Source: Rhodanobacteraceae bacterium (lineage in GTDB: Bacteria; Pseudomonadota; Gammaproteobacteria; Xanthomonadales; Rhodanobacteraceae). From it: a stretch of 64,000 bases of DNA. The stretch spans positions 1 through 64,000 of the forward strand of contig SCQU01000023.1 of the NCBI GenBank assembly GCA_004299555.1, given 5' to 3'. Shown here piece after piece: positions 1 through 64,000 of this stretch. Positions within the stretch are counted from its first letter, which is position 1. Each line of letters starts with the position of its first letter. Under the pieces are notes generated by a model. It made no database searches and was not told the origin of the DNA. It worked only from the letters and a program-made list of their open reading frames with translations. The translations under genes were made by a program, and so were the position numbers.

Positions 1-238
1 CCTCATCAGTTGGCAGTGGTTGCCCAGTGAACGCATGCAGAAACGCCTCGCACAAAAGATCGCTGTTCGTGGCGTGCCGCAGGTTGGACACTTGACGACG
101 TGTACGCTCGTCGGAAAGCAGCCGGAGTACATGCATCGGAATCGAGACGGTGATCTTGCGAACCCGTGCGGATTTGTGACCGTGCTCGATATACGGCTTG
201 ATGTACTTGGCAGTCGGCATGTTTCCGTCTTGTGACAT
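1..238 (-). CDS. metJ: MetJ methionine repressor, partial (C-terminus beyond left edge)
   Basis: SAM-dependent repressor of methionine biosynthesis genes, a ribbon-helix-helix dimer that uses SAM as corepressor. Reading leftwards from the ATG at 238 gives 79 residues before the window ends; E. coli MetJ has about 105. Residues from about 27 on ([20 protein letters not shown], then [20 protein letters not shown] and [13 protein letters not shown]) match the MetJ core almost residue for residue, including the DNA-binding beta strand and helix A. The first ~12 residues are divergent, and ATG at 220 ([10 protein letters not shown]) is an alternative start. No Shine-Dalgarno sequence precedes 238, and a -10-like hexamer lies about 14 bases upstream, so the mRNA may be leaderless. 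metE, metK and ahcY, the usual target pathway, lie 8-13 kb away in the same window. Confidence 0.93.
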
Positions 239-251
239 GTCGTCGGGCGGA

Positions 252-280
252 AAACTAGCCCCACGCCATCATGCTGTCAA
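252..280 (-). promoter_or_regulatory. Candidate sigma-70 promoter of metJ
   Basis: On the minus strand TTGACA (275-280, perfect -35) is followed after 17 bases by TAGTTT (252-257, weak -10). Initiation about 7 bases further would fall around 245, almost at the metJ ATG (238). The -35 is convincing and the -10 is poor. Confidence 0.4.
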
Positions 281-376
281 TTGATTTTTTGCGCGGAATG
301 AAGCTCTTGCGCGGGCCCGCGCAGGTGCCGGCGCATGGCCACCCCCGCAGGCGGCACGCAACAACATCGAGCCGAC

Positions 377-392
377 GGACGTATAGACGTCC
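377..392. promoter_or_regulatory. Candidate MetJ operator (two adjacent met boxes)
   Basis: GGACGTAT followed directly by AGACGTCC. Against the 8-bp met-box consensus AGACGTCT these match 6/8 and 7/8, and together they form GGACGT-N4-ACGTCC, a perfect 6-bp inverted repeat. MetJ binds two or more tandem 8-bp boxes. The site lies about 140 bp upstream of the metJ start and about 100 bp upstream of the candidate -35, which is far for direct repression of that promoter. It could be chance in GC-rich DNA or serve another promoter. Confidence 0.4.
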
Positions 393-583
393 AAACGCAG
401 ACACTGGGCCGGCGCAACGCATCCGCGCAACCCCGCGACAGGCCTTGCTTGCGCGCACCCACCATACGGCAACGCGTGGCTGCGTGCACACCAGGCAACA
501 GCGCGGCCGCACCCGCGTCCGGTCATGCGTCATCACCGCGTCATGCGCGCGGTCAGCCCGCAGAAATCTTTTTGCGCCTGCAC

Positions 584-979
584 TCAGTGTTCGTCGCTTG
601 CGACCAGTTCGGCGTAGTCGTCGGGGCTGAGCAGCGCATCCAGTTCACCGGGATCGCTGAGCTTCACGCGGCACAACCACCCCTCGCCGAATGCGTCGGC
701 ATTGATGGTTTCCGGCGCGTCGGCCAGCGCATCGTTGACGGCGATCACTTCGCCGCTGACGGGCGCGTACACATCCGACGCCGCCTTGACCGATTCGATG
801 ACCGCGCACCCCGTGCCGGCCTCGAGCGTATCGCCCACCTTCGGCAACTCGACATAGACCAGGTCGCCCAGCAAACCCTGGGCGTGATCGGAAATGCCAA
901 TGCGCGCACTGCCGTCATCCTCGATCCGCACCCATTCGTGGGTCTTTTGAAATTTCAGGTCGCCCGGGATCTCGCTCAT
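584..979 (-). CDS. gcvH: Glycine cleavage system H protein
   Basis: Lipoyl carrier protein of the glycine cleavage system; it shuttles the aminomethyl group from GcvP to GcvT and is reoxidised by the L protein. The 131-residue product has the full lipoyl domain fold. The lipoylation site is Lys65 in [11 protein letters not shown], and the ends ([10 protein letters not shown] and [16 protein letters not shown]) are typical of Xanthomonas GcvH. The ATG at 979 is preferred because family members start MSEIP; a second ATG lies directly before it at 982, and AGGG lies just upstream. It is downstream of gcvT by 58 bases on the same strand, so the two are probably cotranscribed. gcvP is not in the window. 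Confidence 0.96.
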
Positions 980-1037
980 CATTCGTGCCCTGCGTGGTTT
1001 GGAGAATGGGTGATTGTAAGCGCGGGCGCGCCCCGCG

Positions 1038-2138
1038 TTACACGCCCTCGCACGGCTTGCCGTCGCGCACGAAGGGATACTTGACCCGGCGCACGGGCAA
1101 CTCGCGGCCGCGGATGTCGACCCGCAGGTTGGCGTGCGCGCCGGCGGGGACCCGCGCAAAGGCGATCGCCTTGCCGAGGGTCGGCGAAAAGATGCCCGAC
1201 AGGATCTGGCCCGCGCCAGCGTCGGTGATGACCCGTTGGCCATGGCGCAATACGCCGCGTTCATCCATGACCAGGCCGATCATCTCGCGCGGCACGCCGT
1301 CGGCTTTCTGTTTTTCAAGGGCCGCGCGCCCGATGAAATCGCGGCCGGCATCCAGCGCCACGGTCCACGCCAGGCCGGCTTCCCAGGGAGTTACCTCTTC
1401 GGTCATGTCCTGCCCATAGAGGTTCATGCCGGCTTCCAGCCGCAGCGTGTCACGCGCGCCAAGCCCCGCCGGATGCACCCCCGCCGCGGCCAGCGCCTGC
1501 CACAGCACGACCGCGTGTTCGTTGGCCAGGTGAATTTCAAAACCATCCTCGCCCGTGTAACCGGTGCGCGCCACGAACCACGGCACGCCGCCCAGCCCGT
1601 GCGCCGCGGTCGAATAGAACCGCCCCAGCTTTTCCACCCGCCCGCGATCGGCCGGATCAACCAGCGCCAGCACCCTGGCGCGCGCGTTCGGGCCCTGCAC
1701 CGCGAGCATCGCCAGATCCGGACGCTCGATGACCGCAACGCCGAAGGGCCGCGCCTGCCGGTTCAGCCACGCCAGGTCCTTGTCGCGCGTCGCCGCGTTG
1801 ACGACGGTGCGGAAGTCGGCATCGCTGGCAAAGTAGGTGATCAGGTCATCGACCACGCCGCCGTGCTCATTCAACATGCACGAGTACAGCGCCTTGCCCG
1901 GTTGCTTCAGCTTGCCGACGCTATTGGCCAGAAGGTGGCCGAGGAATTCGCGGCAGCGCACCCCGCGCATGTCGATCGCGGTCATGTGCGACACGTCGAA
2001 CATGCCGGCGTCGCGGCGCACCGCGTGGTGCTCCTCGATCTGCGAACCGTAGTGGAGCGGCATGTCCCAGCCGCCAAAATCCACCATCTTCGCGCCGGCG
2101 GCACGGTGGGTGGCATTGAGAATGGTCTGCTTGCTCAT
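1038..2138 (-). CDS. gcvT: Aminomethyltransferase (glycine cleavage T protein)
   Basis: Cytoplasmic tetrahydrofolate-dependent enzyme that releases ammonia from the aminomethyl-lipoyl arm of GcvH and forms 5,10-methylene-THF. The 366-residue length is usual for the family. The N-terminus has the conserved [20 protein letters not shown] and MFDVSHM segments, and the middle has the [13 protein letters not shown] motif of the T protein. First gene of a gcvT-gcvH pair. On the coding strand GATAAT ends about 27 bases before the ATG (plus-strand 2164-2169) and could be a -10. I saw no glycine riboswitch in the 216-base upstream gap. The one-carbon units produced feed the methionine cycle genes further right. 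Confidence 0.97.
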
Positions 2139-2354
2139 GACGGCGTCCAGAAGATGGTCGTCGCATTATCGCGGCGTGCGCCGCGCCGCGCACGCGCGGC
2201 ACGCCCGCTCCGCGCGCGGCGGGGAGTAGCTTGAAAACCTCCTGCCGGGGACGCTCCTGGCCACACCGCCGCCGGCCAAGCACCGCGAATGCCGGGCCTG
2301 GCGCGGCGCGCGCTGCCGGATCGCAGCGTTTCGACAACCTGTTAAATTGCGCGG

Positions 2355-3512
2355 ATGGATCGCGCCTCGACGACGCCTGGACTGGTGGAATGGCTGCCGC
2401 TGCCGGCGACCGGTGACAACGTGCTGCGCTTCACCGGTGACTGGACGCTGCCACACTTTGCCGCGCTCGAAGCCCAATTGAACCGCTTGAAGCCGCAGCT
2501 GCCGGAAAGGCCGGACGTGGACTTCAACGCCATCGGCAGGATCGATACCGCGGGCGCCGGCCTGATCGCGGTGGCGCTCGGCCCCAAATGCCTGCAGTAC
2601 CTGGCCGCGCACGATCGCGACGTGCCGCGCGAGCTGCGCGCCTTGCTCGACACGGTCAGTGAGGCGGTGGCGGAAATTTACGCGCAGCGCCCGCCGCCGC
2701 GCCGCAACTTCGGCTTCGTGGACATGCTGGCCGACGTTGGCGCCAGCATCAGCCGGGTGGAAGCCCTCGGCGTCAAGCTGCTGGCGTTCATCGGCCTGAC
2801 GCTGGAAACCCTGGCGCGCGGTGCCTGGCGCCCGAAGCGCTGGCGGGTCACCTCGCTGGTGGCGCACATGGAACAGACCGGCCTTGACGCGGTCCCGATC
2901 GTGGCGTTGCTGTCGTTCCTGATCGGCGCGGTGATCGCGTTTCTCGGCGCCACCGCGCTGCAGCGCTACGGCGCCACCGTGTTCACCGTGGATCTGGTTT
3001 CCTACGCGTTCCTGCGCGAACTCGGGGTGCTGCTGACCGCCATTATTCTGGCCGGCCGCACCGCCAGCGCCTTCACCGCCCAGATCGGCTCGATGAAAAT
3101 CGGCGAGGAAGTGGACGCGATGCGCACCATGGGCCTCGACCCGGTGGAACTGCTGGTGCTGCCGCGGGTACTCGCACTGATGATCGTGACCCCGCTGCTG
3201 GCGTTCCTGGCGACCCTGGCGGGGGTCGTCGGCGGCGCGCTGGTGTGCTGGTTCGCGCTCAACATCACCCCCTCGATGTTCATCTCGGTGTTCCAGACCG
3301 ACACCCCGCTGCACTACCTGTGGCTGGGCCTGGCCAAGGCGCCGATCTTCGCGTTCCTGATCGCGGTCATCGGCTGCCACGAGGGTTTCAAGGTGGCGGG
3401 CAGCGCGCAGTCGGTCGGCGAGCGCACCACTTCGAGCGTGGTGCAGTCGATCTTCCTGGTGATCGTGGTGGACGCACTGGCCGCGATGTTCTTCATGGAA
3501 ATGAAATGGTGA
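2355..3512 (+). CDS. MlaE-family ABC transporter permease with N-terminal STAS domain
   Basis: Inner-membrane permease of an MCE-type (Mla-like) phospholipid/hydrophobic-molecule transporter. The 385 residues divide into an N-terminal STAS-like domain (about 1-110; core FNAIGRIDTAGAGLIAVALG, comparable to the separate MlaB protein of E. coli) and a C-terminal MlaE permease domain (about 130-385) with about five hydrophobic segments. The family loop is visible at AGRTASAFTAQIGSMKIGEE and VDAMRTMGLDPVELLVLPR. It is the first gene of a four-gene operon and its end overlaps the ATPase gene by 7 bases. Compared with E. coli mla, the MlaB function is fused here and no mlaC is present. Confidence 0.93.
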   Translation: MDRASTTPGLVEWLPLPATGDNVLRFTGDWTLPHFAALEAQLNRLKPQLPERPDVDFNAIGRIDTAGAGLIAVALGPKCLQYLAAHDRDVPRELRALLDTVSEAVAEIYAQRPPPRRNFGFVDMLADVGASISRVEALGVKLLAFIGLTLETLARGAWRPKRWRVTSLVAHMEQTGLDAVPIVALLSFLIGAVIAFLGATALQRYGATVFTVDLVSYAFLRELGVLLTAIILAGRTASAFTAQIGSMKIGEEVDAMRTMGLDPVELLVLPRVLALMIVTPLLAFLATLAGVVGGALVCWFALNITPSMFISVFQTDTPLHYLWLGLAKAPIFAFLIAVIGCHEGFKVAGSAQSVGERTTSSVVQSIFLVIVVDALAAMFFMEMKW

Positions 3513-4297
3513 ACGCCAGCCCGGCCCGCGATACGGTGGTCGAGGTGCGCGGACTGCGCAGCCAGTTCGGCGCCCAGGTGGTGCATGAAAACCTCGACCT
3601 TGACGTCTACCGCGGGGAAATCCTCGGCGTGGTGGGCGGCTCGGGCAGCGGCAAGTCGGTACTGCTGCGCGCAATCCTCGGCCTGCGCCGGCCCGCGGCC
3701 GGCAGCGTCACGCTGTTTGGTGAAAACCTGCACGACCTGCCGCCCGACCGCCGGGTGGCGATCGAAAGCCGCTGCGGGGTGTTGTTCCAGAACGGCGCGT
3801 TGTTTTCGTCGCTGACGGTCAGCGAAAACGTCCGCGTGCCGCTCATGGAGCACACCGACCTCAGCCTGGCAGACGCCTTGCGGGTCGCCGCGCTGAAGAT
3901 CGCGCTGGCGGACCTTGCGCCCGAGGTACGCCACAAGTATCCCTCCGAACTTTCCGGCGGCATGAAAAAGCGCGCCGCGCTGGCGCGCGCGCTGGCGCTG
4001 GACCCGGAAATCGTTTTCCTGGACGAACCCACCTCGGGCCTGGATCCGATCGCCGCGGCCGCCTTCGACCAGTTGATCCGCACCCTGCGCGATGCGCTCG
4101 GCCTGACGGTGTTCATGATCACCCACGACCTCGACTCGCTGCACGCCATTTGTGACCGCGTCGCGGTGATCGCGCACAAGCGCGTGGTCGTGGCCGACAC
4201 CCTGGACAAGGTGCAACGCTTCGACGACCCTTGGGTGCGTGAGTATTTTCAGGGACCTCGCGGACGCGCGGCTGGATCCGTCCGTGCACTCCAATAA
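3506..4297 (+). CDS. MlaF-type ABC transporter ATP-binding protein
   Basis: Cytoplasmic ATPase that powers the adjacent MlaE-type permease. The 263-residue product shows Walker A (GGSGSGKSVLL), the Q-loop region (GVLFQNGALFSSLTV), signature LSGGMKKRAALARALAL, Walker B IVFLDEPTSGLDP and the switch His in MITHDLDS. SGGMKKR is typical of MlaF/Ttg2A rather than importer ATPases. Start ATG 3506 lies inside the end of the permease gene (stop 3510-3512), so translation is probably coupled; GTG at 3509 is an in-frame alternative. Confidence 0.95.
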   Translation: MVNASPARDTVVEVRGLRSQFGAQVVHENLDLDVYRGEILGVVGGSGSGKSVLLRAILGLRRPAAGSVTLFGENLHDLPPDRRVAIESRCGVLFQNGALFSSLTVSENVRVPLMEHTDLSLADALRVAALKIALADLAPEVRHKYPSELSGGMKKRAALARALALDPEIVFLDEPTSGLDPIAAAAFDQLIRTLRDALGLTVFMITHDLDSLHAICDRVAVIAHKRVVVADTLDKVQRFDDPWVREYFQGPRGRAAGSVRALQ

Positions 4298-4306
4298 GGT
4301 GACGCC

Positions 4307-5233
4307 ATGGAAACCAAAGCCCATCATGTCTTGATTGGCGCCTTCACCCTCGTGGTGGTGGTGCTGCTGCTGCTGTTCGCGCTGTGGCTGGGCAAGACCA
4401 GCCTCAGCAAGCAACATCACTACTACGACATTGTGTTCACCGAGGCCGTGACCGGCTTGTCCAAGGGCAGCCCGGTGCAATACAACGGCATCCAGATCGG
4501 CGAAGTCAGCCAACTGAAGCTGGACGCGAAAGATCCGCGCAAGGTGCTGGCGCGGATCCAGGTCGCGGCCGACACGCCCATCAAGACCGACACCCGCGCC
4601 AAGCTGGGCCTGCTCGGCCTCACCGGCGTCGCGTTCGTGCAACTGACCGGCGGCGCGCCGTCCAGCCAGCCGCTGATGCCGACGCCCGCCAACCCGGTGC
4701 CCGAGATCAAGTCCGAAAGTTCGGCCCTGACCCGGCTGCTGGCCTCGGGCGGCGACGTGATGACCTCGCTGAACGGGGCCCTCGACCGCCTGAACCAGAT
4801 CGTGTCCAGCCAGAACGTCCAGCGCATCAACAACACCCTCGAGAATATCAACCAGACCACCAGCACGCTGGCCGCCGAGCGCCACGACCTGGCCGTGTTG
4901 ATCCAGCAGTCCGCCGCCGCCTCCAAGCAGCTCAACGAAACCCTCGCGGGCGCGAACCGGCTGGTCAACGGGCCCGGCAAAAAGACCCTTGATGGCGCCG
5001 CGCGTGCGATGGCGTCGCTGCAGCAAGCAACGCAAACCCTGAACCAGCTGCTGGAAGACAACCAGGGCGCCCTGCAGTCGGGCCTGCGCGGCGTCGATCA
5101 GGTCGGCCCGACGCTGCGCGAATTGCGCGCCACCCTGCGCGACATCCACCAGTTGACCGAGAAACTGCAGGCCAACCCCGCCGGCTACCTGCTGGGCCGC
5201 GACCACAGCAACCAGTTCACCCCCAAGCCCTGA
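4307..5233 (+). CDS. MCE-domain substrate-binding protein (MlaD-like)
   Basis: Membrane-anchored periplasmic lipid-binding component. In the 308 residues there is one N-terminal transmembrane helix (about 8-28), a single MCE domain (about 38-120; the SKGSPVQYNGIQIGEV core is clear) and a long helical, coiled-coil-like tail (about 140-290) rich in Asn/Gln/Leu. This tail type resembles the PqiB/Pseudomonas Ttg2C-like class that forms tunnels or needles rather than the short E. coli MlaD. It follows the ATPase by 9 bases and precedes the lipoprotein by 10 bases. A ribosome-binding sequence AAGGTG precedes the ATG. Confidence 0.93.
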   Translation: METKAHHVLIGAFTLVVVVLLLLFALWLGKTSLSKQHHYYDIVFTEAVTGLSKGSPVQYNGIQIGEVSQLKLDAKDPRKVLARIQVAADTPIKTDTRAKLGLLGLTGVAFVQLTGGAPSSQPLMPTPANPVPEIKSESSALTRLLASGGDVMTSLNGALDRLNQIVSSQNVQRINNTLENINQTTSTLAAERHDLAVLIQQSAAASKQLNETLAGANRLVNGPGKKTLDGAARAMASLQQATQTLNQLLEDNQGALQSGLRGVDQVGPTLRELRATLRDIHQLTEKLQANPAGYLLGRDHSNQFTPKP

Positions 5234-5243
5234 AGGAGGCCGC

Positions 5244-5903
5244 ATGCGCGTGCCCAAGCCATCTTCCACCGTGCGCACACTGGTCGTTGCGCTGGCCATC
5301 ACGACGCTGGCGGGGTGTTCGATCCTGCCCCGCAGCGCACCGGTGCAAATCTGGCGCCCCGAAACCGGTACCCTCGCGCCGTCCGCCACCCGCGCCAACT
5401 TCAGCCTGCGCGTGGGCACCCCCAACGTCACCGGCATGCTCGATCACAGCGGCATCGTGGTACTGCCAAAACCCGGCGAGGTCAGCACCTACCAGGGCGC
5501 GCGCTGGAGTGAACCGCCCGCGCTGCTGGTACGCCAGCGCCTGGTCGACGCGTTCATGGCGGCGAACCTGACGGCCGTAACCACCGACGATGACCACTTC
5601 TTCGCCGACTACAGCCTGAGCGGAAACCTGCGCGCGTTTCAAACCGAATACCGCCACGGCGTGCCGGTCATCGTGGTGCGTTATGACGCACTCCTGCGCC
5701 GCAGCGGTTCACGCCAGCCACTGGCCTTCCACAGTTTCGTGATCACCCGGAACGCGACCGGCGCCCAGGTGCCGCAGGTCGTCGCCGCGTTCGGCGCGGC
5801 CGACGATGCACTGGCGCACGCGGTGGTCGCCTGGACCCTGGTTGCGGTCGGCCACACGCCGCCGGCGCCCGCACCCGGCGCTGACGCTGCAACCCGCCCA
5901 TAG
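5244..5903 (+). CDS. ABC-type transport auxiliary lipoprotein (PqiC/YmbA-like)
   Basis: Predicted outer-membrane lipoprotein that partners the MCE transporter. The 219-residue product starts with a lipoprotein signal peptide and lipobox LAGC (lipidated Cys25). The mature part has the loose ABC-type transport auxiliary fold (NFSLRVGTPNVTGMLDHSGI, then YQGARWSEPPALLVRQRLVD), with a Pro/Ala-rich tail. A strong ribosome-binding site AAGGAGG lies 4 bases before the ATG. Last gene of the operon; its placement matches PqiC downstream of PqiA-PqiB. The function in this system is inferred from the family. Confidence 0.85.
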   Translation: MRVPKPSSTVRTLVVALAITTLAGCSILPRSAPVQIWRPETGTLAPSATRANFSLRVGTPNVTGMLDHSGIVVLPKPGEVSTYQGARWSEPPALLVRQRLVDAFMAANLTAVTTDDDHFFADYSLSGNLRAFQTEYRHGVPVIVVRYDALLRRSGSRQPLAFHSFVITRNATGAQVPQVVAAFGAADDALAHAVVAWTLVAVGHTPPAPAPGADAATRP

Positions 5904-5910
5904 ACCGGAC

Positions 5911-5935
5911 GGGCTGGCCGCAACGCGGCCCGCCC
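5911..5935. terminator. Hairpin between convergent genes, possible terminator
   Basis: GGGC-T-GGCCGC, loop AAC, GCGGCC-C-GCCC: about ten base pairs with one mismatch, immediately after the lipoprotein gene and before the end of tpx on the opposite strand. There is no T-run on either side, so intrinsic termination is doubtful. Confidence 0.3.
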
Positions 5936-5989
5936 TGTGTGAACCTTCACCCGCGGCAATCGATCCGGGTGCAGCCAAGCCAGCCGTGA

Positions 5990-6490
5990 TCAGCCCAGCG
6001 CAGCAAGCGCCTTGGCGTAATCGGGCTCGTTGACGATGTCGTCCACCATCTGCGCGTGGATGACCTTGTCGTGCTCATCGAGCACCAGCACCGCCCGCGC
6101 AGCAAGGCCTGCCAGCGGGCCATCGGTCATCGCGACGCCGTAGTCCTGGAGGAACTTGCGGCCACGCATCAGCGACAACATGGTGACGTTCCCGATGCCC
6201 TCGGCACCGCAGAAGCGGCCCTGTGCAAACGGCAGGTCGGCGGAGATGCACAGCACCACGGTGTTCTTGAGCGCCGTCGCGTCCTGGTTGAAGTGCCGCA
6301 CCGAGGCCGCGCACACCGGCGTGTCCACGCTCGGGAAAATGTTCAGCACCTTGCGCTTGCCGGCAAAATCGGCGAGCGACTTTTCCGACAGGTCCCCGGC
6401 GATCAATTTGAACGCGGGCGCCCGGTCGCCGATCCGGGGAAAGGTCCCGTCCACGTGGACCGGGGTGCCCTTGAACTTGGTGCTGGACAT
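5990..6490 (-). CDS. tpx: Thiol peroxidase, atypical 2-Cys peroxiredoxin
   Basis: Reduces hydrogen peroxide and alkyl hydroperoxides using thioredoxin. The 166 residues match Tpx in length. The peroxidatic Cys60 lies in [15 protein letters not shown] and the resolving Cys94 in [15 protein letters not shown], the pair that forms the intramolecular disulfide; a third Cys is at 81. No signal peptide is obvious, and E. coli Tpx, once thought periplasmic, is cytoplasmic. Start ATG 6490 is preceded by AAGGAG; an overlapping ATG 5 bases upstream is out of frame. Apparently monocistronic. Confidence 0.97.
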
Positions 6491-6600
6491 GTCATGACTC
6501 CTTCTGGATTGCAAATGCTGGATTGCGAAGCCGACGCGCGCGCCGCCGGGCGGCCCGCGATGGGGCCAGTCTAGCCGACCCGGACGGCCGCAGCGTTGGC

Positions 6601-6972
6601 CTAGGCCGCCGGTGGCGGCGCCGGCGCGGCCGCGGGCTTGCTGCCATCGCCGCGATCGAGCAACGCCAGCTTGTCGGGTATGCCGTCCCAGAGGTCCGCT
6701 CCCTCCAGCGCCGGAATCTTGGCGGCGATGACCGGCCACTGCTTGGACAGTTCCGCGTTGATCTCGAGGAATTTCTCCTGCCCGGCCGGCACGTCGAGCT
6801 CGGCAAAAATGGCGTTCACCGGGCACTCGGCCACGCACAGGGTGCAGTCGATGCACTCGTCCGGGTCGATCGCCAGGAAATTGGGACCTTCATGGAAGCA
6901 GTCGACGGGGCAGACCTCGACGCAATCGGTATATTTGCAGTTGATGCAGTTGTCGGTAACGACGTGGGTCAT
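6601..6972 (-). CDS. fdxA: Seven-iron ferredoxin (4Fe-4S/3Fe-4S)
   Basis: Small soluble electron carrier. The 123 residues contain nine Cys in the N-terminal half (9, 12, 17, 21, 25, 40, 43, 46, 50) in the pattern of FdxA ([31 protein letters not shown]), binding one 3Fe-4S and one 4Fe-4S cluster. The FdxA C-terminal domain ([17 protein letters not shown]) follows. The last ~15 residues are an Ala/Pro-rich extension not needed for the fold. FdxA is common and usually essential in Proteobacteria, with partners poorly defined. It is transcribed away from dusB. Confidence 0.95.
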
Positions 6973-7082
6973 CGCGATGCCTCCGTGGCGCACACGGCCC
7001 ACTGTGCACCCGTACGCCTTTTGGGGTATTGATGCGCATCATTGATGCAGATCACGGCCGCGTGGTGCCGCGGCCAGGCCAC

Positions 7083-7088
7083 TACAAT
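7083..7088 (+). promoter_or_regulatory. Candidate -10 element of dusB
   Basis: TACAAT (5/6 to consensus) ends 7 bases before the ATG at 7096. Transcription would start at or next to that ATG, suggesting a leaderless mRNA. No good -35 is seen 16-18 bases upstream. Confidence 0.35.
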
Positions 7089-7095
7089 GCATGCC

Positions 7096-8082
7096 ATGCG
7101 CATCGGCTCCCTTTCCATTGATCCGCCGGTGGCGCTCGCGCCCATGGCCGGGGTCACCGACAAGCCGTTTCGCCAGCTTTGCAAGCGGCTGGGCGCGGGC
7201 TTGGCCGTGTCGGAGATGACGACGTCCGACCCGCACCTGTGGCACACCGCCAAGTCGCGGCACCGGATGGACCATGCGGGCGAGGCCGCTCCCATCGGTG
7301 TGCAGATCGAGGGCTCGGTACCCGAAGCCCTCGCCGATGCCGCGCGTTACAACGTGGACCACGGCGCCGAACTCATCGACATCAACATGGGCTGCCCCGC
7401 CAAGAAGGTATGCAACGCGTGGGCGGGGTCCGCGTTGCTTGCGGACGAGCCGTTGGTGGGCCGGATCTGCCGCGCGGTGGCCGCCGCGGTGGCCGTGCCG
7501 GTCACCCTGAAGATGCGCACCGGACAGACGCCCGCCACCCGCAATGCGCTGACCATCGCCCACATCGCCGAGGATTCGGGCATCGCCGCGCTGGCGGTGC
7601 ACGGGCGCACCCGCTCGCAGAAATACCTCGGCGTAGCTGAATACGACACCATCGCCGCGGTGAAGGCCGCGGTGGCGATCCCCGTATTTGCCAACGGCGA
7701 CATCGACTCGCCGGAAAAAGCGCGCTTCGTGCTCGACTACACCCGCGCCGACGGGTTGATGATCGGGCGCCCGGCACAAGGGCGGCCGTGGATTTTTCGC
7801 GAGATTGCGCACTACCTGGCGACCGGCGAGCGCCTGCCGGAACCCGACCTTGCCGAGGTGCGGGACGTGCTCGTCCGGCACCTCGAAGACTTGTACGCGT
7901 TCTACGGCGAACCGGCGGCGGTGCGGATCGCCCGCAAGCACCTTGGCTGGTATGCACGGGAGCGTCCGGAAAACGCCGCCTTCCGCGCCATCGTCAACGC
8001 GGCCGAAACCGCACGCGAACAGCTGCGCCTGACACGCGATTACTTCAACGCGCTTGCCGCTGGCCTGTCCGCGGCCGCCTGA
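7096..8082 (+). CDS. dusB: tRNA-dihydrouridine synthase B
   Basis: FMN-dependent enzyme that reduces uridine to dihydrouridine in the tRNA D-loop. The 328-residue protein has the TIM-barrel N-terminal domain (about 1-240) with the Dus signature VALAPMAGVTDKPFR at the start. The catalytic Cys sits in DINMGCPAKKVCNAWAGSAL, where the second Cys is the proton donor, followed by LKMRTG and the FMN-phosphate motif ANGDI/MIGRPAQGRPWIF. A helical C-terminal domain follows. Start 7096 (MRIGSLSIDPP) fits related DusB proteins; ATG at 7087 is in frame. The dusB-fis pairing of enterics is absent, since metE follows instead. Confidence 0.95.
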   Translation: MRIGSLSIDPPVALAPMAGVTDKPFRQLCKRLGAGLAVSEMTTSDPHLWHTAKSRHRMDHAGEAAPIGVQIEGSVPEALADAARYNVDHGAELIDINMGCPAKKVCNAWAGSALLADEPLVGRICRAVAAAVAVPVTLKMRTGQTPATRNALTIAHIAEDSGIAALAVHGRTRSQKYLGVAEYDTIAAVKAAVAIPVFANGDIDSPEKARFVLDYTRADGLMIGRPAQGRPWIFREIAHYLATGERLPEPDLAEVRDVLVRHLEDLYAFYGEPAAVRIARKHLGWYARERPENAAFRAIVNAAETAREQLRLTRDYFNALAAGLSAAA

Positions 8083-8152
8083 CCCCCGCGCCCGTCACCA
8101 GCCGCATTGATCTTGACGTTGACGCGGATCATGGCCATCCTCACGGTATCAC

Positions 8153-8182
8153 TTCATCTTTATATCCGAATACAAAGATGAA
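8153..8182. promoter_or_regulatory. 30-bp dyad upstream of metE, candidate operator
   Basis: TTCATCTTT (8153-8161) and AAAGATGAA (8174-8182) are perfect inverted arms around a 12-base centre; including partial symmetry in the centre, 13 of 15 half-site positions match. It lies 55 bases before the metE ATG in an otherwise GC-rich region, as expected for a dimeric repressor or activator. It does not resemble MetJ boxes. Candidates from known methionine regulators are an ArsR-type SahR or LysR-type MetR, neither of which is encoded in the window. TATATC or TACAAA inside it could act as a -10. Confidence 0.6.
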
Positions 8183-8237
8183 CCAGGGGCAGCCGGCAGC
8201 GTGCCGGCGTGCCCGTACTGGCTCGAGGAAGACACCC

Positions 8238-10532
8238 ATGTCACACGTTACCCTGCTGGGATTTCCACGCATTGGGCTCAAGCGCGAACTCAAGCGCGCG
8301 CTGGAGGCATTCTGGACCGGCACCGGCACCGCCGCCGGCCTTGCGCAAACCGCGCGCACGCTGCGCCAGCGCCACTGGCAGCTGGCACGTGACGCCGGCG
8401 CCGACAGCGTGCCCTGCAACGATTTCAGCCTGTACGACCACATGCTGGACACGGCCGTATTGTTTGACGCCATCCCCGATCGCTACCGGCCCGTGTTCGA
8501 GCACGGTCATCTGGACGGCTATTTCGCGTTGGCGCGCGGCTACAAGCAAAACGGCCATGACCTGCACGCGCTGGAAATGACCAAGTGGTTTGACACCAAC
8601 TACCACTACCTCGTGCCGGAACTGCATGCCGGGCAGCACTTTGGGCTCGCCGGCACCCAGCCCATCGACGCCTTCAAGGAAGCCCGCGCAGCCGGCTTCA
8701 ACGCACGCCCGGTACTGCCCGGGCCGGTCACGTTCCTGCGCCTGTCCAAGACCACCGACGGCAGCGACCCGCTGGCGCTGCTGGACGCACTGCTGCCGGC
8801 CTACGCGGACCTCCTGCAACGACTCGCCGATGCCGGCGCCGGCTGGGTGCAGCTCGACGAACCGTGCCTGGCCACCGATCTTGATGCCGCCGCGTGCGCG
8901 GCGCTGCAGCACGCATACCAAACCCTGGCCTCCGGGCGGCATCCGCACCTGTTGCTGGCCAACTACTTTGGGCCCTTCGGCGCCAACCTTTCGTTGTTGC
9001 AGCGGCTTCCCGTCGATGCCATCCACGCCGACCTCGCGCGCGGTGCCGACGAACTTGAGGCACTGCTCGATGCGCTGCCGCCCAACGCCATCCTCGGCGC
9101 CGGCGTGGTGGATGGCCGCAACGTCTGGCGCAGCCGTCCCGGGCGCGTGCTGCCACTGCTCGAGCGCGCGCGCGCCAGGCTCGGCAGCGAACGCGTGTGG
9201 CTCGCCCCCTCCTGTTCGCTGCTGCACGTACCCACCGACGTTGCGGCCGAAACGACGCTCGACCCGGGCTTGCGCGCCTCCATGGCCTTCGCCCGGCAAA
9301 AGATCGAGGAACTGCGCGCCTACGCCGGCGCGCTGGATGGCAGCGCCAAGGCACGCGCTGCCCTGGAGGCGCAACGCGTCCTGCTCGACCAGCGCGCGCG
9401 GGCGGACGGGGTGGCGCGTGCGGCCGTACGCCAGCGGCTGGCCGCACTGGCCCCACAGGCAAGCATGCGCCGGTCGGCCTATCCGGCGCGGCGCCAGGCG
9501 CAACAGCGGGCGCGTCCGCTGCCACTCCTGCCCACCACCAGCATCGGTTCGTTCCCGCAAACGCCGGCGCTGCGCAAGGCCCGCGCCGAACACCGCGCCG
9601 GCAAACTTGCCGACGCCGCCTACGACAAGGTGATCGCGGCCGAAATCGAACGCTGCATCCGCTTCCAGGAACGCGTGGGCCTGGACGTGCTGGTGCACGG
9701 CGAGGCTGAACGCAACGACATGGTCGAATACTTCGGCGAGCAGCTGGACGGCTTTGCCTTCACCCGCCACGGCTGGGTGCAAAGCTACGGTTCGCGCTGC
9801 GTCAAGCCGCCGTTGATCTACGGCGATGTGGCGCGCGCGCAGCCCATGACGGTACGCTGGTCGACCTACGCGCAGTCACTCACCTCCAGGCCCGTGAAGG
9901 GCATGCTGACCGGGCCGGTGACGATGCTGCAATGGTCGTTCGTGCGCGACGACATTCCGCGCGCCACCGTCTGCCGCCAGATCGCGCTGGCACTCCGCGA
10001 CGAGGTGTGCGACCTTGAAGCCGCCGGCATCCACGTCATCCAGATCGATGAACCCGCATTCCGCGAAGGGCTGCCGCTGCGCCGCGGCGACTGGCAGGCC
10101 TACCTCGCCTGGGCGGTGGAATGCTTCCGTATCACCGCCGGCGGCGTGCGTGATGACACCCAGATCCACAGCCACATGTGCTACTCGGAATTCAACGACA
10201 TCATCGAGGCCGTGGCCGCGATGGACGCGGACGTGATCTCGATCGAATGCAGCCGCTCGCGGATGGAACTCCTGGGTGCGTTTACCCGCTTCCACTATCC
10301 AAACGGCATTGGTCCGGGGGTGTATGACATCCACTCGCCGCGCGTGCCCACGGAAGCTGAAATCGCCACCCTGCTGGACAAGGCGCTCGAGGTGCTGCAG
10401 CCCTGGCAGCTATGGATCAATCCCGACTGCGGCCTCAAGACGCGCACCTGGAGCGAGGTCGAGCCGTCGCTCGCGGCGATGGCAGCCGCGGCGCGCGCGG
10501 TCCGCGCGCGGGCCGGCCAGCTGCAAGCCTGA
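8238..10532 (+). CDS. metE: Cobalamin-independent methionine synthase
   Basis: 5-methyltetrahydropteroyltriglutamate-homocysteine methyltransferase, catalysing the last step of methionine synthesis without vitamin B12. The 764 residues (E. coli 753) form two related barrels. The N-terminal one starts [20 protein letters not shown], and the C-terminal catalytic one starts near [12 protein letters not shown]. Zinc ligands are visible: His646 and Cys648 in [12 protein letters not shown], the Glu in ISIECSRS and the Cys in [13 protein letters not shown] 8238 is chosen because family members begin just before the LGFPRIG segment; the same frame stays open about 450 bases further upstream with no family similarity. 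Followed by a hairpin and then metK, which has its own leader. Confidence 0.97.
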
Positions 10533-10534
10533 GC

Positions 10535-10576
10535 GTGACGCCGGACGCGGCACCACGCTGCGTCGGGCGGCGTCAC
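10535..10576. terminator. Long hairpin just after metE
   Basis: Outer arms GTGACGCC (10535-10542) and GGCGTCAC (10569-10576) are perfectly complementary, and inside them GACGC pairs with GCGTC. The structure begins 3 bases after the metE stop codon. No T-run follows, so it may act with Rho or as a 3' mRNA stabiliser rather than as a classical intrinsic terminator. Confidence 0.4.
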
Positions 10577-10639
10577 CCACGCCAGCGGCTGAACCGCGCT
10601 ACGCCCGCACCTGCAGCACGGGCCGTCTGCCTGTATCAT

Positions 10640-10656
10640 GGATGGCTGTTCCATCC
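10640..10656. promoter_or_regulatory. Short dyad in the metK leader
   Basis: GGATGG-N5-CCATCC, a perfect 6-bp inverted repeat 30 bases before the metK ATG, directly after a possible -10 (TATCAT, 10634-10639). It could be a small 5' UTR hairpin or a protein site. It resembles no SAM riboswitch class I know, and only one 8-mer nearby (GGCCGTCT) resembles a met box. Confidence 0.3.
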
Positions 10657-10686
10657 TTCCATCCGCATCAAGGGATACACACCACG

Positions 10687-11925
10687 ATGAGCCGTTACCT
10701 GTTCACTTCCGAATCGGTATCCGAAGGCCACCCGGACAAGGTCGCCGATCAGATTTCCGACGCCGTGCTCGACGCGATCCTGGCCCAGGACAAGCGTGCG
10801 CACGTGGCGTGCGAGACCATGGTCAAGACCGGCGTTGCGATCGTGTCGGGGGAAGTCACCACCGACGCGTGGGTGGACATCGAGGCCCTGACCCGCAAGG
10901 TGATTCTCGGCATCGGCTACAACTCTTCGGAAGTGGGCTTTGACGGCGCGACCTGCGGCGTCTTGAACCTGATCGGCAAGCAGTCGCCCGACATCAACCA
11001 GGGCGTGGCACGCAAGAAGCCCGAGGAACAAGGCGCCGGCGACCAGGGCCTGATGTTCGGGTACGCCTGCAACGAGGCGCCGGAATTCATGCCCGCGCCA
11101 ATCTACTACTCGCACCGTCTGGTCGAGCAGCAATCGAAGGTGCGTCGCAGCGGCAAGCTCAAATGGCTGCGCCCGGACGCCAAGTCGCAGGTGACGCTGG
11201 CCTATGACGGTGCTTCCATGAAAATCATCGGCCTCGATGCCGTGGTGCTCTCCACGCAGCACGATCCGGATGTGAAATACGCCGACCTCGTCGAGGGGGT
11301 GCGCGAACTCATCCTGAAGCCGGTGCTGCCCCGGAAGTGGCTGGACGCGCTGCCGGCCAGGAAGGTCCACATCAATCCGACCGGCAAGTTCGTGATCGGC
11401 GGACCGGTGGGCGACTGCGGCCTGACCGGGCGCAAGATCATCGTCGACACCTACGGCGGCATGGCGCGCCACGGCGGCGGCGCGTTCTCGGGCAAGGATC
11501 CGTCCAAGGTCGACCGCTCGGCGTGCTACGCGGCACGGTACGTCGCCAAGAACATCGTCGCGGCCGGCATCGCCGACCGCTGCGAGGTGCAGGTTTCCTA
11601 CGCGATCGGCGTGGCCGAACCGACGTCCATTTCGGTGACGACGTTTGGCACCGGCAGGATCAGCGACGACAAGATCGAGAAGCTCATCCGCAGCCACTTC
11701 GACCTGCGCCCGTACGGCATCATCAAGATGCTGGACCTCATCCACCCGATCTACCAGCTCACCGCGTCGTACGGCCACTTCGGCCGCAAGCCCGTGAAGC
11801 ACAGCTACAAGTGGGAAGACCGCGAAAACGGCAAGCTGGTCAAGAAGTCGGAAACCGCCACCGCGTTCTCGTGGGAACAGACCGACCGCGCCGAGGAATT
11901 GCGCAAGGCCGCAGGCATCAAGTAG
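10687..11925 (+). CDS. metK: S-adenosylmethionine synthetase
   Basis: Makes SAM from methionine and ATP. The 412 residues are slightly longer than the E. coli enzyme (384). Family hallmarks are the N-terminal [20 protein letters not shown] with its catalytic His, the [12 protein letters not shown] substrate loop, and the phosphate-binding [17 protein letters not shown] segment. Start ATG 10687 agrees with family N-termini and has AAGGGA about 11 bases upstream. It lies 154 bases after metE, with its own candidate leader, and is followed by a repeat element and the ahcY riboswitch, so separate transcription is likely. Confidence 0.98.
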
Positions 11926-11932
11926 CACACTG

Positions 11933-12064
11933 CCCCCTTCGCGCGCGGGGGCAAATCCCCCCCCCCTTCGAAACGAAGGGGGTCGATGCGCAGCATCGGG
12001 GGGATGCCATCCACGATGGAGCCCATCGCCCTCAATTCCCCTTCGCGAGCGAAGGGGGAAGATT
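11933..12064 (+). repeat. Dispersed hairpin-rich repeat element, copy A
   Basis: A non-coding element between metK and ahcY. In order it has a hairpin CCCCCTTCG-AAA-CGAAGGGGG, a second hairpin around CGATGCGCAGCATCG, then GGGGGATG, a ~40-base spacer, CCCTCAAT, and a last hairpin CCCCTTCG-CGAG-CGAAGGGG followed by GAAGA. The same order of parts recurs at 33311-34025 (opposite orientation, tandem) and about 48568-48690. It probably also helps end metK transcription. A -10-like GATTAAT lies at its right edge, directly before the SAH riboswitch. Confidence 0.7.
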
Positions 12065-12069
12065 AATTC

Positions 12070-12130
12070 GCCGAGGGGCGCTGCACCCGTGCACTCACGG
12101 TCAGGCTCGGCATTCCACCCAACAGCGCCC
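12070..12130 (+). promoter_or_regulatory. S-adenosylhomocysteine (SAH) riboswitch
   Basis: Sequence and pairing fit the SAH riboswitch class. P1 is GCCGAG (12070-12075) with CTCGGC (12106-12111). A P2-type hairpin is CCGTG-CACT-CACGG (12087-12100). The pseudoknot is GGGCGCTG (12076-12083) with CAGCGCCC (12123-12130), eight perfect pairs reaching from inside P1 to downstream. The conserved strings CCGAGGGGCGCTGC and CAGGCTCGG are present. SAH binding is known to raise expression of downstream SAH-recycling genes, and the next gene is ahcY. The ribosome-binding site GGAG (12139-12142) lies just beyond the pseudoknot. Confidence 0.95.
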
Positions 12131-12149
12131 GACGAACCGGAGACCATCC

Positions 12150-13574
12150 ATGAACGCTGTCGCCCAAACTTCCGCTCCCCACGACTACAAGGTGCGCGAC
12201 CTGTCGCTGGCCGACCTCGGCCGCAGGCGCATCACCATGGCCGAAGAGGAAATGCCCGGCCTGATGCAGATCCGCGCCCGCTACGCGCCGCAGCAACCCC
12301 TCAAGGGCGTGCGCATCACCGGCTCCCTGCACATGACCAAGGAAACCGCGGTGCTGATCGAGACACTGGTGGCGCTTGGCGCATCGGTGCGTTGGGCCTC
12401 GTGCAACATTTTCTCGACCCAGGACGATTGCGCCGCGGCGATCGCCGCCGACGGCATCCCGGTGTTTGCGTGGAAGGGCGAGACCCTCGAGGAATACTGG
12501 CAGTGCACGCTGGATGCGCTGACCCACCCAGGCCAGAAGGGCCCGGAGCTCGTCGTCGATGACGGCGGCGATGCGACGCTCCTGATCCACAAGGGCGCCG
12601 AGATGGAACACGGCGACCCGTGGGTCGAAGCGCCGGGCGCCAACCACGAGGAGCAGGTCATCAAGGATCTGCTGAAGAAAACCCGCGACGAACGCCCTGG
12701 CTTCTGGACCAGGGTTGCCTCCGAATGGCGCGGCGTGTCGGAAGAAACCACGACCGGCGTGCATCGCCTGTACCAGATCGCCGAGGCCGGCAAGCTGCTG
12801 GTGCCCGCGATCAACGTCAACGATTCGGTCACCAAATCCAAGTTCGACAACCTCTACGGCTGCCGTGAATCGCTGGCCGACGGCATCAAGCGCGCGACCG
12901 ACCTCATGATCGCCGGCAAGGTCGCGGTCGTCTGCGGCTATGGCGACGTCGGCAAGGGCTGCGCGCACTCGCTCAAGGGTTTTGGCGCCCGCGTCATCGT
13001 CACCGAGATCGACCCCATCTGCGCGCTGCAGGCCGCAATGGAAGGCTTTGAAGTGGCAACGGTCGAAGACACCCTCGGCACCGCCGAAATCTACGTCACC
13101 ACCACCGGCAACTGCGACATCATCACGCTCGAGCACATGGCGCAGATGAAGAACCACGCGCTCGTATGCAACATCGGCCACTTCGACAACGAGATCCAGG
13201 TCGACCGCCTGCAGCAGGCGACGACCCACACCAACATCAAGCCGCAGGTGGACCTCTACACCTTCCCCGATGGCCACTCGATTTATTTGCTCGCGGAAGG
13301 CCGGCTGGTGAACCTGGGCTGCGCGCACGGCCATCCGTCGTTCGTGATGTCCAACAGTTTCAGCAACCAGACCCTCGCGCAGATCGACCTGTGGCAGCAC
13401 AAGGACAGCTACGAGAAAAAGGTTTACCGGCTGCCGAAGAAACTGGACGAGGAAGTCGCGCGCCTGCATCTCCACCAGATCGGCGTCAAGCTCACCCGGC
13501 TCTCGCAGAAGCAGGCCGACTACCTTGGCGTACCGGTGGAAGGGCCCTACAAGGCCGATCACTACCGGTATTGA
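12150..13574 (+). CDS. ahcY: S-adenosylhomocysteine hydrolase
   Basis: NAD-dependent enzyme that splits SAH into adenosine and homocysteine, relieving product inhibition of methyltransferases and feeding homocysteine to MetE. The 474 residues include the ~40-residue insertion of the longer bacterial form. Visible are [15 protein letters not shown], the NAD-binding [17 protein letters not shown], the substrate region [37 protein letters not shown], and the C-terminal KADHYRY whose Lys/Tyr reach the neighbouring NAD site. ATG 12150 follows GGAG by 7 bases. Expression is expected to rise with SAH through the riboswitch in its leader. Confidence 0.98.
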
Positions 13575-13625
13575 CCCGTCAGCGCGCAACGGCGCATCCA
13601 AGGGGCGCGAGGCAGGCTGCGCGCT

Positions 13626-15080
13626 TCAGGTTTTCGGCCGCGAGGTCGACTCGGCAAAGCGCGCCAGTCCAGACTCGAACGGCAGGTAGTGCCGCCAGCG
13701 TCCGACCGAGGTCGTGTACACCGGCTGGCGCGCCTGCCACACGCTGGCCGACTGCACCGGCGCATCCTCGAGCGTGGCCGCGCCGCCCGCGCGTGCCGGC
13801 GCACCGATGAACGCGCGCAGACGCACCAGGGTCGCGTCCGCGTCGCCGACCAGGTCTTCGTATTCGAGCTCAAACACCGGCACCGGCAGGGTCTCACACC
13901 AATGCCGCATCAACGCATCTTCGCCGGCCATGAAGGCTGCGATCGTATCGAACCCGTACGCAAACGCCATCTCGGGATAAGCGAAATCCTGGCACCACAG
14001 CGAAAGCGCGGTGTCGCGCGGACTCCGGCGCAAGTGGATCACCCTCGCCTGCGGGAACAGTGCGGCCACGATGTGCAGCCAACGAAAATTGAGCGGGTCC
14101 TGATCGAGGTAGTACGGTGCAGGCGCGTCATCCTGCACTGCGAGCATGCGATAGAGGCTTGCGGATTCGTCCAACGCAAGCCGGCTCCCCAGGTGTTTGC
14201 CCGCGACCAGCTGCCCGGCGATGAACCGCAGGGCACGCAATTCGCCACGATCGCGCGCGCCCGTGGCGTGCGCCAACAGCGACGCGGTCAGCGTGGTTCC
14301 GGTGCGCGGGACGCCAACGATGAAGACGGGCCGGAAAGCCGAATCCGCGCCTGCCGATGCCGCGGCGACGCGCTCCTGCCTTCGTACGCCGACAAACCGC
14401 TCCCAGGCGCGGGCGTCCCATGGCTGCGCCGCGCGCACCATGGCGTTGGCAGCGCGAAGCGTCGGCGCGGCTTCGGCATACTTGGCAAGGTCACCCTGTG
14501 CCTTGGCGAGCGCGAAACCCGCGGAGGCCCGCGGGCGCGGCGGATGGTGCGCGTCGCCGAAGTACGCTGCGAAGCGCGCGATTTCCGGATCCGCGGCATC
14601 GGTGTAGCGGCGGGTGTTGGCCAGCGCGCCGAGGACGTGGTGCCGGTCCAGATCAACACCCGCCTCGAGCGCCGCGACATATCGCGACCTGGCCGCCGTA
14701 AAATCACCGGACTCGCGGGCGATGTGGCCCGCCAGCAGCAACAGCTCCGGTGGCGCTCCGGGACGCGCCATGGCTTCCCGGCAAATCTGCTCGGCGACGC
14801 GGTGGCGGTCACACTGCCGGACGAACCACACGCATCGCAGGCACAGCCCCGGGGTGAACGCATTGGCTTGGCAACACGCCAACAGTACCTGCGCCGCCGC
14901 GCCCATGCGCCCGCGGCTTTGCAGGACCCGTGCAAGCAGCATCGCCGCATCCTCGCGCGCGGGTTCACGCGCCAGGACGCCACGCAACAACACTTCGGCC
15001 GTTTCCGTATCACTGCGCTGGAAGCACGCATCGGCCGCTGCGACCTGGTCGGCGTCGGAAACTGGACCCGTAACGCGCAT
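13626..15080 (-). CDS. TPR-repeat sulfotransferase (ST1, DTALSLW subtype)
   Basis: Predicted PAPS-dependent sulfotransferase with an N-terminal TPR-like helical half (about 1-225 of 484 residues) and a C-terminal catalytic half. The 5'-phosphosulfate loop is FIVGVPRTGTTLTASLLAH (VPRTGTTL at 257-264) and the 3'-phosphate site is VIHLRRSPRDTALSLW. The C-terminus (SVWQARQPVYTTSVGRWRHY) is shared with ST3. Start ATG 15080 is chosen for its strong GGAGG upstream, although the frame opens further. It is divergent from ST2 across 95 bases, with TATGAT as a candidate -10. The substrate is unknown; TPR-fused enzymes of this fold often act on proteins or bulky acceptors (inference). Confidence 0.85.
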   Translation of the reverse strand: MRVTGPVSDADQVAAADACFQRSDTETAEVLLRGVLAREPAREDAAMLLARVLQSRGRMGAAAQVLLACCQANAFTPGLCLRCVWFVRQCDRHRVAEQICREAMARPGAPPELLLLAGHIARESGDFTAARSRYVAALEAGVDLDRHHVLGALANTRRYTDAADPEIARFAAYFGDAHHPPRPRASAGFALAKAQGDLAKYAEAAPTLRAANAMVRAAQPWDARAWERFVGVRRQERVAAASAGADSAFRPVFIVGVPRTGTTLTASLLAHATGARDRGELRALRFIAGQLVAGKHLGSRLALDESASLYRMLAVQDDAPAPYYLDQDPLNFRWLHIVAALFPQARVIHLRRSPRDTALSLWCQDFAYPEMAFAYGFDTIAAFMAGEDALMRHWCETLPVPVFELEYEDLVGDADATLVRLRAFIGAPARAGGAATLEDAPVQSASVWQARQPVYTTSVGRWRHYLPFESGLARFAESTSRPKT

Positions 15081-15175
15081 GCTTCCTCCATGGCAAGGAC
15101 GCCCCTTATCATAGATGGCGCGGTTACGGCGATGATCGTCACCCGCACGCCAGCCACGCCACATGAGGTTTCAAG

Positions 15176-16759
15176 ATGAACGCACCACGGCTCGACGGGC
15201 TCGACAGCGACGCATCACAACAGGTCATCGCAGCGGCACAGGCGCTTGCCATCGGCCGCGCCGATCAGGCGGAAATCCAGCTCGGACCTGCCCGCAAACG
15301 CTATTCGGAGCATCCTGAAGTCCTGCGGTTGTACGCGGGTATCGCGAGCCTCCGGGGCCGGCATGGCGAAGCCATCGCCAGCATGCGGCAAGCCGTGGCC
15401 CTGCGGCCCCGGGACGCGTTGTACTACAACACGCTGGGCACGGTACTGGGAGCGAGCGGCGACTTCGATACCGCCATCACCGAGCTGAAGCGCGCCTGCG
15501 AACTTCAGCCGGGCCTGGGGGTTGCATGGTTCAATCTTGGCGTCATGCTGTCCCGTTGCGTGCGTACCGACGAGGCCGCCCAGGCATTGCAGCGCGCGGT
15601 ACAAATCGACCCGGACAATGCGGAAGCCCACGCGCTCCTGGCCGACCTGCTGCGGATGCGTGGGCGGAGCGAGCAGTCCGCAGCCGAGTATCGCCGGTTG
15701 CTGCAGGCACGCCCGTGGTCCGGATCGGCGTGGTGGGGGCTGGCGGCATTGCGCAGCGGGGCACTCACCGCCGGGGACGTTGGCAAGCTGAGCGCCGCCC
15801 TCGGCAACAGCCAGGTGCCCGACGATGATCGCATCGCCATCGGCTTTGCGCTCGCCAAGGCGTTTGACGAACAGGGCCGCTACGACGAGGCCCTGGGCGC
15901 GCTCAAGCAGGCAAATGGCATCGCGCGTCTGCGCGGAAAGTGGAACGCCTCGGCCTTCAGCGCGACCGTTGATGCGATCAACCGCGCCTTCCAACCGCCG
16001 GTCGCATCGGCAAGCCCGGCGGCGCTTGGTGCCGGCGCCATCTTCATCGTGGGCCTGCCGCGCTCGGGAACGACACTGGTCGAGCAGATCCTTGCGTCGC
16101 ACTCGGCCGTGGAAGGCGCCGGCGAACTGCCGGATTTGCCGCTGGTGCTGGCTGAAGAATCGCGCCGCCGCGGCGCCCCGTATCCGGACTGGGTGAAGAC
16201 CGCGCAGCCCGACGATTGGCTGCGCCTCGGCGAGCGTTACCTCGAGCGCACCGCGCATTGGCGCCGGCGCCGTCCGCACTTTACGGACAAGCTGCCGGCC
16301 AACTGGATGAACATCGGCGCCATCCGCGCAATGTTGCCGGGCGCGCACATCATCGCGTGCCGGCGCGATCCGCTGGAAACCTGCTTTTCCTGTTACCGCC
16401 AGCTGCTGCCCGAGGGCAGCGAATACGCGCGGACGCCGGAAGACCTCTGCGCCTTCTGGACGGACTTCAACCGCACGGTCGAGGGATTCGCGGCCGTGCA
16501 TGCATCGCACCTCCACCAGCACAGCTATGAAGGGTTGCTCGCGCACCCCGAGGCCAGCATCCGCAGGCTTCTGGAAGCCTGCGGCCTGCCGTTCGAGGCG
16601 GCGTGCCTTGCGTTCCATGAGACGACCCGCGAAGTGCGTTCGCCCAGCGCATCGCAGGTACGGCGCCCGCTCGATCCCAACACCGCGCGCGCACCACACT
16701 ACGGCGCGTTGCTGGATCCGTTCCGGAAGGGGCTTGGTCTGCCATTGCTCGGAGGCTGA
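15176..16759 (+). CDS. TPR-repeat sulfotransferase (ST2, YGALLDP subtype)
   Basis: 527 residues. The N-terminal half (about 10-235) contains several TPR motifs (for example ALYYNTLGTVLGASGDFDTA and AVQIDPDNAEAHALLADLLR). The catalytic half has the PAPS loop FIVGLPRSGTTLVEQILASH (Pro295-Thr300) and 3'-phosphate motif IIACRRDPLETCFSCY. The Asp-Lys of HFTDKLPANWMNIG and the C-terminal HYGALLDPFRKGLGLP segment are shared with ST4. A GAGG ribosome-binding site precedes ATG 15176. First gene of a pair: its last codons (GGAGGC) hold the ribosome-binding site of ST3, 4 bases away, so the two are translationally linked. Confidence 0.87.
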   Translation: MNAPRLDGLDSDASQQVIAAAQALAIGRADQAEIQLGPARKRYSEHPEVLRLYAGIASLRGRHGEAIASMRQAVALRPRDALYYNTLGTVLGASGDFDTAITELKRACELQPGLGVAWFNLGVMLSRCVRTDEAAQALQRAVQIDPDNAEAHALLADLLRMRGRSEQSAAEYRRLLQARPWSGSAWWGLAALRSGALTAGDVGKLSAALGNSQVPDDDRIAIGFALAKAFDEQGRYDEALGALKQANGIARLRGKWNASAFSATVDAINRAFQPPVASASPAALGAGAIFIVGLPRSGTTLVEQILASHSAVEGAGELPDLPLVLAEESRRRGAPYPDWVKTAQPDDWLRLGERYLERTAHWRRRRPHFTDKLPANWMNIGAIRAMLPGAHIIACRRDPLETCFSCYRQLLPEGSEYARTPEDLCAFWTDFNRTVEGFAAVHASHLHQHSYEGLLAHPEASIRRLLEACGLPFEAACLAFHETTREVRSPSASQVRRPLDPNTARAPHYGALLDPFRKGLGLPLLGG

Positions 16760-16763
16760 CACG

Positions 16764-18296
16764 GTGGCAGCCACCGGCACCGTACAGGACTGGCTCGACG
16801 AGGTTCGTTCGTTGGTCATGGCCGGTCGCCCGCAGGCAGCCCTGGACATGCTGGCGTCCGCACTGGCCAGCTACCCGGACGCAGCAGATTTGCGCCGTGC
16901 GCAAGCCGGCATCCTCGACCAGCTTGGACGCAAGGCCGAAGCAGAGGCACAGTTCCAATGGTTGCTGGTACGTGACGCGGGCGACCCAGCCTCGGCGTTT
17001 CCACTCGCGCGCCTGCTGAAAGACCAAGGGCGCGTGGCCGCCGCCGGCAAGGTCATCTGCACCTGCCTTGCCCATGATCGCCACCGCCACGACAGCGACC
17101 TTGCCATCCGTGCGGTCGAACTGCTGAACGACTGCGACCGCAAACGCGAGGCCGCCGACATCGCCGAGGCGGCGATCTCGGCCAACCCCGGCGACCCGCG
17201 GTTGCACGCCTATGCCGGCATGCTGGCCATCCAGCTTGGGGACTTCGCCCGCGCCCGCTCGCGCTACCTGTTCGCACTGGAACATTCAGGCGGCGCCTGG
17301 GAATGGCACGCACCGCTCGGTCTGGCCACGGCACAGCGCTACCCCGATGCTTCCCACCCTGACTTCGCGCTGTTCCGCGCCGGGCTTGGCCGGCGCGAGC
17401 TATCGGACCGGGGGCGGGCCGAACTCCACTTTGCGCTGGGCAAGGCCAACGATGATGTCGGCGATTACCGCGAGGCAGCGCAACACTTCCAGGAAGGCAA
17501 CTCGACACTGCGGCACTTGGCCCGATGGTCGCGCAAGGCGTGGCGGCGCGCAATGGACGCACGCTTGGCTGCGCGCCCATTGACGCACACCGCGCCACCC
17601 GCCGCGGATTTCACCCCGATCTTCATCGTTGGCATGCCCCGTTCCGGTACCACGTTGCTGGCACGACTGCTCGCGCAATGTGCGGATGTTTGCAATCGTG
17701 GCGAACTGCCGTGGATCGCGCAGCTTTCAACGCAGCCTGCGTTGGCGGGGGACCCAGGCAAATCCGCCCTTCAACGCGCCGCCGAGTTCTACATCGCGCA
17801 TACGCGTCGCGATGATTCGGACGGTGCGCGCTGGTTCATTGACAAGCAGCCGCTGAACATGCGCTACCTTGATCTGGTGTTTGCAATGTTTCCCGCTGCG
17901 CGGGTCATCCAGTGCCGGCGGGGCGCGCGCGACACGGCGCTTTCACTCTGGATGCAGTGTTTCCTTGAGGACATCCACGGCTACGCCCAGGATTTCGAGG
18001 ACATCCGCCTGGTGATGCGCGACGCTGAAAAGTTGATGGCCCACTGGCACCAAAGATTCCCTGGCGCAATCAAAACCGTCGACTACGAATCACTCGTGGA
18101 AAATCACGATGCGGTGGTGGGCCAACTTGCCTCCTGGATCGGGCTACGGGGCCATGGGTCACGCGGTGATCCTCCGCCCGGATCCACGATCAGCACCGCA
18201 AGCCTGTGGCAGGCGCGGCAACCGGTCACCACACGATTCGTTGGACGTTCCCGGCACTACACGCCCTACCTGCCAGGGCTGGCACGCATCCGCTGA
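16764..18296 (+). CDS. TPR-repeat sulfotransferase (ST3, DTALSLW subtype)
   Basis: 510 residues from GTG 16764, chosen because GGAGG lies 8 bases before it and it follows the ST2 stop by 4 bases. The N-terminal half is TPR-like (EAEAQFQWLLVRDAGDPAS, ARSRYLFALEHSGG); the catalytic half has FIVGMPRSGTTLLARLLAQ (Pro292) and VIQCRRGARDTALSLW. The C-terminus SLWQARQPVTTRFVGRSRHY aligns with ST1, so ST1 and ST3 form one subtype on opposite strands around ST2. Substrate unknown. The 3' end is 31 bases from the converging ST4 gene. Confidence 0.85.
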   Translation: MAATGTVQDWLDEVRSLVMAGRPQAALDMLASALASYPDAADLRRAQAGILDQLGRKAEAEAQFQWLLVRDAGDPASAFPLARLLKDQGRVAAAGKVICTCLAHDRHRHDSDLAIRAVELLNDCDRKREAADIAEAAISANPGDPRLHAYAGMLAIQLGDFARARSRYLFALEHSGGAWEWHAPLGLATAQRYPDASHPDFALFRAGLGRRELSDRGRAELHFALGKANDDVGDYREAAQHFQEGNSTLRHLARWSRKAWRRAMDARLAARPLTHTAPPAADFTPIFIVGMPRSGTTLLARLLAQCADVCNRGELPWIAQLSTQPALAGDPGKSALQRAAEFYIAHTRRDDSDGARWFIDKQPLNMRYLDLVFAMFPAARVIQCRRGARDTALSLWMQCFLEDIHGYAQDFEDIRLVMRDAEKLMAHWHQRFPGAIKTVDYESLVENHDAVVGQLASWIGLRGHGSRGDPPPGSTISTASLWQARQPVTTRFVGRSRHYTPYLPGLARIR

Positions 18297-18327
18297 CCGC
18301 GATCCATCGAGCCGCGTCCGGCCCGCC

Positions 18328-19986
18328 TCAGGCGTGTCCGGTCGATGGCACACCCTTGTCGGCAGACGGCAAGCCCAGCGCGGCGCGCAACGGATCAAGC
18401 CGGGCACCGTAGCCGGCAGTGATGCTGCGGTGCCGGTGGAGTGGTTGCCGCACCTGCGCTGCACTCAAGGTATTTACGCTGCGCGACATTTGATGGGGCG
18501 CAAGGCAAGCGCGATCGAAACTGAGCCCGCAAAACGCAAGCAACGACCGAATCTCTGCTTCCGGATTTTCGGTAAGGCGCTCGTAGCCCTGCTCGTGCAC
18601 GTGTGCCGGATCGCGCGTGGACCACGTGGAAGCTGCCTGATCAAAGGCTTTCCAGAACGTGCCGAGTTGATCGAAGTCGTAGCTGAATACCCAGCCCTGG
18701 TCAAAGTATTGCTTGAAACAGGACCAGCAGTTTTCCAGCGGGTCGCGCCGGCAAATGATGATCCGTGCCCCAGGCAACATCGCGCGAATCGCCCCCATTG
18801 CCTGCCAGTTGTTGGGCATCTTGTCTGTCGAAAACCGGCGCACGGTCCGGAATCTGGCCGTACGTGCAAGGTAACACTGGCCCATCCGGGTCCAGTCGCG
18901 CGCAGACCGGCTGGGCACCCAATCAGGGAAAAACTGGTGCAGACGGGCGGACTCGTCGGTCAGCACCTGCGCCACGTCGCCAAGCTCACCCGCACCACAT
19001 ACCTCTGGATGTGACGCGAGGATCTGCTCGACCAGCGTGGTGCCCGAGCGCGGCATTCCGACGACAAAGATCACTTCCTTGCCGAGATCGGGGTCCTCGG
19101 CGGCCGTGCCCGGTTCGAGCAGCGCCGCTTGCACGCCGCGCACCTGCCTTGCAAACCTCTCGACGTCCCAGGCAGAAAGTTCCTGCTTGCGGCGCGCATT
19201 GGCTTCTACCAGCAGCGCGAAGGCCTCGTCATATTTACCGCGCGCCTCACATACCCGCGCCAGCGCAAACTCGATGGCGGTCCGTTCACCCTCGTCAATG
19301 GCGCGCCCCCGCAACAGTGCGCGCATTTGCGCGGCCTCGGCATCAGTTACCGGCACCGTCTTGATATCCGTGAGGCTGATCCACGCGGCGCCGTAGGCCG
19401 GCTCCAGCGCGATGGCACGGCGCATCGCTGCCGCGCCATCGGCAACGCGCCCGCAGGCGACCAGCACATCGCCCAACTTGAGATGCAGCGGCGCATGCTC
19501 GGGCGCCAGCCGCACCGCGCGTTCAAGATACGCAAGTGCGCGCTCGGGCTCCCGCTGCCGCGCCAGGTGGGCACCCACGTCAAACAACGCCGTCGGCGAA
19601 TCCGGCAGCCGTCGCAGCGAGGCATCGCGGATCTTCCAGGCCGTGTCGATGTCGCCCGCTTCCTCGCACACCTGCGCATACTGCCAATAAACCAGGGGCT
19701 CGTCTGGAACCGTGCGCAATGCCGCTTCGAAATTCGCCGTCGCCGCGTGCACATTGCCAATCTTCGCGAGCAGCAATCCATACAAGCGCAGCACATCCGG
19801 CTGGCTTGGCGCGAACGACAATGCCTGCTTCAGCGCCGCTTGCGCGCCCTGGTCATCGCCCGAGCCGAGCGCATCGCTGGCACGCTGGATCCAGCCGCGC
19901 AAAGGCGCCGGCAGATGCGCAAGACGGGCTTGCGTTGCCACGAGATCCGCCGCCGGGGGTTCGAACAAACGATCGCCCAGCGCCAC
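18328..19986 (-). CDS. TPR-repeat sulfotransferase (ST4, YGARLDP subtype)
   Basis: 552 residues from GTG 19986, which is one base after the ST5 stop codon (TGA-G-GTG), so translation is coupled to ST5. There are several N-terminal TPR motifs (GNVHAATANFEAALRTVPDE, RALAYLERAVRLAPEHAPLH). The catalytic domain has FVVGMPRSGTTLVEQILASH (Pro312), STDKMPNNWQAMG and IIICRRDPLENCWSCF; the C-terminal ITAGYGARLDPLRAALGLP matches the ST2 subtype. Second gene of the ST5-ST4 pair downstream of the TonB receptor. The acceptor substrate is not recognisable. Confidence 0.87.
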   Translation of the reverse strand: MALGDRLFEPPAADLVATQARLAHLPAPLRGWIQRASDALGSGDDQGAQAALKQALSFAPSQPDVLRLYGLLLAKIGNVHAATANFEAALRTVPDEPLVYWQYAQVCEEAGDIDTAWKIRDASLRRLPDSPTALFDVGAHLARQREPERALAYLERAVRLAPEHAPLHLKLGDVLVACGRVADGAAAMRRAIALEPAYGAAWISLTDIKTVPVTDAEAAQMRALLRGRAIDEGERTAIEFALARVCEARGKYDEAFALLVEANARRKQELSAWDVERFARQVRGVQAALLEPGTAAEDPDLGKEVIFVVGMPRSGTTLVEQILASHPEVCGAGELGDVAQVLTDESARLHQFFPDWVPSRSARDWTRMGQCYLARTARFRTVRRFSTDKMPNNWQAMGAIRAMLPGARIIICRRDPLENCWSCFKQYFDQGWVFSYDFDQLGTFWKAFDQAASTWSTRDPAHVHEQGYERLTENPEAEIRSLLAFCGLSFDRACLAPHQMSRSVNTLSAAQVRQPLHRHRSITAGYGARLDPLRAALGLPSADKGVPSTGHA

Positions 19987-19987
19987 C

Positions 19988-21835
19988 TCAGCACTCCGTC
20001 GCAGTCATCGCGTCGGCGGCATAACCCCAGTGTTCCAGCATGGGCCGCAGGATCGGCAGCACCGGTTCGAAGTACTCGCGATAGCGCTGCCAGCGACCGA
20101 TACCCTTGCGGTTGATGGGCTCGATCACCTGTGAATAGCTGGGTGTTGCAATATAGCCTTTCTCGCGTGCCCGACGCGCGAAACCAAGCATTGCCTCGGC
20201 GTCGCCAAGCTCGAGGAAATCCGTGATGCGGCGCGACTGGTCCAGAGGGTCGGCCACCAGGTCTTCATACTTGGAGATGAAGACGTCCGGCTTGAACACG
20301 TCTACATGGTAGAGCCAGTGTTGCATGGCATCGACATAGGCCGTCGCCAGCACCTTCAGGTTTTCGCATATCACCGCCAGGCTGCTGGACATGAAGTTCT
20401 GCATGTAACAGCTCAACAACACGTCGCACGGGTGCCGCACCGCAAGGATGTATTTCGCGGCAGGAAACATGCGATACATCATCGGCAGCCACAGCATGTT
20501 CATCGGGTTTTTGTCGACCAACCGCGTACCCCAGTCACGCTGGACCTTTCCGCACGCCAGGATCAGATAGCCTTTGCGCAATTCATCGCAATCGCGCTGA
20601 TCGAGCTTTTCAAGATCGCGCGGGATCTCCACCCCCAGGCTGTGGTCAAGCTGCGTTGCGAGCATGTTGAAGAACGGCCGCTCATCCATCGACTGCAGCC
20701 GCGGGTGCGCGTCCAGCATCTGCTCCAGCAACGTCGTACCCGAGCGCGGAAAGCCGACCACGAATACCGGGGACTGCGCCGCCGCAGGCGCGCGCAGGGC
20801 CGGCCACTTCCCGTACTGGGGTGCGGTCACGCGCGGATTCTGGTTGGGCAGGGTTCGCGCGCCCGGGGCAAACCACTGGGGGTGCGTGGCTCGAATATCG
20901 GCAACCTGTATCGCATGTGCCCGCTCCAGTGCCGCCATCGTGGCGACCCGGTCGTCCAGCTTGTCGCATATCTTCGCCAGGTCGAACCAGTGTCCGCAGT
21001 GGTGCGCATCCTGCGGTCCGCTGTGTTCAAGGAGCTGCCGTGCTGCCTGGTAGTCTCCACGTCGAGCAGCCAGATGGGCACGTTGATGGTCGGCTTCCCG
21101 CACGTCGCGGGGAGTCATCTGCGCCGCCGCCGCTGATGCCATGACGCCAACCAACAGTGCCTCGGCGTCCGACAGCCGGTTCACGCGTTCATACAGCGCC
21201 GAGAGACGCAGCCGCAGGCGCCAGTCCACGGGGTGGCGTTGCGCAAGATCCTCAAGCAACTCCAGGGCCCCGTCGATGTCACCTTGATCTTTCAGTGCCT
21301 CCGCGAGCTCCGACTGCAGCGCATCGCTCATCGGGATCCAGGTGCGCCAGGGGCGCAACAGGTTTTCGGCGCGCGCATCCCGGCAGGCTGAACAGGCACG
21401 CGCTGCGTGGATGCGGACAGAGGGCGAATCCGGCGCCTTGCCAAATGCCCGCAACAACGTATCCCGCGCGGCGTCGGGCTTGCCAAGCTCCATCTGGAGC
21501 AAGCCGTGCTGCTCCAGCCACTCCGCGTCATCTGGCGCAAGACGCACCGCAGCTGCCGAGGCCGTCTCGGCCGCCTCAGGATCGCCCGACTCGCGCAGGG
21601 CGTTCGTCAGGTTGCGCCAGTGCGCCGGCTCGTCCGGATACCGCTCCGCGAGGGATCGGTAGATGGCAATTGCGCCGGGCCGGTTACCCAGCCGCCACAG
21701 GCTCAGCGCATGGAGGATCAGTACCTCGACGGCGTCCGGGCTGCCGGCGAGCTGTTCGCGGCACAGGCGCTCGGCCAGCGCCGCATCGTTGCGTTCAAGC
21801 GCCGCCACGATCGCCGCGGTGGTAGTAACAGGCAT
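19988..21835 (-). CDS. TPR-repeat sulfotransferase (ST5, distinct subtype)
   Basis: Largest of the five, 615 residues. There is a long N-terminal TPR region (about 1-330) with many repeats, then a catalytic domain with FVVGFPRSGTTLLEQMLDAH (Pro363), LVDKNPMNMLWLP and ILAVRHPCDVLLSCYMQNF. The C-terminus GYIATPSYSQVIEPINRKGI and WQRYREYFEPVLPIL is unlike the other four and is the form most often seen in stand-alone TPR-sulfotransferases. Start ATG 21835 has no ribosome-binding site and lies 13 bases after the T-run of a terminator, with TATACG as a possible -10 in between. Expression may therefore be leaderless or depend on readthrough from the TonB gene. Confidence 0.87.
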   Translation of the reverse strand: MPVTTTAAIVAALERNDAALAERLCREQLAGSPDAVEVLILHALSLWRLGNRPGAIAIYRSLAERYPDEPAHWRNLTNALRESGDPEAAETASAAAVRLAPDDAEWLEQHGLLQMELGKPDAARDTLLRAFGKAPDSPSVRIHAARACSACRDARAENLLRPWRTWIPMSDALQSELAEALKDQGDIDGALELLEDLAQRHPVDWRLRLRLSALYERVNRLSDAEALLVGVMASAAAAQMTPRDVREADHQRAHLAARRGDYQAARQLLEHSGPQDAHHCGHWFDLAKICDKLDDRVATMAALERAHAIQVADIRATHPQWFAPGARTLPNQNPRVTAPQYGKWPALRAPAAAQSPVFVVGFPRSGTTLLEQMLDAHPRLQSMDERPFFNMLATQLDHSLGVEIPRDLEKLDQRDCDELRKGYLILACGKVQRDWGTRLVDKNPMNMLWLPMMYRMFPAAKYILAVRHPCDVLLSCYMQNFMSSSLAVICENLKVLATAYVDAMQHWLYHVDVFKPDVFISKYEDLVADPLDQSRRITDFLELGDAEAMLGFARRAREKGYIATPSYSQVIEPINRKGIGRWQRYREYFEPVLPILRPMLEHWGYAADAMTATEC

Positions 21836-21847
21836 GGCAACAAGCCG

Positions 21848-21887
21848 TATAAAAGAAAGGGTCGCACGGAGGATACCCGTGCGACCC
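21848..21887 (-). terminator. Intrinsic terminator of the TonB receptor gene
   Basis: On the minus strand a perfect 11-bp stem (GGGTCGCACGG with CCGTGCGACCC, 7-base loop) is followed by TTTCTTTTAT. It starts 27 bases after the receptor stop codon and ends 13 bases before ST5. It should cut the receptor transcript and reduce sulfotransferase expression from it. Confidence 0.85.
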
Positions 21888-21914
21888 GAAAAGACAACCC
21901 GTGACGCTGACCGA

Positions 21915-24900
21915 TCAGAAGTTCACGGTCATGCGCGCCCAGTAGTAGCGGCCAATCGTATCGAAGTCGCCCGGGTCGGTGTTGGCATTGAGCACGTTGT
22001 TGGCATACAGCATGGGTGGCTGTTTGTCGAACACGTTGTCTACGCCAACCTGGACGGTGGTATTGAGCGGCGCGATGTTGTACCCAACCATGACGTCGTT
22101 GTAGGTGAACGAGCCATAGTGCAGTACCAGCGGCCCCGCCGGACCATCGGACGGGAACGACGACAACGCGGTGTCACCCTCGGCCGGATTGGGCGAGCCC
22201 GAGCGGAACGGGCTGTTGTAGCGCATCGTCCACTGGGCATTCCACGGCCCCAGCTGCCAGTCCAAGGTGCCCTGTGCCCGCACCCGCGGGAAGAAGCACA
22301 CACCGCTGCCCGCAAACGGGCAGGAACTGCCCAGGGACGTACCAAAGCCACCAAACATCCCGGGGGCGTTGCGCACCTGGTTGACGCCTTGGATGCCGGG
22401 CGCGGTCTGGATCTTGAACTCGCTGAGGTACGTCGCCTGCAAGCCAATACTGAACTGGCCAAACGCGAAGTCCGGCAGTTTGTAGTTGGCGGCGAAGTCC
22501 ACGCCACGCGTATCAAGACGGCCCAGGTTGGCGGTCGGCTGGAGGACCTGGCTGAGCTGGCCCTGGAATCCCGGTGCATTGGTACGCGTGATCAGCGGGC
22601 AGAACTGGAGCAAGCCGTTGAAGCACGAGTTCAGGATGGTTTGTGCGGTCACCCCGGTGATCACGTTGTTCAGGTAAATGCGCCACAGGTCAGCCTGTAC
22701 CGTGAGTCCCGGCACAAAGTGCGGCGAATACACGGCACCGAAGTCGAACGACTTGCCCTTTTCCGGGCCCAGCGGGAAGTGCGCGTATTCCGAACCGGAG
22801 TTCAGCGCCTTGATCTGCTGATGCGATGCGACCAGCGTGTTCACAAACGTGCCGTCGGTCGGCACAAACTGGCATGCCGGGTTCGGCGCGGTGATGTGAT
22901 CGCACGGATCGGAAGTCAGGATCGGCGCCGAACTGGTTGGCGACGCAAATACGGCGCCGATGCCAGGTGCCCGGAAGACCCGCGACACGGTGCCACGCAG
23001 CAGCAGGTCGTTGATCGGCCGGTACTCGAGGCCGATCTTCCAGTTGGTGGTGCTGCCGAAGGTCGAGTACTTGGAGTAGCGGTCACCCAGGGTCAGATTC
23101 AGCACATGCGCGAAGGGCATGTCCTTCAGGATCGGGATGAAGGCTTCTGCGTACACTTCCTTGACGTTGTACCCGCCTTGCAGGTGGGCGCCGCAAGCGC
23201 TTCCCAGGACGCAGGTACCGGTCGCGGGGTTCAAGAGCAGACCCGAGCTGACGACGTTGTTGGTGTACTCCTTGCGGTAGCTCGCACCGGCAGCCAACTG
23301 CACCGTGCCGGCAGGAAGGTCGAACAACCCGCCACTGACGTCGGCGTGATAGATGCGCTCGATCGAGTAGTCGTCGGCCAGTGCCGGCGAGGACGCCGCC
23401 TGGATAACGGCAATGGTGTTGGGATTGTTGAGGTTGAACGGATCAAACGGCGTGCAATCACCCAGCGAAATCGGAGCCGCCGCGGTACCGCACATGACGG
23501 TATTCACCGGCCCGTTGGCCGGATTCGTGTTCATGAACGACGGGCCGGCCTCCTCGTTGAGGATGGTCTGGTTGGGCAGGCCACGGTCGGTCGAGATATC
23601 CCGGACGTGGCCGTAGTTCTCACCCACATCCCAGGTCCAGTTCCGGCTGCCGAGGTTGATGTTGCCGCGGAAGCCGAAAATGAGCTGGTCGGTCGTGATG
23701 GCGCCCGCAAAATTACGCGGCCCCGCCGGAACCATGCGTCCGGTGTAGGTGGCGCCACTCGGAGTGAAGTCCACACCAAACGGGTTGTAGTAGTTCTGCG
23801 CCGAAATCTTGAGTCCGGTGTTGAAGCCCAGCGGGCCCGTGCCGACCACCGCCGGTGCGAACTGGCTGCCGGAACTGGTCTTCTCGTGATACACCGTGCC
23901 GTAGAAGTCGATGTTGTCGGTAAGGTGGTAGACCCCCTTGAAGAACGCATTCGTGCGCTCCTGCGGGGTCAGCAGGTAGTTGACCGAGGCATAGTTGTAA
24001 CGGTCGCTCTGCCCCGTGGCCGGGTCGGTACCGAAGCAGTGGTAGTCAGACGTCGTCGGGTCCGCGCCGGCCGCAAACGTGCCGCTGTTGAGCGACAGGC
24101 TGGAGCAGCCCTGCAGGCTCGCCGGCAGGTTCGCCTTGGCGGATGCCGGCAGGAAAATGCGGTTGCGCAATGCGAAGGACGATCCGCCAACGAAGGTTGT
24201 CCAGCCCGACCCTGGCTGCGCCAGATAGGTCAACCCGGGAGGCGCAGAACCGCCGTACGCCTGCTTGCTGCCGTAGGTGTTCGTCGCGGTCATGGACAGC
24301 GCATTCGCAGAGAACTTGCGCGCGGCCTGCATGATCGGATCGAACTTGTTGTAGTCGATGCCCGCCAGGATGCTGCCCTTGTCCGACGTCTGGCCGAACA
24401 CGAAGCTCACGCCCTTGCGCTCGCCGTCATTGTGGTCCGAGATACCGTAGTTGGCGGTGAACTGCGCGCCCTGGTAGTTGGACTTCAGGATGATGTTGAT
24501 GACGCCGCCGATGGCATCGGAACCATAAATGGCCGATGCACCGTCGGTCAGCACTTCGATCCGCTCGACCGCAGCGGTCGGAATGGAGTTCAAGTCGTTG
24601 TTGATGATGCGCTGACCATCAACCAGCACCAGGGTGCGGCTGGCACCCAAGCCACGCAGGCCGACGAGGGTCTGGCCGGTCGCGCCGCCGTTGTTGACGC
24701 TCGGGTTTTCAACGCCACCGGTGATCACTGGTAGGTTCTGGACGACATCGCCCAAGGTCAGCTTGCCGGTCGCCTGGATCTGCTGGGAGGTTATGGCAAC
24801 CACGGGATTGGACGTTTCCAGATCCACGCGGCGAATATGCGAACCCGTGACCACGATGGTCTGCAGGGTTTGCGGTTGATTCTGGCTGCTTTGCGCCGGG

Positions 24901-25007
24901 GTTGTGGTCTGCGCGAAGGCAGTACCCGCAACACCCACGGCAGCGACGGCACCCAGCGAAAGGGCCGTTTGTACGGCCTTGGACAGCTCACTGCGGTCGA
25001 GTCTCAT
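21915..25007 (-). CDS. TonB-dependent outer-membrane receptor
   Basis: 1030-residue energised outer-membrane importer. A signal peptide (about 1-32, ending GTAFAQ) is followed by a plug domain (about 48-165; QTIVVTGSHIRRVDLETSNP, RVLVDG-like VDGQRI, EVLTDGASAIYGSDAIGGVI) and a long 22-strand beta barrel ending with the usual C-terminal Phe (ARMTVNF). The SHIRRVDLETSNPV TonB-box region is typical of the large, substrate-diverse receptor family of Xanthomonadales and Caulobacterales, often linked to peptides or oligosaccharides rather than siderophores. Start ATG 25007 (MRLDRSEL) with GGAG upstream is preferred; an in-frame TTG lies at 25019. The ligand is unknown. Confidence 0.95.
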   Translation of the reverse strand: MRLDRSELSKAVQTALSLGAVAAVGVAGTAFAQTTTPAQSSQNQPQTLQTIVVTGSHIRRVDLETSNPVVAITSQQIQATGKLTLGDVVQNLPVITGGVENPSVNNGGATGQTLVGLRGLGASRTLVLVDGQRIINNDLNSIPTAAVERIEVLTDGASAIYGSDAIGGVINIILKSNYQGAQFTANYGISDHNDGERKGVSFVFGQTSDKGSILAGIDYNKFDPIMQAARKFSANALSMTATNTYGSKQAYGGSAPPGLTYLAQPGSGWTTFVGGSSFALRNRIFLPASAKANLPASLQGCSSLSLNSGTFAAGADPTTSDYHCFGTDPATGQSDRYNYASVNYLLTPQERTNAFFKGVYHLTDNIDFYGTVYHEKTSSGSQFAPAVVGTGPLGFNTGLKISAQNYYNPFGVDFTPSGATYTGRMVPAGPRNFAGAITTDQLIFGFRGNINLGSRNWTWDVGENYGHVRDISTDRGLPNQTILNEEAGPSFMNTNPANGPVNTVMCGTAAAPISLGDCTPFDPFNLNNPNTIAVIQAASSPALADDYSIERIYHADVSGGLFDLPAGTVQLAAGASYRKEYTNNVVSSGLLLNPATGTCVLGSACGAHLQGGYNVKEVYAEAFIPILKDMPFAHVLNLTLGDRYSKYSTFGSTTNWKIGLEYRPINDLLLRGTVSRVFRAPGIGAVFASPTSSAPILTSDPCDHITAPNPACQFVPTDGTFVNTLVASHQQIKALNSGSEYAHFPLGPEKGKSFDFGAVYSPHFVPGLTVQADLWRIYLNNVITGVTAQTILNSCFNGLLQFCPLITRTNAPGFQGQLSQVLQPTANLGRLDTRGVDFAANYKLPDFAFGQFSIGLQATYLSEFKIQTAPGIQGVNQVRNAPGMFGGFGTSLGSSCPFAGSGVCFFPRVRAQGTLDWQLGPWNAQWTMRYNSPFRSGSPNPAEGDTALSSFPSDGPAGPLVLHYGSFTYNDVMVGYNIAPLNTTVQVGVDNVFDKQPPMLYANNVLNANTDPGDFDTIGRYYWARMTVNF

Positions 25008-25509
25008 TGCACTCTCCAAACGTTTGTAGATGTGTGAAACCAGTTTCGGGAAAGGTCCCCATCAGGATCGCCGACGGGGCCTCACTGGAACCCTCGGCTG
25101 TCGCATCCTAACAACTTTCTAACCCATTTGGAATCCCCGTATTACACGATGATGCCTTGGCGCGCGTCCCGAGTGATGGACGAGGACGGGTGTGTGGTCG
25201 CCAGATTGGTTTGGCCCCTTCCTCGGCCAATCGGCCACGCGCAGCGGCACTGCGCACAGATACCGACCCACCGATCCTACTGCTTCAAGTGAAATGGTTG
25301 TTAACAAGGCGGCGGCCAGTCAGCACTTGTTCAGAAACCATGATCGTGCGGTACCGCCCGCCGGTGGGACCAAGACGCACACGCGCATTGCGGCCGGCCG
25401 TCGGGCGCGCTGCGCGTCGACAACATCGCGGCAACACGCGCCGGTGCGCGCCGGCGCGCGACGGCTGCAAGAAGAGGTTGGCTGCGCGAAGACCCCGCGG
25501 CAGGTCGGC
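25008..25509. other. Intergenic region upstream of the TonB receptor gene
   Basis: About 500 bases with no supported gene, less GC-rich between 25080 and 25330 than the surroundings. On the minus strand TTCCAA, 17 bases and TAGGAT form a weak candidate promoter about 90 bases before the receptor start, and TGTAAT (plus-strand 25141-25146) is another -10-like string. Short reading frames here have no recognisable features. No precursor-peptide gene could be made out. Confidence 0.5.
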
Positions 25510-26487
25510 TCAGAGGTCCTGGTGGTACTGGACGTAGGGTACGCGGCCCTGGTCGGGCGCGGTGGCGCCCGAGCCAAACAGCAGCGACGAGTGGCCGGAC
25601 GTCCACAGGTTCTGGGCGCCAAAGTTCAACTCGCCCCGCCACGGCAGGCGCACGCTGATGCCAAGGTCGATTCCACTCCAGCGCTGGTCCTGGCCCAGGC
25701 CGGCACCCGGCAGGCCCGGCTCCAGCACGTGGCCGACGATGGCGCCGCGCACGCTGCCGCGCTGGATGCCGAAGCTCAGCGTGGTCTGGTCCAGCGTGTC
25801 GTCGGGCGCAAGGCCCGAGCCCGGCAGGAAATGCACGCGACCAACGCTCGCGCCAACGTCCACGCTGGTACCCGGCGCCAGCCTGACCTCACCGCGCGCA
25901 CTGAGGCTGGTGGCGGTGCTGTTGCGAAACCACAACGGCGCCGCGACATCGGCTCCGCCCGCGGCCGGCAGCACGCGCGGGAGCAGCGCTTCGGGCGTGC
26001 GTACCGCCGCACCCTGCGTATCACTGTAGGCGCGGCCAAGTGACAGGTCGAGCTTCACGCCGTGGCCTGCGTAGCCGGCGCCCACCTCGCCGCGGCGCAC
26101 GCCATCGGCGGGCGCAATGCCCGCGCACCCCAGCGTTCCGGGCGCGCAGGACGGCAGCACCGAGTCCCAGCGCTCTTCGCTCAGGCTCGCGTGCGCGGTG
26201 AGGCCGGGCTTGGTCGTAAGCTCGACGCCCGCGCCCGTTGCAAAGGAACGCCCATCCACCAGTGCCGCCACGCCCGTGGGCGCCGGCGTGGTGGCGCGGC
26301 CCTTGGCGGTCACGGCCAGCGTGGTACCCGCGTGGTGCCACACCGGCGTGCGCGCTGCGTGTTTGCCTGCATGCGCCACCGGCGGCAGCGAGGGAATCAC
26401 CGGCATCGGCGCGACCTGGCCCAACGCCCACAACGGCAGCGCGAGGCCGGCACCGGCAAGGATGATTCTGGCAAGCAAGGTACGCAT
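25510..26487 (-). CDS. Secreted protein, probable outer-membrane beta-barrel, function unknown
   Basis: 325 residues with a clear signal peptide (MRTLLARIILAGAGLALPLW then ALGQV). The remainder is rich in Gly, Ser and alternating hydrophobic/polar stretches (GVKLDLSLGRAYSD, TSLSARGEVRLAPGTSVDVG, GIDLGISVRLPWRGELNFGA), which look like amphipathic beta strands of an outer-membrane barrel. It ends YVQYHQDL, without the C-terminal Phe most barrels have. Two Cys are close together near residue 115 (SCAPGTLGC). On the minus strand TACAAT (plus-strand 26554-26559) is a good -10. It is upstream of the TonB receptor in the same orientation but separated by 500 bases. Recognised only at the level of predicted architecture. 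Confidence 0.65.
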   Translation of the reverse strand: MRTLLARIILAGAGLALPLWALGQVAPMPVIPSLPPVAHAGKHAARTPVWHHAGTTLAVTAKGRATTPAPTGVAALVDGRSFATGAGVELTTKPGLTAHASLSEERWDSVLPSCAPGTLGCAGIAPADGVRRGEVGAGYAGHGVKLDLSLGRAYSDTQGAAVRTPEALLPRVLPAAGGADVAAPLWFRNSTATSLSARGEVRLAPGTSVDVGASVGRVHFLPGSGLAPDDTLDQTTLSFGIQRGSVRGAIVGHVLEPGLPGAGLGQDQRWSGIDLGISVRLPWRGELNFGAQNLWTSGHSSLLFGSGATAPDQGRVPYVQYHQDL

Positions 26488-26709
26488 GGATGCAGGGGAA
26501 GACCGCTGTGTAAACCAAACCGCACCGGCGGATGCCGATGCCTTTGGGAGGTCATTGTACGCCATGGAATTACATTTTACTAACAACTCGCGAAAGCCAT
26601 CTCGAAGCCCCGCCCCGATGGCCGCACGGGGCGCCGCGGCCGGCGCTGCAAAGTGCCCATGGCGCCGCAACGGGTTACACTCTGACCCGACTCCACGGTT
26701 TGACCGCAT

Positions 26710-29613
26710 ATGGCAGGCGACGTTCACCATCTGGCCGCTGAAGCCAGCCAGCCGCCCACCGCCGCGACGTTGTGTCACGCGATCAGCAGACTGTGGGCGG
26801 CACCGGATCTGGACGGCGTGATCGAGGCCGCACGCGCCCTGCTGGCCGGGCTCGCGCCGGGGACGGCCATCGAGCGCTGCGCCGAGGACCCGGATGCGCC
26901 ACCCGCGGCGGCCGCTGCCGCGCTTGCCAGCATCCGGCTGGCCGGCAACGAGACGCTGCGGATCACCGCGACGGCACCCAGTCCCGGGCTTGGCACGCTG
27001 ACCGGCAACGCGGTGGAGATGATCGAGGCGCGCGTGCGCGCGCTGCTGCACCAGACGCTCGTCAACGACTCGATCGAGCAGCTGGCCCGGGCCGAGCGCC
27101 TGCAGAGCGCACTGTACGCCATTGCCGACCAGGCCAGCGCGCTGGGCGCCCGGCTGGAAGAGATGTTTCGCGCGCTGCACGCGATCGTCGGCACGCTGAT
27201 GTACGCCGAAAACTTCTACATCGCGCTCTATGACGCCAAGCAGGACAGCGTCCGCTTCCCCTATTACGCCGACAGCGTGGACCCGGAGCTGCCGTATCCG
27301 ACGGTTGCCACGCGGATGGCCGACATCGAGCACGGCCCGACCTGGTATGTGATCCACGAAGGCAAGCCGCTGATGGGCTCGATGGACGCCATGCGCGCGC
27401 AAGTCGGCGCCGGGTTCACCGGTGCGGGCGCGCTGTGCGAAGACTGGCTGGGCGTACCGCTGCTGCACGGCGAGGAGGTGGCCGGTTGCGTAGTGGTGCA
27501 AAGCTACGATCAGGCCCACCACTACGACGAGGAAGACCGGACGCTGCTGATCTACGTCGCGCAGCACATCCAGACCGCACTCGAACGCCGTTTCGCCCGC
27601 GCCGAACTCGAACACCGGGTCGAGGAACGCACCGAGGCGCTGCGCGAGGCCAATCGCGTGCTGCAGCAGCAGGTACTGGAACGCCAGCGCGGCGAACGTC
27701 TGCAGGCGGCGCTGTTCCGCATTGCCGAGCTGGCCAGCACCACCGAGAGCATCGACAACTTTTACGCGGCCGTACACCGGGTGGTGGGCGGACTCCTGTA
27801 CGCGCGCAATTTCTACATTGCGCTGGTGTCCGAGGACGGCTCGGAGCTCACCTTTCCCTACTCGGTCGACGAACGCGACCGTCAACGTGAACCGCGCCAG
27901 CTCACCAACGGCCTGACCGAATACGTCTTGCGCCATGGCACGGCGCTGCTCGCCAATGCGCCGGAAATCACGCGCCTGCGCGCCGCGGGCGAGGTATCCC
28001 AGCACGGCACCGACTCGGTGTGCTGGCTCGGGGTTCCGCTGGTCTGCGCCGAGCACACCGTCGGCGCGCTGGCGGTGCAAAGCTACTCGGCCGAGCACCG
28101 CTATACGCTGCGCGACCAGGAACTCCTGACCTTCGTCTCCTATCACATCGCCAACGCGCTCGAACGCGTGCGCGCCAGCGAATCGCTCAAGCTCGCCTAC
28201 GCCAACCTCGAACACCGGGTGGGCGAGCGTACCCGCGCGCTGGCGCTGGCCAATCGCGACCTGCGCGCCCAGATCGCCGAGCGCGAACGCATCGAGGCGC
28301 GGCTGAAGTATGAAACGCTGCACGATTCCCTGACCGGGCTGCCCAACCGCACCTTGCTGATGCAGCGTCTGGAGCTTGCGCTGGAACGCTTCCACGCCGA
28401 TCCCTCCAAGGCGTTCGCGGTATTGTTCATGGATCTTGACCGCTTCAAGGTCATCAACGACTCGGTCGGCCACCTGATCGGTGACGACCTGCTGTTCCAG
28501 GCCGGTGGCCGGATCCGCGCGTGCCTGAAGTCCGAGGACGTTGTCGCGCGCCTCGGCGGCGACGAGTTCGGCGTGCTGCTGGAAGGCATTTCCAGCACCG
28601 ACAAGGCCTGCCGCGTGGCCAAGCGCATCATCGAGGATCTCACCGCGCCGTTCCGGCTGGCGGGCAAGGAATTGTTCACCTCGACCTCGATCGGCGTCGC
28701 ACTGGCGGCAGACCACTACCGGCATCCGGACGAACTGTTGCGCGACGCCGATTCGGCGATGTATCGCGCCAAGGCCGGCGGCCGCCACCGCGTGTCGGTG
28801 TTCGACGACGGCCTGCGCCAGCGGGCGGTGGCGCTGCTGGAAACCGAGAACGACCTGCGCCACGGCGTGACCCGCCGCGAATTCGTGCCGTTCTACCAGC
28901 CCATCGTCGACATCCCGACCGGTGCCACCGTGGGCTATGAGGCCCTGATGCGCTGGCAGCACCCGCAACGCGGCCTGCTGCTGCCGGCGGAGTTCCTGGC
29001 CGTGGCCGAAGAGACCGGCGCCTCCGAGGCCATGGACTGGCAAATCTTCGAGCAGGTGTGCGAGCAGGTCAACGCCCTTGCCGCCGCCAGTGCCAACACC
29101 ATTTTTGTCGGCATCAACCTGTCCGCCCGCCACTTTCGCAACCCCGACCTGGACCGCCGGCTGCTGCGCCTTTTGGCCGACCACAACGTGGCGCCGGCGC
29201 TCATCCGCGTGGAAATCACCGAACGCGCGATGCTGGACAACCCGCCCGAGGCCAAGCGCACGCTGCGCATTCTTGGCAGCGCAGGGATCAAGATTTCACT
29301 CGACGATTTCGGCACCGGCTATTCGTCGCTGTCCTACCTGCACCAGTACCCCGTCTCGGCGCTGAAGATCGACCAGTCCTTCGTCCGCGAATTGGACCGC
29401 GAGGACCACAGCAGCAGCGACGCGGTCATCCGCACCATCCTCGCGATGGCCAAGCTGCTCTCGATGCAGGTGATTGCCGAAGGGGTTGAAACCACCGCGC
29501 AACGCGACCTTTTGACCCAGATGGGCTGCCGGTTTGCGCAAGGGTTCCTGTACTCGCCCGCGCAACCCATCGCCACCTGGGTCACGGACGGCGTGCCCGC
29601 CGCATCGGCATGA
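26710..29613 (+). CDS. GAF-GAF-GGDEF-EAL cyclic-di-GMP enzyme
   Basis: 967-residue soluble protein predicted to make and/or degrade c-di-GMP in response to ligands of two GAF domains. The order is an N-terminal helical region (1-120), GAF1 (about 130-300), a coiled-coil linker, GAF2 (about 345-490), a second linker, GGDEF (about 535-695) and EAL (about 710-955). The active site GGDEF is intact at 616-620, but the I-site position reads KSED instead of RxxD, so product inhibition may be absent. The EAL motif is intact (744-746) with LDDFGTGYSS and the LKIDQSFV segment. No membrane helix or signal peptide. TACACT (26676-26681) is a possible -10. Its stop overlaps the mtgA start (ATGA). Confidence 0.94.
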   Translation: MAGDVHHLAAEASQPPTAATLCHAISRLWAAPDLDGVIEAARALLAGLAPGTAIERCAEDPDAPPAAAAAALASIRLAGNETLRITATAPSPGLGTLTGNAVEMIEARVRALLHQTLVNDSIEQLARAERLQSALYAIADQASALGARLEEMFRALHAIVGTLMYAENFYIALYDAKQDSVRFPYYADSVDPELPYPTVATRMADIEHGPTWYVIHEGKPLMGSMDAMRAQVGAGFTGAGALCEDWLGVPLLHGEEVAGCVVVQSYDQAHHYDEEDRTLLIYVAQHIQTALERRFARAELEHRVEERTEALREANRVLQQQVLERQRGERLQAALFRIAELASTTESIDNFYAAVHRVVGGLLYARNFYIALVSEDGSELTFPYSVDERDRQREPRQLTNGLTEYVLRHGTALLANAPEITRLRAAGEVSQHGTDSVCWLGVPLVCAEHTVGALAVQSYSAEHRYTLRDQELLTFVSYHIANALERVRASESLKLAYANLEHRVGERTRALALANRDLRAQIAERERIEARLKYETLHDSLTGLPNRTLLMQRLELALERFHADPSKAFAVLFMDLDRFKVINDSVGHLIGDDLLFQAGGRIRACLKSEDVVARLGGDEFGVLLEGISSTDKACRVAKRIIEDLTAPFRLAGKELFTSTSIGVALAADHYRHPDELLRDADSAMYRAKAGGRHRVSVFDDGLRQRAVALLETENDLRHGVTRREFVPFYQPIVDIPTGATVGYEALMRWQHPQRGLLLPAEFLAVAEETGASEAMDWQIFEQVCEQVNALAAASANTIFVGINLSARHFRNPDLDRRLLRLLADHNVAPALIRVEITERAMLDNPPEAKRTLRILGSAGIKISLDDFGTGYSSLSYLHQYPVSALKIDQSFVRELDREDHSSSDAVIRTILAMAKLLSMQVIAEGVETTAQRDLLTQMGCRFAQGFLYSPAQPIATWVTDGVPAASA

Positions 29614-30356
29614 CCCGCGGGAACACGGGATCCGCCCGCCCGCGGCGGCGACGCTGGTGGCGGCGGCTGCTGTGGCTGCCCATCGCCTGGCTTGCCGCGA
29701 CGTGGCTGCCGGTGCTGATCCTGCGTTTCGTGCCGCCGGTCACCAGCGCCTACATGGCAGAGCGCAGCCTTTCGGCCGCGTGGCACGGCGAGCGCGGCTT
29801 CACGCTCCACTACCACTGGGTGCCATGGCCGAAGATCGCGCCGGTCGCGCCACTGGCGATGGTTGCCGGTGAAGACCAGACGTTCCCCTTCAACCACGGT
29901 TTTGACATTCCATCGATCCGCTCGGCGCTCGAGGTGGCCGAGGCCGGCGGACGCCTGCGGGGCGCCAGCACCATCACCCAGCAAACCGCGCGCAACCTGT
30001 TCCTGTGGAGCGGCGGCGGATTTTTCCGCAAGGGCCTTGAAGCCTACTTCACGGTGCTGATCGACCTCACCTGGCCCAAGCGGCGGATCCTCGAGGTGTA
30101 CGCCAACATCGCCGAACTTGGCGACGGCATCTACGGGGTCCAGGCCGCCGCGCAGGCATACTTCCACGAACCCGCATCACGCCTGACACCACAGCAGGCC
30201 GCGCTGCTCGCCGCGGTACTGCCCAATCCGCGCGGCTGGCACGCCAGCCGGCCATCGGCGTACGTACAGCGGCGCGCCGCGTGGATCGAGCGCCAGATGC
30301 GCCAGCTGGGCGGCGTTGCCTATGTGCTGGACGCGCATCCGCCGCGCCCGCGCTGA
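29610..30356 (+). CDS. mtgA: Monofunctional peptidoglycan glycosyltransferase
   Basis: Polymerises lipid II into glycan strands at the inner membrane. In the 248 residues a cationic N-terminus and one transmembrane helix (about 20-42) are followed by a GT51 domain with the catalytic Glu in GEDQTFPFNHGFD, then RGASTITQQTARNLFLW, LEVYANIAELGDGIYGVQAA and AALLAAVLPNPRGW, all family motifs. No transpeptidase domain, as expected for MtgA. Translationally coupled to the c-di-GMP gene by a 4-base overlap. An enzymatic link between them is not implied. Confidence 0.96.
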   Translation: MTRGNTGSARPRRRRWWRRLLWLPIAWLAATWLPVLILRFVPPVTSAYMAERSLSAAWHGERGFTLHYHWVPWPKIAPVAPLAMVAGEDQTFPFNHGFDIPSIRSALEVAEAGGRLRGASTITQQTARNLFLWSGGGFFRKGLEAYFTVLIDLTWPKRRILEVYANIAELGDGIYGVQAAAQAYFHEPASRLTPQQAALLAAVLPNPRGWHASRPSAYVQRRAAWIERQMRQLGGVAYVLDAHPPRPR

Positions 30357-30425
30357 GCCGTCCGCACCGGCGCGCGTTCTGGCGCTAGAATCGGTGGCAC
30401 CTTCCGCGCTTCGGAGGATGCTTCC

Positions 30426-30854
30426 ATGCAACAGGTCAAGCAGCTGCTGGAGACCAAGGGCCGCAGCGTCGTCACCATCGGGCCGGACGCGCCGGTGCTG
30501 GACGCGATCAGGCTCATGGCCGAACGCCGCATCGGCGCCCTGGTCGTGGTTCGCGGAGACGCCCTCGCCGGCATCGTCACCGAGCGCGACTACGCGCGCA
30601 AGGTGATCCTGAAAGGCCACTCGTCACGCGAAACGCCGGTGGCCGACATCATGACGCCCGCGCCGACTACGGTCGCGCCCACGGCGACCGTGGACGAATG
30701 CATGCGCCTGTGCACCGAACTGCGCGTGCGCCACCTGCCGGTGGTCGACAACAACCGGCTGGCGGGGATCGTGTCGATCGGTGACCTGGTCAAGGCGGTG
30801 ATCGACGAACAGGCAGCCGAGATCGACCACCTGCACCGCTACATTGCCGGGTGA
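30426..30854 (+). CDS. CBS-domain protein
   Basis: 142-residue protein consisting of two CBS domains (about 8-62 and 72-130), which bind adenine nucleotides and act as energy or ligand sensors. Typical strings are VTIGPDAPVLDAIRLMAER, IVTERDYARKVIL and VADIMTPAPTTVAPTATVDE. Stand-alone CBS proteins of this size are common in Proteobacteria, with uncertain targets. GGAGG lies 8 bases before the ATG, and TAGAAT (30386-30391) is a good -10 about 28 bases before that ribosome-binding region. Probably its own transcription unit. Confidence 0.93.
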   Translation: MQQVKQLLETKGRSVVTIGPDAPVLDAIRLMAERRIGALVVVRGDALAGIVTERDYARKVILKGHSSRETPVADIMTPAPTTVAPTATVDECMRLCTELRVRHLPVVDNNRLAGIVSIGDLVKAVIDEQAAEIDHLHRYIAG

Positions 30855-30892
30855 CCGGGTCGACGCCAACCGCGCCGGGCCGGTGACCATCG

Positions 30893-31516
30893 CTACTTGC
30901 CGCTGCGTACCGCCGCGACGTCGGCCGGCGTGACCGGCTTGGCGTGGTTGCCCCACGAGGAGCGCTCGTAGTTGGCGATGTCGGCAACCTGTACATCGGT
31001 GAGCTGGCTGCCGAAGGGCGGCATCACGCCGCTGTAGGTCTTGCCGGCGATCACGGTGCCATGCCGGCCGTTCAGGATGGTTTCGATCTGCGCCTTCGGG
31101 TTCGCGTCGCCGACCGCCGGATTGCCCTTCAGCGGCGGGAAGGCACCGGCGACGCCCTCGCCGGTGGTCTGATGACACGCCGCGCAGGTGCTGTCGAACA
31201 TCGACTTGCCCTTGTCGGCGGCGTAGCTGTAGGGGCCGCTCGATGCCGCCGCGGACGCTGCCGGCGGTTTCGGCGCCGCCGCCGGCGCAGCAGCGGCCAA
31301 CGCCGCCTTGCCCGCGCTGCCGGCATAGACCGCGCTGACGGGCGTCACCCGCGCGCCCGCACGCTGTTGCTGCAAGGGGTCCGTCGGCTTGGCCCGCGAC
31401 GCCCACACGAACGTGCCGATGATGATCAGGATCACCCCCGTGCCGGCAAGCAGGGCAAACATGATCGCCAAATGCCGAAGGGTGGAATGGTCCGACGGAC
31501 TGAGTTGCAGGCTCAC
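30893..31516 (-). CDS. Membrane-anchored c-type cytochrome
   Basis: 207 residues from GTG 31516 (GGAG 7 bases upstream). One transmembrane helix (about 16-38), an Ala/Pro-rich linker (about 60-93) and a monohaem cytochrome c domain with CAACH at 111-115 and a Met ligand candidate in SGVMPPFGS. The domain is clearly related to the C-terminal haem domain of the nitrite reductase gene at 55930-57966: both begin GPY-(S/T)-(Y/F), share CAACHQ-TG, GAFPPLK-NP and end with ERTSWGNHGKPVT-like sequence. It is divergent from the GMC oxidoreductase gene, for which it is a plausible electron acceptor (inference). Confidence 0.9.
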   Translation of the reverse strand: MSLQLSPSDHSTLRHLAIMFALLAGTGVILIIIGTFVWASRAKPTDPLQQQRAGARVTPVSAVYAGSAGKAALAAAAPAAAPKPPAASAAASSGPYSYAADKGKSMFDSTCAACHQTTGEGVAGAFPPLKGNPAVGDANPKAQIETILNGRHGTVIAGKTYSGVMPPFGSQLTDVQVADIANYERSSWGNHAKPVTPADVAAVRSGK

Positions 31517-31722
31517 TGGCAAGCTCCGGTCAAGCGAAGGGCGGCATCCCCGGGCCCCCGCGGATGCACATGGCTGGCGAGTATAACCGCAGCCGGGGAC
31601 GCGTCCAAATGGCGTCCGCGTGGGCCTTTGCGGCATCGCGCACCACCCCTTGACCTGCGCTACACACGCTGCCGTGCTACAACGCGGGTTTGCCACCTGC
31701 CGGCCAGCACGGAGCGCGACGC

Positions 31723-33327
31723 GTGTCCACAGAGCATTTCGACCTCATCGTGATCGGCTCCGGCCCCGGCGGTGCCACGCTGGCGCAGCGGCTGGCGCCG
31801 TCGGGCAAGAAGATCCTGATCCTGGAACGCGGCGACTGGCTCGAACGTTCGATGGACAACTGGGATTCCAGGAAGGTTTTCATCGACAACCTCTACCAGG
31901 CCGCCGAAACCTGGTATGACCAGGCCGGCAAGGCTTTCCACCCCGGCCTGCATTACTTCGTCGGCGGCAATTCCAAGCTGTACGGCGCCGCGCTGTTTCG
32001 CCTGCGCGAGCGCGATTTCGAGGCGCTGCCGCACGCCGGCGGCGTGTCGCCCGGGTGGCCGCTCAAATACGACGTGTTTGCGCCCTACTACGAGCAAGCC
32101 GAAAGACTGTTCCACGTTCACGGCGCCGCCGGCGAAGACCCGACCGAACCCAGGCGAGCCGGCCCGTACCGGTACCCGCCGGTGTCGCACGAACCGCGGA
32201 TGCAGCAACTGGCCGATACCTTCGCGCGGCACGGCCTGCACCCGTTCCACCTGCCGCTCGGCATCCTGCTGGATGAAAAGGACGGCAAGATCACGCCGAC
32301 CAGTGCGTTCGTCCGCAATCCGTTCTTCGATGGCTACCCCAGCCTTACCAACGGCAAGGCCGACGCCGAGGTCGTGTGCATCAATCCGACCCTGGCCGCG
32401 TACCCGAACGTCACCCTGCTGACCGGCGCGTACGTGGCGCGGCTGGATACCGGCGCCTCCGGCCGCGCCGTCAACGCGGTGCAAGTGGAACGCAACGGCG
32501 GCAAGGAAACCTACAGCGCCGACATCGTCGTGGTCGCCTGCGGCGCCTTGTCCTCGGCCCTGCTGCTGCTGCGCTCGGCCAGCGCGAAACACCCGCACGG
32601 GCTGGCCAACGGTTCGGACCAGGTCGGCCGCAACTATATCCGCCACAACCAGTCGGTATTGATGGCAGTAACCCGCGAACCCAACGACACGGTGTTCCAG
32701 AAAACCCTGGCCCTGAGCGATTTCTACTTTGGGGCCGGGGACTGGCCGCATCCCATGGGCCTGATCCAGATGACCGGGAAGTCGCACGCCGACACCATCC
32801 GCGGCGAGTCGCTGCCGCCGTGGCTGGAATGGCTGCCGGAAAAACCCTTCCAATACCTCGCCCACCACTCGCTGGATTTCTGGCTCTCGAGCGAGGATCT
32901 GCCGCGACCGGAAAACCGCATCCGCTACGACGGCGGGCGGGTGGTGGTCGAGCAGACCGACAACAACATGGAAGCCCACCGCCACCTGCGCGCGAAACTT
33001 GAAGCATTGCTGGAGCCGATCGGCGCGCACCCGCACCTCCTGCAACGCAAGCTGTACCTTGGCAAGGACATCCCGATCGGCGGCACCGCGCACCAGGCCG
33101 GCACCGCGCGCTTTGGCCCCGACCCCAAGACCTCGGTGCTCGACCTTGACTGCAAGGCGCACGAACTTGACAACCTGTATGTCGCCGACGCCAGCTTTTT
33201 CCCCTCGATCGGCGCGGTGAACCCCACCCTGACCATCATCGCCAACGCGTTGCGGGTCGCGGATCGGATTGCCGAACGCATGGGTATCCCAACCAACGAA
33301 ACGCCGGTCGTGGAGGGCCAGCCGTGA
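31723..33327 (+). CDS. GMC-family FAD oxidoreductase
   Basis: 534-residue flavoprotein dehydrogenase of alcohols or sugars. It has the FAD-binding DLIVIGSGPGGATLAQRLAP at the N-terminus, GGNSKLYGAALFRLRERDFE, and the GMC C-terminal domain with GGTAHQAGTARFG (active-site His region) and NPTLTIIANALRVAD. Start GTG 31723 with GGAG upstream is preferred over an in-frame TTG at 31690. No signal peptide. The stop codon and last codons (GTG GAG GGC CAG CCG TGA) lie inside the first unit of a tandem repeat. The divergent cytochrome c and downstream lactonase suggest oxidation of a sugar to a lactone. The substrate is not known. Confidence 0.93.
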   Translation: MSTEHFDLIVIGSGPGGATLAQRLAPSGKKILILERGDWLERSMDNWDSRKVFIDNLYQAAETWYDQAGKAFHPGLHYFVGGNSKLYGAALFRLRERDFEALPHAGGVSPGWPLKYDVFAPYYEQAERLFHVHGAAGEDPTEPRRAGPYRYPPVSHEPRMQQLADTFARHGLHPFHLPLGILLDEKDGKITPTSAFVRNPFFDGYPSLTNGKADAEVVCINPTLAAYPNVTLLTGAYVARLDTGASGRAVNAVQVERNGGKETYSADIVVVACGALSSALLLLRSASAKHPHGLANGSDQVGRNYIRHNQSVLMAVTREPNDTVFQKTLALSDFYFGAGDWPHPMGLIQMTGKSHADTIRGESLPPWLEWLPEKPFQYLAHHSLDFWLSSEDLPRPENRIRYDGGRVVVEQTDNNMEAHRHLRAKLEALLEPIGAHPHLLQRKLYLGKDIPIGGTAHQAGTARFGPDPKTSVLDLDCKAHELDNLYVADASFFPSIGAVNPTLTIIANALRVADRIAERMGIPTNETPVVEGQP

Positions 33328-34025
33328 CGGGCCGGACATCCCCCCGCCGCTGCGCGGCGGCCCCCTTCGTGCCGAAGGGGGCTGAACCCCACGCAACCTC
33401 GACGCCCGTCTTCCCCCCTTCGCTCATGGAGGGCCAGCTGTGACGGGCCGGACATCCCCCGCCGCTGCGCGGCGGCCCGCTTCGTGCCGAAGGGGGCTGA
33501 ACCCCACGCAACCTCGACGCCCGCTTTCCCCCTTCCGCTCATGGAGGGCTACCCGTGACCGGCCGGGCATTCCCCGCCGCTGCGCGGCGGCCCCCTTCGT
33601 GCCGAAGGGGGCTGAACCCCACGCAACCTCGACGCCCGTCTTCCCCCCTTCCGCTCATGGAGGGCTACCCGTGACGGGCCGGGCATCCCCCCGCCGCTGT
33701 GCGGCGGCCCGCTTCGTGCCGAAGGGGGCTGAACCCCACGCAACCCCGACGCCCGCTTTCCCCCTTCCGCTCATGGAGGGCCAGCCGTGACGGGCCGGGC
33801 ATCCCCCCGCCGCTGCGCGGCAGCCCCCTTCGTGCCGAAGGGGGCTGAACCCCACGCAACCTCGACGCCCGTCTTCCCCCCTTCGCTCATGGAGGGCCAG
33901 CTGTGACCGGCCGGACATCCCCCCGCCGCTGCGTGGCGGCCCGCTTCGTGCCGAAGGGGGCTGAACCCCACGCAACCTCGACGCCCGTCTTCCCCCTTCC
34001 GCAGGAAGGGGGATTGAGGGGGATG
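33311..34025 (-). repeat. Tandem array of six ~116-bp units (dispersed repeat family, copy B)
   Basis: Units begin at 33311, 33427, 33542, 33658, 33774 and 33890 with TGGAGGGC(C/T)A, each 115-116 bases, and differ by a few substitutions. Each has a hairpin at CCGCCGCTGCGCGGCGG, a second hairpin CCCCCTTCG-TGC-CGAAGGGGG (one arm sometimes altered to CCCGCTTCG), CTGAACCCCACGCAACCTCGACG and a C-rich end. After unit six comes a terminal hairpin CCCCCTTCCGCAGGAAGGGGG and ATTGAGGG, matching copies A and C when read on the minus strand. The 116-base period is not a multiple of three, so it is not coding. Unit 1 starts inside the last codons of the GMC gene. Confidence 0.93.
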
Positions 34026-34069
34026 GTCTTTGCGGGCCGGGAAGCGGCGTACCAGACAAGGAGCACACC

Positions 34070-34579
34070 ATGTGGCTGAACCTGTACCTCGTCCCCATCG
34101 TGATCCGCGTGTGCCTGGTGGTACTGTTTCCCTTCAGCGCACTGGACAAGATCGTGTTCTGGAAGGATGCCATCGGACAAGCCGATTCCTCACTGTTGCC
34201 GCGCTGGAGCGGGCCGCCCCTGCTCGTGGCCGCGATCGTCGTGGAAGTGCTGGCGCCGTTTTGCATCGTGTTTGGCTGGCACGACCGTATCGCGGCCCTG
34301 GCGCTGGCGCTGTTTTGCGTGGTTACCGCAATGTTGTACCACCCGTTCTGGAAGTTTGCCGATTTCTGGAAATCGGGCAACAGCGTCGCCCGCAGCCACT
34401 TCTGGGACTTCCTGAAGAACTTCGGGCTGGTCGGGGGCCTGCTGCTGATCGTGTTCGCGACCCAACTCGCGCCCGCCGGGGTCGTGGCGCGCCGGCCGGG
34501 GTCTTCGACCGCGGTGTACACGCCGGCCGGGACGGCGGCGCCGGCATCCGTACCGGGCTGGATCCAGCATGGCCGCTGA
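34070..34579 (+). CDS. DoxX-family membrane protein
   Basis: 169 residues with about four transmembrane helices (roughly 6-26, 48-68, 73-92, 118-136), FSALDKIVFWKDAIG after the first helix and a hydrophilic C-terminus rich in Ala/Pro. DoxX proteins are subunits or partners of membrane quinone- or thiol-linked oxidoreductases. Perfect AAGGAG lies 6 bases before the ATG. The gene starts just after the tandem repeat array and overlaps the next gene by 11 bases, so it is the head of a tightly packed set. A DoxX-like domain also forms the N-terminus of the nitrite reductase fusion at 55930. Confidence 0.85.
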   Translation: MWLNLYLVPIVIRVCLVVLFPFSALDKIVFWKDAIGQADSSLLPRWSGPPLLVAAIVVEVLAPFCIVFGWHDRIAALALALFCVVTAMLYHPFWKFADFWKSGNSVARSHFWDFLKNFGLVGGLLLIVFATQLAPAGVVARRPGSSTAVYTPAGTAAPASVPGWIQHGR

Positions 34580-35003
34580 AACCGGCCCCGCGCCACCGCA
34601 CCTTGAATACTGGTGCGTGCATGTTGACGCGGCCGGCGTGAGCCATCAGGAGCGCCGCATGCTGACGGATTTTGAACGCCAGAGCATGGGCGGTGCGGCC
34701 CCGCAGTGGAACGCGATACTGGCCGCAAGGCCGGCGCGCGCGATGTTCAGCGTCCTGCCGGCCGGCTGGATCGGCGATTGGCACGAGAACCCGGCGCCGC
34801 AGTGGATCGTGCCGCTGTCCGGGCGCTGGTTCGTTGAAACCATGGACGGCCGGCGCGTGGAGATGGGCCCGGGCGAGGTGTCGTTTGGCGGCGACCAGGG
34901 TTGCCGTGCCGACACGCGCGGCCACAAGGGCCACCGTTCGGGGACGCTCGGGGCCGAACCCGCACTGCTGTTGCTGGTGCAGATGTCGGGCCGCGGGCCA
35001 TGA
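34569..35003 (+). CDS. Cupin-like protein
   Basis: 144 residues resembling a single cupin domain: FSVLPAGWIGDWHENPAPQW, IVPLSGRWFVETMDGRRVEM, GPGEVSFGGDQGC. The metal-binding His/Glu set is only partly visible (WHENP; GHKGHRSG). No signal peptide. It overlaps doxX (11 bases) and the SMP-30 gene (4 bases), so it belongs to the same translationally coupled operon. The role is unknown; cupins in sugar-oxidation operons may be isomerases, lactone-binding or regulatory proteins (inference). Confidence 0.7.
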   Translation: MAAETGPAPPHLEYWCVHVDAAGVSHQERRMLTDFERQSMGGAAPQWNAILAARPARAMFSVLPAGWIGDWHENPAPQWIVPLSGRWFVETMDGRRVEMGPGEVSFGGDQGCRADTRGHKGHRSGTLGAEPALLLLVQMSGRGP

Positions 35004-35905
35004 GCGACTGCGAAATCATCGATCCGCGCTTCCGCGCCATGGTGCTGCCCAACGCGCCGCTGGAAAAACTGGCCGAGGGTTTTCGCTGGCTGGAAGGCCC
35101 GGTCTGGTTCGCCGACCTGCAGTGTCTGCTGGTCAGTGACATTCCAAACGATCGCATCCTGCGGTGGACCGCGTCCGGTGGCGTGTCACTGTTCCGCGCG
35201 CCCTCGCAGTTTGCCAACGGCCACACCCGCGACCGCGAAGGCCGCCTCATCGGCTGCCTGCACGGCGCCCGCTCGCTCGTACGCACCGAGCTTGATGGCA
35301 GCATCACAACCCTGGCCAGCCAGTACCAGAGCCGGCCGCTCAACTCGCCCAACGACGTGGTGGTGAAAGCCGATGGCAGCCTCTGGTTTTCCGATCCGCC
35401 GTACGGCATACAGACCGATTACGAGGGCGGCCGGCGGGCATCGGAACTGCCGGCAAACGTGTACCGCCTGGACCCGCACAGCGGCACGCTCAGCGTGGCC
35501 GCGGCGGGAATCGCAGGTCCCAACGGGCTGTGTTTTTCGCCCGACGAGCGCCGCCTGTACGTCAGCGACACCGGCCTGCAGTTCGATCCGGCGTCCACGC
35601 GCGGCATCCTCGCGTTCGACGTGGCCGCCGACGGCAAGTCACTTGCCAACCGCCGCGACTTTTTCAAGGTGGAACCCGGCGCCGCCGACGGCATCCGCTG
35701 CGACGAGGACGGCAACGTGTGGGCCAGCGCCGGTGACGGCGTGCACTGCATCGCGCCCGACGGCACCCTGCTTGGAAAAATCCGCGTGCCGTATCCGGTA
35801 TCGAACCTTTGCTTTGGCGACCGCCACCGCAGCCGGCTGTTCCTGTGCGCCGCGCAAACCCTGTATGCGATCTGGGTCAACCGCCGCGGTGCCCAACGGC
35901 CATGA
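35000..35905 (+). CDS. SMP-30/gluconolactonase-family hydrolase
   Basis: 301-residue six-bladed beta-propeller of the SMP-30/gluconolaconase/LRE family. The metal-binding Glu is in GFRWLEGPVWFAD, Asn and Asp ligands are in RPLNSPNDVVVKADGSLWFS and GPNGLCFSPDERRLYVSDTG. This family hydrolyses sugar lactones with a divalent cation. ATG 35000 overlaps the cupin stop, and the stop overlaps the next start (ATGA). Next to a GMC dehydrogenase it probably opens the lactone made by that enzyme. Confidence 0.9.
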   Translation: MSDCEIIDPRFRAMVLPNAPLEKLAEGFRWLEGPVWFADLQCLLVSDIPNDRILRWTASGGVSLFRAPSQFANGHTRDREGRLIGCLHGARSLVRTELDGSITTLASQYQSRPLNSPNDVVVKADGSLWFSDPPYGIQTDYEGGRRASELPANVYRLDPHSGTLSVAAAGIAGPNGLCFSPDERRLYVSDTGLQFDPASTRGILAFDVAADGKSLANRRDFFKVEPGAADGIRCDEDGNVWASAGDGVHCIAPDGTLLGKIRVPYPVSNLCFGDRHRSRLFLCAAQTLYAIWVNRRGAQRP

Positions 35906-36804
35906 GCCACGGGGTGCGGACCCTGCTGCGGATCGGCCGCAACAGCGCCAACCTTGCGCGTACCGTCGCGTTTTACCGCGACGCATTGGGCTTCAGCGTG
36001 GATGCAGCGCCCGCCGCACCGCCAGCATGGACACGCATCCCTGGCCTGGACGCCACGCCGTCGCGGTGCGCCCTGCTGTCGCTCGGCGCGCAGCAGATCG
36101 CACTGACCGAGTTTCCCGGCGCTGAACCCTACCCCGCGGGCAGCACCGCGTGCGATGGCTGGTTCCAGCACTGCGCGATCGTGGTCGCCGACATCGGCGC
36201 CACGCACGACCGCGTGCTGCGGCACGGTGCGCAACCGGTCACCCGTGGCGGCCCGCAGACCCTGCCGCCCGCCACCGGTTCCGTCCGCGCATTCAAGTTT
36301 CGCGACCCCGACGGCCATCCGCTGGAGCTCATCCAGTTCCCGCCCGGCAGCGGCGACCCCGGATGGCAGTCGGCGTCCACCGCGGGCCCGGCGCTTGGCA
36401 TCGACCACAGCGCAATCAGCGTGGCCGACGTCGAGCGCAGCATCCGGTTCTACGCCCTGCTCGGCCTGCGCGTGGCCGCACGCGGTGTCAACCGTGGCGC
36501 CCGGCAACAGCGGCTCGACGCCCTCGACAACGTCGAGGTCGACGTGGTCGCGCTGCAGGCCGCCGCGCGCACGCCACACCTTGAGCTGCTGGGCTACCGT
36601 ACGCCGCGCGGCCGCGCGGCAACGCCGCCCCCGACCGCGATTGCCGCCGACCGCCTGGTCTGGCGGGCCAGCGGGATCGACGCTTTGCTGGACGCGGTCA
36701 GCGACGCCGGCTACCCAAACGCCAGCGCCAGCGGCCGCGTGGACGGCACTACCGTCGCCCTGCTGCGCGACCCGGACGGACACCGGCTCGTACTGACCGG
36801 CTGA
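35902..36804 (+). CDS. Glyoxalase/VOC-fold protein (two domains)
   Basis: 300 residues with two vicinal-oxygen-chelate modules (about 5-150 and 163-300). Each begins with an R(S/T)(I/V)xFY motif (ARTVAFYRDALGFSVD and ERSIRFYALLGLRVAA) and ends RDPDGHPLELIQF or RDPDGHRLVLTG, the usual metal-ligand Glu position (Glu in the first, Val in the second). Metal-dependent catalysis may therefore rest on the first module or a dimer. Last gene of the doxX/cupin/lactonase operon, 4-base overlap with the lactonase. Possible roles are dioxygenase, isomerase or glyoxalase; none can be chosen from sequence. Confidence 0.85.
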   Translation: MSHGVRTLLRIGRNSANLARTVAFYRDALGFSVDAAPAAPPAWTRIPGLDATPSRCALLSLGAQQIALTEFPGAEPYPAGSTACDGWFQHCAIVVADIGATHDRVLRHGAQPVTRGGPQTLPPATGSVRAFKFRDPDGHPLELIQFPPGSGDPGWQSASTAGPALGIDHSAISVADVERSIRFYALLGLRVAARGVNRGARQQRLDALDNVEVDVVALQAAARTPHLELLGYRTPRGRAATPPPTAIAADRLVWRASGIDALLDAVSDAGYPNASASGRVDGTTVALLRDPDGHRLVLTG

Positions 36805-36897
36805 CCCGCGGCGACGGCGTCGCGGCCAGCCGCAACACCGTATCTACATCGGTTTGGTTACCATCGTCGGCTGATTGCCGTCACGAGACCGGATGAG

Positions 36898-39800
36898 GTG
36901 CCGCACCACTACCGCCCACATGCATGGTTGCGCAAGCTGCGGCTGCACCGCGCCACCGGCCGCGCCCCGCACGCAAACGCGCACACGCCGGCGCACGCCG
37001 CTCCGAATCCGGTGCTGCTGGCGCGCACCGCCCATGCACTGGCGCGCGAACACGACGAGTTGACGCGGGCGCCGCCCCTGGACCTTGGCCGCGCCCTGAC
37101 GCGGCACGACCACACGCTCGCCCACGCCTACAGCGTCGCCCGCAGCGCCGCAGCCAACAATCGCCGCATCGAACCGGCGGCGGAATGGCTGATCGACAAC
37201 GTCTACCTGATCCGCAACGAAATCCGCAAAGTGCGCGAAACGCTGCCGCCCAGGGTGTGGCGCCGCCTGCCGCGGTTCCGTGGCGAAGACGGCATGGTGG
37301 TGCCGCGCATGTTGCGCCTGCTGCGTGCGTGCATCGCCGGGCTGGACGGCAACGTGGAGCCCGCCGCGGTCGAGCGTTACCTCGCCGCCTACGAGCAGCA
37401 CTGCGCGCTGGACCTGGTCGAGCTGTGGACACTGCCGGTACTGGTGCGCGTGGCGCTGGTTGAAGGCCTGGCCGCCGACGCCGACGCCATCGCCCGCCGC
37501 CTGCAGGCGTATTCGAGCGCGGAGTCCTGGGCCGAACAGCTGATCGACATCGCCACCCACGCGCCCAACGACATGCTGGTCGGCGTGGCCGGGATGGCGC
37601 GCACCGACGTGTTCGCATCGCCGGCCTTCGCCGCCGAGTTCTACCGCCTGCTGGAAGGCAAGCATCCGGCGCTGAAGCTCGCGCTCAGCTTCGCCGAACA
37701 GCAGCTGGAACAGCGTGGCACCAGCGTGGCGCGGGTGATCGACGCTGAAAGCCGCAGCCAGGCCGCGGATCAGGTGTCGATCGCCAATCGCATCAACAGC
37801 CTGCGGCGGATGGGTGAAACCAACTGGTCGGAAATGATCGAACGGGTGGGCGCGGTCGACCGTATCCTCGGCCGCGATCCGGCCGGCGCCTACGCCGGCA
37901 TGGATTTCACCACCCGCGGACGCTACCGCCACGCGGTCGAATCACTGGCGCAGCGCAGCCGGCACAGCGAATGCGACATCGCCACGCGCGCGATCGAACT
38001 GGCGGCGGCCGGGTGCGGCTCCAACGGCGATCCGCGCGTCCGTCACGTTGGCTACTACCTGATCGGCGCGGGCCGCGCCGCGTTTGCGCGCGCGCTGGGC
38101 GCCCGCGCGGCGGCCGAGCATCGTTTCGCGGCGCGGCTGCAGCGCTGGCCGGCCACCACTTACATTGGCGCGGTCCTCGGCCTCAGCCTCATCGTCACCG
38201 CGCTGGCCCTGACCGGCTGGTACCAGCTGCCCGTCGCGTGGGACGTGATCCTGCTGATCGCGCTGTTCGTGGCTGCGAGCCAACCCGCGGTCGCCCTGGT
38301 GAACTGGCTGCTGGGGCTGCTGGTGCCGGCGCAACTGCTGCCGCGGATGAGCTTCGCCGGCGGCATCCCGGACGACTGTCGCACCCTGGTGGTGGTGCCG
38401 TGGCTGCTGGGCAGCGAGGCGGCGCTGGCCGAGCAGCTTGCCGCGCTGGAAATCCGCTACCTCGGCAACCGCGATCCCAACCTGCGCTATGGCCTGCTGA
38501 CCGATTTTCCCGACGCGCCGCAACGCGACCTGCCCGAAGACGTCGCCCGGCTCCGGGCCGCGACGCTCGGCATCGACCGCTTGAACGCCAAGTACCCGCT
38601 GGCCGGCAGCACGCGTTTTTACCTGTTCCACCGGCCGCGCGAATGGAACGCACGCCAGCTGGTCTGGATGGGCTTCGAGCGCAAGCGCGGCAAACTCGGT
38701 GACTTGAACCGCGTGCTGCGCGGCGCGCGCCCCGAGCGCTATTTCAGCGCGATCGTGGGCCGCCTGGATGCGCTGCAGTCCACGCGTTACGTCATCACCC
38801 TCGACGCCGACACGCGCCTGCCGCCGGAAGCCGCCCGCAAGCTGGTCGAGACCATGGCGCACCCGCTCAACCGCCCGTGGTTCAGCAAGGGCTCGCGCCG
38901 CGTGGTTGCGGGTTACGGGCTGCTGCAGCCGCGCGTATCGGTGACCTGGGACGGCGACCGGCCCAGCCGCTTCGCACGCCTGTACAGCGACGCGACCGGC
39001 CTTGACCCCTACACGCGCGCGGTGTCGGACGTGTACCAGGATCTGTTTGGCGAAGCGTCGTTCGTCGGCAAGGGCATCTACGACGTCGACGCCTTCAGCC
39101 GCTCGGTCGGCACGCGCTTCCCGAACGACCTGATCCTCTCGCACGACCTGCTGGAAGGATCCTACGCACGCTGCGGGCTGGTCAGCGACATCGAACTGAT
39201 CGAACACCAGCCCAACCGTTTCAGCGTGGATGTACGGCGGCGCCACCGCTGGACGCGCGGCGACTGGCAAATCGTGCAATGGCTGCTGCCGATCGTGCCC
39301 GGCCCGCGCCGGCGCGGCTTGCGCAACACGCTGAAGGCCCATCACCGCTGGAAGATCCTCGACAACCTGCGGCGCGGCCTGGTGCCGCTGGCGGTGATGC
39401 TGGTGCTGCTGCGCGGCTGGCTGCTCGGTTACCCGGCGTACTGGACGGTCGTGATCGTGCTGTTCCTGCTGGGGCCGCCGCTGCTGGCCGCGCTGACGCA
39501 GGTGCTGCGCAACGCGTGGCAGCGTGTGCCTCCGCGGCGCTGGCGCAACACCTGGCGCGGCATTCGCGATGAGCTGCTGCGCGACGTGTTCCAGATCGCG
39601 GTGCTGCCGTTTGAAACCTGGCTCAGCCTGGATGCGATCCTGCGCAGCGCCGGGCGGCTGCTGTTCACCCGCAAGCACCTGCTGGAATGGACCCCGATGA
39701 CCGACGCGGTGCGCGGCGCGGCGCGGTCGTTCCTGCAATACGCGCGCCTGATGTGGGTCGCGCCGGCGACCGCCCTGGCGGTGGGCGCGGCGCTCGCACT

Positions 39801-42800
39801 GGCTCCGCCCCTCATCCTGCCGGCGGCGTTGCCCTTCCTGCTGCTGTGGCTGGTGGCGCCGGCCATCGCGTGGTCGATCAGCCGCGTGCCGGCGCGCCCG
39901 CCGCTGCCGCTGGATGCCGCCCAGCAGGTATTCCTGCACGGCATCGCGCGGCGCATCTGGCACTGGTTTGAAACCTTCGCCGGGGCGGACGAGAACTGGC
40001 TGCCGCCCGACAACTGCCAGGTGTTTCCCGTCGCACAGGTCGCCCACCGCACCTCACCCACGAACATCGGGATGGCGCTGCTCGCCAACCTGACCGCGCT
40101 GGATTTCGGCTACGTCACCCACGCCGGCTTTCTTGACCGCACCCTGGCGCTGCTCGATACGCTGCGCCGGCTGCCGCGCCATCGCGGCCACTTCTTCAAC
40201 TGGTACGACACGCGCACCCTGCAGCCGCTGCTGCCCCGCTACATATCGAGCGTGGACAGCGGCAACCTCGCCGGCTGCCTGCTGGTGCTGGCCAACGCCC
40301 TCGAACACGGCGCGGATGCGCCGCTGATCCCGCGCACGCTGGGCCGCGGCCTGCGCGACACCGCGCGCCTCCTGGGCGAGCAACTGCCCGGCGTGGACGC
40401 CAGCGACCCGCATGCGAACCTCGCCCTGGCGGCAACCCTCACGGAAATCGACACCCTGATCGCCGACGCCATCGGCAACGCCGACGCCCTGCCCGTGCTG
40501 CACGGTCTCATGGCACGCGTCGCCGCCGAGGCTGGACGCCTGGCCGGGTTCAACACGGAACACGGCATTGGCGGCGAATTCGCGGAATGGACGCAGGTGC
40601 TGGTGCGTCAATCGGCCGCCGCGTGTGAAGAGCTCGATGTACTGGCACCGTGGCTGGCGCTGGGCGATTGCGGCAGCGACGACGAGGCGGTACGCGACCT
40701 GCTGGCCGAACTGGAACACAACCCGAGCACGCGGCGCGTGCCGGCACTCAGCCACGCGCTGACCACCCGCCTCACCGCCGCCAGCGGCGCCGACCCCGCG
40801 CCGGATCTCGTGGCCGCCCTTGCTGAATTGCAGCTCACCCTGGCCGAGCGCCGCGACGCCGCGCTGCAGCACGCGGCGACCTGCCGCGAGCTGGCGCAGA
40901 TGGATTTGTCGTTCCTGTGGGACGCACAGCGCGAGCAGTTCAGCATCGGCTACGACGTCGATCGCGACAAGCGCGATGCCGGCCGCTACGACCTGCTGGC
41001 CTCGGAAGCGCGCATCCTCTCTTTCGTCGCCATCGCGCAGGGCCAGGTGCCACCCACGCATTGGTTCAAGCTCGGACGCCTGCTGACGGTCGCGGCGGGG
41101 CGGCCGACGCTGGTGTCCTGGAGCGGCTCGATGTTCGAGTACCTGATGCCGAGCCTCATCATGCCAACCTGGCGCAACACGCTGATCGGCGATACCTGCG
41201 GCGCCGCGGTCGCCCGCCAGATCCGCTACGGCATCCAGCAGCAGGTACCGTGGGGCGTATCCGAGTCGGCCTACAACGCGACCGACGCCGACCTCGTCTA
41301 CCAGTACCGGGCGTTCGGCGTACCGGGCCTGGGCCTGAAGCGCGGGCTGGGCGAGGACCTGGTGGTCGCGCCCTACGCGACGGTGATGGCGCTGATGGTC
41401 GACCCGCAGGCCGCCTGCGACAACCTCGAGCGCCTGGCCGGCATGGGCGCCCTCACGCACTACGGCTTCTATGAAGCGCTCGATTACACCTCGGGCCGGG
41501 TCAGCGAAGGCGAGGATTTCGCGCTGGTCAAAAGCTGGATGGCGCACCACCATGGCATGAGCTTGCTGGCGCTGTCATTCCTCCTGAACCAGCAGCCCAT
41601 GCAACGCCGCTTCATGCGCGAGCCGATGTTCTCGGCCTACGCGCTGCTGCTGCGCGAAAAGATTCCCGAGGCGCGGCCGCGCCATCCGGCCACGCTGGAC
41701 CTCGAGCAGCCGCGCCAGACGCGCGCCCGCAGCCACGCGGAGCTGCGCGAAATCACGCGCATGGACACGCCGTTGCCGGAAGCGCACCTGCTGTCCAACG
41801 GCAACTACCACGTCATGCTGACCCAGACCGGCGCCGGTTACAGCCGCTGGCGCGGCCTGGCCGTCACCCGCTGGCAGGGCGACAGCACCCGCGACGATGA
41901 AGGCACCTTCATCTACCTGCGCGATGCCGAATCCGGCAAGGTCTGGTCGGCGACCTTCCAGCCGCTGGGCGACAGCGGCGGCACCTGCCGCGCGACCTTC
42001 TCGCAGGCGCGCGCGGAATTCCACCGCCGCGACTTTGGCATCGCGGCCGAATTGCTGGTCGCGGTGTCGGCCGAGGACGACCTGGAGCTGCGGCGGCTGC
42101 GCCTGACCAACCGCAGCAGCAAGACGCGCACCCTTGACGTCGTGAGTTACGCCGAACCGGTCCTGGCACCCGCCGACGCCGACGCCGCGCATCCGGTCTT
42201 CAGCAAGTTGTTCCTGGAAACCGAAGCCGTGCCCGAGCTCGACGCCCTGCTGGTGTGGCGCCGCGCCCGCGGCCCGGACGAACCGCATCCCTGGTTGCTG
42301 CACCAGATGACCACGCGCGGCGGGACGGTCGATGAAGGCAGCTTCGAGACCGACCGCGAAGCCTTCATCGGCCGCCTGCGCAGCCCCGCGGACCCCCTCA
42401 CCCTGGCGCTCGACGAGCCGGCCGCGGGCCACACCGGCGCGGTGCTCGATCCGATCGTGTCGCTGCGCCGGCGCATCCGCATCCTGCCGGGGCACACCGC
42501 GGGCATCGACCTGGTTACCGGTATCGCGCCTGATCGCGCGGCGGCGCTGGCGCTGGCGCGCAAGTACCGCGAACGCCACCTCGCCCAGCGGGTGTTCCAG
42601 CTCGCCTGGACCCACGAACAGGTCACGCTGCAACAACTCAACATGAGCGCGGTGGAGGCCCAGCGCTACGACCACGTCGCGAGCGTGCTGCTGTATGGCC
42701 CGATTGCCGCGCGCAACGTGTCCGACGTCGCCCTGCCCTCGCGGTCGGCGCTGTGGAAGCATGGCATCTCGGGCGACCTGCCGATCGTCCTCGCGCGCAT

Positions 42801-45681
42801 CGCCAACGCCAGCCAGATCGACCTGGTCCGCCACCTCATCCAGGCGCACGGCTTCTGGCAGGTGAGCGGGCTCGACGCGGACCTCCTGATCTGGAACGAA
42901 GAGCTCTCCGGCTACCGGCAGGAATTGCAGGACCACATCCTGTACCTGATCGAATCGGGCGCCGAGGCGCGCGGCGGCCAGGGCCGCGGACGCATGTTCG
43001 CGTGGCGGATCGAGCACCTGTCCGCCCCGGACCGCGCCTTGATGCTGGCCACCGCGCGCTGCGTGTTCTCGGGCGACGAAGGCCGCCTGCGGGACCAGAT
43101 CGCGCGCCTCGCGGCGGCCAACACGGAAGCCGCGCCGGACGCCCGCCTGTCGCGGCACAAACCGCAGCCCGGCAGCTACGCGCTGCAGCCGCCAACCGCC
43201 GAGGACCTGCACGCGTACAACGGCCACGGCGGCTTCCGCAACGACGGCGGCGAGTACGTCATGTGGCTGACCGGCGCCACGCCCACCCCGGCGCCCTGGT
43301 GCAACGTACTGGCCAATCCGGGTTTTGGCAGCGTCATCAGCGAGACGGGCGGCGCCTACACGTTTGCCGGCAACGCCCACGAGTTCCGGCTGACGCCCTG
43401 GTACAACGACCCGCTGCGCGACCGCTCCGGCGAAGCGCTGTGGCTGCGCGACGAAGCCACCAACGAGTTCTGGTCGCTGCTGCCGCAGCCGACCCCGAGC
43501 GGCGATCCATGGCGCGTGCGCCACGGCTTTGGCTACAGCGGCTTCGAGCACGCACACGCGGATCTGTACAGCGAGGTGACGGTGTTCGTCGCCCACACCG
43601 AGCCGGTCAAGCTCACGCTGGTCAGGGTCGTCAACCACGGCGACCGGCCGCGCCGCGTGTCGCTGACCAGTTACCTCGAATGGGTGCTTGGCGAACACCG
43701 CGAGCGCGCCGGACAGCACGTGCGCACCACGCTGGACGATGCCAGCGGTGCCGTGTTCGCGCGCAACCCATGGCACGACACGTTCGCCAGCCGCGTCGCG
43801 TTCCACCGGCTGGTCGCCACGCAGCCCGGCTTCACCTGCGACCGGCGGGCGTTCCTCGGCCGCAACCGCCCGTCCGGCGCGCCGCTCGGGATGCGCGTGG
43901 AAATCCTGGACGGCAACACCGGCGCCGGGCTGGACGCGTGCTCGGCGCAGCGCACGACATTCGAACTTGCGCCCGGCGCCGAACGCGAGGTGTTGATCCT
44001 GCTGGGCGCCACCACCGATGCCGCCGCGGCGCGTGAACTCGTGGGCGAGTTCGACGCCGTGGACGCCGCCCACGCGGAACTCGAGCGCGTGCGCCGCCAC
44101 TGGCGCGGCACGCTGGCGCAACTCAAGGTGCGCACGCCCGATCCGGCGGTCGACCTCCTGGTCAACGGCTGGCTGCCCTACCAGGTACTGGCCTCACGCC
44201 TGCTGGCCCGCAGCGGCTATTACCAGTCGGGCGGCGCGTGGGGTTTCCGCGACCAGCTGCAGGACACGATGGCGTTGCTGCACATCCGGCCGGCCCTTGC
44301 CCGCGCGCAGCTGCTGCGTGCCGCGCGCCATCAATTTCTTGAAGGCGACGTCCAGCACTGGTGGCATCCGCCGGGCGGCAAGGGCGTGCGCACGCGGATC
44401 AGCGACGACCTCCTGTGGCTGCCGTGGTGTACCGCCGAGTACGTCCGGGTCACCGGCGACGCCGCGGTGCTCGACCAGTCGACCCCGTTCATCGAGGGCC
44501 GTGCGCTGGCCGCCGACGAGGAATCGGTGTACGAGGAAGCGCGCATCAGCAACCAGCGTGCGAGCCTGTACATACACTGCCTGCGCGCGATCCACCACAG
44601 CCTGAGGTTTGGCGCGCACGGACTGCCGCTGATCGGCGGCGGCGACTGGAACGATGGCATGAACCGGCTCGGCATCCATGGCCGCGGCGAGAGCGTGTGG
44701 CTCGGCATGTTTTTGCTCGACGTCCTCGAACGCTGCGCGCCGCTCGCGCGTGCGCGCGGCGATGCCGCCACCGTAGCGGAATTTGCCACCGTCGCGGCCA
44801 ACCTGAAAGCCGCCCTGCAACGCCACGCCTGGGACGGCGACTGGTACCTGCGCGCATGGAACGACGCGGGCGTCGCGATCGGCTCGGCACGAAGCGACGA
44901 GTGCCGCATCGACTCGCTGCCGCAAAGCTGGTCGGTGCTGGCCAACGTCGGCGACCGCGCGCGCAGCGAGCGGGCGCTGGACGCCGTGCTCGCACAGCTG
45001 GTCGATAACGATGCCGGCATCGTGAAACTTTTCACCCCGCCGTTCGACGCGGGCCCGCTTGACCCCGGCTACATCAGGGGCTACGTACCGGGCGTCCGCG
45101 AAAACGGCGGCCAGTACACCCACGCGGCCGTGTGGGTGGCCATGGCGCTGGCGCAGCTTGGGCGCACCGACGACGCCTGGCGCATCGCGCGCATGCTCAA
45201 CCCGTTGCACCACACCACCAACCTGGACGCGGCGGCACGGTACCGGCTGGAGCCCTACGTCATGGCCGCCGACGTCTACGCCGCCAGCGCGCACACCGGC
45301 CGCGGCGGCTGGAGCTGGTACACCGGATCGGCCGGCTGGATGTATCGCCTGCTGACCGAATCGCTGCTGGGCCTCAGGCGCGAAGGCAACCGGCTGTCTT
45401 TCGAGCCACGCGTGCCGGCCGGCTGGACGCAATGGTCGGCGGACTGGCGCCACGGCGGTACGCACTACGCCATCCGCTTTGTGCGCGAGCCCGGGGCCGC
45501 CGCCGTCACCAGCATCACGCTCGACGCTGCCACCCACCCGGGCAACAGCATCGAGCTCGTCGATGACGGCCGCGCACACGCGGTGCTGGTGCGCCTCGAC
45601 GCACCGGGCCTGCCGGCCCCGGCGGCCACCGACACCGGTCGGCAAACGGCGCCCGCGGAGCGCCCGGGCGCCGCGCGTTGA
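36898..45681 (+). CDS. ndvB: Cyclic beta-1,2-glucan synthase (NdvB/ChvB/Cgs family)
   Basis: 2927-residue inner-membrane polymerase that starts, elongates, trims and cyclises periplasmic glucan; rhizobial and Brucella homologues are about 2830-2870 residues. After an N-terminal region there are helices near 421-480, a GT84 cytoplasmic glycosyltransferase with TLDADTRL (~634) and RRHRWTRGDWQ (~781), further helices near 827-863 and 952-1000, a glycoamylase-like module (GRPTLVSWSGSMFEYLMPSL; AHHHGMSLLALSFLLN) and a C-terminal GH94 phosphorylase-like region with GGGDWNDGMN (~2580). Start GTG 36898 follows GGATGAG. The next two genes are carbohydrate hydrolases in the same orientation. Gene symbol by family; linkage type is inferred. 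Confidence 0.93.
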   Translation: MPHHYRPHAWLRKLRLHRATGRAPHANAHTPAHAAPNPVLLARTAHALAREHDELTRAPPLDLGRALTRHDHTLAHAYSVARSAAANNRRIEPAAEWLIDNVYLIRNEIRKVRETLPPRVWRRLPRFRGEDGMVVPRMLRLLRACIAGLDGNVEPAAVERYLAAYEQHCALDLVELWTLPVLVRVALVEGLAADADAIARRLQAYSSAESWAEQLIDIATHAPNDMLVGVAGMARTDVFASPAFAAEFYRLLEGKHPALKLALSFAEQQLEQRGTSVARVIDAESRSQAADQVSIANRINSLRRMGETNWSEMIERVGAVDRILGRDPAGAYAGMDFTTRGRYRHAVESLAQRSRHSECDIATRAIELAAAGCGSNGDPRVRHVGYYLIGAGRAAFARALGARAAAEHRFAARLQRWPATTYIGAVLGLSLIVTALALTGWYQLPVAWDVILLIALFVAASQPAVALVNWLLGLLVPAQLLPRMSFAGGIPDDCRTLVVVPWLLGSEAALAEQLAALEIRYLGNRDPNLRYGLLTDFPDAPQRDLPEDVARLRAATLGIDRLNAKYPLAGSTRFYLFHRPREWNARQLVWMGFERKRGKLGDLNRVLRGARPERYFSAIVGRLDALQSTRYVITLDADTRLPPEAARKLVETMAHPLNRPWFSKGSRRVVAGYGLLQPRVSVTWDGDRPSRFARLYSDATGLDPYTRAVSDVYQDLFGEASFVGKGIYDVDAFSRSVGTRFPNDLILSHDLLEGSYARCGLVSDIELIEHQPNRFSVDVRRRHRWTRGDWQIVQWLLPIVPGPRRRGLRNTLKAHHRWKILDNLRRGLVPLAVMLVLLRGWLLGYPAYWTVVIVLFLLGPPLLAALTQVLRNAWQRVPPRRWRNTWRGIRDELLRDVFQIAVLPFETWLSLDAILRSAGRLLFTRKHLLEWTPMTDAVRGAARSFLQYARLMWVAPATALAVGAALALAPPLILPAALPFLLLWLVAPAIAWSISRVPARPPLPLDAAQQVFLHGIARRIWHWFETFAGADENWLPPDNCQVFPVAQVAHRTSPTNIGMALLANLTALDFGYVTHAGFLDRTLALLDTLRRLPRHRGHFFNWYDTRTLQPLLPRYISSVDSGNLAGCLLVLANALEHGADAPLIPRTLGRGLRDTARLLGEQLPGVDASDPHANLALAATLTEIDTLIADAIGNADALPVLHGLMARVAAEAGRLAGFNTEHGIGGEFAEWTQVLVRQSAAACEELDVLAPWLALGDCGSDDEAVRDLLAELEHNPSTRRVPALSHALTTRLTAASGADPAPDLVAALAELQLTLAERRDAALQHAATCRELAQMDLSFLWDAQREQFSIGYDVDRDKRDAGRYDLLASEARILSFVAIAQGQVPPTHWFKLGRLLTVAAGRPTLVSWSGSMFEYLMPSLIMPTWRNTLIGDTCGAAVARQIRYGIQQQVPWGVSESAYNATDADLVYQYRAFGVPGLGLKRGLGEDLVVAPYATVMALMVDPQAACDNLERLAGMGALTHYGFYEALDYTSGRVSEGEDFALVKSWMAHHHGMSLLALSFLLNQQPMQRRFMREPMFSAYALLLREKIPEARPRHPATLDLEQPRQTRARSHAELREITRMDTPLPEAHLLSNGNYHVMLTQTGAGYSRWRGLAVTRWQGDSTRDDEGTFIYLRDAESGKVWSATFQPLGDSGGTCRATFSQARAEFHRRDFGIAAELLVAVSAEDDLELRRLRLTNRSSKTRTLDVVSYAEPVLAPADADAAHPVFSKLFLETEAVPELDALLVWRRARGPDEPHPWLLHQMTTRGGTVDEGSFETDREAFIGRLRSPADPLTLALDEPAAGHTGAVLDPIVSLRRRIRILPGHTAGIDLVTGIAPDRAAALALARKYRERHLAQRVFQLAWTHEQVTLQQLNMSAVEAQRYDHVASVLLYGPIAARNVSDVALPSRSALWKHGISGDLPIVLARIANASQIDLVRHLIQAHGFWQVSGLDADLLIWNEELSGYRQELQDHILYLIESGAEARGGQGRGRMFAWRIEHLSAPDRALMLATARCVFSGDEGRLRDQIARLAAANTEAAPDARLSRHKPQPGSYALQPPTAEDLHAYNGHGGFRNDGGEYVMWLTGATPTPAPWCNVLANPGFGSVISETGGAYTFAGNAHEFRLTPWYNDPLRDRSGEALWLRDEATNEFWSLLPQPTPSGDPWRVRHGFGYSGFEHAHADLYSEVTVFVAHTEPVKLTLVRVVNHGDRPRRVSLTSYLEWVLGEHRERAGQHVRTTLDDASGAVFARNPWHDTFASRVAFHRLVATQPGFTCDRRAFLGRNRPSGAPLGMRVEILDGNTGAGLDACSAQRTTFELAPGAEREVLILLGATTDAAAARELVGEFDAVDAAHAELERVRRHWRGTLAQLKVRTPDPAVDLLVNGWLPYQVLASRLLARSGYYQSGGAWGFRDQLQDTMALLHIRPALARAQLLRAARHQFLEGDVQHWWHPPGGKGVRTRISDDLLWLPWCTAEYVRVTGDAAVLDQSTPFIEGRALAADEESVYEEARISNQRASLYIHCLRAIHHSLRFGAHGLPLIGGGDWNDGMNRLGIHGRGESVWLGMFLLDVLERCAPLARARGDAATVAEFATVAANLKAALQRHAWDGDWYLRAWNDAGVAIGSARSDECRIDSLPQSWSVLANVGDRARSERALDAVLAQLVDNDAGIVKLFTPPFDAGPLDPGYIRGYVPGVRENGGQYTHAAVWVAMALAQLGRTDDAWRIARMLNPLHHTTNLDAAARYRLEPYVMAADVYAASAHTGRGGWSWYTGSAGWMYRLLTESLLGLRREGNRLSFEPRVPAGWTQWSADWRHGGTHYAIRFVREPGAAAVTSITLDAATHPGNSIELVDDGRAHAVLVRLDAPGLPAPAATDTGRQTAPAERPGAAR

Positions 45682-45736
45682 CGTTGCGCTCACGACGTTT
45701 CCGGCACATTTCCCGTTTATTCATCAGGCACATTGC

Positions 45737-47176
45737 ATGACCACGACTTTCACCTGCGACCTCGACACCCCAGGCGAACCTCTCGCGCATGTCTGGAGCC
45801 ACACGGTCGGCAGCGGCCGCGCCGCGCTGGCGCTGCGCGCCGACTGGCAGGCGCAAATGCGCAAGACCCACGCCGAGCTCGGCGTGCGCCATGTGCGTTT
45901 CCACGGGCTGCTCAACGACGAGCTGTGCACCTACCTGATCGAGATGGACAAGGACCTGTACTCGTTCTTCAACATCGACCAGATCTTCGACTTTCTGGTT
46001 TCTATCGGCATGCGACCGTTCGTGGAACTCTCGTTCATGCCGACCGCGCTGCAGACCGGCGGCGACACCGTGTTTTTCTACAGGGCCAACGTCACGCCGC
46101 CCCGTGACTACGCCAAATGGGCCGAGCTGATGACGCGACTGACCAAGCACTGGATAGATCGCTACGGCGCCGACGAAGTACGCAGCTGGTACTTCGAGGT
46201 GTGGAACGAACCCAACCTCGACGCATTCTGGAAAGGCAAGCAGGCCGATTACTTCAAGCTCTACCAGTACACCGCCAACGCCATCAAGAACGTCGACGCC
46301 GAGCTCCGTGTCGGCGGCCCGGCGACCGCCGATGACGAATGGGTACCGGAATTTCTCGAATTCTGCGCGACCAACAAGCTGCCGGTGGATTTCGTTTCCA
46401 CCCACCACTATCCGACCGATGCGCTCGGCAAGCCCGGCGACGACACCGAAACCCAACTTTCCGATGCCCCGCGTGACGTGCTGATCCAGCGCGTGCGCAA
46501 GATGCGCCAGACCGTCGGTGACCGGAAACTTTGCTACACCGAGTGGTGCTCGTCATCCAACCCGTTCTTCCCGTTGCATGACGAGCCCTACGCGGCCGCG
46601 TTCCTTGCCAAGAACATGCTGGACGTCGCCGACCTCGTGCACTGCTACAGCTGGTGGACGTTCTCGGACATTTTCGAGGAAAACTATTTCTCCTCGACCC
46701 CGTTCCACGGCAGTTTCGGCCTGCAGACCATCCACGGCATCGCCAAACCCACCTATCGCGCCATGCAATTGCTGCACGGCCTCGGCCACCAACGCTTGCC
46801 GGTCGCGGGCGCGCACGCCACGGTTGACGCGTGGGCGGTACGTGCAGACGCGCAGCACGTCGACCTGCTGCTGACCAATCACGCGTTTCCGCGGCACGCC
46901 ATTGCGCCGGAGGATGTGACCTGGCACCTCCAGGGTTCGCAACCGCCGGCCACGGCCAGCGTGCAGTGCATCGACGCCGGGCATTGCAACAGCCGCCAGG
47001 CATGGGTGGACATGGGCTCGCCGGATTACCTCGACACCAAACAGGTAGCCGAACTCGATGCCGCGTCGCAACTCCACGCCGAAGCCGTGGCGGTGCAGGC
47101 CGCAGGCGACGGTTTCGACATCCAGTTGAACCTGCCACCGCACGCCGTCGCCGCGGTGCGGGTCGAACTGGCCTAG
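45737..47176 (+). CDS. GH39-family glycosidase (beta-xylosidase type)
   Basis: 479 residues forming a TIM barrel plus a C-terminal beta-rich domain, as in GH39 beta-xylosidases. The acid/base Glu158 lies in WYFEVWNEPNLD and the nucleophile Glu269 in LCYTEWCSSSNP. The N-terminus VRHVRFHGLLND is also typical. No signal peptide, so it is probably cytoplasmic. Preceded by the glucan synthase (55 bases) and followed by the glycoamylase-family gene (8 bases, AGGAGG between). GH39 enzymes act on xylosides, iduronides or other glycosides; the natural substrate here may be related to the glucan (inference). Confidence 0.92.
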   Translation: MTTTFTCDLDTPGEPLAHVWSHTVGSGRAALALRADWQAQMRKTHAELGVRHVRFHGLLNDELCTYLIEMDKDLYSFFNIDQIFDFLVSIGMRPFVELSFMPTALQTGGDTVFFYRANVTPPRDYAKWAELMTRLTKHWIDRYGADEVRSWYFEVWNEPNLDAFWKGKQADYFKLYQYTANAIKNVDAELRVGGPATADDEWVPEFLEFCATNKLPVDFVSTHHYPTDALGKPGDDTETQLSDAPRDVLIQRVRKMRQTVGDRKLCYTEWCSSSNPFFPLHDEPYAAAFLAKNMLDVADLVHCYSWWTFSDIFEENYFSSTPFHGSFGLQTIHGIAKPTYRAMQLLHGLGHQRLPVAGAHATVDAWAVRADAQHVDLLLTNHAFPRHAIAPEDVTWHLQGSQPPATASVQCIDAGHCNSRQAWVDMGSPDYLDTKQVAELDAASQLHAEAVAVQAAGDGFDIQLNLPPHAVAAVRVELA

Positions 47177-47184
47177 GAGGCCGC

Positions 47185-48546
47185 ATGGTCACGGAACGCC
47201 GCGCCGCCGCGCGCAGGGCAGACGACGACGATGCCATGCTGGACGATCTGGAACGCAAGGCGTTCCGCTACTTCGAACGCCATACCGATCCCAACACCGG
47301 GCTGGTGCTCGATTCGACCCAGCCGGGCCAGCCGGCCAGCATCGCCGCGGTCGGCTTTGCGCTGTCGTGCTATCCGGTCGCGGTCGAACGCGGCTGGATG
47401 CTGCGCCACCACGCGCTGCACCTGACGCTCGCGGCGCTGCGTTTCTTCGACGCCGCCGACCAGTCGGGCGCGAAGGACGGCGTCGGCTACAAGGGGTTTT
47501 TCTACCACTTCCTCAAGGCCGACACCGGCACGCGCGCGTGGAATTGCGAGCTGTCCACGATCGACACCGCGCTGCTTTTGGCCGGCGTGCTGCACGCCGC
47601 GCAGTATTTCGCGGGCGATGGCGCCAACGAACGCGAGGTGCGCATGCGCGCGCAATCGATCTACGCGCGCGTCGACTGGCGCTGGGCCCAAAACGGCGGC
47701 GACGCCATCGCGCTGGGCTGGAAGCCGGAAAGCGGATTTCTCGTCAACCGCTGGCTGGGCTACAACGAGGCGATGATCCTGTACGTGCTGGCGCTGGCGG
47801 CACCGGAATTTTCGGTGACGCCCAACGCCTATGCCGCGTGGACATCCACCTTCAGCTGGAAACGCATCTACGGCCGCGAGGTGCTGTACGCCGGGCCGCT
47901 GTTCATCCACCAGTTTTCGCACATCTGGCTGGACCTGGCCGGCCTGCAGGATGCGGTCATGACGGCGAAGAAAACCGACTACTTCGCCAACAGCCGCGAA
48001 ATGACCCACATCCACCGCCAGTACGCCATCCGCAACCCGCACAAGTTCACCGGCTACGACAAGAACTGCTGGGGCTTTACCGCCAGCGACGGCCCGGCCG
48101 ACGCGCACGCGACGTTCCACCACCACAGCCAGACCTTTTACGACTACATCGCGCGCGGCGCGCCGTACGGGCCCGACGACGGCACCATCTCGCCGTGGGC
48201 CGCGATCGCGTCCTTGCCGTTTGCGCCGGAAATCGTGCTGGACGAAATCCGGCACCTTGATCGGCTCATCGGCCACAGCCCGGCGGGCTACGGGTTCCAT
48301 GCCTCGTTCAACCTGTCTTACCCGGACAACTCCACCGCCGGCGTGGTGTGTACCGGCAACGCCGGCGAGCACCTGTCCGCGTGGGTGTCGCCGTGGCACT
48401 TCGCCCTCAACCAGGGCCCGATCGTGCTGATGATCGAGAATTACCGCAGCCGCATGGTGTGGGATCAGATGCGCGCGTGCGCGCCGATCAGGCTCGGGCT
48501 GCGGCGCGCAGGCTTTCACGGCGGCTGGCTCCCGCCGGGCCACTAG
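47185..48546 (+). CDS. Glycoamylase-family protein
   Basis: 453 residues of the glucoamylase/glycoamylase domain family (alpha-alpha barrel) found next to or inside cyclic glucan synthases. Characteristic segments are ERKAFRYFERHTDPNTGLVL at the start, NCELSTIDTALLLAGVLHAA, LGYNEAMILYVLALAAPEF, CWGFTASDGP and GYGFHASFNLS. A short Arg/Asp-rich N-terminus and no signal peptide. ATG 47185 has AGGAGG upstream. Probably acts on beta-glucan chains with the neighbouring synthase and GH39 enzyme; biochemical specificity of this family is poorly defined. Confidence 0.9.
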   Translation: MVTERRAAARRADDDDAMLDDLERKAFRYFERHTDPNTGLVLDSTQPGQPASIAAVGFALSCYPVAVERGWMLRHHALHLTLAALRFFDAADQSGAKDGVGYKGFFYHFLKADTGTRAWNCELSTIDTALLLAGVLHAAQYFAGDGANEREVRMRAQSIYARVDWRWAQNGGDAIALGWKPESGFLVNRWLGYNEAMILYVLALAAPEFSVTPNAYAAWTSTFSWKRIYGREVLYAGPLFIHQFSHIWLDLAGLQDAVMTAKKTDYFANSREMTHIHRQYAIRNPHKFTGYDKNCWGFTASDGPADAHATFHHHSQTFYDYIARGAPYGPDDGTISPWAAIASLPFAPEIVLDEIRHLDRLIGHSPAGYGFHASFNLSYPDNSTAGVVCTGNAGEHLSAWVSPWHFALNQGPIVLMIENYRSRMVWDQMRACAPIRLGLRRAGFHGGWLPPGH

Positions 48547-48567
48547 GCAGGCGGCGTGACGCCGCTC

Positions 48568-48690
48568 CGCTCCCTTCGGCACGAAGGGGGTCGAAGGGCT
48601 CGCCGCAGGCGGGCGCTTCGGAGGGATGGCCTGGCACGGCCGACGCCATCGGCCGCAACCCCCTTCCTGCGGAAGGGGGAAGAATTTCCC
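48568..48690 (+). repeat. Dispersed hairpin-rich repeat element, copy C
   Basis: Between the glycoamylase gene and the SDR gene. It has the same parts in the same order as copy A: CCCTTCG-GCA-CGAAGGGGG, a second hairpin with CGAAGGGCTCGCCGCAGGCG and GGGCGCTTCG, GGAGGGATGG, a spacer, then CCCCCTTCCTGCGGAAGGGGG and GAAGA. Stem sequences differ but pairing is kept by compensating changes. No coding content. Confidence 0.7.
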
Positions 48691-48737
48691 GCAGCCGCGG
48701 CGCGGGCACCTTTCGCATCCACCCACGGAGAATCGCC

Positions 48738-49556
48738 ATGACCCCACCATCCACCCCCCAACGGCTCGCCGGCCAGAATGCCCTGGTTACCGGCGCCAAC
48801 TCCGGCATCGGCGAAGGCATCGCGCGCGAGCTTGCGGCCGAGGGCGCCAACGTCGTGGTCAACTACGTGGTGCAGCCCGACGCCGCGGAAAAAATCTGCG
48901 CCGAAATCAACGCCGCGGGTGCCGGCAAGGCTTTCCCGCTCCAGGCCGACGTCAGCCGCGAAGCCGATGTCACGGCCATGTTCGCCGCTGCGGTCAAGCA
49001 CTTCGGCACCCTCGACATCGTATGTTCCAACGCCGGCATCCAGCGCGATTCGCGGCTGGCCGACATGACGCTTGCGCAATGGGAACAGGTCATCGGCGTG
49101 AACCTGACGGGCGCGTTCCTCTGCGCGCGCGAAGCCGTGCGCGAGTTCACCCGGCGCGGGATGCGCGATGTCTCGCGCGCGCTTGGCAAGATCATTTTCA
49201 CCAGCTCGGTGCACCAGGAAATCCCGTGGGGCGGGCACTGCAACTACGCCACCACCAAGGGCGGCATCATGCAGCTCATGGAATCCATCGCGCAGGAACT
49301 TGCACCGCAGAAAATACGCGTCAACTCCATCTGCCCGGGTGCGATCGAGACCGCGATCAACCGCAAGGCGTGGAGCACGCCCGCCGCGGCTACGGCATTG
49401 AAAAAACTGATTCCGTGCGGCCGTATCGGCGTTCCCGCGGACATCGCCAGGGTCGCCGCGTGGCTGGCCTCGGACGAGTCCGATTACATCTGTGGCGCGT
49501 CAATCTACGTCGACGGCGGCATGACGCTGTTTCCGGGGTTTGCGACCGGCGGGTAA
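48738..49556 (+). CDS. Short-chain dehydrogenase/reductase (glucose 1-dehydrogenase-like)
   Basis: 272-residue NAD(P)-dependent classical SDR. Cofactor motif TGANSGIGEGIARELA, NAG motif SNAGIQRDS, catalytic Ser in TSSVHQ, and Tyr170-Lys174 in NYATTKGG; the C-terminal GRIGVPADIARVAAWLASDE and ICGASIYVDGGMTLFPGF is close to the glucose 1-dehydrogenase group. An insertion around residue 138 (RRGMRDVSRALGK) is slightly longer than usual. GGAG lies 8 bases before the ATG. It converges with msrC. Glucose as substrate is an inference from family resemblance. Confidence 0.9.
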   Translation: MTPPSTPQRLAGQNALVTGANSGIGEGIARELAAEGANVVVNYVVQPDAAEKICAEINAAGAGKAFPLQADVSREADVTAMFAAAVKHFGTLDIVCSNAGIQRDSRLADMTLAQWEQVIGVNLTGAFLCAREAVREFTRRGMRDVSRALGKIIFTSSVHQEIPWGGHCNYATTKGGIMQLMESIAQELAPQKIRVNSICPGAIETAINRKAWSTPAAATALKKLIPCGRIGVPADIARVAAWLASDESDYICGASIYVDGGMTLFPGFATGG

Positions 49557-49565
49557 GCGCCCGCG

Positions 49566-50036
49566 CTAGGCGAGGGTTTGCATGAACTCGGCGCACAGCG
49601 CCTCCATGCCCACGCGATCGACCTCGTCAAAACGCCCAAGGTGCGGACTGTCGACGTCCCACACACCCAGCAGCCCGCCGTCGCCGCGCACCAGCGGCAC
49701 CACGATTTCCGAACGCGCGGCGCCATCGCAATAGATGTGGTTGGGATGCGCGGCCACGTCGGCCACCACCTGCGTCGCGCGGGTTGCCGCCGCGATGCCG
49801 CACACCCCACGCCCAAGCGCGATCCGGATGCACGCGGGCTTGCCCTGGAACGGGCCGACGACCAGCTCACCGCCGTCGAGGAAATAAAACCCGCACCAGT
49901 TGAGGCCGGGCAGCGCGTGGTAGACCAGCGCCGCAAAATTGGCGGCGTTGGCAACGAGATTGGGTTCGCCATGCATGAGGCCGCGCGCCTGCTGCGCGAG
50001 CTCGGCGTAGACACCGGGCTTGTCGGTGGCGGTCAT
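49566..50036 (-). CDS. msrC: Free methionine-(R)-sulfoxide reductase, GAF type
   Basis: 156-residue GAF-domain enzyme (fRMsr, E. coli YebR/MsrC) that reduces free methionine-R-sulfoxide with thioredoxin. Three Cys at 69, 79 and 103 (GPFQGKPACIRIALGRGVCG; HIYCDGAARSEIVVPL) have exactly the spacing of E. coli Cys84, 94 and 118. NWCGFYFLDGGEL is also conserved. Start ATG 50036; an upstream in-frame Met at 50054-50057 is less likely. It fits the methionine-metabolism theme of the left part of the window but is not linked to it. Confidence 0.94.
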   Translation of the reverse strand: MTATDKPGVYAELAQQARGLMHGEPNLVANAANFAALVYHALPGLNWCGFYFLDGGELVVGPFQGKPACIRIALGRGVCGIAAATRATQVVADVAAHPNHIYCDGAARSEIVVPLVRGDGGLLGVWDVDSPHLGRFDEVDRVGMEALCAEFMQTLA

Positions 50037-50165
50037 GGGGGCAGCTTCGAACATGCGTGTACACCAGGGCGTGAAAGCGGCATTATCGCGCGTCCGGCGC
50101 AGCCGCACTTGCGTTTGTGCGCCGCCTCGCGCACCGTTAGGTCTTGTCCTGACCGGCAAACTCCC

Positions 50166-50861
50166 ATGAAACCACGCGGCGTATTCGTTACCGGCACCGA
50201 TACCGGCATCGGCAAGACCTGGGCCGCCTGCACGCTGCTGCACGCGCTGCGCGCCGCGGGCCTGCGGGCCACGGGCATGAAACCGGTCGCGAGCGGCTGC
50301 GCGGAAACGCCCGAGGGCCTGCGCAGTGATGACGCCCTGGCCTTGATCGCCGCCAGCGACCCGCAACCCGAACGCTACGAAGACTGCAACCCGTTCGCCT
50401 TCGCGCCGGCGGCGTCACCCCACATCGCGGCGGCCGAAGCCGGCCATGAAATCAACCTGCAGGCCATCGAGGACGCCTACGACACCCTCGGGATGCTGCA
50501 CGGCGATGCCATCGTGGTTGAAGGCGTGGGCGGGTGGCTCGCACCCCTTACCAACGCCATGCGCGCCAGCGCCATCCCGCGCCAGCTGGGCACCCCGGTG
50601 ATCCTTGTGGTCGGCCTGAGGCCCGGTTGCCTCAGCCACGCCCAGCTCACCGTCAAGTCGATCCGCAGCAACGACTGCGAACTGCTCGGCTGGATCGGCA
50701 ACCGCATCGATCCCGGCTTTCTGTATCCCAAGGAAAACCTGGCGACGCTGCACCAGGTGCTGGCCGCGCCGTGCCTTGGCGTCATTGGCCATGGGGTCGA
50801 GCCGCCCGCCGCCGCCGCCGCGCTGCGGGAAGCGGCCGACGCCGTCCGCGACATCGCGTGA
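50166..50861 (+). CDS. bioD: Dethiobiotin synthetase
   Basis: ATP-dependent enzyme of biotin synthesis that carboxylates 7,8-diaminopelargonate to dethiobiotin. The 231 residues include the P-loop VTGTDTGIGKTWAACTLL, substrate-binding GMKPVASGC, the VVEGVGGWLAPL segment and LGWIGNRID, all characteristic. The usual length is about 225. Divergent from msrC; no other bio genes are in the window. A TTG-started small gene follows after 133 bases. Confidence 0.96.
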   Translation: MKPRGVFVTGTDTGIGKTWAACTLLHALRAAGLRATGMKPVASGCAETPEGLRSDDALALIAASDPQPERYEDCNPFAFAPAASPHIAAAEAGHEINLQAIEDAYDTLGMLHGDAIVVEGVGGWLAPLTNAMRASAIPRQLGTPVILVVGLRPGCLSHAQLTVKSIRSNDCELLGWIGNRIDPGFLYPKENLATLHQVLAAPCLGVIGHGVEPPAAAAALREAADAVRDIA

Positions 50862-50994
50862 CGGCGCCGCCCGGGCATGACTTGCGGCATGGATGGAACC
50901 TTCACGCCAATCCCGGCATTATTCAAGGTCAACCCTTCGGCCTGCGCGGCATCACAGGCCGGGGTCACCGTCGTTGCTGCACTGGAGCGTCCCT

Positions 50995-51345
50995 TTGAGT
51001 CAAGCCCAACGCTACTACCTGACGATCGCCAACCTGGCCACCGCGCGCGGCCCCGATGCCGACCTGTCCTTCACCGGTTCCTCGCCGCAGAGTTTCGCCG
51101 ACGCGCTGCAGGAAGCCCTGCGCAAACCGATCCTGTTTGATCGCTGGAAAGCCAAGCAACCCGACCCGGACGGCGTGGACCCGTCGCTCGCACCCGTCGA
51201 TGCCACCGCCACGGTAACCGCCACGCTCGATGACCTGCACACGGACGTCCAGGTCGTCACCACGCTGACCCACTTCGTCCTGCGCCATCGCTTGTTCATC
51301 CTCATCGGCCCGCACTGGCAACTGCACGACGTCGCGGCCGCCTGA
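50995..51345 (+). CDS. Conserved-looking small protein of unknown function
   Basis: 116 residues from TTG 50995 (GGAG 7 bases upstream). The sequence begins with TTG and continues SQAQRYYLTIANLATARGPD and has SFTGSSPQSFADALQEALR and DPSLAPVDATATVTATLDDL in the middle. No signal peptide, membrane helix or Cys. Composition and codon pattern look coding, and the product keeps a folded, non-repetitive look. I do not recognise the family. It lies between bioD and dcp in the same orientation, 30 bases before dcp. Confidence 0.65.
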   Translation: MSQAQRYYLTIANLATARGPDADLSFTGSSPQSFADALQEALRKPILFDRWKAKQPDPDGVDPSLAPVDATATVTATLDDLHTDVQVVTTLTHFVLRHRLFILIGPHWQLHDVAAA

Positions 51346-51375
51346 TCCCCTTTTCGCTGTGCAAGGAGTCACCCC

Positions 51376-53562
51376 ATGCAAGGTTTCAAATCCAGGGCCC
51401 TCGCCGTGGCCTGCGCCATCGTCTTGGCCGGAGGCATCGGCGTGAACGCATACGCCGCACCGGCCACCCCGGCCGCCAGCGCGCCGGCCACCCGCGCCGC
51501 GCCGGCGGCCAACCCGTTCTTCGCGCCCTCGACGCTGCCGTTTGGCACGCCCGACTTCTCCAAGATCAAGGATTCGGACTACGTCCCGGCGATGGAAGCG
51601 GGGATGCGGCGCCAGCTCGCGGAGGTGGACAAGATCGCCAACAACCCCGCGCCGGCGACCTTCGAGAACACCATCGTCGCGATGGAAAAGACCGGCCAGA
51701 TGCTGACCCGTGTCATGAACGTCTTCAGCCTGTACGCCGGCGCGGATACCAACCCGACGCTGCAGAAGATCTCCGAGCAGGAAGCACCCAAGCTCGCCGC
51801 GCACCAGGACGCGATCTTCCTCAACGCGAAACTATTCGCGCGGATCCAGAGGCTCTACGACGAGCGGGCCAAGCTGAAGCTCGACCCTGAATCCCTGCGC
51901 CTGCTGCAGTACGACCATCGGCAATTCGTGCTCAACGGCGCGAAGCTGTCCAAGGCCGACCAGGCGACGCTCAAGCAATACAACGAAAAGATTTCCACCC
52001 TGACCACCCAGTTCGGCAACAAGCTGATTGCGGCGTCCAAGGACAATGCGCTGGTGGTGGACTCGAAGGCCGACCTGGCCGGTTTGACACCGGCACAAAT
52101 CGAAGCGGCCGCCAACGCGGCCAAGGCGCGCGGGCTCAAGGGCAAATGGGTGATCACGCTGCAAAACACCACCCAGCAGCCCGACCTTGCGGAACTCAAG
52201 AACCGCAAGATCCGCCACGAGCTCTACGAGCATTCGTGGAACCGCGCCAACCACGGCGCCGGTGACACCCGCGCGATCATTACCGAGATCGCGTACCTGC
52301 GTGCCAAGAAAGCCAAGTTGCTCGGTTATCCGGATTTCGCCGCGTGGAAACTGCAGGATCAGATGGCCAAGACCCCGGGCGCGGTCATGAACTTCCTCGA
52401 CCAGTTGGTGCCGCCGGCCAAGGCGCGCGCCGCGGTCGAGGCGCAGGCGCGGCAGGACATGATCGACAAGGATCAGAAGGCGCTGGGCCAGCCGGCGTTC
52501 AAGCTCGAGCCCTGGGACTGGGAGTACTACGGCCAGCAGGTACAAAAGGCCAGGTACGACATCGACCAGTCGGAAGTCAAACCGTACTTCGAGCTGCACA
52601 ACGTGCTGGTCAACGGCGTGTTCTACGCCGCGACCAAGCTGTACGGCATCACCTTCAAGCAGCGCACGGACCTGCCGACCTGGAACCCGGACGTCCTGGT
52701 GTATGAGGTGTACAACACCGACGGTAAGCCGCTGGGGCTTTTCTACGCCGACTACTTCAAGCGTGACAACAAGGCCGGCGGCGCGTGGATGAGTGATCTG
52801 GTGCATCCGAACACGCTCCTCGGCCAGGCGCCCGTCATCTACAACGTCGCCAACTTCGCCAAACCGGCCGCGGGCCAGCCGGCGCTCTTGTCGATGGACG
52901 ACGTCATCACGATGTTCCACGAGTTCGGCCACGCGCTGAACGCGTTCTTCGCCGACACCAGGTACCCAAGCCTGTCCGGTACCAACGAACCGCGCGACTG
53001 GGTGGAATTCCCCTCGCAGTTCAACGAACACTGGGCAACCTATCCCGAGGTGTTCAACCACTACGCGAAGAACTACAAGACCGGTGCGCCGATGCCGAAA
53101 GCGCTGGTCGAGAAGCTGCAGAAGTCGCGCCTGTTCAACAAGGGCTACGACATGACCGAGCTTTTGGAAGCGGCCCTGCTCGACATGTCCTGGCACACGC
53201 TGCCGGCCAGCGCACCGAAGGTGACGGACGTCGCCGCGTTTGGCCAAAAGGCACTCGCCGACAACCACATCCTGGTGCCCGAAGTACCGCCGCGCTACCG
53301 CTCGACCTACTTCCTGCACATCTGGGGCAACGGCTACGCGGCCGGTTACTACGCCTACATGTGGACGCAGATGCTGGCCGACGACGCCTACGGCTGGTTC
53401 CAGGAGCACGGCGGGCTCACCCGCGCCAACGGCGACCGCTTCCGCCAGATGATCCTCTCGCGCGGCAATACCGTCGAGCTCAACGACCTCTACAAGGATT
53501 GGCGCGGGCGCGCACCCAACACCAGCGACATGAAGAAGGATCGCGGGTTGGAAACCAAGTAA
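51376..53562 (+). CDS. dcp: M3-family zinc peptidase, peptidyl-dipeptidase Dcp type
   Basis: 728-residue secreted oligopeptidase. Signal peptide about 1-28 (ending VNAYAA), then a Pro/Ala linker, a helical N-terminal half and the thermolysin-like catalytic part with HEFGH at 515-519 and the third ligand Glu in the downstream GTNEPRDWVEFPSQFNEHW. The AYMWTQMLADDAYGWF segment near the end is a Dcp/OpdA hallmark. E. coli Dcp is 681 residues and cytoplasmic/periplasmic; the signal peptide here points to the periplasm. AAGGAG precedes ATG 51376. Ends at a strong terminator. Confidence 0.95.
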   Translation: MQGFKSRALAVACAIVLAGGIGVNAYAAPATPAASAPATRAAPAANPFFAPSTLPFGTPDFSKIKDSDYVPAMEAGMRRQLAEVDKIANNPAPATFENTIVAMEKTGQMLTRVMNVFSLYAGADTNPTLQKISEQEAPKLAAHQDAIFLNAKLFARIQRLYDERAKLKLDPESLRLLQYDHRQFVLNGAKLSKADQATLKQYNEKISTLTTQFGNKLIAASKDNALVVDSKADLAGLTPAQIEAAANAAKARGLKGKWVITLQNTTQQPDLAELKNRKIRHELYEHSWNRANHGAGDTRAIITEIAYLRAKKAKLLGYPDFAAWKLQDQMAKTPGAVMNFLDQLVPPAKARAAVEAQARQDMIDKDQKALGQPAFKLEPWDWEYYGQQVQKARYDIDQSEVKPYFELHNVLVNGVFYAATKLYGITFKQRTDLPTWNPDVLVYEVYNTDGKPLGLFYADYFKRDNKAGGAWMSDLVHPNTLLGQAPVIYNVANFAKPAAGQPALLSMDDVITMFHEFGHALNAFFADTRYPSLSGTNEPRDWVEFPSQFNEHWATYPEVFNHYAKNYKTGAPMPKALVEKLQKSRLFNKGYDMTELLEAALLDMSWHTLPASAPKVTDVAAFGQKALADNHILVPEVPPRYRSTYFLHIWGNGYAAGYYAYMWTQMLADDAYGWFQEHGGLTRANGDRFRQMILSRGNTVELNDLYKDWRGRAPNTSDMKKDRGLETK

Positions 53563-53612
53563 CCCTGACCGTGGGCATGGCCGGCAACGCCAACGCGTTG
53601 CCGGTACCCTCC

Positions 53613-53643
53613 AAGGGCCGGCTCGCGCCGGCCCTTTTCATTT
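53613..53643 (+). terminator. Intrinsic terminator after dcp
   Basis: AAGGGCCGGC, loop TCGC, GCCGGCCCTT (ten perfect pairs) followed by TTCATTTT, about 50 bases after the dcp stop codon. Confidence 0.85.
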
Positions 53644-53707
53644 TGCGGCAGCAAGGGTGCTCTAATTCCATCGTCATCCCGGAGTGACGAGTAAAAGCAG
53701 GGAATTC

Positions 53708-54674
53708 TTGGCGAACAGCCAGACGCTCCGCGACCGCCGCCCCCAACTCAAACTTGCGATGATCGTCACCACGCCCGCAGCCTTTCGCACCGCCCTCGCG
53801 GCATTGCCGCCACCCGCGACCGCCCGGGTCACCGCGCGCGCCGCCTTCCTGGTCGCGCCTGCGGCGCACGAGCTTGCCGCCGAGTCGGCCGAAGACAACC
53901 GCTACATGCAGATGGATGCCGCGTTCGACCGCGCGCGCGCGCGCGCAGCACGCCGCACTGGCCGAAGCCCTGCGGGAAGACGTTCCGGTCATCACCTTTC
54001 CGGGCGCCGCGGCCACGCCCGACGCGATGTTTCCAAACAACGTATATGCCACCGCGCCCGGACGTTTCATCGTGGCGCGGATGCGGCACCCCGTGCGCCA
54101 ACGCGAGGCGACGCGCGCCGACATTCGCGGTTTCTTCCGTGACGTGCTGGGACGCGAAGAAATCGACCTCGCCGACGGCACGCGTGGGGTTGGCGAACTG
54201 ACCGGTTCGCTGGTGATCGACCACGCGCGCGGGATTGGGTATTGCGGCCTGTCCGAGCGCTGCGACGCGGCGGGGGCACGCGCCCTGCACGATGCCTTCG
54301 ACTTGCGGTTGACGTTCTGCTTTGCCCTCGCGCCCGGCGAGTACCACACCAACGTCGTGATGGCATCCCTCGCGGGTCGCGTGGTGATCCTCGCCGCTGA
54401 CGGCTTTGCCGACACCGAAGTGCCGCGCGCCATTGCCGAGGCCTACGCCGGACACACACTGTGGCTGACCGCGGCACAAAAGCGCGCGTACGCCGGCAAC
54501 GCCATCACGCTGGCCCCCGGCCGCGTGTGGATGAGCGCGGGCGCGGCGGCATCCCTGACGCCCGCGCAACGAACGGCACTGACAGACTGGGGTTTCCACA
54601 TCGGTACCGTGGAGTTGTCCGAAATCGAAAAGGCCGGCGGCAGCCTGCGCTGTTGCGTCGGCGAGATTTTCTGA
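53708..54674 (+). pseudogene. Amidinotransferase/citrulline hydrolase (CtlX-like), frameshifted
   Basis: Reading from TTG 53708 (AGGG just upstream) gives the family N-terminus (LAMIVTTPAAFRTALAAL; EDNRYMQMDAAFDRARA). At the alternating CG run 53930-53946 similarity jumps to another frame, which continues QHAALAEALREDVPVITFPG, MFPNNVYATAPGRF, LTGSLVIDHARGIGYCGLSE, YHTNVVMASLAGRVVI, AYAGNAI and the catalytic-Cys end GSLRCCVGEIF. Two bases (one CG) added, or one removed, would restore a ~320-residue enzyme. It is either a recent mutation, a slippage-variable locus or a sequencing error. The family hydrolyses guanidino/ureido compounds such as arginine derivatives or citrulline. TAATTC around 53662 may be its -10. 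Confidence 0.8.
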
Positions 54675-54758
54675 TCGACCGCACTTCCTTTTCGTCTGGG
54701 GAAGCACCGGGCGCGCCAGCGCAGGCGCGGCCCCACCGCCATCGGCCCCATGCGGCCA

Positions 54759-55730
54759 TCATGGGTGCGCCGCCGCCTGGCGCTCGCGCTCCAGCCACAC
54801 CTCCAGCCCCTGCGCGTTGATTTCAATATCAAGCTCCAAGAGCTCACGTGCGCGGGTTTCCGCAATCGGGTTGCCGCGCTCACGCAACTGGCCGAGATGG
54901 AAATCCATCAAACCCGCATACAGACGTGCGTGCCGGTCCGGCGCCACGGCGCAGGCGTGGGCGATCTGCTGGTAGGCCGCCAACCCTGCGCGCAGGTCCG
55001 CAGCCAGCGTTTCCACCGCATCGATGCGGTTGTAATGGGTAAGGTAGATGTGCTCGGGATGCGCAGCCAGGATCCGCTGCAGGCTCGCCTCCCACGCGAC
55101 CGGATCGAACTGGGTAGGGCTCGTCGTTGGAAGCAGATAGTTGCGGCCGGCATGGTCAAATTCGCGGTAGGACAAGCCGAACACGTCGCCGGTGAACCAG
55201 CCGCGGCTTTGCTCGTCCCAGATCGCGTAGTGGTGGCGCGCGTGGCCGGGTGAATCGATGAAACGCAGCCGCCGGCTGCCCAGCATCAACTCAAAGTCGC
55301 GGTCGGGCGCAACGTCGGCCACGAGCACGCGCTCTTTTGGTACCGGCACGATTTCGCCATAGGTCGCGCGCATCGCGGCTTCGCCGTACACGGCCGTCGC
55401 ACCCGCGATCAATTGCGACGGATCGATCATGTGCCGCGCGCCGCGGGGGTGGATCACCAGCCGCGCATTCGGCAATGCGCGCATGAGCGCACCGGCACCG
55501 CCGGCGTGGTCCAGGTGGACGTGCGTTGGCATGACGTAGTCGACCGCGCTGCGCGCAATGTCGAAAGCCGCCAGCACCTCCAGCAACGCCGGCACCGAGC
55601 GGCTGGTGCCGCTTTCGACAAACGCATAGTGCCCGCCGCTGCCGACGAGGTAACACGCGGCCAGCCTTGGCCGGTGCTGCTCGGTGTCGATGCAGACGAT
55701 GTCCTCGTACAAGCGTGTGTAGCGTGCCAT
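54759..55730 (-). CDS. Metallo-beta-lactamase-fold hydrolase
   Basis: 323 residues. Zinc-binding THVHLDHAGG places His70, His72, Asp74 and His75; further ligands are likely in IDSPGHARHH and WFTGDVFGLSY. The C-terminal ~120 residues form a helical extension (LYAGLMDFHLGQLRERGNP), as in many thioesterase/lactonase-like members. No signal peptide. Start ATG 55730 has GGAG 6 bases upstream; an in-frame TTG is at 55748. Divergent from the nitrite reductase gene across 199 bases. The substrate cannot be read from the sequence; hydrolysis of a thioester or lactone is typical. Confidence 0.88.
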   Translation of the reverse strand: MARYTRLYEDIVCIDTEQHRPRLAACYLVGSGGHYAFVESGTSRSVPALLEVLAAFDIARSAVDYVMPTHVHLDHAGGAGALMRALPNARLVIHPRGARHMIDPSQLIAGATAVYGEAAMRATYGEIVPVPKERVLVADVAPDRDFELMLGSRRLRFIDSPGHARHHYAIWDEQSRGWFTGDVFGLSYREFDHAGRNYLLPTTSPTQFDPVAWEASLQRILAAHPEHIYLTHYNRIDAVETLAADLRAGLAAYQQIAHACAVAPDRHARLYAGLMDFHLGQLRERGNPIAETRARELLELDIEINAQGLEVWLERERQAAAHP

Positions 55731-55929
55731 CCGGGTCTCCGTGTACAACCATGCGCAAGCGCAACCGGACCATTGTGCAGCACCAAAGCCGCAACGCCAG
55801 CGTGTGCCGCGTGACCGGCATCAACGCCGCGCCGCCGCCGCCGGTTACACTTGCGGGGTTAACCCGCGTGCACGGGCCCGAAGCGGCCCGCATCCGTTCC
55901 CCTTGACCATATCCCCATAGGCGCAAGCG

Positions 55930-57966
55930 ATGTCTGAAGAACACAACCACGAGCCCGAACCCGGTACCTGGCCGGCCATGGCGCGCACCGCGTTGCGGGT
56001 CGCGTTTGGCTTGATCTGGGTGGTCAACGCCGCGTTGACCTGGACGTCCGAGTTTGCGGTCCACTACGTCGGTTACCTGCACAACGCCGCGCAGGGCCAG
56101 TCGGCCTGGTCGGCGTGGTGGTTCAGCCTGTGGATCGCGGTGGTGTCGCCGCACGCGATGCTGTTCGTGTGGGCCACCCGCATCATTGAAACCGCGCTCG
56201 CGCTGGCGCTGGTGTTCGGCTTTGCCCGCAAGACCACCTACATCGCGGGCGCCCTGTTCAGCCTTCTGGTATGGAGTACCGCCGAAGGCTTCGGCGGCCC
56301 GTACGCGGTGGGCGCCACCAACATGGGCGCGGGCATCGTCTATGTGCTGGTGTTCATCGCGCTGATCGTCATCAACAGCCGCTCGGGCCCCAGCCTCTAC
56401 AGCAGCGACTACTACATCGAAAAACGCTGGCCCGGCTGGCGCCGGGTCGCCGAATTGGGGGGTACGCGCAAGCCGACCCCCAGCCACCCGGTGTCGTGGG
56501 GCGTGCAGGGCGTGGTGCTGTTCGGGATCGCGGTATTGGTGTTCTTCCTGGTTGCCGGCCTGCACAGCAGCCTCAATGTGAAAGGCGCATCGCCCGCCGC
56601 TGCGGCCGCCGCCGTCTCGCCGCTGTCGTTGGCCGCGCCGGCGCCCATTGCATCAGCCCGCGACGCGCGCCTGCCGCCACTGCTCGGCACCGGCGAGAGC
56701 GTCGATGTGCACCTGGTGGTCAGCGACGACACCGTCACGATAGCCAACGGCGTCAATTACCAGGCATGGACATTTGGCGGCACGGTGCCGGGGCCCATCA
56801 TCCACGTGCGCCAGGGCCAGACCGTCCACGTCACGCTCACCAACAACGGTAACATGAACCACTCGATCGATTTCCACGCAGCGCTGGTCGCGCCGAGCTC
56901 GGACTTCGTCGACGTCAAGCCGGGCAAGTCGAAAACGTTTTCGTTTGTGGCCCGTGTGCCGGGCGCGTTCATCTATCACTGCGGCACGCCACCCGTGTTG
57001 CTGCACATGGGCAATGGCATGTACGGCGTGATCGTGGTCAGTCCCACTACGCCGCTGCCACCCGCGGCAGAGAGCTACGTCATCGAGCAAAGCGAGTGGT
57101 ACACCCAGCAGGTCTCGGGCCACCTGATGGGCCCGGACTTTGAAAAAATGCAGAAGGAACGCCCCGACGAAGTCGTGTTCAACGGCGTCGCCTTCCAGTA
57201 CCGCGATCATCCCTTGCCGGTCGCATCGGGCAAGCGCGTGCGCATCTACTTTGTCAATGCCGGCCCGGATCTGTGGAGCTCCTTCCACGTGATCGGTGCG
57301 ATTTTTGACAAGGTTTATCCCGACGGCGACATGAGCCATGCCTTGAGCGACGTCTCGGCGTACACGGTAGGGCCGGGGGCGGGTGCGATATTCGATCTTG
57401 TGCTGCAGCAGCCCGGGAAGTACTCATTCGTCGACCACGACATGGCCCACGAAGGCATCGGCGCCCAGGGCATCTTCGAGGTATACGCAGCAGGTACGGC
57501 GCTGCCCGCCGGAGCCTTCAGCAGCGCCCCGGTGTCATCCACCCCGGGCGCATCGGGCGCCGCCGCGGCCCCGGTACCGGCAGCCGCCGCACCGGCAGCC
57601 AGCGCGCCCGCCGGCCCGTACACGTTTGACGCCGCCAAGGGCGCGGCGCTCTACGGCGCCAACTGCGCGGCCTGCCACCAGGCCACCGGTACCGGCCTGC
57701 CGGGCGCGTTCCCGCCGCTGAAGGACAATCCGGTCGTCAACGACCCCGACCCGGCCAAGCAGGTCACCACCATCCTGCACGGCCTGCACGGTGAAAACGT
57801 GATGGGCACCGTGTACCCAAGTGCCATGCCGGCTTTCGCCGGCGCGCTCAGTGACGCGGACATCGCCAACATCGCCAACCACGAACGCACTTCGTGGGGC
57901 AACCACGGCAAGCCCGTCACGGCCGATCAGGTGAAAGCGCTACGCGCACAAGGCGGCGGCAACTAG
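55930..57966 (+). CDS. nirK: Membrane-anchored copper nitrite reductase-cytochrome c fusion (DoxX-like/NirK/cyt c)
   Basis: 678 residues in three parts. Part 1 (about 15-220) has four or five membrane helices resembling a DoxX domain. Part 2 (about 245-515) is a two-cupredoxin nitrite reductase of the AniA class: type 1 copper His311, Cys351, His359, Met364; type 2 copper His316, His350, His503; catalytic Asp314 and His453. All are present. Part 3 (about 560-678), after an Ala/Pro linker, is a cytochrome c with CAACH at 579-583. Haem-tailed NirK proteins are known (for example in Ralstonia); the added membrane domain is unusual. It likely reduces nitrite to NO in the periplasm. TACACT (55846-55851) is a possible -10; no FNR-type box was seen. 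Confidence 0.92.
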   Translation: MSEEHNHEPEPGTWPAMARTALRVAFGLIWVVNAALTWTSEFAVHYVGYLHNAAQGQSAWSAWWFSLWIAVVSPHAMLFVWATRIIETALALALVFGFARKTTYIAGALFSLLVWSTAEGFGGPYAVGATNMGAGIVYVLVFIALIVINSRSGPSLYSSDYYIEKRWPGWRRVAELGGTRKPTPSHPVSWGVQGVVLFGIAVLVFFLVAGLHSSLNVKGASPAAAAAAVSPLSLAAPAPIASARDARLPPLLGTGESVDVHLVVSDDTVTIANGVNYQAWTFGGTVPGPIIHVRQGQTVHVTLTNNGNMNHSIDFHAALVAPSSDFVDVKPGKSKTFSFVARVPGAFIYHCGTPPVLLHMGNGMYGVIVVSPTTPLPPAAESYVIEQSEWYTQQVSGHLMGPDFEKMQKERPDEVVFNGVAFQYRDHPLPVASGKRVRIYFVNAGPDLWSSFHVIGAIFDKVYPDGDMSHALSDVSAYTVGPGAGAIFDLVLQQPGKYSFVDHDMAHEGIGAQGIFEVYAAGTALPAGAFSSAPVSSTPGASGAAAAPVPAAAAPAASAPAGPYTFDAAKGAALYGANCAACHQATGTGLPGAFPPLKDNPVVNDPDPAKQVTTILHGLHGENVMGTVYPSAMPAFAGALSDADIANIANHERTSWGNHGKPVTADQVKALRAQGGGN

Positions 57967-57976
57967 CGCCGCCGCC
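57952..57976. terminator. Hairpin spanning the nirK stop codon
   Basis: GGCGGCGGC, loop AACTAGC (containing the stop TAG), GCCGCCGCC: nine perfect pairs between the convergent nirK and gshA genes. No T-run, so its strength as terminator is uncertain. Confidence 0.35.
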
Positions 57977-57987
57977 CAGCGCGGACG

Positions 57988-59352
57988 TCAGTAAGCGAAC
58001 TCGCGGAACACGGGGTCGACGCTGCCGTTCCATTCTCCGTGGAAGAGTTCGAGCTTGCGGTCGGCGGGGGTCTGGTTGGCCTCGGCAAATTCGATGAGCG
58101 GCGCGAGGAACATGGTTTCGTCCGCGCCGTTGCGGTTGAGCCGGGCGCGGCGCTTGAGGCCATTGCCGGCAATCTCCAGCGCCCGCAGCGCCAGCTCGCG
58201 CACGGTTTCACCGCGGAACGGCAGTTTCAACGCGTGCATGGGTACGCCATCGCGCAGCGCGTGGCGTTCGGCCAGCGTGAAGTCCTTGACCAGGTCCCAC
58301 GCGGCGTCAAGTGCTTGACCGTCATACAGCAGCCCGACCCAGAACGCCGGCAAGGCGCACAGGCGGTTCGAGGGGCCACCATCGGCGCCGCGCATTTCGA
58401 GGATCTGTTTCAGCCGCACTTCCGGGAACGCGGTGGTCATGTGGTCGGACCAGTCGCGAAGCGTCGGCTTTTCGCCCGGCAACGCCGGCAACTTCCCGGC
58501 CAGAAAATCGCGGAAGGACTGCCCGGCGCAGTCGATGTAATGCCCGCGGCGATGCACGAAGTACATCGGCACGTCGAGGAGGTAATCGACGTAGCGCTCA
58601 AAGCCGAAGCCGTCCTCGAACACGAAGTCCAAAAGACCCGTGCGATCAGGGTCGGTATCGGTCCAGATGTGTGAACGATAGGTCTGGTAGCCGTTGGGCT
58701 TGCCTTCGACAAACGGTGAATCGGCAAACAGCGCGGTCGCGACCGGTTGCAGGGCCAGGCCCACGCGGAACTTCTTCACCATGTCGGCTTCATCGGCGAA
58801 GTCCAGGTTGACCTGCACCGTGCAGGTGCGGGTCATCATGTCCAGCCCGAGCGAGCCGACGGTGGGCATGTAGCGGCGCATGATCGCGTAGCGGCCCTTC
58901 GGCATCCACGGCATTTCCTCGCGCCTCCATTTCGGCTGGAACCCCATGCCAAGGATGCCGAGCTTGAGCGGCTCGGCCGCCACCCGCACGCAGTGCAGGT
59001 GTTCGGCCACTTCGCAGCAGGTGTCGTGGACCGTTTCCAGCGGCGCGCCGGACAGTTCCAGTTGGCCGGCGGGTTCCAGGGTCACCGACGCCAGCCCGCG
59101 CGTGAGCGCGATGAGGTTGCCGTCCTCTTCCACCGGATCCCAGCCGCAGCCCGCGACTCCGCGCAGCAGCGCGCCGATGCCGCGGCCGCCGGCGTAGGCC
59201 GGCGGTTTCAGGTCGTCGGTGCGGAACACGAACTTCTCGTGTTCGGTGCCGATCTTCCAGCGTGCGGGCGGCTTGCTGCCGGCGGCAAGGTACTCCGCGA
59301 GCTGCGCCCGGTGTTCGACCGGTTGTTCGACGACGTGGCTGGGACCCGACAT
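57988..59352 (-). CDS. gshA: Glutamate-cysteine ligase, plant/alphaproteobacterial type
   Basis: First enzyme of glutathione synthesis. The 454 residues belong to the plant-type GCL class used by Xanthomonas and alphaproteobacteria rather than the E. coli class: [87 protein letters not shown] and [16 protein letters not shown] 59352 ([10 protein letters not shown]) is preferred because AAGG lies 7 bases upstream; ATG 59358 is too close to it. Convergent with nirK; engB follows upstream in the same orientation but separated by 69 bases. Confidence 0.95.
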
Positions 59353-59421
59353 GCACATGCCTTTGCAGTGACAAGGTATCGAACATGGGGTGGCGCAGGG
59401 TGCAACGCAAGCACCCCGCGG

Positions 59422-60054
59422 TTACCGATCGCCGTCCGGCGCCTGGCTGCCAAGCAGCCGGCCGACCGCGGCGCGCGCCGCCTGCACCCCCGTCCCCGCC
59501 GGCGCCGAGAAGGCGATCGTCGCCGCCGTCCAGCCGGCCTTGGCGATTTCGGCATCCACGGCTTGTTGGCTCGTGCGTACCTGCGTGCGCGTCAGCTTGT
59601 CGGCCTTGCTCAGCAACACCACGCACGGCAGGCCGATCCGGGCGCAAAACGCCAGCATCTGGCGATCAAATTCGGTCAACGCGTGGCGGATGTCGGCGAT
59701 CAGCACCAACCCGTGCAAGGACTGGCGCTGCCGCAGGTACGCATCAATCACCTGCTTCCAGTGGTCGCGGAGCGCCGGCGGCACCTTGGCATAACCGTAA
59801 CCGGGCAAATCGACGAGCCGGCCGCCGCCCGGCAACGCAAACACCACCAGCTGCTGGGTGCGCCCCGGCGTCTTGCTGGTACGCGCCAGCGCCGAGTGCC
59901 CCGCCAGCGCGTTCAGCGCGCTGGATTTGCCGGCGTTGGAACGGCCCGCGAAGGCGACCTCGACGCCGGTATCCGGCGGCAACTGGTCACCGCGATGCGC
60001 CGCCAGCACGAAGCCCGCGCCGGCCAGGGGATTGCTTGCGAAAGCCGTTGCCAT
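59422..60054 (-). CDS. engB: Ribosome biogenesis GTPase EngB/YsxC
   Basis: Essential GTPase in 50S subunit assembly. In the 210 residues: G1 [17 protein letters not shown]2/switch [15 protein letters not shown]3 [12 protein letters not shown]4 SKADKL (Ser in place of the usual Thr/Asn) and G5 FSAPAGTG. Start ATG 60054 follows GGAGG by 7 bases; the frame stays open further upstream without family similarity. Divergent from cytochrome c4, the same neighbourhood as in Pseudomonas and Xanthomonas. Confidence 0.96.
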
Positions 60055-60137
60055 CTCGAAACCTCCGGTAGAAACGTGCAAAGCCGCCGCGGGCGCAGGT
60101 GCGCCCATGGGCCAGTCCATGCGCCGCAGCGGCGCGT

Positions 60138-60166
60138 TTGACCCTCTTTCCCGGTGCGGCGATAAT
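60138..60166 (+). promoter_or_regulatory. Sigma-70 promoter of the cytochrome c4-dsbA operon
   Basis: TTGACC (60138-60143), 17 bases, GATAAT (60161-60166). Start of transcription would be near 60173, giving a ~53-base leader before the ATG at 60226 with AGAGAGG upstream of it. Confidence 0.65.
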
Positions 60167-60225
60167 CCGGAGGTTCGCGCCGGCTATCGTGCCGGCGCTC
60201 CGCCTTACGCGAAAGAGAGGATTCT

Positions 60226-61026
60226 ATGGGTTTTCGGCGCTCGCTTGCTGTCCTCGTCACGCTCGCCGCCGCAGCCCCGGTCGCGGCGGCGTGGGCGGTT
60301 ACCCCGGCCGCAGCGGCTTCGGCCCCGACCGCCGGCAGCGCGGCTCCGGCCGCGAGCGCGGCAGCCGCACCGGTTGCTGCCGCCAAAGCGGCGCAGGATG
60401 AGTTTGCCAAGCTCCAGGCCGTTGCCACCAAGCCCGGCGATGCGGCGGCCGGCAAGACCAAGGCCATCGCCTGCGGCGCGTGCCATGGCGCCACCGGCAA
60501 CTCGACCGACGCCCAATACCCGAAGCTCGCGGCCCAGAATCCCGAGTACATCGTCACCCAGCTGATGCGCTTCAAGAGCGGCGTGCGCCAGAACGCGATC
60601 ATGTCGGGCATGGCCTCCACCCTGTCGCCGCAGGACATGCAGGACATCGCGGCGTACTTCTCGGCGCAGACGCGTACGCCGGGCGTCGCCGATGACAAGC
60701 TGGTCCAGGTCGGCAAGAAGCTCTACGACCAGGGCGATGCCAGCAAGGGCATCCCGGCCTGCATGGCCTGCCACGGCCCGGATGGCGCCGGCAACCCGGG
60801 CTGGCGCGTGCCCAACATCGCGGGCCAGCACACCCAGTACGTCGCGGCGCAGCTCAAGGCCTGGCACGACGGCACCACCTGGGGCAGCGACGCCCACGCC
60901 GGCATCATGCCGACCATCGCGACACACCTGACCGAGGAAGACATCACCGCGGTGTCGAGCTACGTTGAAGGCCTGCACGCCGCGCCCGTGCCGAAATCCC
61001 CGGCGCCGGGCAAAACCCTCGATTGA
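60226..61026 (+). CDS. Dihaem cytochrome c4
   Basis: Periplasmic two-haem electron carrier to terminal oxidases. 266 residues: signal peptide about 1-32, a long Ala-rich stretch up to about residue 55, then two homologous haem domains with CGACH at 83-87 and CMACH at 179-183. Met ligands are likely in IMSGMASTL and AGIMPTIA. LAAQNPEYIVTQLMRFKSG and IAGQHTQYVAAQLKAW are typical c4 repeats. The Ala-rich N-terminal spacer is longer than in standard c4. Followed by dsbA after 82 bases. Confidence 0.94.
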   Translation: MGFRRSLAVLVTLAAAAPVAAAWAVTPAAAASAPTAGSAAPAASAAAAPVAAAKAAQDEFAKLQAVATKPGDAAAGKTKAIACGACHGATGNSTDAQYPKLAAQNPEYIVTQLMRFKSGVRQNAIMSGMASTLSPQDMQDIAAYFSAQTRTPGVADDKLVQVGKKLYDQGDASKGIPACMACHGPDGAGNPGWRVPNIAGQHTQYVAAQLKAWHDGTTWGSDAHAGIMPTIATHLTEEDITAVSSYVEGLHAAPVPKSPAPGKTLD

Positions 61027-61108
61027 ACCTGCCGCGCGGCGCGCGGTCGGTTCAGGGTCGGCGTGGCACCTTCGCCGCCGGCCACCCTTGACTTCGCCAG
61101 GAATCACC

Positions 61109-61813
61109 ATGTCCAAACATACCGCCGTCTTTTTGTTGCTGGCCGCCGTGACCGGTTTTGCGTGCGCGCAAACCGCGCAGCCGCACGCGTTCGTGGAAGG
61201 CAAGGATTACTTCGCGATCCCCAACCCGCAGCCGACCAACCACCCCGGCCAGGTGGTGGTGACCGAGGTATTCTCGTTTGGCTGCCCGGCGTGCAACCAC
61301 TTCGAACCCTTCATCGACAAGCTGCGCGCGGAATTGCCCAAGGGCACCGTGATGGAGTTCATTCCCGCCAGCTGGCATCCGAACGAGGACTGGCCCCTGT
61401 TCCAGCGCACCTACTTCACCGCCAAGGCGCTGGGCCTCGACAATCCGAAGTCGCACGATGCGATGTTCAAGGCCGTCTGGGGGCCCAACGGCGTGCTGCA
61501 GACCTATGATCCCGGCACCCAGCTGCCCAAGGCTGAAAAGAATCTGCCCAAGCTCGCGGACGTCGCCAAGTTCTACGCGCAATTTGGCGCCAAGCCCGCG
61601 GACTTCATCGCCACCGCAAACTCGTTCGGCGTCAACATGGACATGAAGCGCGCCGACAAGCAGATCATGGCGTGGGGCGTGGACAGTACGCCGACGCTCG
61701 TCATCGACGGCAAGTGGCGCCTGACGCCGGCCTCGACCCAGGGTGCGCAGCAGGCGGTCGATGCCGCGCTGTTCCTGGTGAACAAGGAGCTGGCGGCGAA
61801 GAAGGCCAAGTAG
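61109..61813 (+). CDS. dsbA: Thiol:disulfide interchange protein DsbA
   Basis: Periplasmic oxidant that introduces disulfides into secreted proteins. 234 residues: signal peptide about 1-20 (GFACA-Q), thioredoxin-like domain with active site CPAC at 59-62 and the cis-Pro loop in VDSTPTLVID. CPAC instead of the E. coli CPHC may shift redox potential (known effect of the XX dipeptide). AAKKAK tail. Followed by a second dsbA-like gene one base after the stop codon, so the two are coupled. Confidence 0.93.
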   Translation: MSKHTAVFLLLAAVTGFACAQTAQPHAFVEGKDYFAIPNPQPTNHPGQVVVTEVFSFGCPACNHFEPFIDKLRAELPKGTVMEFIPASWHPNEDWPLFQRTYFTAKALGLDNPKSHDAMFKAVWGPNGVLQTYDPGTQLPKAEKNLPKLADVAKFYAQFGAKPADFIATANSFGVNMDMKRADKQIMAWGVDSTPTLVIDGKWRLTPASTQGAQQAVDAALFLVNKELAAKKAK

Positions 61814-61814
61814 G

Positions 61815-62540
61815 ATGCGTATTCCAGCCCTGCTGGGAAGCGCGCTGCTCGCCTGCGGCCTGCTGTTGACGGCGTCGTGTTCGGCGCACAACGAGTCCAG
61901 CGCCGACGCCAATCCGACGGGTGCGGCCACGCCGGCGCCGGCCGTGACCACGCACTTCACCGCGGGGGACCAGTACGTCACGCTCGCCCTGCCAAAAGGC
62001 CAGGTAACACCGACCGGGCCGGTTGAAATCGTTGAAGTGTTTTCCTACGCGTGCCCGCACTGCGCGGAATTTGCCCCGTACATGGACCAGCTGCGCACGC
62101 AGCTGCCGCGCAGCGTCCAGGTGCGTTTCATGCCCGCGGTCTTCAGCGCCGCGTGGATGCCGTCGGCACAGTCCTTTTATGCCGCGCGCGAGCTCGGCGT
62201 GCTGCCACAGACCCACGACGCGCTGTTCAAGGCCGCACTGGAACACTATCCGCTGAATTCACTGTCCGACTACGCCGACTTTTACGCACACTCGGGCATC
62301 GATCGCGACAAGTTCCTCGCGGCCGCGACCAGCCCGGCGACCGTCAAGCAGATGGCGGCCGACCAGCGCACCGAAATGGGCTGGGGCATCGACGCCACGC
62401 CCACGCTCGTCGTCGGCCGCCGCGCCAGCGACGGCAAGGACGCGCCGTTCGTCGCCCTCATGCGCAGCGCCAACATCGACAGCTACGGCCAATTGCGGCA
62501 ACTGGGCCTGTGGATGGTGCAAAACGTCGACCAACGGTGA
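61815..62540 (+). CDS. Second DsbA-like thiol oxidoreductase, possible lipoprotein
   Basis: 241-residue paralogue with active site CPHC at 80-83 and cis-Pro in IDATPTLVVG. The N-terminus has a signal peptide and Cys22 in LLLTASCSAHNE, an imperfect lipobox, so it may be a lipoprotein. The mature domain begins with a Thr/Pro/Ala-rich linker. ATG 61815 directly follows the dsbA stop codon (TAGG-ATG). Tandem dsbA genes are known in Xanthomonadales; division of labour between CPAC and CPHC forms is inferred only. Confidence 0.9.
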   Translation: MRIPALLGSALLACGLLLTASCSAHNESSADANPTGAATPAPAVTTHFTAGDQYVTLALPKGQVTPTGPVEIVEVFSYACPHCAEFAPYMDQLRTQLPRSVQVRFMPAVFSAAWMPSAQSFYAARELGVLPQTHDALFKAALEHYPLNSLSDYADFYAHSGIDRDKFLAAATSPATVKQMAADQRTEMGWGIDATPTLVVGRRASDGKDAPFVALMRSANIDSYGQLRQLGLWMVQNVDQR

Positions 62541-62619
62541 ACCACGCCGCATTTGTGCCCTGCCAAACGGTACTTTCGACCCGCGCAGCGGGCCACCGCT
62601 TGGTGGTAGGCTGGAAGCC

Positions 62620-63420
62620 ATGAGCGTCGATTCAACCGCGGCCACCGACACGGGCGTCCTGCGCATCCTGAGCTGCAACATCCTTGCAGGCGCGAGCGTG
62701 CGGCGTTACAGCGAATACTTCACCCGCAGCTGGGGCGCGGTGCTGCCGGGCAAATACAAGCTCGGCAACCTCGATCACCTGGCAAGCTCCATCGCCCACT
62801 TTGACATTGTTGGCCTGCAGGAGGCCGACGCGGGCAGCATCCGCTCGGGGTTCCTCAACCAGACCCGCTACCTGGCCGAGGCCGCGGGGTTGCCGTTCTG
62901 GAGCCACCAGCCCAACCGCAAGGTGTCCAGCGTTTCCCACACCGCCAACGGCCTCATCAGCCGCACCGAGCCCGACGAGGTGCTCGACTACCCGCTGCCG
63001 GGGCGCCTGCACGGCCGCGGCGTGCTGCTGGCGCGCTACGGCCATGGCCACGACGCGCTCACGGTCGCCGTCGCCCACCTGTCGCTTGGTTCGCAGTCGC
63101 GCATGCGCCAGCTTGAATTCATCGGTGACCTGCTCAAGGGCTGCACCAACGCGGTGCTGATGGGCGACCTCAACTGCCCGGCCAACAGCCCGGAACTGCG
63201 CGCACTGTTCGCGCACACGACCCTCGCGCCACCGACGCACCCCGCGCCAACCTTTCCAAGCTGGCACCCCAACCGTGCGATCGACCATATTCTCGTCACG
63301 CCATCGATCGAAGTGCAGCGCATGTGGACGCTGCCGCAGGCCTTTTCCGACCACCTGCCACTGGCCGCCGAGATCTGCGTGCCAATGGCCGCCAGCGCGC
63401 CCATACGCCACGCCGCCTGA
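62620..63420 (+). CDS. Endonuclease/exonuclease/phosphatase-family protein
   Basis: 266-residue EEP-fold Mg-dependent hydrolase (DNase I-like). Motifs: LRILSCNILAG (Asn), IVGLQEADAG (Glu), VAVAHLSLGSQSR (His), VLMGDLNCPANS (Asp/Asn), AIDHILVTPSI (Asp-His) and AFSDHLPLAAEI (final Asp-His). No signal peptide. Nucleic acids, phosphoinositides or sphingomyelin are substrates in different branches. The group cannot be settled here; stand-alone members next to dsbA are often annotated simply as EEP family. Confidence 0.9.
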   Translation: MSVDSTAATDTGVLRILSCNILAGASVRRYSEYFTRSWGAVLPGKYKLGNLDHLASSIAHFDIVGLQEADAGSIRSGFLNQTRYLAEAAGLPFWSHQPNRKVSSVSHTANGLISRTEPDEVLDYPLPGRLHGRGVLLARYGHGHDALTVAVAHLSLGSQSRMRQLEFIGDLLKGCTNAVLMGDLNCPANSPELRALFAHTTLAPPTHPAPTFPSWHPNRAIDHILVTPSIEVQRMWTLPQAFSDHLPLAAEICVPMAASAPIRHAA

Positions 63421-63455
63421 GCGGCCCGCGCAAGGCTGCGGTCAGCCAACGCGTC

Positions 63456-63461
63456 TAAAAT
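63456..63461 (+). promoter_or_regulatory. Candidate -10 element of slt
   Basis: TAAAAT (5/6 to consensus) ends 7 bases before the ATG at 63469; transcription would begin next to the start codon, so the mRNA may be leaderless. No clear -35. Confidence 0.35.
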
Positions 63462-63468
63462 CGGCGGT

Positions 63469-64000
63469 ATGCACAGCAACCCATCGGTGATCATGCGCGC
63501 CTGGGCGCGCGGTCTCATCGCGCTCGCACTGGCGGGCGCCGCCGCGCCCGGCGTGGCACAGCCGACTGCCCCATCCATGTCGCTGCAGCAGCAACGCACC
63601 GCGTTCCGCGCGGCCTATGCCGCGGCCCAGGCGGGCAAGGCCTGGCAGCCGCTGGCGCAGGGCCTTCAAGCCTACCCGCTGTACCCGTATCTCGAATCCG
63701 CGCAGCTGCAGCACGACGTCGCCACCGCCAGCCACGCGCAAGTCGACGCCTACCTTGCGCGTTATGCCGGCCTCATTCCGGCCGACCAGCTGCGCCGCGC
63801 CGAGCTGCAGTGGTCGGCCCGGCAGAAAGACTGGTCCACGTTCCGGCACTACTATCAGCCCGGCCTCGGCGACGCATTCACCTGCGATGCGTTGCAGGCC
63901 CAACTTGCCGATGGCCAGCCGCTCGACTTCGACCGCGACCTCGCCGCGCTGTGGGACAAGACCCGCCTGCCGCCGGCCTGCGCGCCGGTACTGGACGCGG
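63469..64000 (+). CDS. slt: Soluble lytic murein transglycosylase, partial (C-terminus beyond right edge)
   Basis: 177 residues are present of a protein that is usually about 640-650. Signal peptide about 1-31 (ending PGVAQ) followed by the start of the Slt70 superhelical U-domain: QQQRTAFRAAYAAAQAGKAW, LQAYPLYPYLESAQLQ, LIPADQLRRAELQWSARQKD, DAFTCDALQAQLADGQ. These match the N-terminal domain of Slt-type lytic transglycosylases; the catalytic domain lies outside the window. The reading frame runs open to base 64000. Confidence 0.87.
   Translation, partial: MHSNPSVIMRAWARGLIALALAGAAAPGVAQPTAPSMSLQQQRTAFRAAYAAAQAGKAWQPLAQGLQAYPLYPYLESAQLQHDVATASHAQVDAYLARYAGLIPADQLRRAELQWSARQKDWSTFRHYYQPGLGDAFTCDALQAQLADGQPLDFDRDLAALWDKTRLPPACAPVLDA

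Follow-up and report, generated by a model that had tools for sequence, protein, structure and literature searches.

A conserved receptor island with five TPST-like enzymes fused to protein-binding repeats suggests that bacteria may chemically decorate surface receptors

Analysis of the window, the whole stretch of 64,000 nucleotides of Rhodanobacteraceae DNA, revealed an island of six adjacent genes at 13626-25007. Judging from sequence, the island most likely comprises an outer-membrane receptor and TPR-guided protein sulfotransferases (STs) of the protein-tyrosine-sulfotransferase (TPST) fold. We tentatively propose, at a probability somewhat short of even, that these enzymes are cytoplasmic protein sulfotransferases whose substrate, modified ahead of its export, is the product of a neighbouring gene, probably the receptor. 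The enzymes would reside in the cytoplasm, where the TPR half would bind this neighbour while it is still unfolded and awaiting export (most likely the receptor, possibly a small outer-membrane protein), and the catalytic half would transfer sulfate from PAPS to tyrosine (or other hydroxyl) side chains. The modified protein would then be exported and inserted, its sulfates altering the binding of ligands or partners, and the several subtypes would serve different sites. We infer the location, acceptor, residue, timing and consequence of sulfation; the direct basis is the intact PAPS and active-site motifs, the TPR plus TPST-like architecture, an APS kinase, the conserved receptor linkage and the hydroxylases in the islands of relatives.

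A wider version of this proposal is possible, if doubtful: throughout the order, and in some other members of the phylum, a dedicated machinery may put sulfate, and in many relatives also hydroxyl, on outer-membrane receptors. It would consist of TPR-guided TPST-like and 2-oxoglutarate-dependent enzymes encoded by the receptor, and would be a counterpart of the tyrosine-sulfated receptors of animals. If receptors or other exported neighbours are indeed sulfated, sulfation would be a widespread surface modification in an entire bacterial family and outside it. The encounter of ligands, phages and bacteriocins with these receptors could then be altered, and bacterial TPST-like enzymes would be available for study and use. 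Because the candidate substrate is encoded next to the enzyme, a direct test is possible.

Composition of the island and its sulfotransferases

The features of the island are as follows.
13626-15080, minus strand: ST1, sulfotransferase with a weak TPR half, 484 aa, ST1/ST3 subtype
15176-16759, plus strand: ST2, TPR-sulfotransferase, 527 aa, ST2/ST4 subtype
16764-18296, plus strand: ST3, TPR-sulfotransferase, 510 aa, ST1/ST3 subtype, 4 bases after ST2
18328-19986, minus strand: ST4, TPR-sulfotransferase, 552 aa, ST2/ST4 subtype
19988-21835, minus strand: ST5, TPR-sulfotransferase, 615 aa, the subtype most often found after a receptor
21915-25007, minus strand: TonB-dependent receptor, 1030 aa, Plug and barrel
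25008-25140 (about), minus strand: conserved region immediately upstream of the receptor, a leader or promoter
25510-26487, minus strand: small outer-membrane-type protein, 325 aa, signal-like start

The receptor, ST5 and ST4 lie on one strand and ST2 and ST3 on the other, with ST1 at the far end. All five enzymes match PF13469 (Sulfotransfer_3), with 97.2, 134.4, 116.6, 134.5 and 120.6 bits for ST1 to ST5 against a Pfam cut-off of 27. The PAPS motifs are intact throughout, namely P-R-(S/T)-G-T-T, the Arg...Ser of the 3' site and a later S-x-x-Q...P; the single departure is a Gln in ST1 where most carry Lys (DQDPLN versus DK.P.N). TPR matches exceed the Pfam cut-off in ST2-ST5, and the best match in ST1 reaches 22.2 bits, under the cut-off of 25. 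Thus, the earlier note's description of five TPR-sulfotransferases with intact PAPS motifs holds for the motifs in all five and for the TPR half in ST2-ST5, the ST1 repeats being below cut-off. The 3'-motif and C-terminal strings it quoted are present as stated, and its three subtypes were recovered as clades on a tree of 116 catalytic domains (131 found), ST1 and ST3 forming one clade (support 0.841), ST2 and ST4 another (0.974) and ST5 falling in a separate clade (0.993). The note had reported no PAPS-synthesis gene nearby, and none is found among the island genes; however, an APS kinase is encoded on another contig of the same genome (C2:29730-30173, E 1.4e-68). This host genome is a 2.98 Mb draft with 12 PF13469 matches, 11 of them above cut-off. 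By Pfam, the receptor carries a Plug (PF07715, 79.9 bits) and a barrel (PF00593, 110.7 bits), and it reached no cut-off among the listed NCBIfam families.

The PAPS-site and catalytic-type residues are invariant or nearly so in alignments A1 and A2, so that by both motif and alignment the PAPS-binding residues, whose loss would have spoken against the earlier note, are kept. An aligned Glu is present in 109 and a Lys in 105 of 112 sulfotransferase candidates, a set left from 147 after removal of 29 for want of the motif pattern or for length and of 6 duplicates; the 5' motif counts in this set hold by construction, the motif pattern having been a selection criterion. Together with the late Ser of the alignment, these are what we take to be the catalytic residues of TPST2. 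The first sulfotransferase profile included TPR sequence, and 20 of the 147 genes found with it fail a profile of the catalytic domain; ten of these 20 are, by Pfam, five TPR-PF13759 oxygenases, four TPR-PF05118 hydroxylases and one gene with TPRs only (L092). The island surveys, the catalytic-domain tree, the pairing and tyrosine-column tests and the count of leaders before ST-linked and ST-less receptors use labels from the catalytic profile.

By sequence and by fold, the nearest solved structures to the catalytic domain are the animal TPSTs, which strengthens the likeness to a tyrosine-sulfating enzyme noted earlier; the next sulfotransferases by fold are the CurM and olefin-synthase sulfotransferase domains. 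The island enzymes have in common with TPST1 and TPST2 (3ap1, 5wri, 8w5z) the fold, the 5' and 3' PAPS sites and the aligned Glu, Lys and late Ser. They differ in being bacterial, in their N-terminal TPR array, in occurring as several subtypes per island and in their link to a receptor, and their tyrosine specificity is putative. The TPR half of ST5 matches the TPRs of O-GlcNAc transferase (OGT), which likewise places a TPR superhelix before its catalytic domain and differs in that domain and its chemistry.

Two known bacterial systems lend themselves to another reading, namely that the acceptor is a secreted ligand, a peptide or other compound similar to a sulfated methanobactin or to RaxX, which is exported and then retaken by the receptor. 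RaxST of the Xanthomonas raxX-raxSTAB system is a bacterial sulfotransferase that was modelled on TPST2 by its authors and sulfates the RaxX precursor (PMC6637879), and certain methanobactin operons contain a sulfotransferase gene along with one for a TonB-dependent transporter (PMC3621798). Sulfation together with 2-oxoglutarate-dependent hydroxylation, seen in the islands of relatives, would also be compatible with a modified peptide. We nevertheless consider this reading unlikely. As the earlier note had observed, neither a precursor nor an exporter is found among the island genes. A raxX-like precursor, RaxA/RaxB, an MbnA precursor and MbnB are all absent from them, and the gaps of 1 to 95 bases between the sulfotransferase genes leave no room for a precursor gene there. 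The architecture differs as well. The PAPS arginine of RaxST is residue 11 (PMC6637879), so that RaxST would be without an N-terminal TPR half, whereas the corresponding arginine is residue 259 in ST1 and 364 in ST5. MbnS is a PF00685 protein of two Methylocystis operons; its proposed role is to sulfonate a threonine residue in a small peptide, the precursor of which is encoded in the same operon (PMC3621798). The island, by contrast, has five PF13469 enzymes, most of them clearly TPR-fused.

TPST-like enzymes, RaxST and TonB receptors are already known. Among the papers listed by searches of open-access PMC literature, none describes TPR-fused TPST-like enzymes or TPR-hydroxylases beside outer-membrane receptors, and those listed on bacterial protein-tyrosine sulfation deal with the RaxST/RaxX case (among them PMC6637879).

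Conservation of the island in relatives

Receptor matches in named genomes occupy ten loci, five in Dokdonella, one in Rhodanobacter, two in Dyella and two in metagenome bins, one of the bins being labelled Rhodanobacteraceae. In Dokdonella fugitiva, an environmental species, a receptor occurs with both an ST5-type and an ST2-type gene (L027 and L028). A survey of 15 congeners (G001-G015) revealed an island-type receptor with an ST5-type gene downstream in 11 (G001-G005, G009-G014); in three loci (L052, L053, L054) an oxygenase gene on the opposite strand lies between the two. As for the others, the contig of G008 stops just past the receptor, the receptor of G007 is ST-less and lies 2 kb from a contig end, G006 gave no receptor match, and G015 was examined for a second receptor-ST5 pair only. 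All five subtypes occur in the window's order in G014 (L043) and G011 (L044), and also in G012 (L037, L038), with a second receptor before ST1; G013 (L041) has four subtypes and one cut at the sequence edge, and G001 (L039) is without ST4. The sulfotransferase set and receptor are therefore co-conserved in congeners, so that the neighbourhood comparison by which the earlier note could have been refuted does not refute it, and "receptor, then ST5" is the most widespread unit of the island. The second receptor and ST5-type pair is found in the host genome itself (L013) and in 11 congeners examined for it, and by eye adjoins a gene reading as hslV in 8 of these 12 loci.

In a sample of 66 receptors chosen by receptor similarity, three of which sit at the end of the available sequence, 45 have a sulfotransferase within 6 kb. 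For 34 the next downstream gene is a sulfotransferase (32 ST5-type and 2 ST2-type; 33 on the same strand). One stretch of G031 (L058 and L059) carries three receptors of the island family within about 18 kb, one of them followed by an ST2-type gene. A clade of ST-less receptors (L031, L032, L060, L071) adjoins a gene of about 600 residues which by eye reads as a GH127-type glycosidase, hinting at a carbohydrate ligand for this branch.

A sample of 398 genomes from across the phylum contains 28 in which ST5 is matched at E 1e-30: the host genome, two others of its family, one more of its order and 24 outside the order. Outside the order, a recognised receptor lies beside the ST5-like gene in 4 of 20 loci (L151, L163, L164, L166), a lower bound because receptors were sought only with a profile of the island receptor family. 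Where the standard gene calling gave few genes or none, at 10 of these 20, a simpler method was used to read or re-read the locus. All four also have a hydroxylase. In G146 (L145), outside these 20, a receptor fragment lies next to a sulfotransferase.

The islands of relatives carry oxygenases among their sulfotransferases, both free (PF13640, and PF05118 Asp/Asn hydroxylases) and TPR-fused (PF13759 oxygenases and PF05118 hydroxylases). A hydroxylase is found within 6 kb of 19 of the 66 receptors, and all 19 also have a sulfotransferase. Two chemistries with a common TPR front end would point to a protein acceptor. None of these enzymes occurs in the window's island, and the host genome has no PF13759 match. 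Hydroxylases alone are not concentrated beside receptors: two of five genomes contain PF13759 matches, 5 in all with one inside an island, and PF05118 gave 18 matches in the genomes searched, one of them inside an island examined. At G004:C1:2258692-2261177 a sulfotransferase match is accompanied by two Asp/Asn-hydroxylase matches, with no receptor plug within 47 kb.

Two features absent from the earlier note lie upstream of the receptor, a conserved leader and the gene at 25510-26487. The gap before the receptor measures 502 bases; part of it is conserved at the DNA level, in every reading frame, and not as a single protein. This leader, the 130 to 150 bases upstream of the receptor start, is 72 to 92% identical as DNA in 11 loci and is partly present in a twelfth (L054). 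Identity is 92% in L036, 89% in L051, whose receptor protein is only 50% identical, 82 to 89% in L043, L041, L049, L039, L040 and L053, 79% in L052 and 72% in L037 and L050, so that in some relatives the leader DNA is much better conserved than the receptor. Short plus-strand frames match in all three readings among the 30 matches listed, which indicates that the leader is not one protein. It precedes 11 of 24 ST-linked, none of 16 ST-less and 1 of 3 undecided receptors, counting receptors of at least 40% identity for which upstream sequence is available and including the split copy L034, two further starts being cut; the ST-linked receptors without it include L044, L046 and L062. A structured RNA was considered and dropped: no Rfam family was found (one match at E 0.24, far below the gathering score), folding was no better than that of shuffles (z -0.17), and the covariation term was -0.02. 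As the leader is no known RNA and nothing indicates that a fold is conserved, the simplest reading would be a promoter or operator common to these loci.

Relatives of the 25510-26487 protein precede the receptor in 15 loci examined, either adjoining it or separated from it by one gene. One relative searched against Pfam gave no match, and a model of the window's protein is rich in beta-strands, of low confidence (pLDDT 59) and matched no solved structure at E 0.001 or better. Two tyrosines are conserved at the C-terminus of the relatives, in the motif PY[VI]QY.Q. As a candidate substrate this protein is weakened by its absence from the second conserved receptor-ST pair (L013, L077, L079-L088).

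Linkage of sulfotransferases to receptors and other partners

In five genomes, 20 of 38 sulfotransferases with long frames lie within 6 kb of a Plug, compared with 2.63 expected from random placement. Frame length serves here as a proxy for the TPR half, and gene calling shows at least one of the 38 (G000 C23) to be a short enzyme. Counted as separate places, the figure is 14 of 22. None of 13 short sulfotransferases is near a Plug (0.99 expected). This comparison was made by Pfam searches alone, and at least one of the misses (L063) has a partner overlooked by Plug distance, a gene resembling a receptor at a distance of 193 bases. Seen from the receptor side, a long-frame sulfotransferase is near only 16 of the 123 Plugs. 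Sulfotransferase and receptor family also pair up, in 67 of 73 cases against a shuffled mean of 47 and a maximum of 60 in 2000 shuffles, with 58 of the 73 partners belonging to one large receptor family. When the nearest sulfotransferase is more than 1.2 substitutions per site away, the pairing is not significant (53 of 73; shuffled mean 47, maximum 61).

The TPR-sulfotransferases adjoin at least three receptor groups that are not joined at 200 bits, those of the same family being found beside Oar-like receptors (PF25183, PF13620) and beside a third receptor group (L016, L107, L110) as well. Receptors are not their sole neighbours. One lies next to S53 pro-kumamolisin genes in L017, where they flank it on both sides, and in L097, another possible exported substrate. 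At L099:5126-11906 one is flanked by two proteins, each about 505 residues long, that begin with signal-like sequences and are not matched by Pfam. In L018 and L098 an orphan ST2-like gene keeps the same chromosomal position, and no exported neighbour was recognised there. The varied partners fit an exported neighbour as substrate at least as well as ligand uptake, and a single type of peptide ligand does not explain at least three receptor groups together with S53 pro-peptidases. The interpretation of the earlier note, sulfation of a secreted compound taken up by the receptor, is supported in part: the co-conservation of set and receptor and the likeness to tyrosine sulfation agree with it, and uptake of a sulfated product by the receptor is without direct support.

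Several results count against the proposed sulfation of an exported neighbour, the receptor first: there is no tyrosine signature, ST-less receptors are nested among ST-linked ones, the deep pairing is non-significant, outside the order the pairing is 4 of 20, few Plugs have a long-frame sulfotransferase near, and the orphan ST2-like gene has no exported partner that was recognised. ST-linked receptors (41) could not be told from ST-less ones (21) by any tyrosine column; the better columns, Y778 (85% versus 57%) and Y238 (61% versus 29%), are confounded by descent. L092, the sole ST-positive label changed by the catalytic profile, lay outside this comparison. The ST-less paralogues L042, L045, L029, L030 and L035 nest within ST-linked receptor clades, and some are found in island-bearing genomes (L042 in G013, L045 in G014). 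Genome G025 encodes a receptor of the island family, and a search at E 1e-10 gave no PF13469 match in it.

ST-less paralogues in island-bearing genomes, the orphan enzymes, and the enzymes beside S53 pro-peptidases or signal-like proteins would all be expected if the TPR-sulfotransferases were general modifiers acting in trans on many exported proteins, with the receptor as one client and the location of the genes partly historical. This appears improbable to us, as the long-frame enzymes are concentrated beside receptors and, among close relatives, sulfotransferase and partner family go together. The sulfotransferase superfamily includes many small-molecule and glycan enzymes. That the island enzymes sulfate an envelope glycan, lipid or small molecule, the receptor taking up the sulfated or parent compound, would agree with this and with the CurM and olefin-synthase domains being next by fold, yet it is improbable, since TPST is nearer in both sequence and fold, the fused TPR arrays, shared with the hydroxylases of relatives, would argue for a protein acceptor, and by Pfam the six genes of the island are sulfotransferases and a receptor.

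Next to the island, the window's sole Rfam match at gathering score is an SAH riboswitch (RF01057, 48 bits) at 12067-12137, and the gene just after it, at 12192-13574, reads as adenosylhomocysteinase.
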